A stretch of DNA of 64,000 bases, taken from NCBI GenBank assembly GCA_937997485.1, contig CALKTH010000036.1:1-64000 (forward strand). The letters run 5' to 3'. Below the pieces are notes generated by a model. It had not been told where the DNA came from. It did not search any database and saw only the letters and a program-made list of their open reading frames with translations. Both the position numbers and the translations under genes were made by a program. Source of the DNA: an uncultured Acidimicrobiales bacterium (GTDB lineage: Bacteria; Actinomycetota; Acidimicrobiia; Acidimicrobiales; SZUA-35). Below are positions 1 through 64,000 of this stretch, in pieces (position 1 is the first letter of the stretch; every line of letters starts with the position of its first letter).

Positions 1-227
1 CCGAGCCGAAGCTTCGCGAAGACGGGATCGAGCGCCCGCACCCATCCCGGTTCGACGACACGCGTCCCGACTTCGCCGTTTGTATGGCCGCCCATGCGGA
101 GGCCGTCCAGGACGGGCAGATGGGCTACATGGACCCGACGACTGGCCTCTTCGTGATGACCGCCGCCCACCTCGCAGAGCGGCCGTGCTGCGAGCGAGGT
201 TGCCGTCACTGCCCCTGGGTGACGTAA
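1..227 (+). CDS. DUF5522-family small protein, 5' truncated by window edge
   Basis: Frame 3 is open from the window start to a TAA at 225-227, giving 74 visible residues. The tail carries a cysteine cluster (RPCCERGCRHCPW) that matches the short Cys-rich motif of DUF5522, a small family of unknown role that probably binds metal. The ORF track lists another frame here (80-271), but that frame lacks any family signature and runs into the next gene. The stop lies 9 nt before the downstream crotonase start, so the two may be co-transcribed. The N-terminus is outside the window. Confidence 0.7.
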   Translation, partial: EPKLREDGIERPHPSRFDDTRPDFAVCMAAHAEAVQDGQMGYMDPTTGLFVMTAAHLAERPCCERGCRHCPWVT

Positions 228-236
228 TCTCAGCGG

Positions 237-1070
237 ATGGCCAGCACCGACCGCATTGCACTTTCTATTGATGACCAGGGCGTCGCCGACGTCCGCCTGA
301 ATCGACCAGACAAGATGAACGCGCTCGAACGAGCAATGTTCTCTTCGTTGGTCGAGACCGCGGATGAGCTGGCCAAGGATGCGTCGTTGCGCTGCGTGGT
401 GTTGAGCGGCGAAGGCCGTTCGTTTTGTGCCGGACTCGACTTCGCCAGTTTCCAGGGAATGGCGGACGCCGATGACGCAACGGGTGGAGACAGCGCCGCA
501 ACAGCTCCCGACATGGGTGAACGCATCACCCATCACGGCCAACAAGCCGTCTACGGCTGGACCGACCTACCGGTGCCCGTGATCGCTGCCCTGCAAGGTC
601 ATGCGCTCGGCGGTGGGATCCAGCTCGCCCTTGGAGCCGACATCCGCATCGCGGCTCCCGACACGAAGATGTCCGTGCTCGAGATCCGGTGGGGCCTTGT
701 GCCCGACATGACTGGCACGCAGGCGTTGATCAACCTCGTGGGAATCGATGTCGCCAAGGATCTGACGTTCAGCGGTCGCATGGTCGGAGCAGAGGAGGCC
801 AAGGAGCTTGGCCTCGTCACCCACCTCGCTGATGATCCCCGGGCGATGGCGCTCGAGATGGCGGCCGACATCGCCAAGAAGAGTCCCCACGCCATTCGGG
901 CTGCGAAGCGCATTTTCAATGTGGCGCCCAAACTCTCGATTGCCGAGGGCTTCGCCATGGAGCGTGAAGAGATCGGCCGCCTCATCAGCTCACCGAATCA
1001 GAAGGAGTCCGTCGCCGCCTTCTTCGAGAAGCGCGACCCGGTCTTCGCCGATCCCGATCCCATCGACTGA
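237..1070 (+). CDS. Enoyl-CoA hydratase/isomerase (crotonase) family protein
   Basis: A 277-residue crotonase fold enzyme acting on acyl-CoA thioesters. Oxyanion-hole segments are visible around residue 60 (GRSFCAGLDFASF) and residue 122 (HALGGGIQLALGADIRIA). Of the two glutamates used by classical enoyl-CoA hydratase, the first position is Gln (GGGIQ) and the second is retained (LEIRWG). This makes a plain hydratase less likely than an isomerase or another crotonase activity. The C-terminal FFEKRDPVF segment is typical of the family. The ATG start follows the DUF5522 stop by 9 nt. Substrate is unknown; several other acyl-CoA genes lie within 15 kb. Confidence 0.85.
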   Translation: MASTDRIALSIDDQGVADVRLNRPDKMNALERAMFSSLVETADELAKDASLRCVVLSGEGRSFCAGLDFASFQGMADADDATGGDSAATAPDMGERITHHGQQAVYGWTDLPVPVIAALQGHALGGGIQLALGADIRIAAPDTKMSVLEIRWGLVPDMTGTQALINLVGIDVAKDLTFSGRMVGAEEAKELGLVTHLADDPRAMALEMAADIAKKSPHAIRAAKRIFNVAPKLSIAEGFAMEREEIGRLISSPNQKESVAAFFEKRDPVFADPDPID

Positions 1071-1094
1071 CCACCATTCCCCCTGGCCGCCCTC

Positions 1095-1115
1095 CTGTGG
1101 GTGCCTGACCCTCAC
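1095..1115 (-). repeat. GGGTCAGGCACCCACAG interspersed repeat, single copy
   Basis: Read on the minus strand, this gap contains GGGTCAGGCACCCACAG preceded by GTGA. The same word occurs at 15801-15861 (two copies) and 56729-56745. It sits between a plus-strand stop (1070) and a minus-strand stop (1129). The core has GGGT/ACCC arms, so it may form a small hairpin in transcripts. Confidence 0.7.
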
Positions 1116-1128
1116 CATCACACACCTC

Positions 1129-2160
1129 TCACCGCAGGCGCACGGTGACCACGACGGGACGGTGATCGCTCCCGTTGCCTGGCAGCGTCTGGACCTCGAG
1201 GACCTCGAGTTCGTTTGACACCAGCACGTGATCCAACCGCATCAGCGGCACGCCTCGGAGCGTCCAGCTCAGCCCAAGACCGCGACCCGCCGCTTGATGC
1301 GCGTCGACGAGGCCTCCGTTGATCAGCGCTCGAAACGGTTGATGGTGCACCGTGGCGTTGAAGTCACCGGCCACCAAAAGCGGCCGCTCCCGAACCGCAT
1401 GCCACTCGTCGATGAGATCGAACTGTTCCCGCCACACCTGGACGGCAACGGGCCGATTGGGAGCCGCGGCGTGCACGTTGTGAACGTCGACCGTGACTCC
1501 TTCAAGCTCGAGGACAGCGCTCACCATGAGCGAGAAGTCGGTGAACGGCTCCACTCGCAGATCAGACAGCGGCCAACGGGACAGCACGACGCGACCGCCT
1601 CGACCTTGGCCCTCGCCCACGCTCCCGGTCGATTCGCGCCACTCGTAGGCGGCCAAAGAGGGCAGAGCGAACAACTGGTCCTCGACGAAGGGAAGGACTT
1701 CCTGCAGGAAGATGACGTCGGGGTCAGTGGCGACGATCGCCTCAACGGAGCCCACAGGGTCAGAGTTCTCGACCCACAAGTTGGCGGTTGCGAGACGGAT
1801 GGTCACGACCTCAGAGGCTTCGGCCGGATCTGGTGATCGCAGGTTCAGGTCATCGAGGAGCCACACCACTTGAAGCACAGCCAGCACGGTCGAGAGGGCG
1901 AACAGCAGCCGTTGCCGATGCCGAGCGGCCACAACAGCGAGCGGCCATGCCAGCAGCAAGAGAAAGGGAGCGACGCCAACGAGGCCGATGACCAGGAAAT
2001 TGTCGGTCGGTCCCCTCCACCTCGAGGCAGCCAGCCATGCGAGACCGAGCGCAAGGAGCCACTGCGCTCCTACCCATGCCGTGTTTCGAGCGCTGCGTTC
2101 AGAGGCCAATGGCTGCGCCGGTGAGGGCGCGAGGATCGGCGACTCCGGCGAGCACGCCAT
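1129..2160 (-). CDS. Membrane-anchored endonuclease/exonuclease/phosphatase family protein
   Basis: A 343-residue protein with three hydrophobic segments in roughly the first 110 residues (AQWLLALGLAWLAA, VIGLVGVAPFLLLLAWPL, LLFALSTVLAVLQVVW), followed by an EEP catalytic domain. Diagnostic motifs are FLQEV (metal-binding Glu), AGDFNAT and a C-terminal GSDHRPVVV. With three membrane passes the catalytic domain may face outward; substrates of this family range from nucleic acids to phosphoesters, and none can be assigned. The ATG used overlaps the end of the upstream gamma-glutamyltransferase gene by 62 nt. No later in-frame start that keeps the first membrane segment was seen, so coupling is plausible. 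Confidence 0.8.
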   Translation of the reverse strand: MACSPESPILAPSPAQPLASERSARNTAWVGAQWLLALGLAWLAASRWRGPTDNFLVIGLVGVAPFLLLLAWPLAVVAARHRQRLLFALSTVLAVLQVVWLLDDLNLRSPDPAEASEVVTIRLATANLWVENSDPVGSVEAIVATDPDVIFLQEVLPFVEDQLFALPSLAAYEWRESTGSVGEGQGRGGRVVLSRWPLSDLRVEPFTDFSLMVSAVLELEGVTVDVHNVHAAAPNRPVAVQVWREQFDLIDEWHAVRERPLLVAGDFNATVHHQPFRALINGGLVDAHQAAGRGLGLSWTLRGVPLMRLDHVLVSNELEVLEVQTLPGNGSDHRPVVVTVRLR

Positions 2161-3676
2161 TGTCGAGCACGTCGATCATGTGCGAGTGGCCGAATCCGTC
2201 GCCCCACGTCTTCTCGATCACGGCGTGGCCGCGCGAGCGGAGTCCATCAACCCAAGGAGCACCTCGCTCGACAGCGACAGTGAGCTGCCCTTTCGCTGAC
2301 CAGGTGTCGAAACCATCCGCATCGGGAACGGTGAGAGCAAAGCGATGATCGGTGAGCGAGCGGCCAACCGATTGTCCGGCGTGGAAGCGGCGAGCGGCCA
2401 TCTGGAGCACCACTTGTGGTTGAGCGTCGCCACCCATGCATCCGAAGACCGTTCTCAGTGATCCATCAGCATTGGTGGCCAGCGCGGGAGAAAGCGTGCT
2501 CGGCGGTCGCCGACCCGGTGCGAGCTCGGCCGGGTGTCCCTCTTCCACGCTGAAGCCAATTCCTCGGTTGTGGAGAAAGACACCGACCTCGGGCACCGCA
2601 AGGTGCGAGCCGAAGCCTGCTGCATTGGACTGAATCAGCGAAACACCCATTCCCGTACCGTCAGCGGTGCACAAGTAGATCGTGCCGCCGCCCTTAGTCG
2701 GCGGCGTGACGTCAGCGGCCGCGTCACGTGAGATCGCTGCTCGCCGAGGAGCGAGACGTTCCTCACTCACCAGACGCTGACCGTCAGCCCCTTCGAAGAG
2801 CACCTCGGGTCGGTCGAAGGCGGCCTGTTTGCATGCCTCGACGAGGAGGTGTGCCCAGAGCGGATCATTCGGGTCCTCCGGCAGATCCAAGCCATCGGCG
2901 ATCACGGCACCGGCCAGCGACAGGTACCCCTGGCTGTTCGGTGGGGCGGTCCACAACGTCTGACCGAACGCCTCAGCTCGAACGGGGGCGACCCAATCGG
3001 CCTGGCTTCGAGCAAGATCAGCGGGAGAGTAGAGGCCCTCGCCCAGGCGCTGCAGTCCGGCACCGAATTCGCCCTCGTACCAAGCGCTTCTGCCTTCCGC
3101 TCCAATCGCCGCGAGCGAGCGGGCGAGGCCCGCTCGGCGCACGACCTGGCCGGCAGCGACTGGCCGTCCGTTGTGGAGATAGTCATCAGCGCCATCGACA
3201 CCCGCCACCAGCGAAGACATGCGGCCCAGAATCGGACTCGCCGGGAAACCGTCGGCGGCAAGGCGACGGGCGGGTTCGAGAACGTCAGCGAGCGGCATGG
3301 AACCGAAGCGGTCCATCAGCGCGGTCCAGCCGTCGACACAACCGGGCACTGGGACCGAGCGCATATCGCCTCGGAAGGGCATCGCCCCGTGACCCTCGGC
3401 CCGCAGAGCGGCCGAATCCGAACCGGAACCGGCTCGACCTGATGCATTGAGAGCAAACGGCGCATCGTGGCCTGGGACGTGGACGAGCGCCCATAGGTCT
3501 CCACCCATCCCGCACATATGTTGCGTCGTCACGGCGAGAGCGGCCGAGGCGGCAACGGCCGCATCCACAGCGTTGCCACCAGCAGAGAGCATCTGCGTTG
3601 CGGCCACCGATGACAGGTGGTCCACCGTGCACGCCATGCCGCGCGTACCCATTCGTGCAGTCTCGGTTCTCACCAC
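2099..3676 (-). CDS. Gamma-glutamyltransferase family protein (Ntn hydrolase)
   Basis: A 525-residue gamma-glutamyltransferase/acylase homologue, normally made as a precursor that self-cleaves before a catalytic Thr. Family blocks are the early NAVDAAVAA, then GGDLWALVH, and after the expected processing site GMGVSLIQSNAAGFGSH and the late PGRRPPSTLSPALA. The predicted nucleophile region reads GGGTIYLC. Thr is present, but the usual TTH/TTY dipeptide is replaced by Thr-Ile. There is no obvious signal peptide, so it is probably cytoplasmic. It lies between a glycerophosphodiesterase and an EEP protein on the same strand. Confidence 0.82.
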   Translation of the reverse strand: MVRTETARMGTRGMACTVDHLSSVAATQMLSAGGNAVDAAVAASAALAVTTQHMCGMGGDLWALVHVPGHDAPFALNASGRAGSGSDSAALRAEGHGAMPFRGDMRSVPVPGCVDGWTALMDRFGSMPLADVLEPARRLAADGFPASPILGRMSSLVAGVDGADDYLHNGRPVAAGQVVRRAGLARSLAAIGAEGRSAWYEGEFGAGLQRLGEGLYSPADLARSQADWVAPVRAEAFGQTLWTAPPNSQGYLSLAGAVIADGLDLPEDPNDPLWAHLLVEACKQAAFDRPEVLFEGADGQRLVSEERLAPRRAAISRDAAADVTPPTKGGGTIYLCTADGTGMGVSLIQSNAAGFGSHLAVPEVGVFLHNRGIGFSVEEGHPAELAPGRRPPSTLSPALATNADGSLRTVFGCMGGDAQPQVVLQMAARRFHAGQSVGRSLTDHRFALTVPDADGFDTWSAKGQLTVAVERGAPWVDGLRSRGHAVIEKTWGDGFGHSHMIDVLDNGVLAGVADPRALTGAAIGL

Positions 3677-3736
3677 GTCGGCATCACCATCCTTGTCTCG
3701 ATCGATCGTGTCGGGGCGCAGCCGGAGCGACGCCGA

Positions 3737-4522
3737 TCATCCAGCGTGCCAGCTGTCGCGCTCAACGAGGAGCTGCCGAAGCAGATCGACCTCGTCGGTG
3801 ATGATGGCGTCGACGCCAAGGTCGAGCAGCCGAACCATCTCGGCCGGATCGTTGATCGTCCAGAGGTGGACTTGGAGCCCGAGTTCGTGAGCGGCCTCCA
3901 AGAGCTCGCTCGTGAGCTCGAACTGCCCGAACTGGGGCGGAATCTGCAGGCAGCCGTGGTCACCGAAGGCCTGCTCCGGGCGAGGATCACTCCCAAGCCA
4001 GGCGAGCAGCTCCATGGGTCCGGGCGAGGTGCAAAGCGCCGGACCGAGCCGCTCACGCAAGGCAACGATGCGGGCGTCGTCGAAGCCGCCAACACCGATG
4101 CGATCAACGGCGTCGTGGTCCTTGATCACTTTGGTCAGTGGCTCGACCGCTGCGTCGGCCTTCGCATCCACGTTGAACCGAGCCTCGGGAAATGTCGTGA
4201 GGAGATCGGCCAGCAATGGAATTCGCTCGCCATCGCCCACATCAACCTGCTGCACCTCGGCCCACGTCAGATCCGCGATGTTTCCCGCCACCCCCGCCAC
4301 TCTCATGAGGTCAGGATCGTGTGCGGCGACGATGCGCCCATCACGTGTGGCATGCACGTCGGTTTCGAGGTAGCGGTAGCCCAGCGAGACCGAGTGGGCG
4401 AAGGCAGCCATGCTGTTCTCCGGCCCGCCACCGTTGCCACCCCGGTGGGCCACCGCCAACGGCAGGTCGTGATCGAGGTAGGCGAACCGTTGGTGGGGCG
4501 CAGGTGTATCTGACAACGACAC
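3737..4522 (-). CDS. Glycerophosphodiester phosphodiesterase
   Basis: GDPD-family TIM barrel that hydrolyses glycerophosphodiesters to glycerol-3-phosphate and an alcohol. The ORF track extends to 4699, but that extension would run into the divergent MFS gene. A GTG at 4522 gives a compact 261-residue protein in which the HRGG motif falls near residue 24. Other catalytic elements follow in order: PENSMAAF, ETDVHAT and AAHDPDLMRV. The second half has VHLWTINDP and ITDEVDLL, usual for GDPDs. The gap to the GGT start is 60 nt on the same strand, suggesting an operon. Confidence 0.87.
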   Translation of the reverse strand: MSLSDTPAPHQRFAYLDHDLPLAVAHRGGNGGGPENSMAAFAHSVSLGYRYLETDVHATRDGRIVAAHDPDLMRVAGVAGNIADLTWAEVQQVDVGDGERIPLLADLLTTFPEARFNVDAKADAAVEPLTKVIKDHDAVDRIGVGGFDDARIVALRERLGPALCTSPGPMELLAWLGSDPRPEQAFGDHGCLQIPPQFGQFELTSELLEAAHELGLQVHLWTINDPAEMVRLLDLGVDAIITDEVDLLRQLLVERDSWHAG

Positions 4523-4546
4523 ACGGGCGACCGTAGCCTCCCGAGC

Positions 4547-5770
4547 GTGAAGGCGCCTTCGAGGACCTCGGTCCGTGTTGCTCCCCAAACTCCCATGAAT
4601 GCTGCGGAGCGCCGAGTCGTTCTGGCCGGAGTGGTCGGAACCACCGCCAGCGTCTATCCGGCGTTCCTCACCGGCGCCGTGAGCGTTCAGCTTCGCCAAG
4701 ATCTCGGCCTCACCGAACGAGATATCGGCATCGCCATCGGCTGCTTTTTCGCCAGCGCTGCGCTGGGCTCAGCTCTGTTGGGCTCGATCGCCGAACGCCT
4801 CGGGGGCGTCCGGGCCATGAAGGTGGGGCTCTCGATGACACTGGTGAGCGCTGGGCTGTTGGCGCTTCTGGCCCGAAGTGCTCCTGTGTTCTGGGCGCTG
4901 CTGTTGATCGCTGGCGCGTCGAATGCGCTGACCCAGCCTTCAGCCAATCTGCTGCTCGCTGGCGGCATGCACCCGGATCGGCTCGGATCGGCACTTGCCG
5001 TCAAGCAATCCGGGATGCCGCTAGCCACCATGCTTGGCGGTCTTGCGGTTCCGGCGATCGCACTCACCGTCGGATGGGAGGCAGCCTTCGCGGCTGGCGC
5101 CGTCCTAGCGGCGGTGGCCTGGACCGCTCTGCTCGCCCTTGATCCCAACGCAGAACGGGCACCCCGACCACCGGGCGGCGCCGCGTCCCGCGGGCGCGTG
5201 CCGGACCTACCTATGGCCACCCTGGCCATGTATGCGCTCGTCGGCGGGTTGGCCGCGGCAGGCGCAGGGTCGATGGTCAGCTTCCTCGTCAGCGGTGCGG
5301 AGGCAGCAGGCATGGCACCCGGCCCTTCTGGGTTGCTACTCACCGCAGGTTCGATCGTTGGCATCACCTCTCGTCTGCAACATGGGCGTCTTGCTGACCA
5401 GGGACGTGTGGTCCCGCTCACCCGAGTTGCGCTTCTGCTTGCCATCGGTGGCGGTGGTCTGCTGCTTCTCGCCCTTGATCAACCTCTCATGTACGCAATC
5501 GGGATCGTGCCCGCGTTCGGAGCCGGTTGGGCCTGGCCGGGCCTCTTCAACCTGTCGGTGATTCGCACGAACCCGACCGCCCCCGCCGCAGCCACCGGAG
5601 TGAGCCAGACTGGCGTCTACCTGGGCGCCGGAACCGGCCCAGCTCTCGGCGGCGTCATCGTCGAACAGTTCGGATACGGCGCACTCTGGCTTGGCGGGGG
5701 AGCGGCGCTTTTGTTCGCCGCCGTTGTCGCCGCCAAACTGCACCGGATGTCAGGAGCTCACAATGTCTGA
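4547..5770 (+). CDS. MFS transporter
   Basis: A 407-residue protein with about 12 hydrophobic segments and an MFS-like loop 2-3 region (GSIAERLGGVRAMKVGL). Helix-rich stretches include LLLIAGASNALTQPSANLLLAGG and repeated Gly/Ala-rich segments to the end. Substrate cannot be read from the sequence. The GTG at 4547 is 24 nt from the divergent GDPD start; an ATG at 4595 (MNAAERR) just before the first helix is an alternative. The stop overlaps the start of the next crotonase by 8 nt, so transport and acyl-CoA chemistry may be linked. Confidence 0.85.
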   Translation: MKAPSRTSVRVAPQTPMNAAERRVVLAGVVGTTASVYPAFLTGAVSVQLRQDLGLTERDIGIAIGCFFASAALGSALLGSIAERLGGVRAMKVGLSMTLVSAGLLALLARSAPVFWALLLIAGASNALTQPSANLLLAGGMHPDRLGSALAVKQSGMPLATMLGGLAVPAIALTVGWEAAFAAGAVLAAVAWTALLALDPNAERAPRPPGGAASRGRVPDLPMATLAMYALVGGLAAAGAGSMVSFLVSGAEAAGMAPGPSGLLLTAGSIVGITSRLQHGRLADQGRVVPLTRVALLLAIGGGGLLLLALDQPLMYAIGIVPAFGAGWAWPGLFNLSVIRTNPTAPAAATGVSQTGVYLGAGTGPALGGVIVEQFGYGALWLGGGAALLFAAVVAAKLHRMSGAHNV

Positions 5771-6515
5771 AGTACGCATCGAACGCCGTGGACCGGTCGG
5801 CTGGTTGGTGTTCGATCACGAGGAACGCCGCAACGCCATGACCCTCGACATGTGGCGCGCCGTTCCCGCCCTGTGCGCCGAGCTGGAGCAAGATCCCGAC
5901 ATCCGGGTGGTTGTCCTGCGCGGAGCAGGCGAGCGAGCCTTCATTGCCGGCGCCGACATCAGCCAGTTCCAGACCTCTCGCAGCGGCTCGTCCGGTGGCG
6001 GCTACGAGCAGGCAACCGAAGCCGCCTACAACGCCATTGCGACGCTGGCCAAGCCGGTGCTGGCCTGCATCCACGGCTTCTGCATCGGCGGAGGGCTGGC
6101 CATCGCCCTGTGTGCCGACGTCCGCTACTTCGCCGACGACGTTCGTTTCGCGCTGCCTCCGGCCAAGCTCGGCATTGGCTACAGCCCGGACGGCCTGCAG
6201 ACGCTGGTCGACCTCGTCGGACCTGCCGTGGCCAAAGAGATGGTCTACGGGGCCGAGCTCTACGACGCCGAGACCGGTGTGCGCTGGGGTGTGGCGAACC
6301 ACATGCTCCCGAAAGACGAACTCGACGCCCACGTACAGGAGCGAGCAGAGATCATGGCCAGCCGTGCGCCGATGAGTCAGCTCGCGGCAAAGCTCGCCAT
6401 CGCCAAGGACCCACGCGCCGCCGACGTCGTCGCCGCCTGCTTCACCAGCGACGACTACGCCGAGGGCGTCGCCGCCTTCATGGAGAAGCGAACCCCAGAC
6501 TTCAAGGGCCAATAG
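5763..6515 (+). CDS. Enoyl-CoA hydratase/isomerase (crotonase) family protein
   Basis: A 250-residue crotonase. I trimmed the ORF-track start (5691) to the ATG at 5763 because the longer form only adds sequence overlapping the MFS gene. Oxyanion-hole motifs are RAFIAGADISQF and HGFCIGGGLAIALCADVR. Both catalytic glutamate positions of enoyl-CoA hydratase are replaced (GGGLA and LPPAKLG), so it is unlikely to be a hydratase; isomerase or hydrolase-type crotonase is more plausible. The family-typical tail FMEKRTPDFKG is present. It is translationally coupled to the MFS transporter. Confidence 0.85.
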   Translation: MSEVRIERRGPVGWLVFDHEERRNAMTLDMWRAVPALCAELEQDPDIRVVVLRGAGERAFIAGADISQFQTSRSGSSGGGYEQATEAAYNAIATLAKPVLACIHGFCIGGGLAIALCADVRYFADDVRFALPPAKLGIGYSPDGLQTLVDLVGPAVAKEMVYGAELYDAETGVRWGVANHMLPKDELDAHVQERAEIMASRAPMSQLAAKLAIAKDPRAADVVAACFTSDDYAEGVAAFMEKRTPDFKGQ

Positions 6516-6539
6516 CACCAAGACTGCGCCCTGAACGCG

Positions 6540-6587
6540 AACTGCCACCTCAGCGTCCGGTCCTCGCCGGATTCTGAGGTGGCAGTT
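6540..6587. terminator. Long perfect hairpin between convergent genes
   Basis: AACTGCCACCTCAG (6540-6553) and CTGAGGTGGCAGTT (6574-6587) are perfect 14-nt reverse complements separated by 20 nt. They lie between the crotonase stop (6515) and the DUF4214 gene stop (6598). There is no strong T tract, so a bidirectional terminator or a mRNA 3' stabiliser is inferred from position. Confidence 0.65.
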
Positions 6588-6597
6588 GTGAGTGGAT

Positions 6598-8439
6598 TCA
6601 GACGGGGAGCGTGTTTGTCACCGTGATGAACTCAGGGGACTCGCTGAAGCCCACCATCATCTCACCCCGAGTCACACCAGCAGAAAGCTGACCGATCCAG
6701 AAGTCGCGCCCTCCGGCATCAGCGGCTCGGCCCAGCACGTTCTGGTAGACCAGCTCGACGAACTCCGCGTCGGAGAGGCTTCCGTAGGTCGCGGTGAACT
6801 CCGCAGAGCCAGCAAAGCTGTTCGAGACGTCAGCCAGACTCGTGCGGTTGGCCAAACGGGCATACCAGAAGTCAAACCCGCCCTGATCAGCGTTCCGACC
6901 GAAGTAAGCGCGGTAGAGCCGCCAAAGCTGATGGGCAGAGGCCGGCGATGCAGCGGTCGTGCTCGTCGCATCCACGAGCTCGGGAGACTCGCTGAAGCCA
7001 ACCATCATCTCGCCCCGAGTCACACCGCCAGCAAGCTGCGCTGTCCAGAAGGCTCGGCCTCCCGCGTCGGCAGGGCGGCCGAACACGTTCTGGTACACCA
7101 GCTCCACGAACTCAGCATCGGACAAGCTGCCATACGTGTCGCTGAACTCGTCGGACGCAACGAACCCGTTCGCCAGATCGACAAGTGAGGCGCCAGCGGC
7201 CCGTCGCATCATCCAAAACTGGAGACCATCGGCGTCTGGTGGCCGCAGGAAGAAGGCCCGGTAGATCCGCGTGACTTGACCTTCGAGCTGCTTGCCTGCG
7301 AGATCGGCCACCGCAACCGGGTCCGGCACCACGTCTGGCTCTGGCTCGGGTTCCGGTTCGGCTTCAGGCCCCGGCTCCTGGGACGCGTCAATGGAAAGGA
7401 CCTGGTACTCGATGCCCGAATCGTCACCCTTGCGGCCGATCACTACGACCTCGGACCCGTCGTCTGAAGCCGCAAGGCTGTTCAGGCCGGTGCCGAGGCG
7501 ATCAAAGCTGCCGTCGGCTGGTCGCCAGCGATAGAGGTCGACGAAGTTGTCGTCGTCGGCCGGATCGAGGCCGTCGATCGTCGAGAAGAACACGGCACCA
7601 CCGTTCGCCGACATCGTCACGCCCTCCGGCCCATTGCGATTCACCTCCGACGGAGTTGGCGCGACACGGTCCGTGCCCGACTGGAGATTGTGAACCGCAA
7701 CTCCGGTCGCCGCTCCGTTGCCTGGCTCGAAGAACATCGAGGCCACAAGGTTCCCATCGTCGGACACGGCAACGAAGCTGCCCGGAATCTCTTGCTCGAC
7801 GTCGTTTGCGAGTTCCCAGCGAGTCGCTCCGGCATCAGCCTTCACATAGAAGATGAACCGTCCGTCGCCCGAGACAAGCGGAACGGGTCCTGACAGAGCA
7901 GCTCGCTCGACAACAGTGTTCGACGACGCCTGCCAAACATGCACCGTGACATCGCCGGTGTTTCGAGGATTGTCGCGCCACACGACCACCGAGCCGTCGT
8001 CGGAAATCGAGGCATGGTTCGAGGTGTTCGAAGTCGTCGCAAGGCGGCGGGAGGTGCCCGACGTGCGGTCCCAAAGGAAGACGTCAAAGGAGCCGTCGTC
8101 GAACTTCGAGAACGCAACCCAGCGCCCGTCGTCGGAGATGGCAGCATTGAAGCCATTGCTATCGATCAGGGTCGAGGCCCCGCCCGACGCTCGTTGCAGG
8201 CGAATACCTCCATCGTTCGGGACGTTGTAGACCACCCAAGCGCCGTCGCCCGAGATCGTTGCCGGCTGAAAACCGAACTCTGCGTCGTCAATCGACGTCA
8301 CATCCGGAGTGAGCTGAGCGAGCGGGTGAGGCACAGCGCCCGAGACAGGAGCGGCCATTGAGGCAAGCAAGATCGCCGTGGCACCGGCCCCGGCAATCCG
8401 TTTCCATCGCTGCGAACTTGGAGAGGGAATATTGTTCAT
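6598..8439 (-). CDS. Secreted PD40-like beta-propeller protein with C-terminal DUF4214 repeats
   Basis: A 613-residue protein. The ATG at 8439 (MNNIPSP) is preferred over 8505 because it places a signal peptide (basic residues, then AILLASMAAPVSGA) at the N-terminus. Residues of about 50-360 contain repeated blades such as ISDDGRWVAFSK, ISDDGSVVVW and VSGDGRFIFY, typical of a TolB/PD40-like propeller. A PEPEPEPDVVPDP linker leads to two 116-residue DUF4214 units (RIYRAFF, then FVELVYQNV, GGRAFW and GEMMVGFSESPE). DUF4214 occurs in bacterial surface and S-layer-associated proteins. Probably an exported cell-surface or extracellular protein; ligand unknown. Confidence 0.82.
   Translation of the reverse strand: MNNIPSPSSQRWKRIAGAGATAILLASMAAPVSGAVPHPLAQLTPDVTSIDDAEFGFQPATISGDGAWVVYNVPNDGGIRLQRASGGASTLIDSNGFNAAISDDGRWVAFSKFDDGSFDVFLWDRTSGTSRRLATTSNTSNHASISDDGSVVVWRDNPRNTGDVTVHVWQASSNTVVERAALSGPVPLVSGDGRFIFYVKADAGATRWELANDVEQEIPGSFVAVSDDGNLVASMFFEPGNGAATGVAVHNLQSGTDRVAPTPSEVNRNGPEGVTMSANGGAVFFSTIDGLDPADDDNFVDLYRWRPADGSFDRLGTGLNSLAASDDGSEVVVIGRKGDDSGIEYQVLSIDASQEPGPEAEPEPEPEPDVVPDPVAVADLAGKQLEGQVTRIYRAFFLRPPDADGLQFWMMRRAAGASLVDLANGFVASDEFSDTYGSLSDAEFVELVYQNVFGRPADAGGRAFWTAQLAGGVTRGEMMVGFSESPELVDATSTTAASPASAHQLWRLYRAYFGRNADQGGFDFWYARLANRTSLADVSNSFAGSAEFTATYGSLSDAEFVELVYQNVLGRAADAGGRDFWIGQLSAGVTRGEMMVGFSESPEFITVTNTLPV
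6638..7148 (-). repeat. Internal DNA duplication encoding the DUF4214 units
   Basis: The word GACTCGCTGAAGCC starts at 6638 and again at 6986, an offset of 348 nt or 116 codons. Long stretches after each copy remain clearly similar at the nucleotide level, including the block encoding GSLSDAEFVELVYQNV in both units. This indicates a fairly recent in-frame duplication within the gene. Confidence 0.8.
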
Positions 8440-8532
8440 CGTGCGAGAAGAACACACTTGAACAAGCTTGTGGTGCACCCCCTTGATCCCAAGCTTTCGC
8501 GACATCTCACGCTGAGGGCCGAGTCCGGGCAG

Positions 8533-8572
8533 CTCAGCTGACGTTCGGCGCTGCTGACCTCAGCTGACGTTC
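8533..8572. repeat. 14-bp direct repeat spanning the SDR stop codon
   Basis: CTCAGCTGACGTTC occurs at 8533-8546 and 8559-8572, a 26-nt period. On the minus strand the upstream copy encodes the last residues and TGA of the SDR gene; the other copy lies directly downstream of that stop. It looks like a local tandem duplication with partial decay. Confidence 0.75.
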
Positions 8573-9333
8573 CAGCCGCCGCTCAGCGAGAAGAACTGGC
8601 CTGTTTGGAAGCGCGACGTGCCATCGAGAAGCGCGGCGCAGAAGTGTGCGACTTCTTCAGGTTGTCCAAGACGCTTCATCGGCACTCTTGATTCGTATCG
8701 AGAGCGCACGGCAGGATCGTCCGAGCCTGTTGCGGCTCGGAAGTTCGGGTAGTCAAGGAAGTTCGTACCGATGGCGTTGAGCGTGACACCCGAGTCGGCA
8801 ACTGAGAGTGCCGTGGAACGAATGAGCATGTTCGCCGCGGCCCGAGTTGCGCTGTAGAGCGGTGCTCCCGGAGCTGGCTTCTCACCGGTCGCACTCGTCA
8901 CAATGACCACCTGCCCTGACCCGGCCTCGAGCATCGGAGGCAGCACCGCTTGAATGACGTGCAAGACCGACTCGAGGTTGTCAGCGACCTGGCTTCGCAA
9001 TTGCTCCGTCGTCGCCTCGAGGACGGGGCCTGCCATGATCGTGCCGGTTCGAACACACGCAGCATCGATCCGACCGAAGCGCTGCAGGGCAGCTTCGACC
9101 AGGGTGGCGATCGAGGTCGGCTCGGAGAGATCAGCCACTCCGTCAACGGCGAGGACGGATGCCCCGGTCGCTTCCAGGTTCTCGATGAGGCCGTCAGCTG
9201 GTTGTCCGACCACGAGGTCGTGATCCCGCCGAGCCAGCTCCAGTGCCAAGTCGGGTCCAAGATGCATATTGGTATCGGTGACGAGAGCGACACGGCGCAT
9301 TCCACGACCTCCGATGTCTGAGTCCGTGCTCAT
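8560..9333 (-). CDS. Short-chain dehydrogenase/reductase (SDR) family oxidoreductase
   Basis: A 257-residue Rossmann-fold protein starting at the ATG at 9333, whose ATGA overlaps the upstream gene's stop. The C-terminal glycine-rich segment (LDGTSRFQTGQFFSLSGGWNVS) and VTSATGEKPAPGAPLYSATRAA are typical SDR, with the YxxxK site present as YSATR, so the usual Lys is replaced by Arg. The N-terminal nucleotide motif is also degenerate (VTDTNMHLGPDLA rather than TGxxxGxG). Activity is therefore uncertain. Last gene of a three-gene operon behind an acyl-CoA synthetase. Confidence 0.8.
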   Translation of the reverse strand: MSTDSDIGGRGMRRVALVTDTNMHLGPDLALELARRDHDLVVGQPADGLIENLEATGASVLAVDGVADLSEPTSIATLVEAALQRFGRIDAACVRTGTIMAGPVLEATTEQLRSQVADNLESVLHVIQAVLPPMLEAGSGQVVIVTSATGEKPAPGAPLYSATRAAANMLIRSTALSVADSGVTLNAIGTNFLDYPNFRAATGSDDPAVRSRYESRVPMKRLGQPEEVAHFCAALLDGTSRFQTGQFFSLSGGWNVS

Positions 9334-9761
9334 CCCTTGACAGCCAGCGTCTGCGGAGAGGCATCGGTCAAGAACACAAGCTCCTGGCGCCCGTCGCTCT
9401 GGTCTTGCTGGTCCGAAACCGGGAAGGCTCGGAGTGCCCGCAACGTCGTCCAGGCATCGTCGCTGACCAATGGAACGCCGCACGCCAGCCAAGAGTCCGG
9501 CCCAGACTTCATTCGCTCCACGCCGCGCCTATGAACGGGCTCCTCGCTGCCCAGGGAGAGAAGCGACCCGCCGACGGCAGCGATCGTCTCTGCTGCGACC
9601 GCCGCGTACTCGCCGTACGTCGATCTTCCAGAGCCGGTGGCGTAGCGCAGGACGTTCAGCATGGCGATGGGACCGGTCGTTCCGAGAGCCGCCAGAGCCT
9701 CGAGACTCTGATGGCTGGGATTCACCGAAGTCGTCGGCTCGGGAGAAAAGACGTTGGGCAC
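9330..9761 (-). CDS. DUF1330-like small alpha/beta protein
   Basis: The ORF track starts at 9890 inside the upstream gene; a GTG at 9761, 15 nt past the acyl-CoA synthetase stop, gives a 143-residue protein. The segment IAMLNVLRYA..STYGEYAAVA followed by AAVGG resembles DUF1330, a dimeric ferredoxin-like (dabb-type) family of unknown function. It ends with an ATGA overlap into the SDR gene, so translation of the two is likely coupled. No catalytic residues can be assigned. Confidence 0.65.
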   Translation of the reverse strand: MPNVFSPEPTTSVNPSHQSLEALAALGTTGPIAMLNVLRYATGSGRSTYGEYAAVAAETIAAVGGSLLSLGSEEPVHRRGVERMKSGPDSWLACGVPLVSDDAWTTLRALRAFPVSDQQDQSDGRQELVFLTDASPQTLAVKG

Positions 9762-9775
9762 GACGCAGGTCGTCG

Positions 9776-11323
9776 TTAGATGATGCGGGAGTCGTGCCCC
9801 GCCCAGTACTCGTCCTTGAGCAGGCGCTTGTAGAGCTTGCCGGTGGGATGACGGGGGAGTTCGTCTCGGAAGTCCACCGATCGTGGGCACTTCACGTCGG
9901 CCAGATGCTCCTTGGTGAAGGCGATGAGCTCGCGCTCGAGCTCAGGACCGGGCTCGATGCCGTCGGCGACCTGCACCACAGCCTTCACTTCCTCGCCGAA
10001 GTCCTCGTTCGGCACACCGATGACGGCAACATCGAAAACCTTCGGGTGCATGGTCAGGACGTTCTCCGCCTCTTGCGGGTAGATGTTCACTCCGCCGGAG
10101 ATGATCATGTACGCCTTGCGGTCGGTGAGGTACAGAAAGCCGTCCTCATCAAGCTTGCCGACGTCACCCAGCGTGCTCCAGCCCTTGGGATGACGGGAGC
10201 CGGCGGTCTTCTCAGCGTCGCCGTGGTACTCGAAGCTCCCGCCGCCCTCGAAGTAGATCGTCCCCTCGTCGCCGACGTTGGGAACGTCCTCACCATCCTC
10301 ACCGACGATGTGCACGGTGCATCCGATCGGCATGCCGACCGTGCCCTTGTGCCCGAGCCACATTTCCGAGTTGCAGTAGACGAAGCCGTTGCCCTCGGTT
10401 CCTGCGTAGTACTCGTGGATGACGGGTCCCCACCAGTCGATCATCTGCTCCTTCACGGCCACCGGGCACGGGGCGGCTGCGTGGACGCAGAACTGAAGAC
10501 TGCTGACGTCGTAGGAGGCTCGCACGTCTGGATCGAGCTTGAGCAGGCGCACGAACATCGTCGGTACGACTTGCGAGTGCGTGACGCCGTGCGAAGCGAT
10601 GGCGGCGAGGTACTCCTCGGGATCAAAGCGTTCCATCACGACGACGGTTGCGCCGTTCACGTGTATACCCATGCAAAAGCGGAGAGGTGCCGCGTGATAG
10701 AGCGGGGCGGGGGAGAGGTACACACTCTCTTCGGTGAGACCGAAGAGCACGCCAAGCATGCCGCCGACGCTGTGAGGCGCTTCCTCGATGGGAAGGAACT
10801 CGCTGGAGGGCTTCACTCCCTTTGGCCGCCCGGTTGTTCCCGAGCTGTACAGCATGTCGAAGCCGGCGCGCCGATCATCCAGCGCTTCGGCGGGCTGCTC
10901 GGCAACAGCCTCCTCGTACGCCTCGTATCCATCGATCGTGCCGTCCAGCATCAACCGGAGCGAGACGTTGGGCATGCGGTCGGCAAGTTCTTCCGCCTGC
11001 TCGCGCTTGTAGTTGGAGGTGATGAAGCCCTTCGCCTCACAGTTTTCGATGATGTATGCCATCTCGTCGGTGGTGAGCCGGCTCGACATTGCCGTGTAGA
11101 TCAGCCCGGCGTAGTGGGCACCCCACAGGAGTGGCAGGTAGCGGGGGTGATTCTCGAGGCAGAGCGCCACGTGATCGCCGACTTCGAACCCGGCGGACCG
11201 AAAGAGCCGTGAGATGCGGTTCGCCTCGTCGTCGAGCTCTCGATACGTGATCACATCTCCCGTCGAGGCCATCACGATGGCGGGTCGATCTGGGTGTGAC
11301 GCTGCAAAGGTCCCTGGGAACAT
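9776..11323 (-). CDS. Acyl-CoA synthetase (AMP-forming, FadD-like)
   Basis: A 515-residue ANL-superfamily adenylating enzyme that activates a carboxylic acid as acyl-AMP and then acyl-CoA. The start is the ATG at 11323 (MFPGTFAASHPDRPA); the longer track ORF would overlap the divergent thioesterase. The P-loop-like LYSSGTTGRPKGV is near residue 155, YYAGTEGN is the A5-type motif, and GGVNIYPQEAEN marks the C-terminal domain. The catalytic Lys lies in PRHPTGKLYKR close to the end. Chain-length specificity is unknown. It heads an operon with the DUF1330-like and SDR genes. Confidence 0.88.
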   Translation of the reverse strand: MFPGTFAASHPDRPAIVMASTGDVITYRELDDEANRISRLFRSAGFEVGDHVALCLENHPRYLPLLWGAHYAGLIYTAMSSRLTTDEMAYIIENCEAKGFITSNYKREQAEELADRMPNVSLRLMLDGTIDGYEAYEEAVAEQPAEALDDRRAGFDMLYSSGTTGRPKGVKPSSEFLPIEEAPHSVGGMLGVLFGLTEESVYLSPAPLYHAAPLRFCMGIHVNGATVVVMERFDPEEYLAAIASHGVTHSQVVPTMFVRLLKLDPDVRASYDVSSLQFCVHAAAPCPVAVKEQMIDWWGPVIHEYYAGTEGNGFVYCNSEMWLGHKGTVGMPIGCTVHIVGEDGEDVPNVGDEGTIYFEGGGSFEYHGDAEKTAGSRHPKGWSTLGDVGKLDEDGFLYLTDRKAYMIISGGVNIYPQEAENVLTMHPKVFDVAVIGVPNEDFGEEVKAVVQVADGIEPGPELERELIAFTKEHLADVKCPRSVDFRDELPRHPTGKLYKRLLKDEYWAGHDSRII

Positions 11324-11361
11324 CGTCGAAAAGTAGGAGGCATGCCCCGTAGGGTCAAAAC

Positions 11362-12162
11362 ATGTCGTGCCTGTATCGCTCAATGGATGGAGCTGCGCTC
11401 GAGTTTGCGTCCCAACCGTTGACCGGGGGGCCGTGGCGGAGCGACGCCCAGCACGGTGGCCCGCCTTCGGCGCTGCTGGGCTTCGTCGTCGAGTCCGCAA
11501 TGCCGGACAACCACGCAGTGGCGAGGATCTCGATCGAACTCGTCAAGCCGGTTCCGCTTGAGCGGCTGACAGCGTCGGTGAGCGTGCAGCAGACCTCGCG
11601 GCGCGTCACGCACATCAGCGCCGATCTCGCTCGGGAAGACGGCGCCGTGGTGGCACAGGCAGCGGCCCTCGTTCTTGCTCAGACCGATCTGCCAACTCCG
11701 GCATGGGAGCCAACTGTGGCAAACCATCCGGTGCCTGGCCCTCAAGCGGACGTCGTCCCGCCCTCTTGGGCGACCGAGGCTGCAGTGGCCTTCCATCGTG
11801 ATGCGGTGGATCATCGCTTCGAGTCCGGAGCGTTCACCGGACCCGGCCCTGCTGACGACTGGGTTCGCTTGCGCCAGCCCGTCGTCGATGCGATCGAACC
11901 GTCACCGTTGTGCCGGGTGCTCGCTGCAGCCGATCTCGGCTCCGGAATCAGCGCCGTGTACGAGCCAAGCGCTGGCTTTGGCATGATCAACGCCGATCTC
12001 ACCATTGCGCTACATCGTCCCCTCGAAGGCGAGTGGTGCCGCCTTCAATCGACCACCCGAATCGGTCCGGGACACGGGCACGGTCTCACCACGATCAGTG
12101 ACGAATCAGGGCCGATTGGCATTGCGAGCCAGTCACTCATTGGGTTGAAGGTGGGGCCGTGA
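11362..12162 (+). CDS. Acyl-CoA thioesterase family protein (double hotdog)
   Basis: A 266-residue protein resembling the TesB-like/4HBT_3 thioesterases. The N-terminal half has QHGGPPSALLGFVVE, the conserved opening of this family. ARISIELVKPVPLERL follows, and the second half holds a degenerate hotdog repeat with YEPSAGFGMINADLTIALHR. These enzymes hydrolyse acyl-CoA to free acid and CoA. It is divergent from the acyl-CoA synthetase by 38 nt, and opposing reactions could share a control region. Its stop overlaps the GTG of the SirB1-like gene. An ATG at 11383 is an alternative start. Confidence 0.8.
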   Translation: MSCLYRSMDGAALEFASQPLTGGPWRSDAQHGGPPSALLGFVVESAMPDNHAVARISIELVKPVPLERLTASVSVQQTSRRVTHISADLAREDGAVVAQAAALVLAQTDLPTPAWEPTVANHPVPGPQADVVPPSWATEAAVAFHRDAVDHRFESGAFTGPGPADDWVRLRQPVVDAIEPSPLCRVLAAADLGSGISAVYEPSAGFGMINADLTIALHRPLEGEWCRLQSTTRIGPGHGHGLTTISDESGPIGIASQSLIGLKVGP

Positions 12163-12926
12163 TCGATCCCGATGACTTCTCGCTCATGATGCTGGCCGAT
12201 GAACGCCGGCTGGACTTGGTGGCCGCTGCCGTGGCATCCACTGATCCGCTGTTCATGGGAACCGAGACCGTTGTCCAACTCCTCGACTCGATGGCCCCGC
12301 CCGATGCTGCGTCCGTTGACGAGGTGCTCGGCCACGTTTTCGGCGAACTCGGATTCAGAGGGAACAGCGAGCACTATTACTCGGCCAGCAACTCCCTCTT
12401 CGATCGAGTCCTGATCCGGCGCGTCGGCAATCCTCTGAGCCTGGCTGTAGTCGCCGCCGAGATTGCTCGGCGTCGCGGGATTGCACTCGATGTTGTCGGG
12501 ATGCCGGGTCACGTGGTTCTTGGCGTCCCCGACCAGCCGATGTGGTTCGACCCGTTCGCCGGAGCGCGCCCGATGTCCCTGGATGATCTTCGTGGCCTCC
12601 ACGGACGGCTCTTTCCTGATGTCGAATTCGACCAGCGCGTGCTGACACCGATGACACCACCCGCGGTTGCGGCGCGGATGCTGCAAAACCTACGCGTCGC
12701 AGCTCAACGCACCGGCGATCGACGGCGCCTGGTCGATGTGGTCCGACTGCGCGTTCGGATCCCCGGCGCAGCCGTGTCCGATCGTCTCGACCTCGCCAAC
12801 CTCCTCATGCTGACGGGCCGGTGGGAGGAAGCGGCGGTCGAGCACAATCGGCTCGCTGAGTTACGGCCGAACCGTGCGGAACTGCACCAGCGAGCTTCCG
12901 CCCGCTGTCGGGCTCACCTGAACTAG
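12159..12926 (+). CDS. SirB1/transglutaminase-like family protein with TPR-like tail
   Basis: A 255-residue protein matching the SirB1 (Transglut_core2) family. RRVGNPLSLAVVAAEIARRRGI and VVGMPGHVVLGVP are the family hallmarks around residues 85-120, and WFDPFAGARPMS follows. The C-terminus (LDLANLLMLTGRWEEAAVEHNRLAEL) looks like a TPR helix pair. Biochemical function of this family is not established. It starts at a GTG overlapping the thioesterase stop (GTGA), so the two proteins are translationally coupled. Confidence 0.83.
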   Translation: MIDPDDFSLMMLADERRLDLVAAAVASTDPLFMGTETVVQLLDSMAPPDAASVDEVLGHVFGELGFRGNSEHYYSASNSLFDRVLIRRVGNPLSLAVVAAEIARRRGIALDVVGMPGHVVLGVPDQPMWFDPFAGARPMSLDDLRGLHGRLFPDVEFDQRVLTPMTPPAVAARMLQNLRVAAQRTGDRRRLVDVVRLRVRIPGAAVSDRLDLANLLMLTGRWEEAAVEHNRLAELRPNRAELHQRASARCRAHLN

Positions 12927-12945
12927 GGGTGGAACGCAGCGGCCG

Positions 12946-13254
12946 TCAGGGGAGAAACGCATAGATCGCCCAGAGCGGAGCAAGACCCATGAGCGATGCG
13001 CTCATCACCCGCACGCCAGTGGAGAGCCGAACCAAGTTGTTGAGGAATCGGAAGCTTCCCGGAGGGAGCGGCGTCGTCCAACCGTCGACCTTGATGGCCT
13101 CGGCGGCGGACATGGGCATGTTCCGTTCGATGCGAACGAGCACGAGCAACCATCCGAGCAGCACAAGCGATACGAAGACGAGCATCAGCGCATGATTGTT
13201 GGCAAAGAAACCCGCAGCGGCCGTCATGTAGGCGAGAGAGCTGAACCTAGTCAC
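12946..13254 (-). CDS. Small predicted membrane protein, unknown function
   Basis: A 102-residue ORF starting with GTG (an ATG at 13227 is possible). Hydrophobic stretches are HALMLVFVSLVLLGWLLVLV and the C-terminal SASLMGLAPLWAIYAFLP, plus a weaker N-terminal one, suggesting two or three membrane passes. I do not recognise a family. It converges with the SirB1-like gene, leaving only 19 nt between stops. The 211-nt region to the next plus-strand gene probably holds divergent promoters; I could not pick confident boxes. Confidence 0.55.
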   Translation of the reverse strand: MTRFSSLAYMTAAAGFFANNHALMLVFVSLVLLGWLLVLVRIERNMPMSAAEAIKVDGWTTPLPPGSFRFLNNLVRLSTGVRVMSASLMGLAPLWAIYAFLP

Positions 13255-13465
13255 TCAATAAGCATCGACAAGCAGGGCCATCTTCTTGATGCTCGCTTTC
13301 GGGCAATCGCACCCAATCGACGGTCCTCACCCGGGTTCCCGACCGGCGTTGTTCGAAGCAGGACGGCGGGGCTGGATCGTGGAACATTCGCACTCGACTC
13401 GCTTCGCCTCACGCCGACGCGACCTCCTACGATCCGACACTCCCGAACCTTGGAAAGGGCTCGTT

Positions 13466-14083
13466 GTGCCCATCGATCGAATTCTCAAGCGCTCTATCGG
13501 CCACATGATCAAGGGCGTGCAAGTCGTGAGCGCCACGCACCAGGATGAAACGCGTGCCTACACATCGCACTGGGTGAGCCAGGTGTCCTTCGATGAGCCG
13601 ATCGTGATGGCATCGGTCTCGCCCAAGCACGACACCCACCCTCTGATGGTCGGATCCGGAGTCTTCGAGGTATCGATCCTCGCTGCCGACCAGATTGCTG
13701 AAGGTCAGTACTTCAGCTATCCGGAGCACAAGTTCAAGAGGGTTGCGACGGAGTTCCTCGAGACGGACGAATGGGGTCTGCCGAGCGTGCCGAACTCCAT
13801 TGCGTGGCTTCGATGTGAGATCTTCGACACGGTTGACCGTACGAGCAGCCGGTCCGAGCGATTCGATCACGATCTCTTTTTCGCCGAGGTCACCGACGTG
13901 CGAGAAGGCAGGCTTGACGCACCGCCGCTTCTGTACTCGGCCCGACATGGCTGGCGAACGACCGGCGAGAACGCCCGGGAGAAGGGTGTGTCCATTCGGG
14001 ACCAGCTTCTGGCCCGTGTTGCCGAGGCGGATGCGCAAGCGGGTGCTGAGGCGACCGCTGCGGACGAGAACTTGACCGATTAG
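13466..14083 (+). CDS. Flavin reductase family protein (FMN-binding split barrel)
   Basis: A 205-residue protein. The track start at 13286 is rejected in favour of a GTG at 13466 preceded by GGAAAGGG at good spacing. The order GVQVVSATHQDETRAYTSHWVSQVSFDEPIVMASVSPKHDTHPLM is typical of flavin-reductase domains, which bind FMN or FAD and use NAD(P)H, and later FSYPEHKFKR and FFAEV fit. It may supply reduced flavin or act directly on a substrate. It is followed 34 nt later by an acyl-CoA dehydrogenase, a flavoenzyme, although a functional link is only inferred. Confidence 0.78.
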   Translation: MPIDRILKRSIGHMIKGVQVVSATHQDETRAYTSHWVSQVSFDEPIVMASVSPKHDTHPLMVGSGVFEVSILAADQIAEGQYFSYPEHKFKRVATEFLETDEWGLPSVPNSIAWLRCEIFDTVDRTSSRSERFDHDLFFAEVTDVREGRLDAPPLLYSARHGWRTTGENAREKGVSIRDQLLARVAEADAQAGAEATAADENLTD

Positions 14084-14117
14084 TCAAGAGCGCGCCTCCA
14101 GTTCTAGCGTTGCGCGC

Positions 14118-15320
14118 ATGACGGCCGTAGACGACACCACCACCTCCTCAGCCGAAGCGCAGGTTCTTGCGCTGTGCGACGCCCTCCTCGAGGCGCACGA
14201 TCCGAAGACGACCTCGGCGACAGCGTTCCTTGGCGCCCAATACGACGCCGGCCTGGCGTGGGTTCACTTCCCCGAGGGTGAGGGCGGCCTCGGCCTACCA
14301 CCCAAGCTGCAGACCACCGTCAACACTCGTTTGGCGAAGGCTGGCGCCCCCAGCCCGTACTACCGGAATCCGATCGGATACGGCATGGGTGCACCGACGG
14401 TGGTCGCTCACGGCACCGAGGAGCAGAAGCAGCGCTATCTTCGCCCCCTCTTCACTGGCGAGGAAGTCTGGTGCCAGCTGTTCTCCGAGCCGGGTGCCGG
14501 CTCCGACGTTGCCGGCCTGGCCACGAAGGCTGAGAAGGACGGCGACATCTGGATCTTCAACGGTCAGAAGGTCTGGACCACGCTGGCCCATCTTGCCAAG
14601 TGGGGCATGCTCGTCGCCCGCACCGATCCCGCTCAGCCCAAGCACAAAGGACTCACCTACTTCGTGGTGGACATGGAGCAGGAGGGAGTGGAAGTTCGTC
14701 CACTCCGCCAGATGACCGGTGAGGCGGAGTTCAACGAGGTCTACTTCACTGACGCTACGACCCCAGACGTCGAACGGCTCGGCGAGGTCGGCGAAGGCTG
14801 GCGTGTCTCGCTCACCACGCTCATGAACGAGCGGGTCTCGATCGGCGGCACGGTGCCGCCAAAGGGCAGCGGCCCCATCGCGACCGCCCTTGCCGAGTAC
14901 GGCAAGATCGACGGCCCGACCAAGGTGCAGCGCGACGAAGTCATGAAGCTGTGGGTCCGAGCTGAAGTGTTCCGCCTCACGAATATCCGTGCATCCCAGA
15001 ACCGCAAGTCCGGCACGCCAGGGCCTGAGGGTTCGGTCGGCAAGATGGCAAGCGCCGATCTGAACAAAGACATCTTCGCCTACACCATGAACCTCATGGG
15101 GACCGAAGGCATGCTCTACGGCACGTACGATCTGGAACAGCCAGAGACCTCGATGGACTTCTCTTCGCCCCAAAAGGCATTCTTGCGGAGCCGGGCCAAC
15201 AGCATCGAAGGTGGCACGACCGAGGTGATGAAGAACATCCTCGGTGAACGTGTCCTCGGCCTTCCTGGAGACGTGCGGACTGACAAAGAGCAGGCCTGGT
15301 CCGAGGTTCCTCGAAACTGA
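14118..15320 (+). CDS. Acyl-CoA dehydrogenase
   Basis: A 400-residue FAD-dependent acyl-CoA dehydrogenase. FAD/substrate motifs CQLFSEPGAGSDVAG and IFNGQKVWTT are near residues 115-150. The C-terminal helical domain ends with SIEGGTTEVMKNILGERVLGLP, carrying the usual catalytic Glu position. It introduces a trans-2 double bond in an acyl-CoA; specificity cannot be read. Located between a flavin reductase and a small membrane-anchored protein on the same strand. Confidence 0.88.
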   Translation: MTAVDDTTTSSAEAQVLALCDALLEAHDPKTTSATAFLGAQYDAGLAWVHFPEGEGGLGLPPKLQTTVNTRLAKAGAPSPYYRNPIGYGMGAPTVVAHGTEEQKQRYLRPLFTGEEVWCQLFSEPGAGSDVAGLATKAEKDGDIWIFNGQKVWTTLAHLAKWGMLVARTDPAQPKHKGLTYFVVDMEQEGVEVRPLRQMTGEAEFNEVYFTDATTPDVERLGEVGEGWRVSLTTLMNERVSIGGTVPPKGSGPIATALAEYGKIDGPTKVQRDEVMKLWVRAEVFRLTNIRASQNRKSGTPGPEGSVGKMASADLNKDIFAYTMNLMGTEGMLYGTYDLEQPETSMDFSSPQKAFLRSRANSIEGGTTEVMKNILGERVLGLPGDVRTDKEQAWSEVPRN

Positions 15321-15396
15321 TCGCGTCCGCCGCCGCCTTCGCCACATGCTCGGTGACCACCGACCATCGCGGTCCCAGCACTAGCCTCTCGACACG

Positions 15397-15807
15397 ATGA
15401 TCTTCGGCGCTCCAGAGCCAGAACCACCGGCACCGCTCGACGCGAAGGAAGCGATCGAGCGACGAGAGGATCAGAAGCGCAAGGGCCTGGCGGTTCTGGC
15501 GGCCTTCGCCGTGGGTGTCATCTTGGTCGCGCTCTGGGTCGTGCTCGCATCACCAGGAGACGGCGCAGCCGAGCGACAGCGGGCGATCACGGAGGATCTC
15601 TCCGAGCTGGGCATCGAAGCGAACTTCGTTTCGTTGGAGAACGGGATTCGCATCGGCGACCAGTTCCGCGTCTTTGACGACTGCGGTGGCAGTCGACTGG
15701 TGCTGTTCAACCGCATCAGCGACGAGTTGCTCATTGCCCGATGGAACGGCAACGAGGCGGAAGTCAACGTCGAGTCGGCGCCCCGCCTCACCGAGTGCGC
15801 CCAGTGA
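15397..15807 (+). CDS. Hypothetical single-pass membrane protein
   Basis: A 136-residue protein with a Pro- and charge-rich N-terminus (about 30 residues), one transmembrane segment (LAVLAAFAVGVILVALWVVLA) and an approximately 80-residue exported or periplasm-like domain with two cysteines (DDCGGSR and LTECAQ) that could pair. I do not recognise a family. Its TGA lies inside the first copy of a tandem 30-bp repeat. The next gene is convergent. Confidence 0.65.
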   Translation: MIFGAPEPEPPAPLDAKEAIERREDQKRKGLAVLAAFAVGVILVALWVVLASPGDGAAERQRAITEDLSELGIEANFVSLENGIRIGDQFRVFDDCGGSRLVLFNRISDELLIARWNGNEAEVNVESAPRLTECAQ

Positions 15808-15861
15808 CGGTGAGGGTCAGGCACCCACAGCCAAGTGACGGTGAGGGTCAGGCACCCACAG
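15801..15861. repeat. Tandem pair of the GGGTCAGGCACCCACAG repeat at a gene end
   Basis: Two near-identical 30/31-bp units (15801-15830 and 15831-15861) each contain AGTGACGG followed by the GGGTCAGGCACCCACAG core. The first copy includes the stop codon of the upstream plus-strand gene, and the block ends 9 nt before the stop of the convergent histidine phosphatase gene. Single core copies occur at 1095-1115 and 56729-56745. Confidence 0.85.
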
Positions 15862-15870
15862 CGAGAGGGG

Positions 15871-16467
15871 CTAGTGGAGGATGAGCTCGGGGGTGGGGCG
15901 GAGGTGTCCGATGTCGTTGAGGCTCACGATCGAGCGTTCGCCGGACGACGCCACCATGGAGCGGTTGATACTCGTGTAGTGGGGATTGAAGAACATCGAG
16001 TTCTCGATGCCAAGGACATCGGCCGACCACGCATTGATGACACCACCGTGGCACACCACGGCAACGCGCTTGCCCCGATTGTCAGCCGCAATCTTGGTCA
16101 TCGCTTCCAGAACTTCGGCCTCGAACTCGGCGCGGGGCGAGTTCATTTGATCGGCAAGGAAGGCCTTCCATCGTTCCTTGTCGGCCTTCAGCTCTTCGAC
16201 CGGGATGTACTCGGCTTCCTCGGCATCGAACTCTCGAATGCCAGCCACCACGATCGGATCCAGGCCCAGGAGCTGCTCCAGAGGGGCGGACGTCTCCCTC
16301 GCTCGCACCATCGGACTCACGTAGATCGAGTCGATCCGTTCCGCCTTCAACCACTCAGCAGCAGCAACCGCCTGACGATGACCGGCCTCGGTCAGCGGCG
16401 GATCCGCCGGCCCCTCGGCGTTCTCCACTCGTTCGGGTCGTCCGTGCCTGACCATGATCAGCTCCAT
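15871..16467 (-). CDS. Histidine phosphatase family protein (phosphoglycerate mutase-like)
   Basis: A 198-residue branch-1 histidine phosphatase. The nucleophile motif is IMVRHGRPE at residues 4-12, VSPMVRARETSAPL carries the second conserved Arg, and VAVVCHGGVINAW has the second catalytic His. These enzymes form a phospho-histidine intermediate on diverse phosphorylated metabolites, and the true substrate is not visible. The start is 26 nt from the divergent pyruvate kinase GTG, so the two share a very short promoter region. Confidence 0.86.
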   Translation of the reverse strand: MELIMVRHGRPERVENAEGPADPPLTEAGHRQAVAAAEWLKAERIDSIYVSPMVRARETSAPLEQLLGLDPIVVAGIREFDAEEAEYIPVEELKADKERWKAFLADQMNSPRAEFEAEVLEAMTKIAADNRGKRVAVVCHGGVINAWSADVLGIENSMFFNPHYTSINRSMVASSGERSIVSLNDIGHLRPTPELILH

Positions 16468-16493
16468 AGGGCGGCGACGGTACCCTGCCGAGG

Positions 16494-17927
16494 GTGAACA
16501 GGCGAACCAAGATCATCGCAACCATTGGCCCGGCGTCTGACGACGAGGGCGTGCTCAAAGACATGATCGAGGCTGGCATGAATGTCGCCCGCCTGAACTT
16601 GTCTCATGGCACGCTCGAGGACTCTCTCGAGCGCTTTCACCGAATTCGGCGAGTCAGCGCTTCGATGAACACCGAGGTTGGCATTCTTGCCGACCTGCCC
16701 GGCCCGAAGGTCCGCATCGGCAAACTCGCTGGCCCCGTTGAACTCCCGACGGGAACCACCGTCCACCTGGTGCCCGGCTCGCCCTCAGACGTTTCAACGG
16801 CCGACCGCTTCACAGTCGACTACGAAGACCTGCTCACCGATCTGCAACTGGGCGACCGCCTGGCCATCGGCGATGGCGCCATCGTCCTGCAAGTCGCCAG
16901 CCACCAGGGTGACGCACTCGAAGCACACGTCATGCATGGCGGGATCATTCAGGGTCGACCTGGACTGCACATCCCGTCTGACCGTCTCCGCCTCAGCACT
17001 CCGACTGCGGAGGATCTCCGTCTGCTCGACGCCTTCGTCGACGTCGATGTCGACTTCGTCGCCGTTTCGTTCGTGCGCAGTGCGCACGACATCCGCCGGG
17101 TCGGCCTGGAACCGGCACCCCGCGGTCCGTTGGTGATCGCCAAGATCGAGACCAAGGCAGCGGTCGAGAACCTCGACGGCATCATCAGCGCCTCTGGCGC
17201 CGTCATGGTTGCCCGCGGCGACCTCGGCGCCGAACTGCCGATCGAAGATCTCCCGCACCTTCAGAAGGAGATCATCGAGCGCTGCGTGGCTCTTGGCCGC
17301 CCGGCGATCACGGCAACCCAAATGCTGGAGTCGATGATCACGGCGCCTTCGCCCACCCGGGCAGAAGCCTCCGATGTGGCCAACGCGGTGTTCGATGGCA
17401 CCTCTGCCGTGATGCTCTCGGGCGAAACGGCCGTCGGCCAGGATCCGGCCAACGTGGTCAACACGATGAGCCGCATTGCGGCCCGCGCGGACCAAGAATT
17501 CGACTACGACGGCTGGGCTCACCAGATCCGGCGAGACCGTTTGAACGAGCCGCAGAGCCAAGACTCTGCGGTCACCGATGTGATGACCATGGCCACCTGG
17601 CGGGCCGCATCGGAGATGGGCGTCAAGACGATCATGTGTATTAGCCGGTCCGGCTTCACGGTTCGAGCCATCTCTCGCTTCCGACCAGAAGCACAGATTC
17701 TTGGCTTCAGCCCTGAGCCCCGCACGGTGCGCCAACTCCAACTGAGTTGGGGCGCCACGGCGATCGAGATCGATCGGATCGAAAGCAACGACGAAAGCGT
17801 GCGCAACGTGTTGGAAATCGCAAAGTCTCGCGGTCACATCCGCAGCGGAGACATCATCGCCGTCCTCGGCGGCAGCTCTGCCACCATCGGGGCAACCGAC
17901 ACTCTGCGAATGGTGCGGTGCCCCTGA
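16494..17927 (+). CDS. pyk: Pyruvate kinase
   Basis: A 477-residue enzyme converting phosphoenolpyruvate and ADP to pyruvate and ATP. RRTKIIATIGPAS opens the barrel at residue 3, MNVARLNLSHG follows near residue 29, and VIAKIETKAAVENL carries the catalytic Lys. VMVARGDLGAELP and TAVMLSGETAVG are the remaining signature blocks. The C-terminal allosteric domain is complete (IRSGDIIAVLGGSS). The start is GTG. The stop overlaps the ATG of the DUF3151 gene by 1 nt (TGATG). Confidence 0.95.
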   Translation: MNRRTKIIATIGPASDDEGVLKDMIEAGMNVARLNLSHGTLEDSLERFHRIRRVSASMNTEVGILADLPGPKVRIGKLAGPVELPTGTTVHLVPGSPSDVSTADRFTVDYEDLLTDLQLGDRLAIGDGAIVLQVASHQGDALEAHVMHGGIIQGRPGLHIPSDRLRLSTPTAEDLRLLDAFVDVDVDFVAVSFVRSAHDIRRVGLEPAPRGPLVIAKIETKAAVENLDGIISASGAVMVARGDLGAELPIEDLPHLQKEIIERCVALGRPAITATQMLESMITAPSPTRAEASDVANAVFDGTSAVMLSGETAVGQDPANVVNTMSRIAARADQEFDYDGWAHQIRRDRLNEPQSQDSAVTDVMTMATWRAASEMGVKTIMCISRSGFTVRAISRFRPEAQILGFSPEPRTVRQLQLSWGATAIEIDRIESNDESVRNVLEIAKSRGHIRSGDIIAVLGGSSATIGATDTLRMVRCP

Positions 17928-18358
17928 TGACCAGTATCGGATTCACCCCAAGCGGCCCACCAGAGACCGTCCTCGGAGCCGAGCCCGAAGCTGCTCGCGA
18001 GCGGTTGGCGCAGGCCCTTGCTCTCGAGGGAGACGCCCAGCGCGAGGCCATCGTCGCCGTGCTGAGCGACTTCCCCCGCTTCCTCGACGGTTGGGCCCGA
18101 CTTGGTGAGATCGGACGAGACCCGATCGAGCGCTACGCCGCCTTCCGGGTCGGGTATCACCGCGGACTCGACACGCTCCGCCAAAACGGCTGGCGTGGGT
18201 CGGGCTACGTGCGGTGGGAACACGAAACCAACCGTGGGTTCCTGCGAGCGCTCGCTGGTCTGCAGGCCGCAGCTGCTGAAATCGGTGAGAGCGACGAGGA
18301 TGAGCGCTGCGCGATCTTCCTCCGACAGCTCGATCCCACCTGGCCACCAGCGTCCTGA
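17927..18358 (+). CDS. DUF3151 domain-containing protein
   Basis: A 143-residue actinobacterial protein. The ORF track begins at 17747 inside pyk; the real start is the ATG at 17927 overlapping the pyk stop. Family markers are FPRFLDGWARLGE, AYAAFRVGYHRGLDTLR-like sequence, GYVRWEHETNRGFLRALAGL and the closing CAIFLRQLDP. It is predicted to be all-helical and cytoplasmic. No biochemical role is established for DUF3151; coupling to pyk suggests co-expression only. Confidence 0.85.
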   Translation: MTSIGFTPSGPPETVLGAEPEAARERLAQALALEGDAQREAIVAVLSDFPRFLDGWARLGEIGRDPIERYAAFRVGYHRGLDTLRQNGWRGSGYVRWEHETNRGFLRALAGLQAAAAEIGESDEDERCAIFLRQLDPTWPPAS

Positions 18359-18400
18359 CCGACATCAGCGGCTCACCTCAGCGACGAAAGCACTGACGGC

Positions 18401-19066
18401 ATGCAACTGGCACGAATGGGCACGCCGGCGCTGATGGGCGCCGTCATGGCCGGGGGAGCGAGCCGTCGGTTCGGATCCGACAAGTCACTTGTGATGGGCC
18501 CGGGCGTGATTGCGGCGCTTCGTGACGGTGGGGTTGATCCCATCGTGCTCGTTGGCGGCGTGTCCAGTGGTGCGCTCGGTGCGCCTACGCTTGCAGATCG
18601 ATACCCGGGGGAGGGACCCCTCGGGGCGGTGGCCACAGCACTGAGCTATGCCAGGCGAGGCCACGTCCTGTGTGTGCCGTGTGATCTCCCCCGCCTCAGC
18701 CCGGAGGCCGTTCGTACACTCTTGGCGCCGTTGCATCCGAGTGATGGAGCCTCCGTTGCCGACCATGCACCCGCTGTAGAGACCGCAGAAACGGCGATCG
18801 TCGCGACGGTCAACGGTGAGCCCCAGTACTCGGTGGCCTGTTGGCCTGCGTCGTGGGCCAATGCCGCGCATCAACGGTTGCGGCAAGGGGAACGGCGTTT
18901 ACGGGTGCTTCTCGAGCTCGGACCGTGGGTTGGTGTCGAGCTGGATCCCGACCTGCTGATCGACGCCGACGAGCCCGAGACGCTGGCCCACATTCGAGCC
19001 AAGCAGTCGGCCACCACTGACACCCCAGATGACCTCACCCCAGGTTCAGCGCCCGGTTCGGCCTAA
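18401..19066 (+). CDS. MobA-like NTP transferase (molybdenum cofactor guanylyltransferase family)
   Basis: A 221-residue nucleotidyltransferase. The GTP-binding signature MAGGASRRFGSDKSL sits at residues 16-30, and GEGPLGAVATAL and VLCVPCDLPRLSPEAV (metal-binding Asp) follow. MobA attaches GMP to molybdopterin. No other Mo-cofactor biosynthesis gene lies in the window, so mobA is a reasonable but not certain call; related proteins include CofC-like and MocA-type transferases. It ends 11 nt before the RNase D start. Confidence 0.78.
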   Translation: MQLARMGTPALMGAVMAGGASRRFGSDKSLVMGPGVIAALRDGGVDPIVLVGGVSSGALGAPTLADRYPGEGPLGAVATALSYARRGHVLCVPCDLPRLSPEAVRTLLAPLHPSDGASVADHAPAVETAETAIVATVNGEPQYSVACWPASWANAAHQRLRQGERRLRVLLELGPWVGVELDPDLLIDADEPETLAHIRAKQSATTDTPDDLTPGSAPGSA

Positions 19067-19077
19067 GATCGCCAACC

Positions 19078-20259
19078 GTGCCCAACCTGCTCACGGACCA
19101 AGACGACGTCGATGCCCTTGTAGAGACGCTCCTGACCGTCGAGCGGTACGCACTCGACACCGAGTTTCATCGGGAGCGCACCTACTACCCCCAAGTGGCA
19201 CTGGTGCAGATCGCCTACCACGACGCCGACGGTGTCAACACCACCGTCCTGATCGATCCGTTGGAGACCGATCTCGCTTCCTTCCAGCCGGTAATGGAGA
19301 GCGACGCACTCTGCATTCTGCACGCCGGCATTCAGGATCTCGAAGTCCTTGAGCTCGCCTGCGGTGTCGTGCCCCAGCGACTCTTCGACACCCAGATCGC
19401 CGCTGGCTTCCTCGGGATCTCCAGCGGGTCCTTGGCCTCACTGCTCGATCGCTACCTGAACGTGCACCTCGCAAAAGGAGACCGGCTCACCGATTGGCTC
19501 CGTCGGCCACTCACTGAGGATCAGCTGGTCTACGCCGCAGGCGACGTTGACAATCTGCTCGAGCTGACCGACATTCTGGTCGGCCAGCTGGAGGAGCGGG
19601 GGCGCCTGGCCTGGGCCGAGGAAGAATGCCAGCTCCTTCTCGACCGGCCGCGCAACAAGCGCAGTCCCGAAGACGCGGTGAACCGCATCAAGGAGGCTCG
19701 CAGCCTCAAAGGGAAGGCGTATCGCGTCGCCACGGCCGTCGCCGCATGGCGTGAAAATCAGGCCTCCACCATCAACGTGCCCGTGCGTCAGGTCATGCCA
19801 GACATCGCCGTCGTCGCGGTCGCGCAACAATCGCCGACTTCGAAGACGCAACTCCGCAATATTCGCGGCCTCGACGGTCGACACCTCAAGAACGGTGCAG
19901 ACGAGGCGGTCTTGGCAGCCGTGCAGGAGGGTCAGAACGCCCCGACCGAGCGGACGAAGACTCCACGCCTGCCAGATCTGGCCCGAGAACTCCGGCCCGT
20001 GGTCACGCTGGTCACTGCCTGGATCAGCCAGTTGGCCCGCGATCATCAGCTGGATCCAGCGCTGCTGGCCACTCGAGCCGATGTCGAGGGCTTGTTGCGG
20101 GAAGATCCAGGCTGTCGTCTGCTCGAAGGTTGGCGGGCTGATCTGGTCGGGGAGCCCATTCGTCAACTTGTGGCCGGCGAAGCTGCGGTGGCCTTCGACG
20201 GTGGTGGACGCCTTGTTCTCGAGGCCCGGAGCCGCCAGCCGCTCATTACCGAGCGGTAA
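19078..20259 (+). CDS. rnd: Ribonuclease D-like 3'-5' exonuclease with HRDC domain
   Basis: A 393-residue protein with a GTG start. The DEDDy nuclease core is visible: YALDTEFHRERTYYP (Exo I), CILHAGIQDLEVL (Exo II) and VYAAGDVDNLLEL (Exo III with the Tyr). The middle region VNRIKEARSLKGKAYRVATAVAAWRE fits an HRDC helical domain. RNase D trims the 3' ends of tRNA and other stable RNAs. Near the stop, CCGCTC and GAGCGG arms could form a small hairpin. A promoter for the next small gene probably lies in the 112-nt gap. Confidence 0.88.
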   Translation: MPNLLTDQDDVDALVETLLTVERYALDTEFHRERTYYPQVALVQIAYHDADGVNTTVLIDPLETDLASFQPVMESDALCILHAGIQDLEVLELACGVVPQRLFDTQIAAGFLGISSGSLASLLDRYLNVHLAKGDRLTDWLRRPLTEDQLVYAAGDVDNLLELTDILVGQLEERGRLAWAEEECQLLLDRPRNKRSPEDAVNRIKEARSLKGKAYRVATAVAAWRENQASTINVPVRQVMPDIAVVAVAQQSPTSKTQLRNIRGLDGRHLKNGADEAVLAAVQEGQNAPTERTKTPRLPDLARELRPVVTLVTAWISQLARDHQLDPALLATRADVEGLLREDPGCRLLEGWRADLVGEPIRQLVAGEAAVAFDGGGRLVLEARSRQPLITER

Positions 20260-20309
20260 CGGAGCAAAGAACCTTCCCCGCTGGTTCGCTCAAACGTCCC
20301 TCACAGGCT

Positions 20310-20315
20310 TACACT
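20310..20315 (+). promoter_or_regulatory. Possible -10 box for the small acidic protein gene
   Basis: TACACT at 20310-20315 fits a TANNNT -10 element and lies 56 nt upstream of the GTG at 20372. I see no convincing -35 box at standard spacing, so this is tentative. Confidence 0.3.
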
Positions 20316-20371
20316 GAGGAGTCAGAAGCTGTGGGGGAAGCCTGCGGCGAATTCCATTTCAGGAGTGTCCC

Positions 20372-20545
20372 GTGAAAAAAGGGCGACACCGCCGCTACGA
20401 AGAAGCCCGAGCACTGAAGCGATCGAGCCACGACGACATTGAGTCGCTCATGGAACGCATCGATGAGGACCCGTTCGACTTGCCCGTCACCGCCGAAGCC
20501 GCCAGCGCCTTCGACGATGACGATGATGACGAGTACGACGACTGA
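20372..20545 (+). CDS. Small protein with basic head and poly-Asp tail (57 aa), not in ORF track
   Basis: GTG at 20372, preceded by AGGAG at 20361-20365, opens a 57-codon frame ending with TGA at 20543-20545. The protein begins MKKGRHRRYEEARALKR, continues with a charged helical stretch (DDIESLMERIDEDPFDLP), and ends in FDDDDDDEYDD. The strongly bipolar charge and good ribosome binding site support a real gene. The layout recalls actinobacterial DUF3073-type small proteins (basic N-terminus, acidic C-terminus), but I cannot claim homology. It lacks the C-terminal GGQ/GGE of Pup. A hairpin terminator follows. Confidence 0.7.
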   Translation: MKKGRHRRYEEARALKRSSHDDIESLMERIDEDPFDLPVTAEAASAFDDDDDDEYDD

Positions 20546-20607
20546 CGTTCGCCGTCCGGCCCGCCGTTGACGCTGGGCCAGACAGACAGCAGCACGAAAG
20601 AAGAAAT

Positions 20608-20638
20608 CAGGGCCTCGGGACTCAGTCCCGGGGCCCTG
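20608..20638. terminator. Bidirectional intrinsic terminator
   Basis: CAGGGCCTCGGGACT (20608-20622) pairs with AGTCCCGGGGCCCTG (20624-20638) with one G-T pair, followed by TTTCGTT on the plus strand and preceded by AAGAAAT, which reads as a T-rich flank on the minus strand. It terminates the small acidic protein gene, and the ClC gene's stop codon lies within it. Confidence 0.85.
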
Positions 20639-22307
20639 TTTCGTTCAGAATCTCACCAAACTTCACGATCTCGGATTCGATCACCACGCCGATGAACGTG
20701 TTGCTCGAGTCGGTGACCGCGAGCATGTCGGCGTCGGCGTTTTCCATCGCCGCCACGGCGTCGCGCAACGACCAGCTGGGACTCGCCGTTGGCGCCTCCG
20801 CATCGATGACCTCGGCCACGGTGACCTCTTCCCAGCGATCTCGATCCACGGCTGTGCATGCGTCGACCGAACACAGGCCGAGATACTGGCTTCCGTCGAC
20901 GACGGGCACGACCCGCTCCCGGCGCCCCAGGGCATGAATCCATACGAACTCGGAGATCGTGGCGTCGGGCGGGACGGTGAACACGTCGGTAGTCAAGGCC
21001 GTGGCCAAGGGCATCGTGAACCGCTCCTCGAGGTGGCCGAGACGCTCGACCTGCTGTCCGAACGACACCGAGGAACGGCCGGCCACAAGCTGGGAGACGG
21101 CAGCGGCGATCAAGGCTGGGACAACCGCCTGCCCCCTCGTTGACTCCGCCACGAACATCACCGCTGCGATCGGCGTGCGATAGCCGGCGGCGAGGAAAGC
21201 GGCCAGACCCAGGATGGGCCAAATCTGCGTGTTCGCCGGCTCGAGTCCTGCCTGATCGAGCGCGCCAGCCACCAAACGTCCGAGCAGAACGCCTTGCACG
21301 GCGAGCGGAATGAAAAGCCCACCGGTTCCGCCAGCACCCACCGTGACCAGCGTCGAGATGGCTCGGAAAAAGAACAGAATGAAGATCAGTGTGAGCGTGG
21401 TCTCACCTTCGGTCAGCCAGGAAACGACGCTGAAGCCAGGACCGAGCGTGAGCGGCTCGTCGAAGATTCGGTCCGACGCTACGGCGAGAACACCAAGCAC
21501 CACGCCGCCAGTCACGACGAGCGCCACGGGGGAGTAGCGCTTGGCGATGGTCTTCGCCTGTCTCACGTTCCAGGCGTACACGCGCCCGCCGAACCCAGCA
21601 CCGACGCCCAGGGCGATGGCGCCAACAAGTTCAGGGGCGCCGAGACTGCTGCCAATCACCTGGCCGAGCAGCGGCTCTGGGTGGATAAAGGGCATCGAGA
21701 TGAACGTCAGGTACGCCGAGGCGGCGGCAACGAGCGAGGGAAGCAACGCTCGATGAGCGAGATCGTCTCGATACGGCGCCTCGAGGGCGAACAAAACACC
21801 CGTCGCAGGAGCCTGGAAGATCGCGGCAACACCTGCAGCAGCACCAGCGGTGAGCAGGAGCTTGGCTCCATCCCGACCAAGCCATCGGGAGACCCGCTTG
21901 TGCATCTCGAGACCGAAAACCGAACCGGTGTAGATCGACGGGCCCTCGAGACCGAGTGCGCCGCCGAAGCCGATCGTGCTCATCCCTGCGATCAGCCGAG
22001 CGGGAAGCAACCGCAACGGGAGGCTGGGATTGCGATCGTGATACGACGAGATGTACTCGTCGGAGGTGGAGTTGGAGGCTCCGTTGCCCAACGTGCGAAG
22101 CACCAGCGCGGCGATAGCCAAGCCAATCAGCGGAGCGATGGCCTGATAGCGCAGCGGAAGATCCTCGACGTTGTGGAGAATCAGCTCCACCGTGAGGTAT
22201 TCGAAGATGGCGACGGCGACGCCGACGAGTACGCCGAGGCCGAGAGACGCCAGCAAAAGCCGACTTCCCCTGCCTTCGGGCAGCAACGTTCGGAGCCGCT
22301 CGATCAC
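20622..22307 (-). CDS. ClC-family chloride channel/transporter with CBS pair
   Basis: A 561-residue membrane protein. The ClC core covers about residues 15-420, with GFGGALGLEGPSIYTG (the GxEGP selectivity motif with gating Glu) and GGTGGLFIPLAVQG (GxFxP). The usual GSGIP motif is not recognisable; the corresponding region reads NSTSDEYISSYH. Two CBS domains follow (TTDVFTVPPDATISEF and VAEVIDAEAPTAS, ending MLAVTDSSNTFIGVV) and may bind nucleotides. Its retained Glu suggests an H+-coupled antiporter rather than a channel. The stop lies in the terminator hairpin. The start overlaps the upstream Cys-rich gene (ATGA). Confidence 0.86.
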   Translation of the reverse strand: MIERLRTLLPEGRGSRLLLASLGLGVLVGVAVAIFEYLTVELILHNVEDLPLRYQAIAPLIGLAIAALVLRTLGNGASNSTSDEYISSYHDRNPSLPLRLLPARLIAGMSTIGFGGALGLEGPSIYTGSVFGLEMHKRVSRWLGRDGAKLLLTAGAAAGVAAIFQAPATGVLFALEAPYRDDLAHRALLPSLVAAASAYLTFISMPFIHPEPLLGQVIGSSLGAPELVGAIALGVGAGFGGRVYAWNVRQAKTIAKRYSPVALVVTGGVVLGVLAVASDRIFDEPLTLGPGFSVVSWLTEGETTLTLIFILFFFRAISTLVTVGAGGTGGLFIPLAVQGVLLGRLVAGALDQAGLEPANTQIWPILGLAAFLAAGYRTPIAAVMFVAESTRGQAVVPALIAAAVSQLVAGRSSVSFGQQVERLGHLEERFTMPLATALTTDVFTVPPDATISEFVWIHALGRRERVVPVVDGSQYLGLCSVDACTAVDRDRWEEVTVAEVIDAEAPTASPSWSLRDAVAAMENADADMLAVTDSSNTFIGVVIESEIVKFGEILNETGPRD

Positions 22308-23089
22308 GCCGTGCTGGTTCCCCGAGCAGATCCGAGTGTCACGGGCACGGCGCCGTCGAGGGCATCGGCAATCGCTCGGCGCTCGGCCTCCATGGTCGCC
22401 AGCTCAGACGCAAGCTCTTCATAGATGGGGGCGCCGACCAGCTCGATGAGTTCATCCCGTGAGGTCTTGTAGACGGGATCGGGGGCGGTGTAGGCCTCGT
22501 GCTCCTCAATGCACCACCAGTGGAAGTCCTCGCCACCCCCGCCCCAGTCACGACGTTCCCACGCCCGAACGAACACCGTGTCATGGCCGTAGTCGTCCGT
22601 GTGGATGTCGAACCGAATCGGCACTTGCCAACAAACGTCCGGCTTCCAGTCGAGCGGTCGGTGTCCCTTCTGCAGCGCTCCGAGGTGTAGAGCGCAGCCC
22701 TTGCCGCCTTCGAACCCGTCTCGATTCAGGAAGATGCAGGCCCCGTCGGCCTTGCGGGTGACCCAGTCGCCTTCCTTGTTCTTCTTGAACGCCCCGCCCT
22801 TCTTTGCGGCGCGCTTGCGGAACTGCCAGTTCGAGTCATCGAGGAGCGCAGCGGCGGCGGCCACGGTGGAGAGATCTTCTTCGTCAACGAAGTGGGCGCC
22901 GTGGACACAACAGCCGAGGGTTTCGGTGTGGTCGGGCTCCTCTTCGATGGAGGGACAGCCATTGCCGTAGATGCAGTGATAGCCCGACAGCAGGAAGGTG
23001 GCGTCGAAGAGATACTGGTCTCCGGCCTCATCGTGCAGCGAGATCCATCGATGGCCGTCCAACGGGGGGAGGAGCGCTTCGTTGGCCAC
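22304..23089 (-). CDS. Cysteine-rich hypothetical protein (possible metal-binding)
   Basis: A 261-residue soluble protein with eight cysteines, at about residues 39, 45, 60, 61, 118, 132, 153 and 193, set among His and Asp residues. Examples are GYHCIYGNGCPSIEE, TLGCCVHGAHF, GACIFLNRD and GKGCALHLG. The spacing resembles DUF3109/YkgJ-like zinc or iron-sulfur proteins, but I am not certain of the family. The C-terminal 60 residues are helical. It overlaps the ClC gene by 4 nt, implying co-translation, and diverges from the 61-residue protein by 24 nt. Confidence 0.68.
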   Translation of the reverse strand: MANEALLPPLDGHRWISLHDEAGDQYLFDATFLLSGYHCIYGNGCPSIEEEPDHTETLGCCVHGAHFVDEEDLSTVAAAAALLDDSNWQFRKRAAKKGGAFKKNKEGDWVTRKADGACIFLNRDGFEGGKGCALHLGALQKGHRPLDWKPDVCWQVPIRFDIHTDDYGHDTVFVRAWERRDWGGGGEDFHWWCIEEHEAYTAPDPVYKTSRDELIELVGAPIYEELASELATMEAERRAIADALDGAVPVTLGSARGTSTA

Positions 23090-23113
23090 TCAGCGAGGCT
23101 AGCGTCCTGCCCG

Positions 23114-23299
23114 ATGAGTCAGGAACGAATCGACGATGTTCGCCAGCGCTTGGAATCGATCGGGGAGGACCTCGTCGACATCGGCATGGATCTTCTTCGA
23201 GAGGCCGTCGATCAGGGAGCAACGCAACGCCCACCAGAGGAGAAGAAGCTGGCGGCTGCTCGTCGTGCCGTCGAGAAAGCGATTCGTTCTCTGGACTGA
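23114..23299 (+). CDS. Small helical protein, actinobacterial conserved hypothetical
   Basis: The track ORF (22892) is antisense to the Cys-rich gene for most of its length. The ATG at 23114 gives a sensible 61-residue protein (MSQERIDDVRQRLESIGEDL ... AAARRAVEKAIRSLD). It is predicted to be two or three amphipathic helices, and similar short proteins with a closing ARRAVEKA segment are common in actinobacteria. Function unknown. It converges with the LOG gene. Confidence 0.62.
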   Translation: MSQERIDDVRQRLESIGEDLVDIGMDLLREAVDQGATQRPPEEKKLAAARRAVEKAIRSLD

Positions 23300-23324
23300 G
23301 GCAGTCTCGATCGCGTTGGAGGGG

Positions 23325-24428
23325 TCAGTCGACCTCGGGCCCGGTGTCGATGTCGTGCACCATCCCTCGGAGGACCGCTTCGTCCCGACCGCCAAGATCG
23401 TTGATGCGGTGGATCATCTCGGTGAGGCGAGCGAACGAGCGATTGTCGAACTGCAATGACAGGCGGAACAGCGTGAGTTCGTCGTCTTCTCGCTGCTCGG
23501 AATCGGTCGCTCCGGCACTCTCGATGGCCCCTTCGGCACAGAGGTCACCGAACTCGTCGTTCAGTGCGGCGACATCCGACGCGTCGAGCGGCTGGTTCAG
23601 TCGCAAGATCAGCCGCTTTCCGACGTAGCGGAGCGAGTGATACGTGCTGTAGAAGTGGCAAATGTAGTCCGCTGCCTCTTCCGGGTCGTGCGTGTGGAGG
23701 TACAGCGCAGAGTCGGCGGCGCTCACCATGCCGCCCTCTGCCAACTCGTTCTGCACGAAGGTTTCCCAGCCGCTCCAGTACGTGGAATCTGGGGCATCGA
23801 GCAGCACCACGGGGGCCGGATACGTCTTGCCCGTCTGGATCAACGTCAAGAGTTCAAACGCCTCATCCAGCGTGCCGAAGCCGCCTGGGAACATGGCGAA
23901 GGCATCAGCCTCCTTGACGAAGAAGAGCTTTCGGGTGAAGAAGTACTTGAAGCCCGCGAGTTTCGGGTCACCATCAATGATGTCGACGGCCTTGGCTTCG
24001 AACGGCAGCACGATGCTGACGCCGTAGCTGTTCTCGACGCCGGCGCCTTCAATCGCTGCCTGCATGATCCCGGGGCCAGCGCCGCTGATCACCATCCACT
24101 CTCGCTCCGCCACTGCGGCCGCGAAGGCCGACGCCAACTGATAGTTGGCATCGTCCGGCTTCGTCCGGGCGGAACCGAAGATCGTGACTTTGGCGCAGTC
24201 GGGATCCTGGGCGAACACCTGGTAGCCGTTCAGCATCTCCGCCAATGTTTGCGACGCGATCTTCAGATCCAGCCGAGCCACATCGCCAGCGTCCATGTCC
24301 AATGCGGTCACGAGAAGACGCCGGATGAGGTCATCGTTTCGGTCGGGCCCAACCTTGCCCAGAATCTCGCTCAGCAGCTGGTCGACATCTCCCTCGCCGT
24401 AGGTGGATCGTGCTCGAGGTGCGCTCAT
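23325..24428 (-). CDS. LOG family protein (nucleotide 5'-monophosphate nucleosidase-like)
   Basis: A 367-residue Rossmann-fold protein. VTIFGSARTKPDD, VISGAGPGIMQAAIEGA and the signature FPGGFGTLDEAFE identify the LOG/TIGR00730 family, whose members cleave the N-glycosidic bond of nucleoside monophosphates. Cytokinin-activating LOG and bacterial PpnN are relatives. This protein has N- and C-terminal extensions relative to the approximately 190-residue minimal LOG. Its ATG overlaps the FO synthase stop by 4 nt, so it is probably the third gene of the HxlR-fbiC operon. Confidence 0.85.
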   Translation of the reverse strand: MSAPRARSTYGEGDVDQLLSEILGKVGPDRNDDLIRRLLVTALDMDAGDVARLDLKIASQTLAEMLNGYQVFAQDPDCAKVTIFGSARTKPDDANYQLASAFAAAVAEREWMVISGAGPGIMQAAIEGAGVENSYGVSIVLPFEAKAVDIIDGDPKLAGFKYFFTRKLFFVKEADAFAMFPGGFGTLDEAFELLTLIQTGKTYPAPVVLLDAPDSTYWSGWETFVQNELAEGGMVSAADSALYLHTHDPEEAADYICHFYSTYHSLRYVGKRLILRLNQPLDASDVAALNDEFGDLCAEGAIESAGATDSEQREDDELTLFRLSLQFDNRSFARLTEMIHRINDLGGRDEAVLRGMVHDIDTGPEVD

Positions 24429-26809
24429 GCCGGGGACAGTACCGCCTCTGGTTCACCAGCGGACTGCGAGGGTCGGCCGTACAACGTCGTCCGTTGCACG
24501 AGTCGTCGACCGAGGGGCTCGACCAGGCGCTGGAAGTCGTCTGGTGTCACGTGCTGCCCGTGGGAAGCGCCGGCGGCGCGAGAGATGTTCTCGTCCATCA
24601 GCGTGCCACCCAGGTCGTTGCAGCCCGCCTGCAGGAGCTGACGCACGCTGTCGAAGCCGATCTTCACCCAGCCGGACTGAATGTTGTCGATCGTGCCTCG
24701 GTAGGCGATTCGAGCCACCGCATGAACGAGCAGATTCTCACGGAACGTCGGGCCTCGACGGGCCCGCTTTTGCAGATAGATCGGCGAGGCCATGTGCACG
24801 AACGGCAGACCAACGAACTCGGTGAATCCACCGGTTTCTTTCTGCAGGTCTCGGGTCAAGATGAAGTGCTTGGCCCAGTGTTCTGGATGTTCTACCGAGC
24901 CGTACATCATCGTGACGTTCGATCGAAGCCCGACCGAGTGGGCGATGCGATGCGCTTCGAGCCACTCCTCGGTGTTGATCTTGTCGGGGCAGAGGATCTC
25001 GCGAACGCCGTCGTCGAGAATCTCTGCGGCGGTACCCGGGAGCGATCGAAGCCCGGCTTCCATCGCTCGGATCAGATAGTCGGCAAGCGGCTCATCCAGC
25101 CGCTTGGCTCCCTCCGTCACCTCCAAGGCCGTGAAGCCGTGGATGTGCATGTCGGGAGCGGCTTCCTTCACCGCTCGAGCCACGTCGATGTAGTAGTCGC
25201 CATCGAAATCCGGGTGAATGCCGCCTTGGAGGCACACCTCGGTTGATCCTTCGCCGACGGCTTCACGAACGCGGTCCTGCATCTCCTCCAGGGTGAGCAG
25301 GTACGGCTTGCCCCGAAGGTTGAGGCTGAGCGGACCCTTCGAGAATCCACAGAAGCGGCACTTGAACGTGCAGACATTCGTGTAGTTGATGTTGCGGTTG
25401 ATGACGAACGTGACGTCATCACCAACGATCTCTTTCCGCAGATCGTCTGCCAGCTTTGCGACGGCCGCCACCTCGGGGCCGCGGGCGCTGAACAGGGAGA
25501 CGATTTCCTCCTGGCCCACCTCTTGCCCGGCTCGCACGCCGTCGATGACCTCACGCACTCGCCCGTGAATGGGCCCGTGGTCAGGATCGATCAGCTCAAG
25601 GGGTTTCACGGGCGCACCGGAATACCACTGCGTCGACCGGTCGCCGATCAGGATGACGTCGGCGCCATCGTCGCCCTGCTTCACGAACTCAGCCTTCTCG
25701 GGGAAGACGGCGCCCGGATCGTCTCGAGCGAGCAGCTCGGAGTCGGCACGGTCCAGCACCTGGAACCGCATCGGTTCATCCAGGAAGCGCTCGGGTTGCT
25801 TCGCGAATTCTGGGTAGATCGTCAGGCGGGGAGCGAGGACATGACCGGCACCTTCGGTGATCTCGCGCAGGCGGTCCAGCGCTGGCCACGGCCGTTCGGG
25901 GTTGACGTGGTCGGCGGTGACGGGCGAAACGCCGCCCCAATCATCGATGCCGGCATCAAGCAGCACACCGAAGTCGTCGCTCAGATTCGGCGGTGCCTGC
26001 AGATGAACGTCGCCAGGCAGGATCAAACGAGCGAGAGCGATGGAGCGCACATAGGCCTCTTCATCGCATGCCTCGTGCTTCCACATCGCAGTGCCGGCCT
26101 TCGGCAGGAAGTTCTGCACGATGACTTCCTGCACGTGACCATGCCGTTCGTGACTGGCGGCAATCGCCTCGAGAGCCTCGACGCGGTCAGCCTCGGTGTC
26201 GCCGATGCCAACAAGAATGCCGGTGGTGAACGGGATCTGGAGTTCACCGGCTGCTTCGAGCGTGGCCAGGCGTCGGGCGGGTTCCTTGTCGGGAGCGCCG
26301 CGATGAGCATCGAGATCGTCTCGCAACGACTCGATCATCATGCCCTGGCTCGGTGAGACGGCTCGCAGAGCCCGCAACTCATCTTCGTAGAGGGCGCCCG
26401 CATTGGCGTGGGGAAGAAGTCCAGTCTTGTCGAGCACGAGCTGACACATCGCCGCCAGGTAGTCGACGGTGGACTCATAGCCGTGTTCGGTCAGCCACTC
26501 GGCGGCCTGTGGGTACCGAAGCTCCGGGCGCTCGCCGAGCGTGAACAACGCCTCGTGGCAACCCTGCTTCGCACCCTGGCGAGCGATCTTCACGACCTCC
26601 TCCGGAGACAGGAACGGGCTCTCGAGTCGCGCCGGCGGTTGGGCGAAGGTGCAGTAGCCGCACTTGTCACGACACAACATGGTCAACGGGATGAAGACCT
26701 TGGGCGAGTACGTGACGCGGTTGCCAAACAGTTCGTTACGACGAGCCGCTGCTCGCGTCAGCAACGCAGCAGTCGACAGATCGACAAGGGCGGACGGGGA
26801 ATCAGACAT
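24425..26809 (-). CDS. fbiC: FO synthase, fused CofG-CofH (coenzyme F420 biosynthesis)
   Basis: A 794-residue bifunctional radical SAM enzyme making the F420 chromophore FO from tyrosine and a ribityl-diaminouracil. The N-terminal CofG half has CRDKCGYC near residue 45, and the C-terminal CofH half has CTFKCRFC near residue 480. Both are CX3CX2C clusters binding [4Fe-4S]. Fused FbiC is typical of actinobacteria; archaea and cyanobacteria use separate proteins. The track start at 26941 lies inside the HxlR gene; ATG 26809 overlaps that gene's end by only 8 nt. LLM oxidoreductases at 56.9-58.9 kb could use the product. Confidence 0.95.
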   Translation of the reverse strand: MSDSPSALVDLSTAALLTRAAARRNELFGNRVTYSPKVFIPLTMLCRDKCGYCTFAQPPARLESPFLSPEEVVKIARQGAKQGCHEALFTLGERPELRYPQAAEWLTEHGYESTVDYLAAMCQLVLDKTGLLPHANAGALYEDELRALRAVSPSQGMMIESLRDDLDAHRGAPDKEPARRLATLEAAGELQIPFTTGILVGIGDTEADRVEALEAIAASHERHGHVQEVIVQNFLPKAGTAMWKHEACDEEAYVRSIALARLILPGDVHLQAPPNLSDDFGVLLDAGIDDWGGVSPVTADHVNPERPWPALDRLREITEGAGHVLAPRLTIYPEFAKQPERFLDEPMRFQVLDRADSELLARDDPGAVFPEKAEFVKQGDDGADVILIGDRSTQWYSGAPVKPLELIDPDHGPIHGRVREVIDGVRAGQEVGQEEIVSLFSARGPEVAAVAKLADDLRKEIVGDDVTFVINRNINYTNVCTFKCRFCGFSKGPLSLNLRGKPYLLTLEEMQDRVREAVGEGSTEVCLQGGIHPDFDGDYYIDVARAVKEAAPDMHIHGFTALEVTEGAKRLDEPLADYLIRAMEAGLRSLPGTAAEILDDGVREILCPDKINTEEWLEAHRIAHSVGLRSNVTMMYGSVEHPEHWAKHFILTRDLQKETGGFTEFVGLPFVHMASPIYLQKRARRGPTFRENLLVHAVARIAYRGTIDNIQSGWVKIGFDSVRQLLQAGCNDLGGTLMDENISRAAGASHGQHVTPDDFQRLVEPLGRRLVQRTTLYGRPSQSAGEPEAVLSPA

Positions 26810-27248
26810 CAACGCCTGGCTTTCTGCTTCGGATGTGCCGTGGTGACACAGCTTCGTCGCATGTGGGACACGAAACTTCCTGGATGAGCGGCGTACCGCA
26901 GTGATCGTGGATGAGCACCGTGGGTGGCCCACCCTCGGCATACCAACGATCGCCCCAGCGCATGAGTGAAATCAGCGCCGGGGACAGATCGGCCCCCTTG
27001 GCGGTGAGCCGGTACTCGTAACGGACGGGTCGATCCTGATAGCGCACTCGCTCGAGGACATCGTGCTCGACCAATCGACGAAGACGGTCGGAGAGCAGAT
27101 TCTTGGCGATGCCAAGGTCCTCCTGAAACGCGCTGAACCGGTGCACACCTCGAAAGGCGTCCCGCAGAATCAGCAAACTCCATCGATCACCGATGATCTC
27201 CAGGGTTGCCGCAATCGAACAGTCCAACTCTTGTGGTGCGTCTGGCAT
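26802..27248 (-). CDS. HxlR-family winged-helix transcriptional regulator
   Basis: A 148-residue regulator. The HxlR hallmark is CSIAATLEIIGDRWSLLILRDAF at residues 10-32, with an N-terminal Cys present, followed by RFSAFQEDLGIAKNLLSDRLRRL (recognition helix region) and the wing VRYEYRLTAKG. The C-terminus carries DHCGTP and SCPTCDEA, a small possible zinc ribbon common in some HxlR proteins. Its stop overlaps the fbiC start by 8 nt, so it is likely co-transcribed and could regulate the operon. A dyad at 27268-27296 lies 20 nt upstream of its start. Confidence 0.87.
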   Translation of the reverse strand: MPDAPQELDCSIAATLEIIGDRWSLLILRDAFRGVHRFSAFQEDLGIAKNLLSDRLRRLVEHDVLERVRYQDRPVRYEYRLTAKGADLSPALISLMRWGDRWYAEGGPPTVLIHDHCGTPLIQEVSCPTCDEAVSPRHIRSRKPGVDV

Positions 27249-27267
27249 CAGGGTTGCAAACCTAAAC

Positions 27268-27296
27268 CGACTCGGTTGCGCTTTGCAACTGAGTCG
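27268..27296. promoter_or_regulatory. 12-nt-arm dyad upstream of the HxlR-fbiC operon
   Basis: CGACTCGGTTGC (27268-27279) and GCAACTGAGTCG (27285-27296) are reverse complements at 11 of 12 positions with a 5-nt loop. A second pair, GTTGCAAA (27253-27260) and TTTGCAAC (27282-27289), overlaps it. Position just before the regulator's start suggests an HxlR operator; it could alternatively be the terminator of the upstream GrpB gene. Confidence 0.5.
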
Positions 27297-27310
27297 CTTC
27301 GCACGTCACG

Positions 27311-27898
27311 TCAGAGGCTGGCGAGGACCGCCCGAATCCAGTCGGACTTGCCGTCGGTGTAGGCAACTCGATCGTCCGGGAAGCGCTCGGCGAGGTCGAC
27401 CTTGAGCGCCTCATAACCCTCACGCAGCCCGGGCTCGCCTCGCAGGGCGTTGCGGAACAGCACATAGTTGCGCCACTGATCATCGTTCTCGGCCACTGCA
27501 TGAGCATGGACGACCACAACGTCGGGCTCGGACTCCATCACGTAGAGCCAGCCACCTTCGGAGCCCAGATTCTCTCTCGGTTCGAACCCCAACGGAACGA
27601 GCAACTGCTCAACCTCCACGGGCGCCACACCATCAGGCATGGCAATCGCCAGGTCGATGACCGGCTTGGCCGCCAAGCCCGGGACCGAGGTGGAGCCCAC
27701 ATGCTCGACCGACATTCCGGGAAGGGCGGCCTCAACGAGGTTGGCAAGGATGTTCCCTGCGAGCATCCACTCGTCGCGGTGGGGGAGCACCTCGACAGCG
27801 CCGCGCCGAAGACCAAGCCCTCGGTCCACTACCGCTCGATCCACCACCGCACTATCCATGTTGGGCTCGTGGCCGCTCATTGTCCCTCGCTTGCCCAC
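27311..27898 (-). CDS. GrpB family protein (nucleotidyltransferase-like)
   Basis: A 195-residue protein matching the GrpB/UPF0157 family of minimal nucleotidyltransferases. The key block SVEHVGSTSVPGLAAKPVIDLAI has the GST motif and the acidic residue after it. Other family elements are RDEWMLAGNILANLV, LGFEPRENLG and FRNALRGEPGLREGYEALK. Substrate unknown; some relatives modify CoA or RNA. ATG at 27880 (MSGHEPN) is an alternative start. It is the first gene of this minus-strand run, ending 62 nt before the HxlR start. Confidence 0.85.
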   Translation of the reverse strand: MGKRGTMSGHEPNMDSAVVDRAVVDRGLGLRRGAVEVLPHRDEWMLAGNILANLVEAALPGMSVEHVGSTSVPGLAAKPVIDLAIAMPDGVAPVEVEQLLVPLGFEPRENLGSEGGWLYVMESEPDVVVVHAHAVAENDDQWRNYVLFRNALRGEPGLREGYEALKVDLAERFPDDRVAYTDGKSDWIRAVLASL

Positions 27899-27985
27899 TT
27901 CAGCGCCGTCCCCTGACGGAGGCGATGGGCCGAACGCAAAGTCTGGCCTGGGATCATCGCCAACGCCAGCACTCAGGGATCAAAT

Positions 27986-28513
27986 TCAGACCGTTCCCCC
28001 AGAACGCCAGTATTCACCGTCTGCTCGGTCCAAGAACCCTTCATCGACCAGATACCGGCGGAGCGCTGCTGTGTCGTCGTCAATCTTCCCCAGGACGGCG
28101 TTGACTTCCCGCTCGGAGTAGTGAATTCCCGGCTCGAACAACTGCCCGAGATAGTCGAGCACGACGAGCCGCTTCGATCGCTTCGTCGGCAACTTGCGGA
28201 GGCGACCGTCACGGAACGTCGCCTGCAAAATGCGCTCCGCTTCGCCATCGACACCATCGAACGACTCAGGCGCCGCCACGGGGCGATGGCGAGCCGCCGC
28301 CTTGAACTCCTCGCTGAACAACACCCAATGCCGACCCGCACCCTCGACGAGGCCGCCGCTCTCCAGCCGGGCCAGCGCATCCGTCACGTCCCGCACAGAA
28401 AGACCAGCGCGATCAGCGATCTCGTCGAGTTCGGTCGCTCCAAGAATCAACGCGGCCACAACCGCCCGGCGGTCAGGTTCGGCCAAGAGCCCAGCAAGTG
28501 TCAACGCATCCAC
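27986..28513 (-). CDS. DUF2087 domain-containing helix-turn-helix protein
   Basis: A 175-residue protein. The first 70 residues look like an ArsR-type winged helix (LAEPDRRAVVAALILGATELDEIADRAGLSVRDVTDALARLE). The C-terminal domain is DUF2087: RLRKLPTKRSKRLVVLDYL, HYSEREVNAVLGKIDDDTAALRRYLVDEG and the closing YWR. It is probably a DNA-binding regulator; ligand unknown. It is divergent from the AlkB-like gene by about 100 nt, so it may control that gene, which is inference from position only. Confidence 0.84.
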   Translation of the reverse strand: MDALTLAGLLAEPDRRAVVAALILGATELDEIADRAGLSVRDVTDALARLESGGLVEGAGRHWVLFSEEFKAAARHRPVAAPESFDGVDGEAERILQATFRDGRLRKLPTKRSKRLVVLDYLGQLFEPGIHYSEREVNAVLGKIDDDTAALRRYLVDEGFLDRADGEYWRSGGTV

Positions 28514-28612
28514 GGCCCCTTCGTAGCAAAGGAGATGGCCGACCCGTCAGGAATTGTTCGGTCCGGCGGAAAGAAGGTTGACCCCGCAAACGAACGCGTG
28601 TTCGATACCAGG

Positions 28613-29203
28613 ATGCATCAGGCCAGCCTCTTCGCCACCGGACCTGCCAGCGCGGAGGTCGACTTCGGTCGAGTCGAGCGCCTCGAGATGGGGGCCGGAG
28701 CCTGGATCGATCACGGCCCACATGTCTTGGGCGGCGCAGATGCGTGGTTCGACGAGCTCACCCGTTCCTTGCCCTGGCGAACGGCCCAGCGTCCGATGTA
28801 CGACCGGGTGGTGGACGTCCCCCGTCTCATCGTCGACTTCAAGCGCCATGCCGCGCCGGCGGACCTGGCCAGACTCTGGTCGGCGTTCGAGAACTTCTAC
28901 GGCCGCAGCTTTCGATCCGTTGGCTGCAACTGGTACCGATCAGGGCGAGACTCCGTTGCATGGCACGCGGACAGGGTTCCTGATCCGAACGATGCAATCA
29001 TCGCCATCCTCGCGGTGGGAGAACGACGCCCGTTCCTGATCCGACCCATCGGCGGCGGGCCGTCAACCCGATTCATGGTGGGCGATGGCGACCTTCTCGT
29101 CCTGGGCGGAACGTTTCAGGCCCACTGGCAACATTGCGTCCCCAAAATCGCCCCCAGCGCACGGGGCGCTGGGGAGCGAGTCTCCATCATGATCCGAGGC
29201 TGA
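28613..29203 (+). CDS. AlkB-like 2-oxoglutarate/Fe(II) dioxygenase
   Basis: A 196-residue protein of the AlkB family, which oxidatively removes alkyl groups from nucleic acid bases. The long track ORF is antisense to DUF2087 upstream. ATG 28613 (MHQASLF) is preferred; 28535 is possible but has its purine-rich tract directly abutting the ATG. The Fe-binding HxD is in SVAWHADRV, the second His in AHWQHCVPK, and the 2OG-binding Arg in RVSIMIRG. VGCNWYRSGRDSVAWH is the AlkB nucleotide-recognition region. Presumed role is alkylation repair. Confidence 0.85.
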   Translation: MHQASLFATGPASAEVDFGRVERLEMGAGAWIDHGPHVLGGADAWFDELTRSLPWRTAQRPMYDRVVDVPRLIVDFKRHAAPADLARLWSAFENFYGRSFRSVGCNWYRSGRDSVAWHADRVPDPNDAIIAILAVGERRPFLIRPIGGGPSTRFMVGDGDLLVLGGTFQAHWQHCVPKIAPSARGAGERVSIMIRG

Positions 29204-29219
29204 GGCTCCAGCCTGAGCC
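29198..29219. terminator. Hairpin at the AlkB/transaldolase convergent junction
   Basis: GGCTGAGGCT (29198-29207) pairs with AGCCTGAGCC (29210-29219) at 9 of 10 positions. It overlaps the AlkB stop codon and ends just before the transaldolase stop, so it could act in both directions. No T tract. Confidence 0.5.
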
Positions 29220-29220
29220 G

Positions 29221-30333
29221 TCAGGTAGAACGGAACTCTTCGGCGCGGGTTGCCAATGTCTGCAACACATCTTCGAACGCCTTGGCGAAGCTGGCGACGC
29301 CCTCGTCCTCGAGCTGTACGGCAACCTCTTCGAGATCAATACCGAATCCGGCGAGACCGTCCACGACGGCGTGAGCCGCGGCAACGTCCGCATCGACGGT
29401 GCGGGCCACAGTGCCGCGCTCTTCGAACGCCACCAAGGTCTTGTCCGGCAGCGTATTCACCGTGTCGGGACCGATCAGGGTGTCGACGTACAGCGTGTCG
29501 GGATAGTCGGGGTTCTTCGTGGACGTCGATGCCCACAACGGACGCTGCACGCGAGCCCCACGAGCGGCAAGCACATCCCATCGCTCTCCGCTGAAGGTGG
29601 CGAGGAAGTGCTCGTAGGCAATCTGCCCCTGCGCCACGGCGGCTTTGCCCATCAGCGCCTTGGCCTCGTCAGTTCCGATGTCTTCGAGGCGACGGTCGAC
29701 GTTCACGTCGACTCGGCTGATGAAGAACGAGGCAACCGACGAGATGTTCGAGAGGTCCGCCTCGGGGTTCGCCGCCGCGTAGTCCTCGAGGCCTGCGATG
29801 TACGCCTCCATGACAGCGGCGTAACGGCTCAGGCTGAAGATCAGCGTCACGTTGATCGAACGGCCTTCGCTGATCAGCGTGCGAATGGCCGGCACACCTT
29901 CGGCGGTCGCCGGCACCTTGATGTAGAGGTTGTTCGCTTCGATGCGATCGTCGAGTTCTCGGGCCGCAGCAACGGTCGCCGCTTCGTCATTGGCCAAGGT
30001 GGGGGACACCTCGATGGAGACGTAACCGTCTTCGCCTTCGCTCGAGTCGAACGTGGGCTTCAGCAACGCGAGCGCCGAGCGAATGTCGTCCACGGCAAGA
30101 TCCCAATAGGCCTCTTCAACGGACTTCCCGGCGCGGATGAAGGTCTCCAGGTCAGCGTCGTACTCGTCGCTGGAGATCATGGCGTTGGCGAAGATCGAGG
30201 GATTCGAGGTAAGGCCTCGCACGCCGCGATCAATCCAGTCCTGCATGGTTCCGTCGGCCATCCAGCCTCGACGGAGGTTGTCGAGCCAGGGGCTCTGGCC
30301 TTCTTGGTCGTAGAGATCGTGCAGACGGCTCAT
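29221..30333 (-). CDS. tal: Transaldolase
   Basis: A 370-residue enzyme of the non-oxidative pentose phosphate pathway that transfers dihydroxyacetone from sedoheptulose-7-phosphate to glyceraldehyde-3-phosphate. ATG 30333 (MSRLHDL) follows a good ribosome site (AAAGGAAAC); the track start is inside the transketolase gene. VRGLTSNPSIFANAM is the N-terminal signature. NLYIKVPATAEGVPAI carries the Schiff-base Lys, and SLSRYAAVMEAYIAGLE and VDVNVDRRLEDIG follow. The length suits the longer actinobacterial/cyanobacterial class. It lies 53 nt after tkt, same strand. Confidence 0.94.
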   Translation of the reverse strand: MSRLHDLYDQEGQSPWLDNLRRGWMADGTMQDWIDRGVRGLTSNPSIFANAMISSDEYDADLETFIRAGKSVEEAYWDLAVDDIRSALALLKPTFDSSEGEDGYVSIEVSPTLANDEAATVAAARELDDRIEANNLYIKVPATAEGVPAIRTLISEGRSINVTLIFSLSRYAAVMEAYIAGLEDYAAANPEADLSNISSVASFFISRVDVNVDRRLEDIGTDEAKALMGKAAVAQGQIAYEHFLATFSGERWDVLAARGARVQRPLWASTSTKNPDYPDTLYVDTLIGPDTVNTLPDKTLVAFEERGTVARTVDADVAAAHAVVDGLAGFGIDLEEVAVQLEDEGVASFAKAFEDVLQTLATRAEEFRST

Positions 30334-30386
30334 GAGTTGCGTTTCCTTTGGTTCAGTCGGACGGTTCGGAGAGAGGCAAGTGACGC

Positions 30387-32324
30387 TTAGTCCGCCAGGG
30401 CGGTGAGGAGCTCGTTCACCGTGGCCACCACGTTGTCGACGTTCATGCCGAGCTCGTCCATGGCGGTATCCCCAGGGGCCGAGGCACCGAAACGGTCGAT
30501 GCCGACGACTTGGTCGGCGTAGAGATCCCAACCGAGCGTCACACCAGCTTCAACGGCGACTCGAGGAAGGCTGAAGTCGATCACGGCCTGTTGGACATCC
30601 GAAGGCTGCGCCTCGAACGCTTCCCAACAAGGCATCGAGACGACCTTGGCCGTGACGTTGTGCTCCGCCAATGCATCTGCTGCGTCGAGGCACAACGACA
30701 CTTCGCTGCCGGTGCCGATCAACACGACATCGGCGTCCTCAGCATCACGGACCAGATAGGCCCCCTGGCTCACCGCATCGGCGGAGCTGGACTCGAGAAT
30801 GGGGAGGTTCTGGCGACTCATGATGAGCGCGGTAGGGCCGTCGTTCTCCAACGCGAGCTTCCAGGCCCCAGCGGCCTCGGTGGCGTCAGCCGGACGAACA
30901 ACAGCGAGTTCCGGAATCGCCCGCAGCGACATGATGTGCTCCACGGGTTGATGCGTGGGGCCATCTTCGCCAACACCGACCGAGTCGTGGGTGTACACAA
31001 AGATGCACTTGGCTTCGGAGATCGCAGCCATGCGAACCGCAGGCCGCATGTAGTCAGCGAACACGAGGAAGGTGCCGCCAAAGGGAAGCACACCACCGTG
31101 CTTCGCCGCTCCGACCAGGATCGATCCCATGCCGTGCTCGCGCACGCCGAAGTAGATCTGACGGCCCGCCGGGTCGGCTGCCGACTGCACGCCCATGTCC
31201 TTGAGCTGCGTCCCGGTGTTGCCAGTCAGATCGGCGCCGCCGCCGATGAGGCCGGGGACCACGTCGGCCAGTGAGGAAAGAACCGCCTGGGACGCCTTGC
31301 GAGTGGCCATCGAACCACCAGCCTCGAACGTCGGAAGCGCATCGGCCCAACCATCAGGCAGAAGCGGTGCCGGGTTCGGGTTGCGAGACTCCCACGCCTC
31401 ACGCTCGGTCGCACCACGCTGGCCGGCCTCGCGGTAGTAGGCGAGCACGGCGTCGGGCACCCAGAAAGGCTCGTCGGGAATCCCCATGACCTCTTTGGTT
31501 CGGGTGATGTCCTCGGCACCGAATGCCAGGCCGTGCGCCTCGTGCGTATCGGTGTGATCGGGGGAGGGGTAGCCGATGTGGCTCCGGAGCACGATGAGCG
31601 TGGGCTTGTCGGTGACGGTCTTGGCCCGGTCGAACGCCGCCTCCAGCGCGTCCAGGTCGTTCGCAACCTCGCCGATCTCATCGACGTCCCACCCGTAGGC
31701 CCGGAAGCGGGCCGGTTCGTCCTCGGTGAGAGACAGATCGGTATCACCGTCGATCGTGATGTGATTGTCGTCGTACACCACGACCAGACGACCGAGGCCG
31801 AGGTGCCCGGCGAGGGATGCGGCCTCGTGGCTCACACCCTCGGAAAGACAACCGTCGCCGGCGATCACGTACGTGAAGTGGTTCGTTGCGTCGTCGCCAT
31901 CACGGGCACGAAGCATCCGCTCGGCAATTGCCATACCCACACCATTGGCAAAGCCCTGGCCGAGTGGACCAGTCGTGACTTCGATGCCAGGAGTGTGCGC
32001 TTCGGGGTGCCCCGGTGTCTCCGAACCCCATTGGCGGAAGGCTTTGAGATCATCGAGCGTCAGTCCATGACCCGTGAGGTGCAGCATCGAATACTGAAGA
32101 ATCGAAGCATGTCCGGTCGAGAGAATGAAGCGATCTCGATCAGCCCAGGCCGGATCCGAGGCGTCGTACTTCATCACCCGGGTGTAGAGCACGTGAGCGA
32201 GGGGCGCGAGCGCCATCGCCGTGCCCTGGTGGCCGGACTTTGCGGCGGCGGGGGCATCCATTGCCAGGCCGCGGATCACGTCGATGCCGCGCTGTTCGAG
32301 GTCGGCGTCGGTCTGTGCGCTCAC
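30387..32324 (-). CDS. tkt: Transketolase
   Basis: A 645-residue thiamine diphosphate enzyme. The GTG at 32324 (MSAQTDADLEQRG) is chosen because AAGGAACC precedes it; the track start at 32513 adds non-family sequence. Motifs in order: SGHQGTAMALAPLAH, STGHASILQYSMLHL, GPLGQGFANGVGMA, the TPP motif GDGCLSEGVSHEAASLAG with DDNHITIDG, and in the pyrimidine domain DSVGVGEDGPTHQPVEH. It partners with transaldolase directly downstream. The 88-nt gap before it probably holds the operon promoter. Confidence 0.95.
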   Translation of the reverse strand: MSAQTDADLEQRGIDVIRGLAMDAPAAAKSGHQGTAMALAPLAHVLYTRVMKYDASDPAWADRDRFILSTGHASILQYSMLHLTGHGLTLDDLKAFRQWGSETPGHPEAHTPGIEVTTGPLGQGFANGVGMAIAERMLRARDGDDATNHFTYVIAGDGCLSEGVSHEAASLAGHLGLGRLVVVYDDNHITIDGDTDLSLTEDEPARFRAYGWDVDEIGEVANDLDALEAAFDRAKTVTDKPTLIVLRSHIGYPSPDHTDTHEAHGLAFGAEDITRTKEVMGIPDEPFWVPDAVLAYYREAGQRGATEREAWESRNPNPAPLLPDGWADALPTFEAGGSMATRKASQAVLSSLADVVPGLIGGGADLTGNTGTQLKDMGVQSAADPAGRQIYFGVREHGMGSILVGAAKHGGVLPFGGTFLVFADYMRPAVRMAAISEAKCIFVYTHDSVGVGEDGPTHQPVEHIMSLRAIPELAVVRPADATEAAGAWKLALENDGPTALIMSRQNLPILESSSADAVSQGAYLVRDAEDADVVLIGTGSEVSLCLDAADALAEHNVTAKVVSMPCWEAFEAQPSDVQQAVIDFSLPRVAVEAGVTLGWDLYADQVVGIDRFGASAPGDTAMDELGMNVDNVVATVNELLTALAD

Positions 32325-32412
32325 GCTGGGTTCCTTGGTTCGGGGGTGCGGTGCGGAAGGTTCAGCACTCGGGGAGGGTGCTCGAGAAACGGGTTTCTGA
32401 ACGGCCGCCACG

Positions 32413-33531
32413 CTAGCCGTGGAAGACCGCCACTGTTGCCGTGAACCCGTGCACAGCGTTCTGGATTCCGATCGGGCCGATTTCGCCCGCGCAGAACATG
32501 CCGGCGACACCACCGCGCGTGAGTTCCTGAACCACCAAAGCGTCTTGGTGTGGCTCGTGGAACATGTGCGTGCCCCGTCCGTTGCAGGTGAACACCAGCG
32601 CTCCGTCCCCTTCGACCATCAGATGGGCCAGGTCTGCAGAAGCCGATTCAGCATCGCGGACTTGGAACTGCACGAGCTGACCCACTTCCACGATGGCGCT
32701 GACGGCAATGGCACCGGAGTCCCGCTCCACGCCCATCACGCCCCGGATCAGGAAGTCGCCTTGCGTATATGCCTCACGCTGTTCATTGGCGACGATCCCG
32801 ATGTGGAGCCCTCGGGCTGCGCATTCTCGGTCGGCTGGCGAGAGCTCCTCGATCAATGCCTGGAGCCGCTCCATCGCCGGCACACCAGCCAACTCGTGCA
32901 TCAGATTTCGCTCGGCCTTCGTGATGACCCAGGGCTCGCCAATCGGGCGGCACCCCTGGCTGACGACAGGGGTCACGGTGTCCGAGGGAAGGAGCACGCC
33001 AACGGCACCCTCGGTGAACTCTTCATCGTTCAGCCACAGACGATTCCCACCCGGTGTGTTGGATGCCGAGGCCAGCCCACCCAGCACCGGCACCCCCTGG
33101 GGCAGCGCCCCGAAGAGGGCGTCCATCGGGAACGAGAACGGCTCGGCGAGAAGCAACATCGTCGAGTCGTCGAGCTCCTCGGGTACACCGAGAATCGGCG
33201 TGTCTGGCCTCGGGTGGAGCGCCTCCATCCGCACCGGGATCACGGGACCAGTGGCCCCGGCCCAGATCGAGACCGACGGGCCGTTTTCGGCCTCGAGCCC
33301 GCCTCCAATACTGCCGATGGCAGTGCAACCGATGAGAGTCTCGGGAGCAATCAGTCTGTGGACTGCCTCGACGATCTGACCCATTTGGGCCATCGGCCCT
33401 CCAGCGACGAAGAGCACGGCCAGATCAACCGGTTGCTCGCCGAGCTGCTCAAGCACCGAGGCGATCGCTTCACCGGCGGCGTCGGCCGCAACGGGGTGCG
33501 TCGACATCCCAGCGACGAATCGTCGGTCCAT
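32413..33531 (-). CDS. FIST N- and C-domain sensor-like protein
   Basis: A 372-residue protein. The N-terminal FIST domain runs to about residue 190 (DLAVLFVAGGPM, LIGCTAIGSIGGGLEAENGPSVSIWAG, VPVLGGLASA), and FIST_C follows (GCRPIGEPWVITKAERN, DFLIRGVMGVERDSGAI). The closing HEPHQDALVVQELTRGGVAGMFCAGEIGPIG segment is characteristic. FIST proteins are thought to bind small ligands such as amino acids and often sit beside signalling proteins; none is adjacent here. It is 12 nt downstream of a small hypothetical protein on the same strand. Confidence 0.85.
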   Translation of the reverse strand: MDRRFVAGMSTHPVAADAAGEAIASVLEQLGEQPVDLAVLFVAGGPMAQMGQIVEAVHRLIAPETLIGCTAIGSIGGGLEAENGPSVSIWAGATGPVIPVRMEALHPRPDTPILGVPEELDDSTMLLLAEPFSFPMDALFGALPQGVPVLGGLASASNTPGGNRLWLNDEEFTEGAVGVLLPSDTVTPVVSQGCRPIGEPWVITKAERNLMHELAGVPAMERLQALIEELSPADRECAARGLHIGIVANEQREAYTQGDFLIRGVMGVERDSGAIAVSAIVEVGQLVQFQVRDAESASADLAHLMVEGDGALVFTCNGRGTHMFHEPHQDALVVQELTRGGVAGMFCAGEIGPIGIQNAVHGFTATVAVFHG

Positions 33532-33543
33532 GTGCCGAGGCGC

Positions 33544-33948
33544 CTACGCCGTGACCGGCGGGAGCAGCGTGTAGGGCACCACTCGAGCAGGCCCCTGATC
33601 GATCCGACATTGGGCAACGACCGTGCCGTACTGCTCGAACGCGAGGTCGGCACGAACCAACCGGTAGTTGAATTTGCCGGGCTCAATCTCGAGTGCCTGG
33701 ACGTTGCGCGCCATCGGCTCGCTGTCTTCAGCCGCATCCGACATTCGGAAGGTCACTTCCAACGCACCAGTCGACTTGCCGTCGTCCGGGCACCACACGA
33801 GCACCACCAGGTGGGGCGCAACGGTGCACGGCACAGGGGCCGGCGCTGGAGCGGAGAACTGGATGCCGCCCAAATCGATCCGCGTAGAGGGACCGGGCAC
33901 CGGCCGCAGATTGATGTCGTCCATGAATAGTGCGGCAATGATCTCCAT
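33544..33948 (-). CDS. Hypothetical beta-rich protein (DUF6941-like)
   Basis: A 134-residue soluble protein; the ATG at 33948 (MEIIAALFMDD) is used because the longer track ORF overlaps the divergent TetR gene. Pattern of alternating strands (STRIDLGGIQFSAP, HLVVLVWCPDD, ALEVTFRMSD, NYRLVRADLAF) resembles DUF6941-type proteins, a weak judgement. It sits between the TetR regulator (divergent, 46 nt) and FIST (same strand, 12 nt), so it may be part of a FIST unit controlled by TetR. Confidence 0.55.
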   Translation of the reverse strand: MEIIAALFMDDINLRPVPGPSTRIDLGGIQFSAPAPAPVPCTVAPHLVVLVWCPDDGKSTGALEVTFRMSDAAEDSEPMARNVQALEIEPGKFNYRLVRADLAFEQYGTVVAQCRIDQGPARVVPYTLLPPVTA

Positions 33949-33994
33949 CGGCGGAACGGTACCCAACGACGAGCAGGCTTTGTAGCGTCGGGTT

Positions 33995-34594
33995 GTGGCT
34001 GACCCTTCGACCCGAGATGTGATTCTGCGTGAAGCCCGGTCGTGCTTCGCAAACCAGGGCTTCGAAGGCACGTCCCTGAACGACATCGCGGCCGGCGTCG
34101 GCATCCGTCGCCCGAGCCTGTTGCACTACTTTCCGTCCAAGGAAGCGATCTACCGTCAGCTGATGGAAGAGGCACTCGCCGACTGGGGCCTCCGTATCCA
34201 AGAGGCTCGGGGACTCGACCTCGATGGCTGGGAGCTGGTCGACGTGGTGCTTGAAGCCAGCTTCGACTTCATGCGGACAAACCCCGACGTTGTCCAGATC
34301 GTGCGGCGCGAAGCGCTGAGTGATCAAGGCCACCTCGGTTTCAATCTCGGCACAGCCTTGCAACCCTTCTTCCGCCGGGCTGTCGCGTTCTTCGAGCGGG
34401 AGATGGCCAACGGGCGGTTCCGGGCCCATGATGCCGAGCACCTGGTGCTCACGGGCTACGGCGCTCTTCTCACCTATTTTTCCGATCGCAGCATGCTGGA
34501 GGGTCTCATCGACGACGACCCGTACTCGCAGAAGGCACTCGAGGCCCGTTTCACCCACATGAAGTCGTTTATCCGAGCGGCCCTCGAGCCCTAA
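33995..34594 (+). CDS. TetR family transcriptional regulator
   Basis: A 199-residue regulator with the TetR HTH at residues 8-55 (RDVILREARSCFANQGFEGTSLNDIAAGVGIRRPSLLHYF). The ligand domain is helical (GFNLGTALQPFFRRAVAFFEREM). Start is GTG, 46 nt from the divergent hypothetical gene, so the shared gap probably holds an operator; no clean palindrome was found there. It could regulate the FIST pair or the acyl-CoA synthetase genes downstream. Ligand unknown. Confidence 0.87.
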   Translation: MADPSTRDVILREARSCFANQGFEGTSLNDIAAGVGIRRPSLLHYFPSKEAIYRQLMEEALADWGLRIQEARGLDLDGWELVDVVLEASFDFMRTNPDVVQIVRREALSDQGHLGFNLGTALQPFFRRAVAFFEREMANGRFRAHDAEHLVLTGYGALLTYFSDRSMLEGLIDDDPYSQKALEARFTHMKSFIRAALEP

Positions 34595-34679
34595 CACCGC
34601 GACCGTCATCACGGTGCGTTTTCGTACCGCTCGGGCTGACATTTCGCTCTTCAGATCGGGTGGCCTACTGTCGGCGGCC

Positions 34680-35324
34680 ATGTCGAGAACACTCTCCGAA
34701 GCCGAGTCGAAGGCCCTGCTGGCACCGCACGGCGTACCGTTCCCCGCCGAGCACATCGTGGGCGACGCTGAGGCTGCCGTGGCCGCGGCTGAAGCGTTGG
34801 GAAGTCCCGTCGTCGCCAAGCTGAATGGCGACGCCATTGCCCACAAGACTGAGCGTGGTCTGGTGAGATTGAACCTGGCGTCTGCCGAGACTGTTCGCTC
34901 TGCCGCCAGTGACTTGCTGGCCGCCGCCCGGCCCGAGGACGGTGATGTGTCGGTGCTCGTGGCCCCCATGATCGCGTCGAATCGCGAGTTCATCTGTGGT
35001 GTGTCGACCGATCCTCAATTCGGACCCACGGTGCTGCTCGGTGTCGGCGGCATCCTCGCCGAAGCCATCGCCGACGTGTCGATCCGCTTGGCCCCCATCT
35101 CCGAACACGACGCTCACGACATGATCGACGACCTGCAAACACAAGACCTTCTCGGTGCCTTTCGGGGCGAGGCCGCCGTCGATCGAGCCGGACTCGTCAC
35201 GCTCCTCATGGCCCTGTCGGACACCGTCGCAGCCGTTCCTGAGATTCAATCCATCGATCTGAACCCCGTCCTGATTCACAACGGCAGTCCAGTCGCCGTC
35301 GATGCGCTCGTTGAGGTCGCCTGA
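34680..35324 (+). CDS. NDP-forming acyl-CoA synthetase, beta-type ATP-grasp subunit
   Basis: A 214-residue ATP-grasp_5 protein (ATG at 34680, MSRTLSEAES). ALLAPHGVPFPAEHIV and SPVVAKLNGDAIAHKTERGLVRLNL are typical openings, and FICGVSTDPQFGPTVLLGVGGILAE and the DLNPVLI metal/ATP motif close it. In acyl-CoA synthetases (ADP-forming) this subunit binds the nucleotide and pairs with the CoA-binding alpha subunit. Its TGA overlaps the ATG of the alpha gene by 1 nt, supporting a 1:1 complex. The acyl group is unknown. Confidence 0.85.
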   Translation: MSRTLSEAESKALLAPHGVPFPAEHIVGDAEAAVAAAEALGSPVVAKLNGDAIAHKTERGLVRLNLASAETVRSAASDLLAAARPEDGDVSVLVAPMIASNREFICGVSTDPQFGPTVLLGVGGILAEAIADVSIRLAPISEHDAHDMIDDLQTQDLLGAFRGEAAVDRAGLVTLLMALSDTVAAVPEIQSIDLNPVLIHNGSPVAVDALVEVA

Positions 35325-36811
35325 TGTCCGACATGATCACCGCGAAGCATTCCGCCGCACAGTTCCGTGCGCTCTTCGACCCTCGGGGCGTGGTTGTTGC
35401 CGGTGCTTCGACCCATCCCGGCAAGTTTGGCTTCGTCAGCCTGCACAACATTCTCGCCTCCGGCTACAACGGCAAGGTCTTCGGCACCAACCGTGACGGG
35501 TCGGAGGTCCTCGGTGTCCAGTGCGTTCCTTCGGTAGACGACCTGCCAGCGGGAGAGATCGACCTCGTCTTCGTTTGCACGCCGGCATCGGCGAATCCCG
35601 ACCTTCTTCGTTCGTGCGCGGCCAAGGGCATCACGGCAGCGTTCATCACCAGCGCGGGATATGGCGAAGCAGGGGATGAGGGCCGCATCGCCCAAGAGGA
35701 ACTGGTAGCCCTCGCCGACGACCTCGGCATCTTGCTCGCCGGACCGAACGGCCAGGGCGTCGTCTCCACCCCTGCCGGATTGTGCGCTCAGATCGTGGCC
35801 CCAAACCCACCAGCGGGTTCGATTGGTGTGGCGAGCCAGAGCGGCAACTTCGTCTCGAGCTTCCTGAATTGGTCTCGCCAGACCGGTGTTGGAATCAGTC
35901 GGGCGGTGTCCGCCGGCAATGCGGCCGCGGTCAACGTGCCGGACTTCCTGTCCTTCTATGCCCAAGACGATGAGACCAAGGTTGGCCTCGCTTACGTCGA
36001 AGGCATCGAAGACGGCCGCGGCTTCTACGAGGCGGTCAAGGCGGTTGCCGAGCACAAGCCCCTGGTTGTGGTCAAGGGCGGAGCCACCGCCGGAGGCGCC
36101 CGAGCAGCGGCCAGTCATACCGGCAGCCTCGCATCCGATGATCGGGTCTTCGACGGCGCCATGCGACAGGCCGGAGTCGTTCGAGCCGCAACGGTGGAAG
36201 AAGCTTTCGAGGCTGCGGCGACCTTCGCCACCCAGCCCATTCCATCGGGCAACCGAGTCGTGGTGATGACGACGGCTGGCGGCTGGGGCGTGGTCACCGC
36301 TGATGCGATTCACGCCAGCGACTTGGAGCTGGTGACGCTCCCCGAAGACCTCTTGGCGGAGATCGACACCAAGCTTCCGCCACGGTGGAGTAGGAACAAT
36401 CCGGTCGATCTTGCTGGTGGCGAAACTCGAGACACCATCCCTGAAGTGATGGAAATGATCGCCAGGCACGAGAGCGTGGACGCCATCGTCTACTTGGGGC
36501 TTGGCATCCAGTCGAATCAAGCACGGATGATGCGAGAGGGCGCCTACTACCCGGACCACGGCCTCGAACGAATCGTGGAATATCACGAGCGACAGGATCG
36601 GCGCTTCGCCGAGGCCGCTGCAGAGATCTCGGCCCGCACCGGCAAGCCCATCCTCACCGCCACGGAGCTCGGTACCGCCGATCCCGACAATGCCGGCCCC
36701 GCAGCCGTCCGCGATTCGGGTCGCCTCTGCTATGGCTCGGCCAACCGGGCCGTCACGGCTCTTGGGCATCTTTGGCGATACGCCAAGTTCCGTCAGGATC
36801 GAGCGGGCTGA
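35324..36811 (+). CDS. NDP-forming acyl-CoA synthetase, alpha-type CoA-binding subunit
   Basis: A 495-residue protein. The CoA-binding Rossmann domain opens it (FDPRGVVVAGASTHPGKFG), LLAGPNGQGVVSTP and IGVASQSGNFVSSFLNWSRQTGVG follow, and the succinyl-CoA-ligase-like domain contains RAAASHTGSLA, where the His is the expected phospho-histidine. The enzyme would interconvert acyl-CoA plus NDP plus phosphate with acid plus NTP plus CoA. Translation is coupled to the beta gene upstream. The C-terminal approximately 180 residues are typical ligase-CoA domain. Confidence 0.87.
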   Translation: MSDMITAKHSAAQFRALFDPRGVVVAGASTHPGKFGFVSLHNILASGYNGKVFGTNRDGSEVLGVQCVPSVDDLPAGEIDLVFVCTPASANPDLLRSCAAKGITAAFITSAGYGEAGDEGRIAQEELVALADDLGILLAGPNGQGVVSTPAGLCAQIVAPNPPAGSIGVASQSGNFVSSFLNWSRQTGVGISRAVSAGNAAAVNVPDFLSFYAQDDETKVGLAYVEGIEDGRGFYEAVKAVAEHKPLVVVKGGATAGGARAAASHTGSLASDDRVFDGAMRQAGVVRAATVEEAFEAAATFATQPIPSGNRVVVMTTAGGWGVVTADAIHASDLELVTLPEDLLAEIDTKLPPRWSRNNPVDLAGGETRDTIPEVMEMIARHESVDAIVYLGLGIQSNQARMMREGAYYPDHGLERIVEYHERQDRRFAEAAAEISARTGKPILTATELGTADPDNAGPAAVRDSGRLCYGSANRAVTALGHLWRYAKFRQDRAG

Positions 36812-36867
36812 GCCGCACCCCAGCGGGGCACCGCGAACCCGGACCAGGGCGGCACTAGTCTGCTGGA

Positions 36868-38340
36868 GTGTCACTGGCTCAGTCCCTCCGACGTTGGATT
36901 CCGCCCGTCGTTTTGGCGGGAGTTGCCTTCGGCACATGGCAGGCAGCCAAGGCGGCAGACAGCGACAACGTCAGCGTCGACCGAGTCGAGCACGCGGCCG
37001 AGCTCGGCACCGCGCTTCTGTCCCCGCGTCGCATCCCGGAGACGTTGCAAGCCCCGGTGGCTGACGACGCCATCCAGCCAGCCATCGAGGCGTTCGTCCA
37101 ACGTCTGGGTGACAATCCCAGCTGCCTCGTGATCGAGGTCGACGGCCGAGTCTTGGCTGATGTCGGGTCGAATGTTGGTCTGATTCCTGCGTCAAACCAG
37201 AAGCTGCTCACCACGTTCGTGGCCTTGCGTCAGTTCGGGCCAGAGCATCGCTTCACGACTCGTGTGCTGGCCGACGGCACGACAACAGACGGTGTGCTCG
37301 AGGGGGACCTGTACTTCGTCGGCGGCGGTGATCCGTTCCTCACCACAGCTGAATGGCGAGCCCAGTACGACGTCCGGGATGAGGAGGACAACCTGATTCC
37401 TCCGGCATACCCGCGAAACTTCTCCTCCCTCGAGTCCCTGGCCGACGAGATCGCCGCGACAGGCATCACGCAGATCACCGGGAGCGTCGTGGGCGATGAA
37501 GCGCTGTTCGACAGTGAACGGCAGGGCCCGTGGGCGGGTCGGTTGATTGCCCAGAACCAGTCCGGACCCCTGTCGGCGCTCGCAGTAAATGAAGGGTTCG
37601 CGAGCTGGGGCCAAACGCCCCGAGCCGGTGATCGGATCAAGTCAGAGAATCCGCCGCTCCAAGCAGCGGACGAACTGGCTCGCCTGCTGTCCGAGCGAGG
37701 AATTGCCGTAGGGGGCACAACGAGCGGCACGGCGCCGCCGTCAGCCTCAGAGATCGCCGCAATCGAGTCCGCCACCATGCTGCAGCTCATCACCGACGTG
37801 AACAGCTACTCGAGCAACTACGGGGCTGAGGTACTGCTGAAGCACATCGGTGTCGCTGGCGGCCAGGCTGGAAGCACCAGCGGAGGAGCGGCCGCCATGA
37901 TCGCCGCACTGGATGCAACCCCGGGCCTGTCGACCGAGGGCCTCAAGATCCTCGACGGATCCGGCCTCTCAGAACAGAATCTGATGACCTGCGACTTCCT
38001 GAACGACCTGCTGCTCGCGGCCGGACCGAACTCCGACTTCGTTCGCAGTCTCTCCATCGGTGGCGAACGCGGATCGCTTGCTGGCCGCCACGTCGACACC
38101 TCCGTCGATGGGAACCTCTTCGCCAAAACGGGCACGTTGAATTCAGCGACGGCCCTCAGCGGGGTGTTGGAGTCTCCGCTCGACCCGGATGTCGACCTGT
38201 CGTTCAGCTACATCTCGAATGCCGAGCTCATCGCTCGTGAGCTCCCCGGCCTGCAAGAACCCTTCATCGAACAACTGGCGACATATCCGGATGCGCCATC
38301 GATCGACGATCTCGACCCCCTGCCGCCGTCGTCCTCATGA
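36868..38340 (+). CDS. dacB: D-alanyl-D-alanine carboxypeptidase/endopeptidase (PBP4, DacB-like)
   Basis: A 490-residue peptidase family S13 penicillin-binding protein. A GTG start is followed by a signal/anchor (IPPVVLAGVAFGTWQAAKAAD). Active-site motifs in order: SNQKLLTT (SxxK, around residue 110), SSNYGAEVLLK (SxN) and FAKTGTLNSA (KTG). It trims the terminal D-Ala or cleaves peptidoglycan cross-links outside the membrane. Its stop overlaps the Lon-N gene by 4 nt (ATGA). Confidence 0.9.
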   Translation: MSLAQSLRRWIPPVVLAGVAFGTWQAAKAADSDNVSVDRVEHAAELGTALLSPRRIPETLQAPVADDAIQPAIEAFVQRLGDNPSCLVIEVDGRVLADVGSNVGLIPASNQKLLTTFVALRQFGPEHRFTTRVLADGTTTDGVLEGDLYFVGGGDPFLTTAEWRAQYDVRDEEDNLIPPAYPRNFSSLESLADEIAATGITQITGSVVGDEALFDSERQGPWAGRLIAQNQSGPLSALAVNEGFASWGQTPRAGDRIKSENPPLQAADELARLLSERGIAVGGTTSGTAPPSASEIAAIESATMLQLITDVNSYSSNYGAEVLLKHIGVAGGQAGSTSGGAAAMIAALDATPGLSTEGLKILDGSGLSEQNLMTCDFLNDLLLAAGPNSDFVRSLSIGGERGSLAGRHVDTSVDGNLFAKTGTLNSATALSGVLESPLDPDVDLSFSYISNAELIARELPGLQEPFIEQLATYPDAPSIDDLDPLPPSSS

Positions 38341-38948
38341 CGATCCTTCCGCTCTTTCCCCTGGGGTCGCCGCTGCTACCGGCCATGGTCCTCCCGCTTC
38401 ACCTCTTCGAGGAGCGTTATCGCCAGCTCATCGCCGACGTCATGAACGGCGGAGAAGAATTCGGCGTCGTGCTCATCGAGAAGGGCTTCGAGGTCGGCGG
38501 TGACGATGTCCGAGCCGGTGTGGGAACGGTTGCCAGAGTGCTTGAAGCTGAAGAGTTCGATGACGGCCGATGGTTCATTGTCACGGTCGGCACCCGTCGC
38601 TTCCGGGTCGTGAACTGGCTCGAAGACGATCCGTACCCGCGAGCAGAGGTCGAGGATTGGCCGGACGAGCCGCTGCACATCGACTTGACCGAGCAGGTCG
38701 GTGAGGTCATCAAGACCTTCACTCGCTGCATGGGTCTGGCCGCCGAGGCGGGCTACGACGTCGGCCAAGTGCCAGAGATCAGCCCTGATCCCGAGATAGG
38801 CGTCACGCAACTGGCCGCGCTTGCGCCGGTGAACGCTCACGATCGTCATCAGTTTCTTTGTGCGCCAGGGCCGCCGGAACGCCTGGATCTCATCGCCTCG
38901 TCGCTGGAAGCAGCCGTTGATCGCTTCCGATTCGAATTGACCGACTAG
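38337..38948 (+). CDS. Stand-alone Lon substrate-binding (LAN) domain protein
   Basis: A 203-residue protein consisting only of the Lon N-terminal domain. LFPLGSPLLPAMVLPLHLFEERYRQLIADVM is the family opening, with EFGVVLIEKGFEVGG and GTVARVLEAEEFDDGRWFIVTVGTRRFRVV following. There is no AAA+ or protease domain, so it cannot be a protease by itself; such proteins occur widely and may bind substrates or act as adaptors. It is coupled to dacB. A 17-bp direct repeat spans its stop codon. Confidence 0.88.
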   Translation: MTILPLFPLGSPLLPAMVLPLHLFEERYRQLIADVMNGGEEFGVVLIEKGFEVGGDDVRAGVGTVARVLEAEEFDDGRWFIVTVGTRRFRVVNWLEDDPYPRAEVEDWPDEPLHIDLTEQVGEVIKTFTRCMGLAAEAGYDVGQVPEISPDPEIGVTQLAALAPVNAHDRHQFLCAPGPPERLDLIASSLEAAVDRFRFELTD

Positions 38949-38967
38949 CGTCCGATTCGAATTGACC
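38926..38967. repeat. 17-bp direct repeat spanning the Lon-N gene stop codon
   Basis: TCCGATTCGAATTGACC occurs at 38926-38942 and again at 38951-38967, a 25-nt period. The first copy encodes the protein's C-terminus, the stop TAG falls at 38946-38948, and the second copy is untranslated. Confidence 0.8.
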
Positions 38968-39038
38968 CGGAAGAGTCTTGCTCGCTGGGTCGAACGCCCT
39001 ACACTCGGCGGGTCCCTGACAACGGAAAGAGCAACAAA

Positions 39039-39356
39039 GTGGCGAAGGCGAGTCCATTCGAAGAGGCGCAGCAGCTCCAGAAGATGATGGTGACCTACGC
39101 CAAGCAGGAAACCGTCGATCCGCTGAAGACGCTGGCCAAGTACGTCGGCCTCGGCATTGCCGGTGCCGTCATGATCTTCATGGGTGCCCTCTTCCTCGGA
39201 ATGGGAACGCTCCGGTTCCTGCAGAGCGAGGTTTCCTCGTTCGAAGGCGGAGGCTGGGGATCGCTCGTGCCGTATCTCGGCGGACTCGGCACGTTGCTCG
39301 TGCTCATCCTCCTCACACTCTTCGGATTCCTCCGGGCCAAGAAAGCGCTGTCATGA
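39039..39356 (+). CDS. Small two-helix membrane protein (holin-X-like fold)
   Basis: A 105-residue protein (GTG start after GGAAAGAGC) with a soluble N-terminal helix and two membrane helices (YVGLGIAGAVMIFMGALFLGMG and LVPYLGGLGTLLVLILLTLFGFL). The layout resembles the actinobacterial holin superfamily III proteins, but no phage gene is near, so a chromosomal housekeeping role is more likely. It overlaps the next gene by 4 nt (ATGA). Confidence 0.7.
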   Translation: MAKASPFEEAQQLQKMMVTYAKQETVDPLKTLAKYVGLGIAGAVMIFMGALFLGMGTLRFLQSEVSSFEGGGWGSLVPYLGGLGTLLVLILLTLFGFLRAKKALS

Positions 39357-39562
39357 CTGAAACTTCCAAGATCACCCCGGCCGACATCGAGTCCAAATTC
39401 CGCGACATTCAGGGCCAGGTCGACACCGTGGCTGAAGACAGCAAGAAGAAGGTCGCCATCGCTGGCTCGGTCTTCGCGGTGATTCTCCTGCTCATCATCT
39501 ACACGATGGGCAAGAGCGCCGGGAAGAAGAAGAGCACCGTGCTCGAGATCCGCCGTCTCTAG
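39353..39562 (+). CDS. Small single-pass membrane protein
   Basis: A 69-residue protein with a charged N-terminal helix (DIESKFRDIQGQVDTVAEDSKKK), one membrane helix (VAIAGSVFAVILLLIIYTMG) and a basic tail. I do not recognise a family. It overlaps the preceding two-helix protein by 4 nt and abuts the next start directly (TAG followed by ATG), so the three small genes form a tight unit. Confidence 0.72.
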   Translation: MTETSKITPADIESKFRDIQGQVDTVAEDSKKKVAIAGSVFAVILLLIIYTMGKSAGKKKSTVLEIRRL

Positions 39563-39862
39563 ATGCTGTCGAAGATTCTGACCTGGGGCGTCAAGACCGT
39601 CGTCGGTGGTCCCGCGAAGTCTTGGGTGTTCACGTCGGGCGCGATGATGCTCTTCAACTTCGTGAAGAAGCAGACCGGGCGCACTGAGATGATCGATCTC
39701 AGCAACACGCGTCCGGGCGACAAGATCGTGATCGAGCATCTCAACGTCACGCACGGCCAGCAGATGAAAGAGCACAAGGCGCTGGCCAAGGCCGACAAGC
39801 GAGACGCAAAGCACGCCAAGAAGCAGCGCAAGGCCGAACGCAGGGCCCGCCGCCGCTCCTAA
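39563..39862 (+). CDS. Small hypothetical protein with lysine-rich tail
   Basis: A 99-residue protein. One weak hydrophobic stretch (KSWVFTSGAMMLFNFV) is followed by TRPGDKIVIEHLNVTHGQQMKEHK and a strongly basic C-terminus (AKKQRKAERRARRRS), which could bind nucleic acid or membrane surface. No family recognised. It starts immediately after the previous stop and lies 54 nt before TrmI. Confidence 0.65.
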   Translation: MLSKILTWGVKTVVGGPAKSWVFTSGAMMLFNFVKKQTGRTEMIDLSNTRPGDKIVIEHLNVTHGQQMKEHKALAKADKRDAKHAKKQRKAERRARRRS

Positions 39863-39916
39863 GGCTCACCTCGCCGAGCCGTCGCTCTGGCGACCTCTTC
39901 CGAAAGTACTGATCCG

Positions 39917-40783
39917 TTGACTTCTGTTGGACCGCTCCAGGTTGGCGATGCCGTGCTGCTCACGGACAACCGCTCTCGCCGACACCTCCTGGTTCTGGAG
40001 GAGGGTGGCGAGTTCCACTCTCACGCCGGCATCACGAAGCACGATGATCTGATCGGTCGAGACGAAGGCCTGTATGTCCACTCGACGAAAGGCCAACGAT
40101 TCCGAGTCTTTCGACCGAGCCTGGAGGACTACATCCTCAACATGAAGCGTGGGGCTCAGGTCATCTACCCGAAGGACCTCGGACCCATGATGATGCTGGC
40201 TGACATCGGCCCTGGCATGGAGGTGTTCGAGTCCGGTATCGGATCGGGTGCGCTCTCCATGACCATGCTGCGCGCTGGCGCCAAGATCACCGGCTACGAG
40301 ATCCGCGAGGATTTCGCCAATCGAGCCAAGAAGAACGTGGTGGGCTTTCTCGGCGAGCAGATCATGGACCGCTACGACGTCCACATCCGTAGCGCGTACG
40401 AGCCCATCGATGGCGATTCCTTCTTCGACCGGGTGGTGCTCGATCTCCCCGAGCCATGGCAGGTGGTGCCGCATGCGGCGAACGCGCTTCGGCCCGGCGG
40501 CATCTTCCTGGCCTACACGCCGTCGATCACCCAGGCCGCACACCTCCAGGAAGTGCTCAACACCACGTTCTTCACCGAGCAGAAGACGATCGAGGTTCTC
40601 AACCGCGGCTGGCACATCGAGGGGCAGGCGGTCCGGCCCGACCACCGAATGGTGGCCCACACGGCCTTTCTGACTCGAGCACGCCTTGGCGTGGCCCCGG
40701 TAGTCGACGCAGAGCCGGCTCCCGCCACCGAATCGTTCGCGGACACAGCAACCGACGCTGCGACCGAACCGACAACCGGCTGA
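39917..40783 (+). CDS. trmI: tRNA (adenine(58)-N1)-methyltransferase TrmI
   Basis: A 288-residue SAM-dependent enzyme methylating A58 in the T loop of tRNA. The start is TTG. The N-terminal beta domain (GDAVLLTDNRSRRHLLVLEEGGEFHSHAGI) precedes the Rossmann core, with VFESGIGSGALSMTMLRAG (SAM motif I), GYEIREDFANRAKKNV and DRVVLDLPEPWQVV. In actinobacteria trmI usually lies beside proteasome genes; none is present here. It converges on the acyl-CoA dehydrogenase with only 3 nt between stops. Confidence 0.93.
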   Translation: MTSVGPLQVGDAVLLTDNRSRRHLLVLEEGGEFHSHAGITKHDDLIGRDEGLYVHSTKGQRFRVFRPSLEDYILNMKRGAQVIYPKDLGPMMMLADIGPGMEVFESGIGSGALSMTMLRAGAKITGYEIREDFANRAKKNVVGFLGEQIMDRYDVHIRSAYEPIDGDSFFDRVVLDLPEPWQVVPHAANALRPGGIFLAYTPSITQAAHLQEVLNTTFFTEQKTIEVLNRGWHIEGQAVRPDHRMVAHTAFLTRARLGVAPVVDAEPAPATESFADTATDAATEPTTG

Positions 40784-40786
40784 CCG

Positions 40787-42109
40787 TCAGGTCCAAGGGG
40801 CGGGCGCACCCCGTTGCACCGAATTGAATCGGCTCGCATAGCTCGGTCCGAGGTTGTCCTTCCGGGGACCGGAGAAGCCGAACAGGAACTGGGCGACACG
40901 GCGGATCTGAATCTCCTCTGAGCCCTCAGTGATCCGGTAGCGACGGTGATGCCGATAGATGTGCTCGAAGGGGAGGTGGCGGCTGTAGCCGAGGCCCCCG
41001 TGGGTCTGAATGGCCTGGTCGGCTGCGTTGCACACCAGCCGGTTGGCTCGGTAGTTGCACATGGCGACCTTGTCCGAGATCGAGGTGGGTTCGATGCCCT
41101 GGTCCATCTCCCACGCCGTCTTGCGAATCAAACCGCGAATCATCTCGGCCTCGGTGTGCATCTCGGCCAGCGGCCACTGGATGGCCTGGTTCGTGCTCAG
41201 CGGCTTTCCGAAGGGCTTGCGCTCACGGGCGTACTTGACCGACTCATCGATGCAGTACTGGGCAGCCCCCAGACTGCTCGCCGCCTGCCGAATGCGGTTC
41301 TCGTGCACGAAGGTTTGGGCAACGGCGAGACCACGCCCCTCAGCTCCCAGGATCGTGTTGTCATGGACTCGCACCTCATCGAGGGTGACCTCGGCGTGGT
41401 CTGTCGGCATGTTGTAGGTCCACCACATGAACTCGGTAGTGAATCCCGGTGTGTCCGTCGGGACGATGAAACATGTGATGCCATGCGCATCGCCGTCGTC
41501 ACCGGAGGTGCGGGCGAACACGTAGTCGTGCGTAGCGGCGTGCAGGCCCGTGTTCCAGCGCTTTGCACCATTGATGATCCATTGATCCCCATCTCGGACT
41601 GCACGGGTCTCCATCCACGTTGCATCCGAGCCGTGGAGCGGTTCGGTGAGTCCGAAGCCAATGCGGGCCTTGCCCGCCAGCATCTTGGGGATCCACTCGG
41701 CCTTCTGCTCTTCACTGCCATGGATGTCCATCATGAGGACGGTCACGAGGTTGCCGACGATCGATGATTCGTTCTGCAGGTCGTTGTGCAGCCCGAGTCC
41801 CTTGGCCGCGAGGTGCTCTCGGATGATGGCCATGCCCAAGTTGGAACCACCCTGGCCGCCGAACTTCTCCGGCAGGTGGTAGCGGTAGAACCCGGCGGTA
41901 TCAGCGCGGCGCCTCATTTCGCCAAGCAGCCCCTCCCATTCGGCGTTCGGCCAACCGTCTCGGTCGAAGTCGGTGCGCGCGTACTCCCGTCGGTGATCGA
42001 AGAAGCGCATGTTGTCGTTCTCCCGCTCCAGTGGTTTGATCTCGTCTTCGATGAACGCATCGAGTTGAGTGAGGAGGTTCTGGATGTCTTCGGGAATCAG
42101 AAAATTCAC
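40787..42109 (-). CDS. Acyl-CoA dehydrogenase
   Basis: A 440-residue FAD enzyme. LPEKFGGQGGSNLGMAIIREHLA, GFGLTEPLHGSDATWMETRA and IINGAKRWNTGLHAATHDYVFART are the FAD/substrate blocks. VHENRIRQAASSLGAAQYCIDESVKYARERKPFGKPLSTNQAIQW and QTHGGLGYSRHLPFEHIYRHHRRYRITEGSEEIQIRRVAQ form the C-terminal domain, with the usual Glu position. The extra N-terminal segment and the LHGSDAT variant suggest a subfamily that may take larger acyl-CoAs. Divergent from ppc by 152 nt. Confidence 0.88.
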   Translation of the reverse strand: MNFLIPEDIQNLLTQLDAFIEDEIKPLERENDNMRFFDHRREYARTDFDRDGWPNAEWEGLLGEMRRRADTAGFYRYHLPEKFGGQGGSNLGMAIIREHLAAKGLGLHNDLQNESSIVGNLVTVLMMDIHGSEEQKAEWIPKMLAGKARIGFGLTEPLHGSDATWMETRAVRDGDQWIINGAKRWNTGLHAATHDYVFARTSGDDGDAHGITCFIVPTDTPGFTTEFMWWTYNMPTDHAEVTLDEVRVHDNTILGAEGRGLAVAQTFVHENRIRQAASSLGAAQYCIDESVKYARERKPFGKPLSTNQAIQWPLAEMHTEAEMIRGLIRKTAWEMDQGIEPTSISDKVAMCNYRANRLVCNAADQAIQTHGGLGYSRHLPFEHIYRHHRRYRITEGSEEIQIRRVAQFLFGFSGPRKDNLGPSYASRFNSVQRGAPAPWT

Positions 42110-42196
42110 GTCATCAACCTACGTCACCCTCAATTCCGAGTGCAGATCGTCGATAGAACCGACAACAAGGTTTCTGCTGGGGCAGAAGCGATCTTG

Positions 42197-42228
42197 GCTG
42201 TCCCGGTCCTGAACCGGACCGGGACAGC
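42197..42228. promoter_or_regulatory. Perfect 13-bp hairpin in the divergent acyl-CoA dehydrogenase/ppc promoter gap
   Basis: GCTGTCCCGGTCC (42197-42209) and GGACCGGGACAGC (42216-42228) are exact reverse complements with a 6-nt loop. The gap separates two 5' ends, so a normal terminator is not expected; a leader hairpin for ppc (33 nt upstream of its GTG) or a regulator site are the better readings. Confidence 0.55.
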
Positions 42229-42261
42229 AAATCGCCCAGCTCCTTTCGGTAGGTTGAATCG

Positions 42262-44973
42262 GTGCTCGACACTGACGCCCGTACCCAAGCCCTCCGCTCG
42301 GACATCCGCCGTCTCGGCCGCCAACTTGGCCAGTCGATCAATCGACAAGAGGGTGCGGATTTCCTCGATTTGGTCGAGCGCGTACGCGTGCTCGCTCGCC
42401 GTCTGCGGCAGAACGACCAAGACGCCGCTGGCGCCGAGCTTCGTTCGGTGCTGGCCGACGCTGATCTTCTCGATGCCATCCGACTTGTCCGGGCGTTTAC
42501 GACCTACTTCCACCTGGCCAACGTCGCCGAACAGGTCCACCGCATCGACGAGCTGAACGTCAAGAAGGCCGAAGAGGGCCGGTTCCACGACACGGTGGAA
42601 CGTCTCATGGGCGAAGGCTTCTCCGCCGCTGATCTTGTCGAGGCGTTGGCTCAGACCAAGCTGAGTCCGGTCTTTACCGCTCACCCGACCGAGGCGTCTC
42701 GACGCTCCATGTTGGACAAGCTGGCGGAGGTCTCGAATCTGATTGATCAGCGGGGGAGCGGTCGCTGCACCAGCGCTGAAACCCGACGCATCGATCGCCG
42801 AGTCGATGAGCTGATCGACGCGATGTGGCAAACCGACGAGATCCGCCGAGAGCGCCCGAGCCCCGGCGACGAGGCCCGTACCACTCTGTACTACCTGGAT
42901 CAGATGGCTCGGGACGGCCTGCCCGAGCTATGGACCGACATCAGCACGTCGCTCGAGGCGGTGGGCGAGACCTTTGACGCCGAGATGGCGCCGATCGTGT
43001 TTGGCAGCTGGGTCGGCGGCGACCGAGACGGCAACCCAAACGTGACGCCGGAAACGACCGTCGAGGTCATCGAGCTGCAGAAGGCTCGAGCGCTCAAGCT
43101 GCTGTTCGAAGAGCTCGAAGCGCTCCGGGCGGAACTGTCCACGACCGAGCTGATCCGACCGGCCACCGACGAGCTGCGGACGGCCGTTGATGCTGACCGA
43201 GAGCCGTTCGCTGACGTGTTCGGACGCATCGGACGGATCAACGACGGTGAGCTCTACCGCCTACGCCTTGGTGTGATGATGCAGCGACTGGCAGAGGCCG
43301 CCCGCACGCCCACCGGCGCTCGGGCCTACCACCGGCCCTCGGAGTTGGCAGACGACCTTGCAGTCCTCGACCGTTCCCTGCGGGCCAACGACGCCACATT
43401 GTTGGCGGATGGCCGCCTCGCACGAGTCCGGCGTCTTGTCGCGACGCTCGGGTTCCACCTGGCCCAACTGGACGTTCGCCAGCACGCGCGGGAACACCAT
43501 GCGTCCCTCGGGCGGCTGTTCAGCGCCGCAGGCACCAGCTATCCCGAAGACCGGGCGGGCCGCACCGCTCTCCTCCTGAGCGAACTCAACTCGCGGCGGC
43601 CCCTCGCTCCGCCGAACACCCCGCTCGAGCCGGGCGACACTCTCGGCTTGTTCCGGACGCTCCGCTCCGTGCTGGACGAGCATGGAGACGACGTGATCGG
43701 GAGCTACATCGTCTCGATGACCGTCGGCGTCGACGACATCCTCGCCCCGGTGCTGTTGGCCCGCGAAGTCGGGCTCGTCGATCTCTCCGCTGGCGTCGCT
43801 CGGCTCGGCTTCGTTCCGTTGTTCGAAACGATCGAGGACCTTCGCAGCATCGACGACACGCTCGAAAGGCTTCTGACCATTCCTTCGTATCGCCGGATCG
43901 TCGAGCTCCGAGGCGGCGTGCAAGAGGTCATGGTCGGCTACTCCGACTCCAACAAGGACGGCGGCATCGCCACCAGCCAGTGGGAGATCCACAAGGCGCT
44001 CCGGGTGATCCGGGACGTCGCCGCTCGCCACAACCTTCGGATCCGAGTCTTCCACGGACGTGGCGGCACCGTTGGCCGCGGCGGTGGCCCAACCAACGAC
44101 TCGATCCTGTCGCAGCCGTCCGGCGTCATCAGCGGACAGATAAAGATCACCGAGCAAGGCGAGGTCATTTCTGACAAGTACGGCCAGCCCGAGATCGCTC
44201 ATCGCAACCTCGACCTCGCGCTCTCGGCCGTGCTCGAAGCCACCGTTGCCCGCAAGAACTCGCGCCACGATGCACAGAAGATGGCCCGCTGGTCCGAGGT
44301 GATGGAGCTGGTCTCCGCCGAGTCGTTCGCGGCGTACCGCCGATTCGTCGAAGATCCCGATCTTCCGGTCTACTTCCAGACCTCCACACCGGTTGAAGAG
44401 CTCGGAGCGATGAACATCGGTTCCCGACCAGCCCGTCGAAGCGGTTCCGGAGGAGCGAGCATCGATGACCTCCGGGCCATTCCGTGGGTCTTCGGTTGGA
44501 CCCAAAGCCGCCAGATCATCCCCGGATGGTTTGGTGTCGGTTCCGGGCTGGCCGCAGCTCAAGCCGCAGGACACGGCGAGACCATTCTCGAGATGTTCGA
44601 CGAGTGGACGTTCTTCCAAACCTTCTTGGCGAACGTCGAAATGACCCTCGCCAAGACCGACCTGGACATTGCCGCCCGCTACGTCGACGCGCTGGTCTCG
44701 GACGAACACCGACGCTTGTTCGATGTGGTCAACACCGAGCACGCCAGCACGCTCGAACAACTCACCGACGTGACCAGACGTGCGCCACTTGACAACCTTC
44801 CAGTGCTGAAGCGAACACTGCAGATCCGCGACGTCTATCTGGATCCGCTGCATGTGTTGCAGGTCGATCTCTTGGCCCGGGTTCGGCAGGGCGAAGAGAT
44901 CGAACCACGCCTCCAGCGAGCGTTGCTGCTGACGGTCAATGGCGTCGCCGCTGGCATGCGCAACACTGGCTGA
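42262..44973 (+). CDS. ppc: Phosphoenolpyruvate carboxylase
   Basis: A 903-residue anaplerotic enzyme fixing bicarbonate onto PEP to give oxaloacetate. The GTG start follows the hairpin by 33 nt. FTAHPTEASRR (catalytic His, near residue 138), VGGDRDGNPNVTPE, GYSDSNKDGGIATSQWEIHKA and FHGRGGTVGRGGGPTNDSILSQP are the standard motifs, and the protein ends in AAGMRNTG, the conserved C-terminus. It complements pyruvate kinase at 16.5 kb. The next gene begins 14 nt later. Confidence 0.96.
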   Translation: MLDTDARTQALRSDIRRLGRQLGQSINRQEGADFLDLVERVRVLARRLRQNDQDAAGAELRSVLADADLLDAIRLVRAFTTYFHLANVAEQVHRIDELNVKKAEEGRFHDTVERLMGEGFSAADLVEALAQTKLSPVFTAHPTEASRRSMLDKLAEVSNLIDQRGSGRCTSAETRRIDRRVDELIDAMWQTDEIRRERPSPGDEARTTLYYLDQMARDGLPELWTDISTSLEAVGETFDAEMAPIVFGSWVGGDRDGNPNVTPETTVEVIELQKARALKLLFEELEALRAELSTTELIRPATDELRTAVDADREPFADVFGRIGRINDGELYRLRLGVMMQRLAEAARTPTGARAYHRPSELADDLAVLDRSLRANDATLLADGRLARVRRLVATLGFHLAQLDVRQHAREHHASLGRLFSAAGTSYPEDRAGRTALLLSELNSRRPLAPPNTPLEPGDTLGLFRTLRSVLDEHGDDVIGSYIVSMTVGVDDILAPVLLAREVGLVDLSAGVARLGFVPLFETIEDLRSIDDTLERLLTIPSYRRIVELRGGVQEVMVGYSDSNKDGGIATSQWEIHKALRVIRDVAARHNLRIRVFHGRGGTVGRGGGPTNDSILSQPSGVISGQIKITEQGEVISDKYGQPEIAHRNLDLALSAVLEATVARKNSRHDAQKMARWSEVMELVSAESFAAYRRFVEDPDLPVYFQTSTPVEELGAMNIGSRPARRSGSGGASIDDLRAIPWVFGWTQSRQIIPGWFGVGSGLAAAQAAGHGETILEMFDEWTFFQTFLANVEMTLAKTDLDIAARYVDALVSDEHRRLFDVVNTEHASTLEQLTDVTRRAPLDNLPVLKRTLQIRDVYLDPLHVLQVDLLARVRQGEEIEPRLQRALLLTVNGVAAGMRNTG

Positions 44974-44987
44974 GCCAAGATCCCGGG

Positions 44988-46124
44988 GTGCAGATCACTC
45001 CGTTCACCGTCCACTTCTCCGATGACGATCTTGACGACCTCCGTGGTCGACTTGCCAACACCCGCTGGCCCGACCAACTGCCCGGCCAAGAGTGGGTGTA
45101 CGGGGCGGAGCTCAGCGAGGTCCAGTCCATCGTTGCGTACTGGCTCAACGAGTACGACTGGCGAGCAGCCGAGGCCGAGCTCAACCGCTGGCCACAATTC
45201 ACCGCCACGATCCAGGACGAGCAGGTGCACTTCCTGCATGTCGAATCCGAGCGTGAGGGAGCAGTGCCGCTCCTCCTCACGCACGGGTGGCCCGGCTCGA
45301 TCGTCGAGTTCCTCCACCTGATCGACGGGCTCACGTCGCCGTCCGATCCCAACGATCAGCCGTTCCACGTGATCGTGCCCTCGCTTCCTGGCTTCGGTCT
45401 CAGCGGCCCGACCGTGACCACCGGGGTCTCTCCCAAACGCATTGCATCGATGTGGGTCGAGCTGATGGCAGGACTCGGCTACGAGAGCTACGTGGCTCAG
45501 GGTGGGGACTGGGGGGCCATCATCACCGCCTGGATTGGTCAGCTTGACCCGGACCACTGCGCTGGAGTCCACCTCAACATGGTCGTGGCCCCACCGAACC
45601 AAGAAATGATGGCAGAGGCGACCCCACAGGAACTGGAGATGCTCGGCCAGCTCCAACACTTCCAGGCTCAGGAAACGGGCTATCAGGCCATCCAGGGGAC
45701 CAAGCCTCAGTCCTTGGCCTTCGCTCACGCCGATTCGCCTGCCGGATTGTGCGCCTGGATCTACGAGAAGTTCTACACGTGGTCCGACTGCAATGGTGAG
45801 GTGTTTTCCGTTCACGATCGCGATCGATTCTGCACGAATGTGATGCTCTATTGGCTGACCAACACCGCGGGGTCGGCCGCTCGGATCTACTACGAGTTCC
45901 AGCAGCTGGGTCGCGAGACCGCCGACGCCGTGCCCGTACCCATGGCCGGTGCGGTCTTCCCGAAGGAGATCTACCGAGCCAGCAGGCGCTGGGCCGAGCT
46001 CCGCTACCAGATTGTGCACTGGAGCACCCCGGACCGCGGTGGCCACTTTGCGGCCCTCGAAGTGCCGGATCTGCTCATTGCAGATGTCCGATCGTTCGTC
46101 GCCGAACTTCCGCTGTCTGACTGA
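44988..46124 (+). CDS. Epoxide hydrolase family protein (alpha/beta hydrolase with EHN domain)
   Basis: A 378-residue enzyme. The N-terminal EHN segment (VHFSDDDLDDLRGRLANTRWP) is followed by LLTHGWPGSIVEFLHLIDGL (oxyanion-hole HGWPGS), GYESYVAQGGDWGAIITAWI (nucleophile Asp in GGDWG) and the C-terminal DRGGHFAALEVPDLL with the catalytic His. Tyr residues that would protonate the epoxide are plausible around YYEFQQLG. Substrate unknown; perhaps lipid or xenobiotic epoxides. GTG start, 14 nt after ppc. Confidence 0.86.
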   Translation: MQITPFTVHFSDDDLDDLRGRLANTRWPDQLPGQEWVYGAELSEVQSIVAYWLNEYDWRAAEAELNRWPQFTATIQDEQVHFLHVESEREGAVPLLLTHGWPGSIVEFLHLIDGLTSPSDPNDQPFHVIVPSLPGFGLSGPTVTTGVSPKRIASMWVELMAGLGYESYVAQGGDWGAIITAWIGQLDPDHCAGVHLNMVVAPPNQEMMAEATPQELEMLGQLQHFQAQETGYQAIQGTKPQSLAFAHADSPAGLCAWIYEKFYTWSDCNGEVFSVHDRDRFCTNVMLYWLTNTAGSAARIYYEFQQLGRETADAVPVPMAGAVFPKEIYRASRRWAELRYQIVHWSTPDRGGHFAALEVPDLLIADVRSFVAELPLSD

Positions 46125-46248
46125 CAAAAACGGCTTCGGCCAGCATGCCCACCGAACCGGCTGAGGATGCCCTATCGTCACTGGCCCGTGCTTCGGATCC
46201 TCCGCGAGCATTCCCCCTCTGCTGAGTCGAAAGTGAGACACTCCCAAC

Positions 46249-46779
46249 GTGGATCGAATCGAACGTCACGACTTCGTCAATGCCGTGATTCTCGCAGCTG
46301 TGCTGTTGCTCTTGGCCTTTGCGTTGGTCACCGGCACGCGGGCGCTGTTCGACACCGTGGGAGATGAGGGCGGCATCATCGATGCCGAGAAGGCCGAAGA
46401 GGTCACCATTCCCGCCCAGGCCACACCAACAACCGTGGCCGCCGCTCCGGAAGAGACAACCACGTCGACAACACCGCCGAAACCGCCAAACGAGGTCACC
46501 GTGCGCGTCGGCAACGGCGCCCAGAAGAGCGGCGTTGCGGGGCGAGGGACGGACATCTTGGAAGGTGCGGGTTACCTCACACTCGGGGCAAAGACCTCAA
46601 CCATCAAGCTCGAAACCAGCACCGTCTACTACGTCGAGGGCTTTGCGGCCGACGCCGAAGTCATCGCCAGCCTGCTCAACGTGGACCCGGTAAACATCGC
46701 CCCGATGCCAGCCGACACCGGAATTGCCCAAGACACGGCCTTGATCGTCGTCATCCTGGGCGGCGACACCACCCTGTAG
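46249..46779 (+). CDS. LytR C-terminal (LytR_C) domain membrane protein
   Basis: A 176-residue protein with one N-terminal membrane helix (VNAVILAAVLLLLAFALVTG), a Pro/Thr-rich linker (TTTSTTPPKPP) and a C-terminal domain starting EVTVRVGNGAQKSGVAGRGTDIL, the LytR_C signature. LytR_C domains are found in cell-wall polymer transfer proteins, but the LCP catalytic domain is absent, so this one is probably an accessory envelope protein. GTG start. The 124-nt gap upstream shows nothing recognisable. Confidence 0.78.
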   Translation: MDRIERHDFVNAVILAAVLLLLAFALVTGTRALFDTVGDEGGIIDAEKAEEVTIPAQATPTTVAAAPEETTTSTTPPKPPNEVTVRVGNGAQKSGVAGRGTDILEGAGYLTLGAKTSTIKLETSTVYYVEGFAADAEVIASLLNVDPVNIAPMPADTGIAQDTALIVVILGGDTTL

Positions 46780-46788
46780 CAAGCCGTG

Positions 46789-46807
46789 CAGCAGCGCTTT
46801 GCTGCTG
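46789..46807. terminator. Small hairpin between convergent LytR_C and NUDIX genes
   Basis: CAGCAGC (46789-46795) and GCTGCTG (46801-46807) pair with a 5-nt loop in the 40-nt convergent gap. Short stem and no T tract, so only a weak terminator candidate. Confidence 0.35.
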
Positions 46808-46819
46808 GTCGGGTACCGG

Positions 46820-47338
46820 TCACGCCTCGTTTGGGTGACCGCTGGTGCCGTCGTGGCGAATGTGAACCGGCGGGTCAGGAAAGTCTCCGGCGACGAGACG
46901 GGGGAGCAACTCGGGAAGCTCTGGGGGGAGGAAGGGTTCGGTTGATGCCTGGACCTCGTCGACTGTCCACCAGCGCGCCCCTCGAAAGGCCAGCGCTTCG
47001 AGGTACTCAAGACCCTGTGGCTCGGCGATTTCGGTCTGTTCGGTGTGAGCAACGTGAAGCACTTCATGTTGCTCGAAGTCGTACCCGCCGAAGCTGAACT
47101 CGACGTATTGCGTGTACACGACCGGACCGACCTCGACCTGCTCGATCCCGGCCTCCTCTCGAAGCTCCCGAGCCACCGCGTCGGCGGATGGTTCGCCGGG
47201 ATCGATACCCCCACCCGGGATCTCCCACCACGGCGTCTTGGAGGAGTCTCCGGGGTCGGCGGAGTTGATCAAGAACACTCGACCGTCCGGATCCAGAAGA
47301 ATGACGCGCGCTGCCTGTCGACGAAGAACCCAGTTCAC
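46820..47338 (-). CDS. NUDIX hydrolase
   Basis: A 172-residue hydrolase of nucleoside-diphosphate-linked compounds. The Nudix box is exact: GGIDPGEPSADAVARELREEAGI. I prefer the GTG at 47338 (MNWVLRRQAARVILL) because the family fold begins there; an ATG at 47377 is possible, and the track start at 47623 is antisense to another gene. The C-terminal extension is Pro-rich. The 114-nt gap to the divergent CaiB-tail gene likely has both promoters. Confidence 0.85.
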   Translation of the reverse strand: MNWVLRRQAARVILLDPDGRVFLINSADPGDSSKTPWWEIPGGGIDPGEPSADAVARELREEAGIEQVEVGPVVYTQYVEFSFGGYDFEQHEVLHVAHTEQTEIAEPQGLEYLEALAFRGARWWTVDEVQASTEPFLPPELPELLPRLVAGDFPDPPVHIRHDGTSGHPNEA

Positions 47339-47452
47339 CGCCGGGACCGTAGGGCACGGCCGCCGGTGTGCGCACATGAGCTCCACGCAGGCCGGCTCGA
47401 CGCAGTCGAACGGCAACTCGCAACCCACAGCGAGAGATGGCACCATGCCGGA

Positions 47453-47656
47453 GTGTTCGATCCCCTCGAAGGCGTCAAGGTCCTGCTCGTGCAATCGCCG
47501 TATCACTTCTCCAAAGCCCGATCCGAGGTTCGAGGTGGGCCACCATTCCGTGGCGAACACAACACTGAAGCGCTGTACGACTGGCTCGATCTGGCGACTG
47601 ACCAGATCAACGTCCTGGTCCAAAACGGCGTTCTACTGGATGAGGAACGACCGTGA
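47453..47656 (+). CDS. Stand-alone CaiB/BaiF CoA-transferase C-terminal-like mini-protein (67 aa)
   Basis: A GTG at 47453 opens a 67-codon frame whose TGA overlaps the GTG of coaA (GTGA). The sequence matches the tail of class III CoA-transferases: [20 protein letters not shown], then [12 protein letters not shown] in place of the usual P-x-x-GEHTxEVL, and [16 protein letters not shown] at the end. No upstream frame encodes the rest of a CaiB protein, so it is either a reduced remnant or a functional small domain. Coupling to coaA and a ribosome-site-like TGAGGAA inside its 3' end support real translation. Treat the domain match as family-level judgement. Confidence 0.62.
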
Positions 47657-48606
47657 GCGCCGAGAGCAAGGTCGGTGGCCGACTCTCGCCGTATCTCGAG
47701 TTCACCGCACACGAGTGGTCCAAGCTCCGTGCTGCAACGCCGCTTTCACTCTCCGAGGACGACCTGGATCGTTTGCGAGGCATCAACGTCGAGCTCAGTC
47801 TCGACGACGTTGCAGAGATCTACCTGCCGTTGTCCCGCTTGCTGAACCTCTACGTGAACGCCTCCCAAGAGCTCTACCGAGCGAGTGACACGTTCCTAGG
47901 GCAGCTGCCGGCCAAGGTCCCGTACGTGATCGGTGTCGCCGGCTCGGTCGCCGTTGGAAAGTCAACCACAGCTCGTGTGCTTCAAGCCCTGCTCGATCGA
48001 TGGCCCGATCACCCAAAGGTCGATCTCGTCACGACCGACGGGTTTCTGCATCCCAACCGCATTCTGACCGAGCGCGGTCTCATGGATCGCAAAGGCTTTC
48101 CCGAGAGCTATGACCGTCGCAAGCTCCTGCAGTTCATGAGCGACATCAAGAGCGGTGCGCCAGAGGTGCGAGCTCCCGTGTACTCACACCTCGTCTATGA
48201 CATCGTCGACGATGAGAGCGTGGTCGTGGCCCAGCCAGACATCGTCATCGTCGAGGGCCTCAACGTATTGCAGACCGGGGTCAGCGATGGCGAGAACCCG
48301 CTCTTCGTGAGCGACTTCTTCGACTTCTCGATCTACGTCGATGCCGATCTGGATGACGTGCGGGACTGGTACGTCGAGCGTTTCTTCACGCTTCGGGCGA
48401 CGGCGTTCCAAGACGAGCAGTCGTTCTTCCGACGATTTGCTGATCTCACCGATGCAGAGGCCACGCAGACAGCCACCGACATCTGGACCACCATCAACGA
48501 GCGGAACCTGGTGGACAACATCCTGCCCACCCGAGAACGGGCCGATCTCATTCTTCGAAAGGGATCGGACCATCGAGTCAAGCGGGTCGACTTGCGACGC
48601 CTGTAG
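47653..48606 (+). CDS. coaA: Pantothenate kinase, type I
   Basis: A 317-residue kinase phosphorylating pantothenate, the first committed step of CoA synthesis. The Walker A motif is [18 protein letters not shown] near residue 95. Other family blocks are [58 protein letters not shown] and [10 protein letters not shown]. The GTG start overlaps the stop of the CaiB-tail mini-gene. It overlaps the convergent glycosyltransferase gene by 29 nt. Confidence 0.95.
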
Positions 48607-49636
48607 CCGCCGGCGCTTCGCTCGGTAGACGTCCAGTGGCAACAAAGTGATTGGCGATCGTCAACAGGTCCTCGGCTCGCCGCTCCGCCGTTCCGATCTC
48701 CAGCAGCCGGTCAAGGTTTCGATCGACGAGGTCTTGGAAGGACCCGGGGTTCGCGGAGATGTCGGACATGAGCTCCACAGCGGCCGTGGGCTCGGTCGCT
48801 TCCAAGCAGGGGTCGTAGCCAAACAGGTCCACCAACTCTGAGGGGGAATGGCCAACGAGTACACACCCGGCAGCGATGCCCTCGAGGTAGCGAAGCGTCA
48901 TCGTCTCCAACCCTCTCGCCTTTTCGGGGTGTGTCATCGTCCGGGGAAAGCAGGCCAGGCTCTTCGATGCCCCCATCAGACGACGGAGCTCGGTGTGAGA
49001 GACGCCACTCGGCGCAATCGCTGCGAGATCGACGGTCCGGGCGTTGGAGCGCAACGCCGCTTCGAACGGTTGATAGCGACGCCCCATCAGCATGAGATCG
49101 TGGGGCCGAGAGCTCAACGGTAGAGCGGAGCGGTAACCAGCGGGGTCGACGTACTCAGGAACCCACGCCGTGGTGAGCTCAGGCATACGTCGAGCGAACT
49201 CCTCGGCGCAACTGCGGGCGGAGAACATCGCCAGTTTGGTACCGGAAGAGCGCAACAGCGCTTCCCATCGGTCGTAGTCACCGGGCCAGCAGTCGATGGC
49301 GTAGACGATGGGCTCGCGCCACCAGGAGTGGGGAAAGAAGCGGTGCGACTTCGCCCAGGACGTCAGAATCAGAACGTGACCCTTGCGGCGCCCCCGACCG
49401 ATCGGGAGCGTCGACGGTAGGTATCGGTCTAACCCCCTCACCGCTCGATGGTCTCGCGCCCGAAGCGGCTCCACCGATCGCCGCAGCAGCTCGCCGTGCA
49501 GCGACTCGAACCAGAAACCAGCGTCCGCGGTGTGGGTTTGCAGGCCGATCCGAGACGACGCATCGCTTCGGGCGCTGGTTCGAGAGCCGGACTGCCACAT
49601 CCAAACATTGTGACAGTTCGCTTGACAAAGGCGCAT
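48578..49636 (-). CDS. Glycosyltransferase family protein (CgeB-like)
   Basis: A 352-residue protein with two Rossmann-like halves. [22 protein letters not shown] and [18 protein letters not shown] are in the first, and [17 protein letters not shown] with [35 protein letters not shown], characteristic of CgeB/GT4-type glycosyltransferases, in the second. Donor and acceptor are unknown. ATG at 49600 is an alternative start. It converges with coaA, overlapping by 29 nt, and diverges from the sulfotransferase, so the last two may serve one surface glycan. Confidence 0.68.
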
Positions 49637-49792
49637 CTGGCAAGTCGCCCAGCGACGAAGGGGCAGTGAGGCCTACACTTCCCCCGCTGTCTTGGCGCAG
49701 ACAGTGACCGATTGCCGTCGGTCTCTCGCCCGAGCGTCGTTCTACCCACGCTGCTCAAGCACCCAATCCCTCGAACCGAAACTGCGAGAGCC

Positions 49793-50800
49793 ATGTTCTA
49801 CGCGCCAACATCCGCCAGCACTGCCGATCCCGTGATCGTGATCGGCCTGCCTCGCAGCGGGAGCAGCTATCTCGCCCACGTTCTGTCGTGCCTCAGAGGT
49901 CTCTGGGTCTTCGACGATCTCTACGCATACCAAAAGGCAGCTGCCATCACCTTCGGGCCGATGAGCGATCACCAACTGGCGACCTTTCTCGATCGTCTGG
50001 CCTGGGAGACAAGGGCTCGTGTCATCTGGGAGCGCGACTTCGGCGTGCCCGCCCTCGACCGCGCAGGCATCGATGCGCTGGAAGCAGAACTGCTCGCGGA
50101 GTGGACTGGGCGACACCCAACGTGGTCCGAGATCACCGAGCAGTGGATGTCCGCACTCGCCACCGCCAACGGCGCGCAACGCTGGGGCTACAAGACACCG
50201 CAGGACTTCCTCCACATCGGGGATCTGCTCGTGACCTGGCCCCAGACCCAGTTCCTTCACCTTCTTCGTGACCCTCGATCGATTCTCAAGAGCTACAAGA
50301 ACCTCGAGGCGGGCAAGGGCACCGACGGAGATCCTCGCTCCTACCACCCCGTGATCACGGCCCTGTACTGGCGCACCGCACAAGAGAAGATCCGCCTCGC
50401 CCAGGAGCGAACGGACGCATCAATCACGGTGATCCGGTTCGAAGATCTCGTTGCCGCGCCCACAGCAGCGGCTGATGACCTCGCCTCCGTTCTTGGCACG
50501 ACAGTGATCGGCGACGTGGAAGTCTCGAGCTTCAACTCCTCAGCGACGGGTTCGACCGCCAGACCGAAGAAAGCCCTGACCGATACCGAGGTCTGGCTGT
50601 GTGAGCGGGTCATCGGTGACGAGCTCACCCTGGCCGGTTACGAAAGCAGTGGCAAGCGGCCCCGCGTCCGAGACGTGCCCGAACTCATCGCGGTTTCGTG
50701 GCGGTTCGCTTTCTTCCAGCTCGTCCGCAGCGTGCGAGATCCAGAGAAACGCTCGTCTGTCGTGTCGTTCGCGAAACGAACGCTCACGCGTCGAGGCTGA
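49793..50800 (+). CDS. Sulfotransferase family protein
   Basis: A 335-residue PAPS-dependent sulfotransferase. The 5'-phosphosulfate loop VIGLPRSGSSYLAHVLSC is near residue 15, and FLHLLRDPRSILKSYKNLE is the 3'-phosphate-binding motif. ATG 49793 (MFYAPTSASTADPV) is chosen; the track start at 49712 adds 27 non-family residues. Prokaryotic members sulfate lipids, trehalose or glycans. Acceptor unknown. It precedes the glycogen debranching gene by about 40 nt on the same strand. Confidence 0.83.
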   Translation: MFYAPTSASTADPVIVIGLPRSGSSYLAHVLSCLRGLWVFDDLYAYQKAAAITFGPMSDHQLATFLDRLAWETRARVIWERDFGVPALDRAGIDALEAELLAEWTGRHPTWSEITEQWMSALATANGAQRWGYKTPQDFLHIGDLLVTWPQTQFLHLLRDPRSILKSYKNLEAGKGTDGDPRSYHPVITALYWRTAQEKIRLAQERTDASITVIRFEDLVAAPTAAADDLASVLGTTVIGDVEVSSFNSSATGSTARPKKALTDTEVWLCERVIGDELTLAGYESSGKRPRVRDVPELIAVSWRFAFFQLVRSVRDPEKRSSVVSFAKRTLTRRG

Positions 50801-50841
50801 ACCGTCACTCCAGGAAGCCGTTGCAGAGCCGATTGGTTACG

Positions 50842-52965
50842 GTGACGAGCGTGTCTGAGATCGAGATTTGGCCGGGAACGGCTTACCCACTGGGCGCGAC
50901 CTGGGATGGCTCGGGCACAACGTTCGCGGTCTTCAGCGAGAACGCGGATCGAATCGAACTGTGCCTCTTTGACGAGGATGGCTCCGAACGACGAGTCACG
51001 TTGCCCGAAGTGACGGCGTTCGTTCACCACGGCTACCTCCCCGGTGTCGGCCCGGGCCAACGCTACGGCTACCGAGCACACGGCCCGTGGGACCCCCAGC
51101 GTGGCATTCGCTGCAACCCTGCCAAGCTGTTGCTCGATCCGTACGCCCGAGCCATCGAAGGCGGCGTCACCTTCACACGGGCGATCTATGACCACCTGGG
51201 TGACGCCCCCGATCATCCCGACACCACCGATAGCGCACCGTTCGTTCCTCGGTCGGTCGTGGTCAGCCCGTACTTCGACTGGGGGAGTGATCGTCGACCC
51301 AAGCGCCCTCGTCGCGACACGGTGCTGTACGAGGCGCACGTCAAGGGTCTGACCATGACGCACCCGGACGTTCCGGACCACCTTCGGGGCACCTACGCCG
51401 GCCTCGCTCACCCGGCCATCATCGAACACTTGAAGTCGCTCGGCGTCACTGCCCTCGAGCTGATGCCCGTCCACCAATACCTCGATGAGCAGTTCCTTCA
51501 TGACAAGGGCCTGACCAACTATTGGGGCTACGCCACGATCGGCTACTTCGCCCCCCACAACCAGTACTCAGCGTGGGGCCAAGCAGGGCAGCAGGTGCAG
51601 GAGTTCAAGCACATGGTGCGAGCACTCCACGAAAGCGGCATCGAGGTCATCCTCGACGTTGTCTACAACCACACCTGCGAGGGCAACGCGTGGGGGCCGA
51701 CCTTCGCTCACAAGGGCCTCGACAACAAGAGTTACTACCGACTCTCACCAGAGAACGGCAGGCACTACATCGACTACACCGGAACCGGGAACACGCTCAA
51801 CGTGTCGGCTCCCGACGTGCTCCAGCTGATCATGGATTCGCTGCGCTACTGGGTCGAGGAGATGCACGTCGACGGCTTCCGCTTCGACCTGGCCTCAGCC
51901 CTCGCTCGTGACACACACCACGTCGATCAGTTCGCCGCGTTCTTCGACATCATCCATCAGGACCCTGTCCTGCGAACGGTGAAGCTGATCGCCGAGCCGT
52001 GGGACGTAGGGGAGGGTGGCTACCAGGTTGGCCGCTTCCCACCATTGTGGAGCGAGTGGAACGGGCGCTACCGGGACACCATCCGAGACTTCTGGCGGGG
52101 TGAGCCCGGCACGCTGGGCGACTTCGCATCGAGTTTCGCCGGCAGTTCCGATTTGTACGAAAAGACCGGGCGCCGCCCCTCGGCCAGCATCAACTTCGTC
52201 ACCGCCCACGACGGATTCACGCTCGCCGACCTCGTGTCCTACAACGAGCGAGACAACCTGGCGAACGGCGAAGACAATCGCGACGGCGAGTCTCACAATC
52301 GCAGCTGGAACTCCGGCGCCGAAGGCCCGACCACGAATCCCGAAGTGCTGGCGAGACGGCGATCCCGCATCAAGGCCGTCCTCACCACGCTTGTCCTCTC
52401 CCAGGGCGTGCCGATGCTCCTGGCCGGGGATGAGTTCGGCCGATCACAGGGCGGCAACAACAACGCCTATTGCCAGGACAACGAGATCTCGTGGATGGAT
52501 TGGGAGTCCGTCGATGCCGATCTTCTCGCGTTCACTCAACGCCTCTTGAAGCTCCGCAAGGAACACCCGGTCTTCCGCCGCCGCCGTTTCTTCGAAGGCT
52601 CCGCCGTCCTCGGCGGCGACCTGGCAGACATCGCCTGGTTCTCCCCTGAAGGCAAGGCCATGACCAGCGAGCACTGGGAGCGACCCCTCGCTCGATCCCT
52701 CACCGTGTTCCTCAACGGCCACCAACTTCCGTCTCAGGGCTCTCGAGGCGAGGCCATCACCGACGCCTGCTTCCTGGTCCTGTTCAACGCCAACAACACG
52801 CCGAAGCGTTTCTCCGTCCCGCCCGAGCTCGCCGACCGCTGGTGGCGTATCGAGCTCGATTCCGCCAGTCCAAAGACTCCGGACCGTCCGGTCGTCGGCA
52901 GCGTCACCGCCGATCCCTGGTCAGTCCTCGTCCTGCGAGAAGCTCCCCGAGAGGACGCCACATGA
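50842..52965 (+). CDS. glgX: Glycogen debranching enzyme GlgX (GH13)
   Basis: A 707-residue isoamylase-type enzyme hydrolysing alpha-1,6 branches. The CBM48 starts at [33 protein letters not shown]. The GH13 motifs are [26 protein letters not shown] (nucleophile Asp) and [19 protein letters not shown] (acid Glu), with [22 protein letters not shown] following. The N-terminus is uncertain: GTG 50842 or 50851; the track start (50698) lies inside the sulfotransferase gene. It overlaps glgA by 4 nt. Confidence 0.93.
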
Positions 52966-54386
52966 CCGGCTTCGCCCCGCCGGCTGTGCTCTTCGCTGCC
53001 GCCGAGTTGGCACCACTCGCACGGGTCGGTGGCATGGCCGAAGCGGCCTCCGGGCTGGTTCGGGCGTTGCGAGACCTCGGCACCGACGTTCTTCCGGTGC
53101 TCCCGGACTACGGGACCGCCGACGGGCCAATCGCACTTTCCGACGAGGTTTCCATCGAGCTTTCCATGCCCGACTGGGCTGGCCCGACCCGAGCCCGCCG
53201 CGGAACGCCAGAGGGCGTCGACAACGAGGTCATCTTCGTCGACGCACCAGGACTCGCTCGCCCCCACCCATACGTCGACCCGACCACCGGGATGGGCTGG
53301 CCCGACAACGACTACCGATTCTTCGTTTTCTCGGCCGCCATCGCCGAGCTCACTCGGCTGCTGAAGCCGAACGTGCTGCATCTGAACGATTGGCACACGG
53401 CCGCGGCACTCGGCTTCCTCAGCGCAGACGAGACGCCATCGACCGTGCTCACCATCCATACGCTCGGTTACCAGGGTGTCTGCAGCGCCGAGTGGCTCCA
53501 GCGCATTCCGCATGAGTCGTGGCGGTTCGCCTGGTACGACGTGGCGAACCCGCTGGTTGGCGCCATCCGTAGCGCCGATCGCATCATCGCCGTGAGCCCG
53601 AACTATGCCCGAGAGATTCTGACCGAAGCCGACGGTATGGGTATGCACGACGAGCTCGCCCGCCGAGGGGATGCCCTGGTCGGCATTCGCAACGGCATTG
53701 ACGCGTCGGTATGGACACCGGTCGACAATCCCCACCTCGCAGTGCCGTACGGCGTGAAGGATCGCGAGTCCGGCAAGGCCGCCGCCCGAGCCGCACTGGT
53801 GAAGCAGGCGGGTTGGGACGACGATGGCTCGCTGTTGATCACCGTGGTGTCCCGGCTCGTCGACCAGAAGGGCATCGACCTCGCAATGGCGCTTGCGCCA
53901 TACCTGGCCTCTGTGCCGGCAAGGATCTTCGTGCTCGGCAGTGGCCAGGCGAACATTGCCGAGCTTGTGCGTGAGACCGCAGACGCCAATCCGGACCGCA
54001 TCTTTGCTGTGACGGACCGCTACGACGAGCCGTTGGCTCACCGCCTCTTCGCTGGCGGCGATGTGTTCATGATGCCGAGTCGCTTCGAGCCTTGCGGATT
54101 GGCTCAAATGCAGTCGATGGCATTCGGAACACCAGCAATCGCCACACCCGTTGGCGGGCTGGTCGACACGATCATCGATGTTGACGCTGAGCCGAAGATG
54201 GGCACAGGTTTTCTCGCCCAATCCAACGACGTGGCTGGATTGGTTGACGCTGTGCATCGGGCGGCTCGCACGATGCGCGCCGCCCGCACGCGCAAAGCCA
54301 TTCAGAAGCGAGGGATGACCCATGACTGGAGCTGGGTCAGACCTGCGCAACATCATCTCGATCTCTACGCAGAGATCAGCAACTGA
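52962..54386 (+). CDS. glgA: Glycogen/starch synthase GlgA (GT5)
   Basis: A 474-residue ADP-glucose-dependent glycogen synthase. ATG 52962 overlaps the glgX stop (ATGA). The opening FAAAELAPLARVGGMAEAASGLVRAL corresponds to the KxGG motif with Lys replaced by Arg. HLNDWHTAAALGFL, VSRLVDQKGIDLAMALAP and FEPCGLAQMQSMAFGTPAIATPVGGL (the retaining-GT acid motif) are standard. Elongates alpha-1,4-glucan from ADP-glucose made by GlgC, encoded convergently. Last gene of the glgX-glgA pair. Confidence 0.91.
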   Translation: MTGFAPPAVLFAAAELAPLARVGGMAEAASGLVRALRDLGTDVLPVLPDYGTADGPIALSDEVSIELSMPDWAGPTRARRGTPEGVDNEVIFVDAPGLARPHPYVDPTTGMGWPDNDYRFFVFSAAIAELTRLLKPNVLHLNDWHTAAALGFLSADETPSTVLTIHTLGYQGVCSAEWLQRIPHESWRFAWYDVANPLVGAIRSADRIIAVSPNYAREILTEADGMGMHDELARRGDALVGIRNGIDASVWTPVDNPHLAVPYGVKDRESGKAAARAALVKQAGWDDDGSLLITVVSRLVDQKGIDLAMALAPYLASVPARIFVLGSGQANIAELVRETADANPDRIFAVTDRYDEPLAHRLFAGGDVFMMPSRFEPCGLAQMQSMAFGTPAIATPVGGLVDTIIDVDAEPKMGTGFLAQSNDVAGLVDAVHRAARTMRAARTRKAIQKRGMTHDWSWVRPAQHHLDLYAEISN

Positions 54387-54410
54387 CGCCCTTTGGCTCG
54401 GGTTGCTGGC

Positions 54411-55649
54411 TCAGGTGAAGCGATAGCCCTTGGGGACGGCGACCACCCCGCCGTCCGAGACGGTGAATCGAGCAGCGTCTTCTTCCGGATTGACACCAAT
54501 GCGAGTGTTCGGGGGAACGATCACGTTCTTGTCGATCACCGCTTTGTTGATGATGCAGCCCTCGCCGATCTGAACATCGTCAAAGAGAATGGCACCGTGC
54601 AATTGCGCATGGCGCTCCACCCGGACGTTTGGTGAGATCACCGATTCTCGGACGGCACAACCGCTGAGAATGGCACCGTTGGACACCGCGCTGTTCTCCA
54701 CGTGGGGCGGCGTCACTCCATCAGTGACGAACTTGGCCGGTGGGAGCGACCGCCCAAGCGTAAAGATCGGCCACTGGCTGTTGTAGAGGCTGAACTTGGG
54801 CAGCGGCTGCACCAGATCCATATGGGCGTCGAAGTAGGCGTCGAGTGTTCCAACATCTCGCCAATAGCCGCGCTGCTCGTCCTCATCACCCGGAACCATG
54901 TTGGCGGAGTAGTCGTACACATGGGCCTCACCCTTGTCGACCAAGGCGGGAATGAGGTCGCCACCGAGATCTCGGCTGGAGTCTTCGCTGTCTGCATCTT
55001 CGTGAAGGGCCTGGAGCAGCGCCTCCACGTCGAACACGTAGTTGCCCATGGACACGAACGACTCATCCGGGGAGTCGGTCAGACCCGGGGGATCGGCTGG
55101 CTTCTCCAAAAACTCGCTGATCTGCGTGCCATCGGGCGCGTCGATCACGCCGAATTGGTGCGCCTCGGACCGAGGAGCCCGCAATGCCGCCACGGTGACT
55201 CCGGCGCCGCTCTTGATGAGCTGGTCCAGCATCTGCCGAGGATCCATCCGGTAGATGTGATCGGCGCCGAACACGAACAAGTACTTCGGTTGCTCGTCAT
55301 GGATGACATTCAGATTCTGGAACAGCGCATCGGCTGAGCCGAGAAACCACTGCGGACCGGTGCGCATCTGTGCCGGTACGGAGGTGACGTAATTTCCGAG
55401 CATGCTCGAGAGGCGCCACGTGCGGGACAGGTGCACGTCGAGCGAGTGGCTCTTGTACTGGGTCAGCACAACGATCTTGCGATACCCACCGTTCGCCAGG
55501 TTGGAGAGGGCGAAATCGATGAGCCGATAGGGGCCTCCGAACGGGACGGCCGGCTTTGCCCGATCAGCGGTGAGTGGCATCAGACGCTTGCCTTCACCTC
55601 CGGCGAGAACGACGGAGAGAACGCGTGGTCGGGAGCCCGTTTCAAGCAT
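54411..55649 (-). CDS. glgC: Glucose-1-phosphate adenylyltransferase
   Basis: A 412-residue enzyme making ADP-glucose, the committed step of glycogen synthesis. ATG 55649 ([27 protein letters not shown]) is used; 55667 is an alternative. [32 protein letters not shown] and [15 protein letters not shown] are the catalytic-domain blocks. The C-terminal left-handed beta-helix carries hexapeptide repeats ([13 protein letters not shown] and [22 protein letters not shown]). It converges with glgA with a 24-nt gap. Confidence 0.94.
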
Positions 55650-55789
55650 CGTCCCATCCTGCCTCATCTCGATGTGCGACGCCGGAATGGGTGGGGGATT
55701 TGTCTCCCATTGAGTCGATTGACCCGGTTGAGCGGATCGGGTTTGGCCCGAACGCCTCATGTGCGACCAGTCACCAGTGAGGTCTACTG

Positions 55790-55882
55790 ATGTCTGCGGG
55801 TACCGAGGGCAGGACCAGCGGCCGCTTCTGGCGGGCGGAACCGGCCGCATACAACATGGTTCTTCGCTCTCGCACGGGGTGA
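55790..55882 (+). CDS. Candidate 30-residue protein ending in a terminator hairpin
   Basis: ATG at 55790 is preceded by GTGAGG (55777-55782) at 7-nt spacing. The frame encodes [20 protein letters not shown] and ten more residues to LRSRTG and stops at TGA 55880-55882, which lies in the left arm of the 55875-55901 hairpin. The protein is basic, with no membrane segment and no recognisable family. A terminator directly after a small ORF suggests a short independent transcript. The overlapping track ORF 55759-55971 in another frame runs through the hairpin and is less convincing. Confidence 0.4.
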
Positions 55883-55901
55883 CTCCTTTGGAGTCACCCC
55901 G
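55875..55901 (+). terminator. Perfect 12-bp hairpin with 3-nt loop and T-rich tail
   Basis: CGGGGTGACTCC (55875-55886) pairs exactly with GGAGTCACCCCG (55890-55901) around TTT. It is followed by ACCTCCTTTTCCC on the plus strand, so it fits an intrinsic terminator of a plus-strand transcript. No annotated gene ends here except the 30-codon ORF. Confidence 0.65.
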
Positions 55902-55978
55902 ACCTCCTTTTCCCTGGCCACGGACGCTCGACGACTCCTTTCGATCATCTTTCACCAACGCCTGGGCATGATGGGGAG

Positions 55979-56689
55979 ATGTCTGGAGCAAAGAAAACCC
56001 TTCTCGGTGGCGCCCTCGGTCTGGTCGTGATTCTCGGAGGCCTCGCGTGGTGGCTTGGATTCTTCGAACAGGCGGCCGAAGAAGTCACGACGGAAGCGGC
56101 GGTCGAAGCTGCTGCTGAGGTGCAGGGCGATGCCGTCGCCGATGGTGTCCTCACCGACTTGACGGGCAGCTGGACGATCGTGGCCGACGGCGCATCGTTC
56201 GTGGGCTACCGGATCGACGAAGTGCTCACGACGGTCGGTGACTTCACAGTGGTTGGCCGAACCGATGGCGTGACCGGCGCCGTCGAGGCTGACGGCACCA
56301 CCATCACAGCAACCAACCTCGTGGCCGACATGACCACGATCACGACCGACAACAGTGGACGAGACGCCGCCATGCGGGGCCAAGCGCTCGAGACCAGCGA
56401 GTTCCCCGAGGCAACGTTCGTGCTCACCTCGCCGATCGAGCTCGGCACGCTGCCCGGTGATGGCGAGAGCGTGGATGTGGTCGCCAACGGGGACCTCACG
56501 ATCCATGGCGTGACCCAGTCTGTTGAGTTCCCATTGACCGCAACGGTGACCGGGCAGACCTTCGTGGTCATCGGCCAACTCGGCATCGCCCTCGCCGACT
56601 ACGACATCAGCACACCCAGCGCACCGATCGTCGCCAGCGTCGAAGACGAAGGCATCCTCGAGCTCCAGCTGATTTTCCAGCGGAGCTAG
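55979..56689 (+). CDS. YceI-family lipocalin-like protein, membrane-anchored
   Basis: A 236-residue protein. The N-terminal membrane anchor is [22 protein letters not shown], followed by an acidic Ala-rich linker ([17 protein letters not shown]). The YceI domain follows: [68 protein letters not shown] and [18 protein letters not shown]. YceI barrels bind polyisoprenoid lipids; the exact ligand is unknown. The start follows a purine-rich GGGGAG directly abutting the ATG, so an alternative start cannot be excluded. It ends before a GGGTCAGGCACCCACAG repeat. Confidence 0.87.
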
Positions 56690-56728
56690 CGCGGTCGTCC
56701 CCCAAGACCACGAAAACGCTGGTGTTGG

Positions 56729-56745
56729 GGGTCAGGCACCCACAG
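56729..56745 (+). repeat. GGGTCAGGCACCCACAG interspersed repeat, single copy
   Basis: The 17-nt word matches the cores at 1095-1115 and 15801-15861 exactly. It lies 40 nt after the yceI stop, in the gap before the convergent LLM gene. The rest of the gap (56746-56903) has repetitive purine-rich sequence but nothing I can name. Confidence 0.7.
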
Positions 56746-56903
56746 AAGCAGGTGGCCTCAGGGGTTCAGGGACGCAGTCCCGACGGGGTTCGAGGGGCAG
56801 AGCCACAAACAGCCCGAGCGTCAGCGAGGCCCACCAGGAACTCGGGTGAGTGCGCGGAGGGCTCCGAGGAACGAGGAGCCCGAGCACACGAACCCGAAGA
56901 GAC

Positions 56904-57941
56904 CTACTCCGCCCAAGCTTTGACCTTTTCGATGATCTCGAGTGGGTTCTCGCCAACGGGAGTGATGGAGAGTCGGGTGACGCCGGCTTCGCGGTAGGCC
57001 TCGATCCGCTCGCGGACGAAGCCTTCGTCGCCGGCCATGGTGGTGGCCTGCAGATAGTCGTCGGGGATCAGGGCCTCGGCTTCGCCCCGATGGCCGCTGA
57101 GATAGAGGTCTTGGATCTTCTCCGCAGCGTCCCCGTAGCCGTACTTCTGGAAGAGGGTGTTGTAGAAGTTCTTGCCCTTGGCGCCCATGCCGCCGACGTA
57201 GAGCGCAGTCATGCCACGGGCTGCGTCGCGCAGGCCCTGTGCTCCTGCTTCATCGGTGATGGAAACGACACCACCGGCCACGACTTCGAGTTCGCCCAGT
57301 GAGTCGTCGCGGTTGGCGGTGCCGATGGCGATGTCTTCGGCCCACACGTCGTTGGCCTTCTCGGGGTGGAAGAAGATCGGAAGCCAGCCCTCGGCCTTCT
57401 CTGCGGTCATCTGGATGTTCTTGGGGCCAAGCGAGGCGACGTAGATGGGGATGTTCTCTCGAACGGGCCGGTTGATGAGCTTCAGGCTCTTGCCGAGGCC
57501 GGTGCCTTGATCAGCGGGGAGGGGCAGCTGGTAGTAGCGGCCGTCGTGTTCGACCTTTTCCCGCCTCCAGACCTGTCGGCAGATGTCAATGATTTCTTTG
57601 GTTCGGCCGATCGGGGCGTCGTATTTCACGCCATGCCAGCCTTCGATCACCTGGGGGCCAGAGGCGCCGAGACCGAGGACGCAGCGACCGCCGGACAGCG
57701 CGTCGATACCAGCGGCAGTCATGCCGATCAGTGTGGGTGTACGTGAGTAGATCGGGAGGATGCCGGCGCAGATCTCCATGCGCTCGGTAACGGCGGCGAG
57801 GTACCCCATGAGGCTGACGGCATCGAAGCTGTACAGCTCGGCCACCCACACCATGTCGACGCCGGCGGATTCGTAATCCTTGGCCGTTTGGGCCGTGGCT
57901 GCTGGGTCCCCGCCGTAGTTCAGGGTCATGCTCAACTTCAT
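56904..57941 (-). CDS. LLM class flavin/F420-dependent oxidoreductase
   Basis: A 345-residue TIM-barrel oxidoreductase of the luciferase-like family. MKLSMTLNYGGDPAATAQTAKDYESAGVDMVWVAELYSFDAVSLMGYLAA is the F420-type opening, and RCVLGLGASGPQVIEGWHG and IYVASLGPKNIQMTAEKAEGWLP follow. In actinobacteria many such proteins use F420H2, and fbiC in this window supports that, but flavin use is not excluded. Substrate unknown. Its ATG overlaps the stop of the next LLM gene by 4 nt on the same strand. Confidence 0.86.
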   Translation of the reverse strand: MKLSMTLNYGGDPAATAQTAKDYESAGVDMVWVAELYSFDAVSLMGYLAAVTERMEICAGILPIYSRTPTLIGMTAAGIDALSGGRCVLGLGASGPQVIEGWHGVKYDAPIGRTKEIIDICRQVWRREKVEHDGRYYQLPLPADQGTGLGKSLKLINRPVRENIPIYVASLGPKNIQMTAEKAEGWLPIFFHPEKANDVWAEDIAIGTANRDDSLGELEVVAGGVVSITDEAGAQGLRDAARGMTALYVGGMGAKGKNFYNTLFQKYGYGDAAEKIQDLYLSGHRGEAEALIPDDYLQATTMAGDEGFVRERIEAYREAGVTRLSITPVGENPLEIIEKVKAWAE

Positions 57942-58936
57942 TGGTTTGTTGCCTTTCTCACGGCCGGAACGACCTGGGTCAGATATGCGTCGAGGGCCGC
58001 ATTGTCAAACGGAGCCCGGAGGGCCACGTTGACGAGATCGGCGCCTGCTTCGTGGTAGGCCAGCACGCGCTCGACCGCCTCTTCGGGGGTACCGAGGAGG
58101 GCGCCTCCCTTGATGCGACTCGCCATGGGGCCCCACTGGTTGTCGAGTTCAGCCTCGATGGCGTCGGCTGATGCTTGGTCGGCACCCATGGAGAAGAGGA
58201 GGTTGATGGATCGCTCGATCTCGGCGCCTTCACGACCCTCCCCTTCACACCAACGGTCCAGCACCCCGTTGAGCCGCCCGAACTCCTCGGCGGAGATGTA
58301 GGCCGCATTCCAGCCGTCTGCGTGTTTCGCTGTGGTGCGGAGCGTGCGCTTCTCGCCAACACCGCCGATCCACAGCGGCATGTGCCCGTTGTAGGGGCCG
58401 GGGAGACAGGAGGCATCTGCGAGCTTGAAGTGTTTGCCGTCGTGACTGGTCCGGATCGGCTCGGCATCGGGTGTGGTGGCAAGGCCAGCGTCGACGTCAT
58501 CCGGGCAGCGGAGCAGGCCGGTGATCAGTTCAGCGGCCTCGTCGAGCATGTCGAGACGGGTTCCCACTGAGGGGAAGTCGTAGCCGTAGGCCTCGGCTTC
58601 CCATTCGTGCCAGCCCCCGCCGATCCCCAGCTCGAATCGGCCGTTCGCCAGGTGATCGATGGTGACGGCGGCTTTGGCGAGCAGTCCGGGGTTTCGGTAG
58701 CCCACGTAGAAGACCAGGCACCCGATGCGGGCATTGGTCGTCTCCATCGCCAGCGCGGCAAGCGTGGCCACGGCTTCGAAGTGCGGCACTGTGCCACCGG
58801 CGGGCGGGGCCTCGTAGATGTGATCCCACGCAGAGATCCAGTCCATACCGGCATCGTCGAGCATGCGCCAAAGGGCTCGCATCTCGTCCATCTTGAGGTT
58901 CTGTTGGCCCACGTGGGCGCCGAGTGAGAGGCTCAC
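57938..58936 (-). CDS. LLM class flavin/F420-dependent oxidoreductase
   Basis: A 332-residue LLM protein. The track ORF to 59764 is antisense to the crotonase; a GTG at 58936 (MSLSLGAHVGQQNLKMDEMRALW) is the sensible start, 39 nt from the divergent crotonase. ISAWDHIYEAPPAGG, ARIGCLVFYVGYRNPGLLAKAAVTIDHLANGRFELGIGGGWHEWEAEAYG and LWIGGVGEKRTLRTTAKHADGWNAAY are typical blocks. Paired with the other LLM gene by an ATGA overlap; the pair may form one pathway or a heteromer. Confidence 0.86.
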   Translation of the reverse strand: MSLSLGAHVGQQNLKMDEMRALWRMLDDAGMDWISAWDHIYEAPPAGGTVPHFEAVATLAALAMETTNARIGCLVFYVGYRNPGLLAKAAVTIDHLANGRFELGIGGGWHEWEAEAYGYDFPSVGTRLDMLDEAAELITGLLRCPDDVDAGLATTPDAEPIRTSHDGKHFKLADASCLPGPYNGHMPLWIGGVGEKRTLRTTAKHADGWNAAYISAEEFGRLNGVLDRWCEGEGREGAEIERSINLLFSMGADQASADAIEAELDNQWGPMASRIKGGALLGTPEEAVERVLAYHEAGADLVNVALRAPFDNAALDAYLTQVVPAVRKATNQ

Positions 58937-58975
58937 CGGGCAGAAGATAGGCGCAACCGAGACCGAGGCCCAAAG

Positions 58976-59770
58976 ATGCTCAGAACCTTCGACGAACCCT
59001 TCCTGGCAGAGACGCTGTCCGCCAGCATCGATGCGGCGGGAATCGGTCGGCTCACACTGACGCGACCCGAGAAGCTGAACCCCCTGTCGTGGCAGTGCCT
59101 GGAGGAGATCACCGAGGCTGCGAACTGGTTCGATCACCAGCGGGGGCTCAAGGTGGTTGTGGTCAGCGGAGACGGGCGGGCGTTCTCCGCCGGCGCCGAC
59201 CTGTCGACCTTCTCCGGTCCGAGTGAGCTGTCCACCCGGGAGGTGGCCGAGCATGGTCAGCGCATGGCCGACGCGCTGGAGCGGATGCGGCCGCTCTCGA
59301 TCGTGCGGCTTCAGGGTTGGTGTGTTGGCGGCGGCTTGGTCGTTGCTGCAGCCTGCGATCTGCGCATCGCGGCGGACGACGCTCGGTTCTCGATCCCGGA
59401 GGTCGACCTCGGCATTCCTCTGGCCTGGGGCGGGATTCCGCGGCTCGTCCGGGAGATCGGACCCGCCTTGACCAAGGAGCTGGTGCTGACCTGCCGCCCG
59501 TTCGATGCGGCTGAAGCGAAGGCTGCTGGATTCTTGAACCGAGTGGTGGCCCCAGACCAGCTCGACGCCGAGGTGGAGGAGTTGGCGACGTCGATTGCTG
59601 CCAAGGCGTTGCATGCGGTGTTCTCCACCAAGCAGCACGTCAACGCTGTCACCGATCAGATGGTCGGCACGATGCGGAGCTTCGCCGACGCTGACGGCCT
59701 CGTGACCGCATTTCAAGATCCCGAGTGCGCTGAGGTGCGCAAGAAGTACCTGGCCGATCGCCAAAAGTGA
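58976..59770 (+). CDS. Enoyl-CoA hydratase/isomerase (crotonase) family protein
   Basis: A 264-residue crotonase, third in the window. RLTLTRPEKLNPLSWQCLEEITE, GRAFSAGADLSTFSG and GWCVGGGLVVAAACDLRIAADDARFSIPEVDLGIPLAWGG are the core blocks. The first catalytic Glu position of enoyl-CoA hydratase is Val (GGGLV); the second is retained (IPEVDLG). Isomerase or another crotonase activity is likely. Divergent from the LLM pair by 39 nt, and 35 nt upstream of an MFS transporter on the same strand. Confidence 0.86.
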   Translation: MLRTFDEPFLAETLSASIDAAGIGRLTLTRPEKLNPLSWQCLEEITEAANWFDHQRGLKVVVVSGDGRAFSAGADLSTFSGPSELSTREVAEHGQRMADALERMRPLSIVRLQGWCVGGGLVVAAACDLRIAADDARFSIPEVDLGIPLAWGGIPRLVREIGPALTKELVLTCRPFDAAEAKAAGFLNRVVAPDQLDAEVEELATSIAAKALHAVFSTKQHVNAVTDQMVGTMRSFADADGLVTAFQDPECAEVRKKYLADRQK

Positions 59771-59805
59771 GCGCCGAAGCCGAGTGAGTCCGGCAGACTC
59801 CTCAG

Positions 59806-60978
59806 GTGTATCGGCTCGCCTATCTCGCCAACTTCATTCTGACGGCGGGCGCCGGCGTTGTTTTTGCTCTCCTCAGCAATCTTCAGACCGAATTCGGCGT
59901 CTCCGATGCAGGCATCGGCTTCATCGCAGCGTCCGGGTTCTTGGGTGCGCTGATCACCCAAGTCGCTCTCGCCCCGTTCGCTGATCGCGGTCAGGTCACC
60001 CTGGTCGCCGCCGTTGGCCTGATTGCCGGCGCGGCTGGCTCGTTTCTCTTCATCGTCGCTGACGAGGTCGTCGGGTTTTCGGCCTCTCGGGCGCTGATCG
60101 GCGTCGGGATCGGCCTGTTCATCGTCGCCAGCCGCAAGGCGGTGATCGGCCTGGATGAAGAAGGGAGCGGCACCCAACTCGGGACGCTGCTTTCGTCCAA
60201 CGTTGCGGGCTTCATTCTCGGGCCCGTGTTGGGCGCCTTGCTCGTCGAACGCTTCGGTATCGATGCGCCCTTCGTCGTGCTCGGGGTTGCCACGCTTCTG
60301 GTCACGCCGCCGGCTCTGTGGTGGATCAAGGACGCACCCGTCGCCACCTCCGAGGTTCGCTACCGCGACATGATTCCGTTGGTGCGCCGCCCGGGAGTGC
60401 AGGCAGCGATGGCCGCTCAGGTCGTGTTCTTCACCAACATCGGCATCTTTGACAGCACGCTCGACGTGTACTTCACCGACCTCGGCGCTTCAGACACGAT
60501 GGTCGCTCTTCTGCTGCTTCTCATCGGGCTACCGCTGCTGATACTTCCGACCTTCACCGGACGACTCGTCGATCGGGATGGTGGGGAGCGGGTCATGCTG
60601 TTGGCGTTGGCTGCGACCGTTCCCGCTCTTCTGGGGTACGGAATCGCACCGATCCTGGCCGTGGTGGCTCTTGCCGGTGTGTGCCAAACCACCGTCGAGT
60701 CCTTCGCCTTCCCCGCCACCCAGGTCGTGGTGGTGAAGGAGACCGGAGCGAGTGAAGCGGCGATCGGTCAGGCCTTGCTCGACATCGTTGGGAGCAGCAT
60801 GGCGGCCAGTTCATCGTTCGTCGCTCCGCTCATCTATTCCGCGCTCGGCGCTCGGGGCCTGTTCAGCCTGGCTGCGCTGAACGCTGCTGCCATGCTCGCC
60901 TTGAGTGCGCAGCGGCTTCGCGTTCGAGACCGTCAACCGCACGACCCCGTGCCGGCAGGCTCCATCTCCGGTCTCTGA
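59806..60978 (+). CDS. MFS transporter
   Basis: A 390-residue integral membrane protein with about 12 hydrophobic segments. GFIAASGFLGALITQVALAPFADRGQVTLVAAVGLIAG (loop 2-3 motif region) and RALIGVGIGLFIVASRKAVIG are family features. GTG start, 35 nt after the crotonase and followed 18 nt later by an aminotransferase, so these form a plus-strand run. Substrate not inferable; drug or metabolite efflux are both possible. Confidence 0.84.
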   Translation: MYRLAYLANFILTAGAGVVFALLSNLQTEFGVSDAGIGFIAASGFLGALITQVALAPFADRGQVTLVAAVGLIAGAAGSFLFIVADEVVGFSASRALIGVGIGLFIVASRKAVIGLDEEGSGTQLGTLLSSNVAGFILGPVLGALLVERFGIDAPFVVLGVATLLVTPPALWWIKDAPVATSEVRYRDMIPLVRRPGVQAAMAAQVVFFTNIGIFDSTLDVYFTDLGASDTMVALLLLLIGLPLLILPTFTGRLVDRDGGERVMLLALAATVPALLGYGIAPILAVVALAGVCQTTVESFAFPATQVVVVKETGASEAAIGQALLDIVGSSMAASSSFVAPLIYSALGARGLFSLAALNAAAMLALSAQRLRVRDRQPHDPVPAGSISGL

Positions 60979-60996
60979 CAGCGGTACGTTGGCCGG

Positions 60997-62181
60997 GTGT
61001 CAGGATCACTCGCAACGCCGGGAGAGCAGATACCTCCGTTCCACGTGATGGAAGTCATGCGAGCAGCCGCGGAGCGAGAGGCTGCAGGCCTGGATGTCCT
61101 CCACCTCGAGGTGGGGCAGCCGTCGACCGCAGCACCAGCCTCGGTGAGGAGGGCGGCCAAGGCGGCGCTCGACGAGGATGTGCTTGGCTACACCGGCGCG
61201 CTTGGGCTCCCGGCGCTACGCCAGCGCATCAGCCAGCACTATCTCGACACCTACGGCGTTGCTGTCGACCCGAGGCGGGTCGTGGTGACCACAGGGGCAA
61301 GCGGCAGTTGCGTCCTTGCTTTTCTGGCCATGTTTCGCCCCGGCGACAGAGTGGCCGTGATTGAGCCCGGCTACCCGTGCTACCGCAACGATCTCATGGC
61401 CTTCGGCATCGACGCGGTGCCCGTTCCCGTCGGTCCCGCCGAACAGTACCGACCCTCGGCCGCGTCCCTTGAGGCCGCCCGTCTCGAACACGGCGAACTT
61501 GCGGGACTGATTCTGGCCAGCCCCTCGAACCCGACCGGCACGGTCTTGTCGGCCGGTGACCTCGACGAACTGCTGGCGTGGTCAGAGACGCACGGAGTGC
61601 GAGTCATTGTCGATGAGATCTACCACGGCATCACCTACGGCCAAGCTGCGCCGACCGCTCTGGCACGCTCGACGAGCGCTGACGTGTCGGTTTTTGGATC
61701 GTTCAGCAAGTACTGGTCCATGACCGGATGGCGCCTCGGCTGGATCGTTGCCCCGGACAGTCGTATCACCAGCCTGGAACGCTTGGCGCAGAACCTCACG
61801 ATCTCAGCACCAACGCTCTCACAGCTGGCCGGCATCGCCGCGTTCGACGCAGCAGCAGCTTGCGAAGAGAATCGAGCTCGCTATGAGCGGAACCGCGCCA
61901 TTCTTCTCGACGGACTTCCCGCCGCTGGACTCGGTCAGATGGCACCCGCCGACGGAGCGTTCTACATCTGGTCCGATGTGTCAGACCTGCTCACGAACCA
62001 ACTCCCAACGAGCCAAGCGCTGTGTACCCATTGGCTCGACTCGCTCGGAATCGCCGTCACCCCCGGCATCGACTTCGACCCACAGCGCGGCGACCGCTTC
62101 GTTCGGTTCTCGTACGCGGGGTCGGAAGACACCATGCGAGAGGCCGTCCGCCGCCTCACCACGTGGTCGGCGCAACGATGA
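60997..62181 (+). CDS. Class I/II pyridoxal-phosphate aminotransferase
   Basis: A 394-residue PLP enzyme. LEVGQPSTAAPASVRRAAKAALDEDVLGYTGALGLPALRQRI opens the fold, VVVTTGASGSCVLAFLAMF contains the substrate region, LASPSNPTGTVLSAGDL is the conserved NPTG, and VFGSFSKYWSMTGWRLGW carries the Schiff-base Lys. The amino donor/acceptor pair is unknown. GTG start. The TGA lies within a 16-bp repeat that also forms the start region of the next gene. Confidence 0.9.
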   Translation: MSGSLATPGEQIPPFHVMEVMRAAAEREAAGLDVLHLEVGQPSTAAPASVRRAAKAALDEDVLGYTGALGLPALRQRISQHYLDTYGVAVDPRRVVVTTGASGSCVLAFLAMFRPGDRVAVIEPGYPCYRNDLMAFGIDAVPVPVGPAEQYRPSAASLEAARLEHGELAGLILASPSNPTGTVLSAGDLDELLAWSETHGVRVIVDEIYHGITYGQAAPTALARSTSADVSVFGSFSKYWSMTGWRLGWIVAPDSRITSLERLAQNLTISAPTLSQLAGIAAFDAAAACEENRARYERNRAILLDGLPAAGLGQMAPADGAFYIWSDVSDLLTNQLPTSQALCTHWLDSLGIAVTPGIDFDPQRGDRFVRFSYAGSEDTMREAVRRLTTWSAQR

Positions 62182-62198
62182 CGTCGGCGCAACGATGA
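62166..62198. repeat. 16-bp tandem repeat joining the aminotransferase stop to the DUF983 start
   Basis: GTCGGCGCAACGATGA occurs at 62166-62181 and 62183-62198, a 17-nt period. The first copy carries the TGA stop of the aminotransferase (62179-62181); the second carries the ATG at 62195 used by the DUF983 gene. The duplication has apparently built a stop and a start from the same word. Confidence 0.85.
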
Positions 62199-62710
62199 AC
62201 ACGTCGCGACGCTCGTCGCCGCAGCGTCCCTCGCCCAAGCAACAGCGGCTTCAGTCCGATGTCGTTCGGCGGGGCCCAAGCATCGCAGTGATGCTCTGGC
62301 GAGGAGCCACGCTCGGGTGCGCGGCATGCGGCACACGCGGTCTGTTTCGCCGTTGGGTCGTCATGAAGGACGATTGCCCCCGTTGCGAACTCCATTTCGA
62401 ACGGATCGAAGGGCACTGGATCGGGGCGATTGGTATCAACACAATCGTGAGCTTCGGCCTTCTGGCGCTCACGATCGCTGGTGGTTTGATCGCCACCTTC
62501 CCCGACTTCAAGACCACCCCGTTGATCATCACCGGAATCCTGGTATCGATCCTGGCGCCGACGGTGTTCTTCCCCGTCAGCAGAACGCTCTGGACCGCCA
62601 TCGACATCTCGATGCGGCCACTCGAAGATGACGAAGCCGACTGGTCCATCGTGGATCCCGAAGGCACCACCCCCGCCAGCACGGCACCGGCAAGCAAGGA
62701 CACACCATGA
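62195..62710 (+). CDS. DUF983 family zinc-ribbon membrane protein
   Basis: A 171-residue protein; the track ORF runs back into the aminotransferase, so the ATG 62195 is used. It has a zinc ribbon (LGCAACGTRGLFRRW with DDCPRCELHFER), then two membrane helices (GINTIVSFGLLALTIAGGLIA and TPLIITGILVSILAPTVFF), as in DUF983 proteins, and a Thr/Ala-rich tail. Function unknown; some DUF983 genes are near cytochrome oxidase assembly genes, but not here. It overlaps mtr by 4 nt. Confidence 0.84.
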   Translation: MNTSRRSSPQRPSPKQQRLQSDVVRRGPSIAVMLWRGATLGCAACGTRGLFRRWVVMKDDCPRCELHFERIEGHWIGAIGINTIVSFGLLALTIAGGLIATFPDFKTTPLIITGILVSILAPTVFFPVSRTLWTAIDISMRPLEDDEADWSIVDPEGTTPASTAPASKDTP

Positions 62711-64000
62711 CGACCCAAGACACCCCAGTCGACACCTCATCCGAGGTCGAGACGTTCGACCTGATCATCATCGGCAGCGGCTCAGGCAACTCGATTCCGG
62801 AGTACATGAGCGATTGGAACATCGCCCTCGTTGAGCGAGACGTGTTTGGTGGCACCTGCCTGAATCGCGGCTGCATCCCCTCCAAGATGTTCGTACTCCC
62901 GGCCGACATCGCGGAGTCGGCCAAGCATGGCAAGCGTTTGGGTGTCAACACCGAGTTCCACGGCGTGGACTGGATCGGCATTCGCGATCGCGTATTCGGC
63001 CGCATCGATCCCATCGCTGCCGGTGGTGAGGAGTATCGAGCCACCGGGTCGCCGAACGTCACCCTGATCCAGGGAACGGCCCGCTTCACCGGCGACAAGA
63101 CCTTCGATGTTGACGGCCGCATGATCACGGCGCCGCTTGTTCTTCTCGCCGCCGGAGCGCGTCCCACCACGCCGCCCATTCCCGGGCTGTCCACGGTTCG
63201 CTCCCACACCTCTGACTCGATCATGCGGCTCGACACCTTCCCGCGCCGCCTCGGCATCATCGGTGGCGGCTTCATTGCCGCCGAGATGGGGCACGTCTTC
63301 GCCGGCTTTGGTTCTGAGGTCACGATCTTCAATCGATCTGGAGCGCTGCTTCGGGCCCAAGACGGCGAAGTCAGCGAGCGCTTCACCGAAGTGTTCGCCA
63401 AGCGGGCCACGCTGTGCCTCGGTCACGTCCCGGAGAAGATCGAGCAAGAGGGCGAGACGATCGTGGTCACCAGCAAAGGGAAGCGCTACGAGTTCGACGA
63501 GCTGCTCGTCGCCGCCGGGCGTCAGCCGAACTGCGATCTCCTCGACGTGGCGTCCGGCGGGGTGGAAACCCACCAGCAGGGGCATGTTCAGGTCGATGAA
63601 TACATGCGCACCAACGTCGAGGGCGTGTACGCCATCGGCGACCTCGCCAACAATTGGCAGCTCAAGCACGTCGCCAACAAAGAAGCCAAGGTCGCCTTCT
63701 GGAATCTTGCGCACCCAGACGAGATGAAGACGATGAGCTACAAGGCGGCACCGAGTGCGGTGTTCTCTGAGCCTCAGGTGGCAACGGTCGGGTTGACCGA
63801 AGAGCAGGCCAAGGCCCAAGAGATTCCGTACAAGGTGGGCAAGCGTGACTTCGGCGGCACGGCCTACGGATGGGCGCTCGAAGATGACACTTCGTTCGCC
63901 AAGGTCCTCGTTCATGCCGAGACGGACCTGATCATTGGCGCTCACATCATCGGGCCGCTCTCTGCCACGCTCATCCAGCCCCTCATCCAGGCTATCCAGT
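62707..64000 (+). CDS. mtr: Mycothione reductase-like FAD disulfide oxidoreductase, 3' truncated
   Basis: 431 codons are visible; the frame continues past the window. ATG 62707 overlaps the DUF983 stop (ATGA). FDLIIIGSGSGNSIPEYM binds FAD, GGTCLNRGCIPSKM has the redox-active CxxxxC, RLGIIGGGFIAAEMGHVFAGFG is the NAD(P)H-binding motif and GVYAIGDLANN the second FAD motif. The GSGSGNSI opening and the C-terminal features are those of mycothione reductase, which reduces mycothiol disulfide in actinobacteria. A lipoamide dehydrogenase is the alternative. The interface domain is partly missing. Confidence 0.86.
   Translation, partial: MTTQDTPVDTSSEVETFDLIIIGSGSGNSIPEYMSDWNIALVERDVFGGTCLNRGCIPSKMFVLPADIAESAKHGKRLGVNTEFHGVDWIGIRDRVFGRIDPIAAGGEEYRATGSPNVTLIQGTARFTGDKTFDVDGRMITAPLVLLAAGARPTTPPIPGLSTVRSHTSDSIMRLDTFPRRLGIIGGGFIAAEMGHVFAGFGSEVTIFNRSGALLRAQDGEVSERFTEVFAKRATLCLGHVPEKIEQEGETIVVTSKGKRYEFDELLVAAGRQPNCDLLDVASGGVETHQQGHVQVDEYMRTNVEGVYAIGDLANNWQLKHVANKEAKVAFWNLAHPDEMKTMSYKAAPSAVFSEPQVATVGLTEEQAKAQEIPYKVGKRDFGGTAYGWALEDDTSFAKVLVHAETDLIIGAHIIGPLSATLIQPLIQAIQ

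Follow-up and report, generated by a model that had tools for sequence, protein, structure and literature searches.

Short direct repeats at four gene ends of an uncultured Acidimicrobiales bacterium: three local duplications and a REP-like doublet

Genes and repeats in the window

The window, a 64-kb stretch from the genome of an uncultured Acidimicrobiales bacterium, contains four genes with short direct repeats at their 3' ends (Table 1). These are an SDR gene on the minus strand (site 1), a gene for a protein that lacks a Pfam match (site 2), the gene for a protein with the LON substrate-binding domain (site 3), and a class I/II aminotransferase gene (site 4), which is followed by a gene whose product shows weak, below-cut-off similarity to DUF983. 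An earlier note had reported repeats at these four gene ends, and all four are present. The exact coordinates are recovered at sites 1, 3, and 4, whereas the repeat ascribed to a small membrane protein (site 2) has slightly different boundaries (Table 1) and a period that is exactly 31 and not "about 30."

Table 1. Genes, repeats, and REP-terminated genes (coordinates without a prefix refer to the window; an asterisk marks the stop)
Feature	Position	Strand	Details
Site 1, 14-bp exact direct duplication	8533..8572	-	Period 26, 12-nt gap
SDR gene (adh_short_C2, PF13561)	8560..9300	-	Native C-terminus ...SGGWNVS*
136-aa gene	15397..15807	+	No Pfam match; C-terminal end in REP tag
Site 2, REP-like doublet	15803..15862	+	29 bp exact, period 31
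Histidine phosphatase gene (PF00300)	15871..16467	-	Convergent with 136-aa gene across REP doublet
LON substrate-binding domain protein (Lon-N, PF02190)	38337..38948	+	Native C-terminus ...FRFELTD*
Site 3, 17-bp duplication	38926..38967	+	Period 25, 8-nt gap
Aminotransferase class I/II (PF00155)	60997..62181	+	
Site 4, 16-bp duplication	62166..62198	+	Period 17
Next gene, 171 aa	62195..62710	+	Weak DUF983 similarity, below cut-off
Gene ending in REP copy, L061	C33:16455-18848	+	Tail VGA*
Gene ending in REP copy, L070	C46:96714-97376	+	Tail VGA*
Gene ending in REP copy, L107	C9:16874-18229	+	Tail VGA*
Gene ending in REP copy, L099	C93:53401-53964	-	Tail VGA*

At site 1, the word CTCAGCTGACGTTC occurs at 8533 and 8559, and the SDR stop codon (8560-8562) lies within the gene-side copy (8559-8572), with the second copy at 8533-8546. 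The 29-bp word of site 2 starts at 15803 and again at 15834, after a gap of 2 nt, and the TGA stop (15805-15807) is part of copy 1. Site 3 consists of two copies of TCCGATTCGAATTGACC, at 38926 and 38951; here the TAG stop (38946-38948) falls in the gap between them, so that the stop codon itself has not been copied. At site 4, GTCGGCGCAACGATGA is found at 62166 and 62183, separated by a single nucleotide, with the aminotransferase TGA (62179-62181) in copy 1 and an ATG at 62195 in copy 2. The copied word thus contains the TGA stop at sites 1, 2, and 4 but not the stop of site 3.

In Markov-resampled sequence, repeats of at least 14 bp with a period of 8 to 80 arise, anywhere, at a rate of 1.2 per 1.55 Mb, or about 0.05 per 64 kb, which identifies sites 1 to 4 as real duplications, beyond the chance level. 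They do not represent a single phenomenon: three are unrelated duplications, and the fourth is a REP-like pair. Exact copies of the words of sites 1, 3, and 4 occur nowhere else in the 2.25 Mb of the genome that were searched. No Rfam RNA families were detected in the 64-kb window at the gathering threshold.

Downstream of the SDR gene, the minus strand encodes a DUF4214 protein (8358-8505 region). Its start is probably located upstream of the called position 8358, and a signal-peptide-like segment, MNNIPSPSSQRWKRIAGAGATAILLASMAAPVSGA, is found in frame ahead of that position.

A REP-like family at site 2

Site 2 is a doublet of a dispersed REP-like repeat and not a product of local slippage. 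In the 4.86-Mb genome, its unit, GTGACGGTGAGGGTCAGGCACCCACAG, is matched 72 times when at most 3 mismatches are allowed, and the reversed control has no matches. A relaxed pattern for the family gives 80 matches in the source genome and background numbers in 60 relatives, including a genome of the same genus. The 2.25 Mb read include 48 copies with an exact core, most of them (43) intergenic and the remaining 5 overlapping a stop codon; the density of REP pairs is highest in convergent gaps, lower in tandem gaps, and lowest in divergent ones. The family has a conserved GTGA tag, and the TGA in the tag of the first site 2 unit serves as the stop codon of the upstream gene. The stem is imperfect, with predicted energies of -8.6 kcal/mol (as RNA) and approximately -5.3 (as DNA) for the consensus and -5.7 for the site 2 unit. 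Homologs of the 136-aa gene were sought in 60 relatives to see if the REP had created its stop codon, and none were found there.

The window contains two more solitary GTGA REP copies, at 1093-1122 (minus strand) and 56718-56747 (plus strand), both in 3' convergent positions. Elsewhere in the genome, the ends of four unrelated genes lie within REP copies (Table 1); their products share the REP-encoded C-terminal tail VGA*, and in every case the REP provides the TGA stop in the same phase.

The only match to the Y1_Tnp domain (PF01797) in the genome, at C80:24221-24553 (locus L304), lies between REP copies of opposite orientation. Of the 39 genomes of the family, 10 carry PF01797 genes, and the same-genus genome has none. 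We infer that the repeat is probably mobilized by a RAYT-type transposase. The analysis thus sets apart, in an uncultured actinobacterium, a family of REP-like repeats and the likely RAYT transposase that accompanies it.

Placement of short duplications and ends of the affected genes

The source genome is a fragmented assembly of 158 contigs with 92.8% completeness. The survey of short duplications covered 2,246,095 bases (46% of the 4.86-Mb genome) and 2062 genes, predicted with our own gene caller; it required an exact match of at least 14 and a period of 8 to 80, with the REPs set aside. Within genes, this 2.25 Mb contains 63 duplications, 62 of which have a period divisible by three, indicating that frame-breaking duplications are purged. 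In a control that pooled 69 loci of other genomes, all 36 in-gene repeats have periods divisible by three, and a single stop-spanning repeat is found in 436 genes, too few for a rate.

The 36 non-interior duplications include 25 intergenic, 7 stop-spanning, 1 start/stop, and 1 start-only cases, as well as 2 at edges. Random placement on non-interior positions would give 18.9 intergenic, 6.9 stop, 2.6 start/stop, and 7.2 start cases. The scan of stop codons that the earlier note had called for shows no enrichment over other non-interior positions in the 2.25 Mb (8 observed versus 9.5 expected), an outcome that the note had listed as a refutation; duplications are more frequent at stops than in gene interiors or at start codons, though not more frequent than at other frame-tolerant positions. 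Start codons are depleted (2 observed versus 9.8 expected; Poisson P=0.003), and the density of duplications per kb falls from 0.49 in convergent gaps to 0.17 in tandem and 0.07 in divergent ones. This gradient and the depletion of start codons are what tolerance predicts, with 3' flanks free and 5' flanks and coding interiors constrained. There is also a local excess: 3 of the 7 stop-spanning cases are found among the 61 genes of the window, where about 0.2 would be expected. We can attribute it only to the flagging of the window for such repeats.

The SDR protein is co-terminal with its closest homolog, in locus L292 (...SGGWDAS*), and with a paralog from the same genome (L301), both of which lack a second copy downstream of the SDR end. 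The length of the Lon-N protein equals that of its counterparts in loci L290, L266, L267, and L263 to within a few residues. None of the SDR and Lon-N homologs shown has the extra copy; the nearest genome in this comparison comes from a different species of the same genus, and DNA similarity over these genes is weak. Judging from these protein ends, the gene-side copy preserves the native termini of the SDR and Lon-N genes.

At site 4, the tetranucleotide ATGA at 62178-62181 closes the aminotransferase gene, and another ATGA, 13 nt farther on (62195-62198), opens the next gene, whose likely start is the ATG in the second copy. The proposal that the copied word supplies the start codon of the next gene is therefore borne out, to the extent that this start is correct. 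Relatives of both genes in locus L183 are joined by a single-copy 4-nt ATGA overlap, and locus L219 has the junction CAACGATGAAC, also in single copy. Most likely, a 17-bp duplication split an ancestral ATGA stop/start overlap, as suggested by these relatives, which are about 60% identical in protein. Such -4 overlaps are found in 232 of the 1299 tandem gene pairs of the source genome.

Sites 1, 3, and 4 are independent short tandem duplications, probably products of replication slippage or template switching. Duplications that span a stop codon should be almost invisible to selection, which would explain why these were retained: the gene-side copy would preserve the native C terminus and the stop, and the second copy, in any phase, would come to lie in noncoding 3' DNA. 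Many of the noncoding repeats abut or overlap, as slippage gives, and others, including sites 1 and 3, are gapped. With gaps of 12 nt (site 1) and 8 nt (site 3), these two are not perfect head-to-tail repeats, and simple slippage needs an extra step to account for them; this points to a template switch or to partial loss after duplication.

Taken together, sites 1, 3, and 4 are very probably ordinary duplications tolerated at stop codons, and site 2 is a separate REP-like doublet that belongs to a family likewise concentrated in 3' flanks. Slippage tolerated near gene 3' ends, one of two explanations offered in the earlier note, remains the best reading for these three sites and does not extend to site 2. 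The stop-spanning duplications described here are ordinary: the apparent gene-end pattern arises from mutation that occurs everywhere, combined with a reading-frame filter.

Other explanations and comparison with known systems

The ATG at 62178 opens a 6-codon mini-ORF, MTSAQR*, which ends at 62198, so that its TGA overlaps the ATG of the next gene. This exact geometry could mean that selection favored the duplication at site 4 as a relay for termination and reinitiation. More generally, duplicated stop/start overlaps might make selected relay mini-ORFs, in which ribosomes would restart at the first ATGA, translate a few codons, and end on the TGA at the next start; the genes would then stay translationally coupled despite a gap that would otherwise uncouple them. 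A second duplicated overlap is found at C5:59196-59224 (locus L078), where GTGA is repeated with a period of 14 and the short ORF VKVAS* lies between two genes. In addition, the 2.25 Mb contain 97 tandem pairs, separated by 1 to 60 nt, in which the upstream stop overlaps a start codon; 22 of these have the same geometry, with a mini-ORF that begins on that start codon and ends in an exact 4-nt overlap with the start of the next gene, compared to 37 of 352 other pairs read in the same frame (P=0.003). However, this test was post hoc and rests on called starts, the excess weakens at 1 to 120 nt (P=0.06), and a small pool of other genomes does not show it (4 of 21 versus 10 of 63). Selection for a relay is accordingly improbable, both for the site 4 duplication and for duplicated overlaps in general.

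An equally doubtful source of the duplications is the repair of staggered double-strand breaks by fill-in and Ku-dependent end joining, with the 8- to 12-nt gaps as filler. Exact copies with unrelated nucleotides between them at sites 1 and 3 would fit this mechanism, as would the gapped cases among the other noncoding repeats, but many such repeats abut or overlap in the manner of slippage products. Moreover, Ku (PF02735) has no match in the 92.8%-complete source genome, a result that lowers the probability of fill-in and end joining.

It is still less likely that a single mobile element left all four repeats as its footprints or that they are target-site duplications remaining after excision. 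Such an origin could be considered because the dispersed repeats to which site 2 belongs are accompanied by a Y1 transposase. However, the copies differ in length (14, 29, 17, and 16) and in gap size (12, 2, 8, and 1), and the four words have no sequence in common, in agreement with the earlier note, which had already concluded that the repeats are not one element. Neither a shared terminal motif nor an intact element was seen in the homolog loci compared. Target-site duplications are not known to result from HUH Y1 transposases. A single element behind all four sites is rejected, as the words of sites 1, 3, and 4 are unique in the 2.25 Mb.

The least credible reading, also raised in the earlier note, is that the copies serve as a backup stop region for ribosomes that read through the first stop. 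The copied word does contain TGA at three sites, and at site 2 another in-frame stop follows one codon later. However, none of the periods (26, 31, 25, and 17) is a multiple of 3, so that any copied stop is in a different frame, and at site 3 the copied word lacks the stop; in-frame stops next occur 653 codons downstream at site 1, 135 at site 3, and 149 at site 4; the early second stop of site 2 comes from the TGA CGG TGA inside a single REP unit; and of 12 stop-spanning repeats genome-wide, just 4 contain an in-frame stop. The reading frames refute it at sites 1, 3, and 4, and a false lead is thereby removed. In eubacteria, selection for additional stop codons has not been found (Ho and Hurst, PMC6764699).

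As ordinary tolerated duplications, sites 1, 3, and 4 and the other duplications of the survey share with the products of slippage and template switching the exact short copies, the in-gene periods divisible by three, and the free phase outside genes. They differ in nothing of substance, except that 8 to 12 nt separate the copies at sites 1 and 3. The likely ancestral junction at site 4 resembles the 4-nt ATGA overlaps with translational coupling (PMC10666635), whereas its present form, after the duplication, has the two genes separated by 13 nt.

The family of site 2 has much in common with the REP/RAYT systems (Nunvar et al. 2010, PMC2817692; PMC3733652). It consists of short repeats with a putative, imperfect hairpin, is present in some 70 to 80 copies, is lineage specific, and is mostly extragenic, in 3' flanks or convergent gaps; its copies flank the Y1 transposase gene in inverted orientation, which is the organization of RAYT genes (PMC2817692, PMC3733652). 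In contrast to the known tags, GTAG and CGTC, it carries GTGA, and it is therefore not filed in the GTAG or CGTC REP superfamilies. Its doublets are mostly head-to-tail, whereas those in the cited paper are mostly inverted dimers. In Escherichia coli, REPs located within 15 nt of a stop codon lower translation, as reported in PMC12306157. The site 2 REP similarly overlaps a stop codon but differs from the E. coli stop-proximal REPs in that it supplies the stop codon itself.
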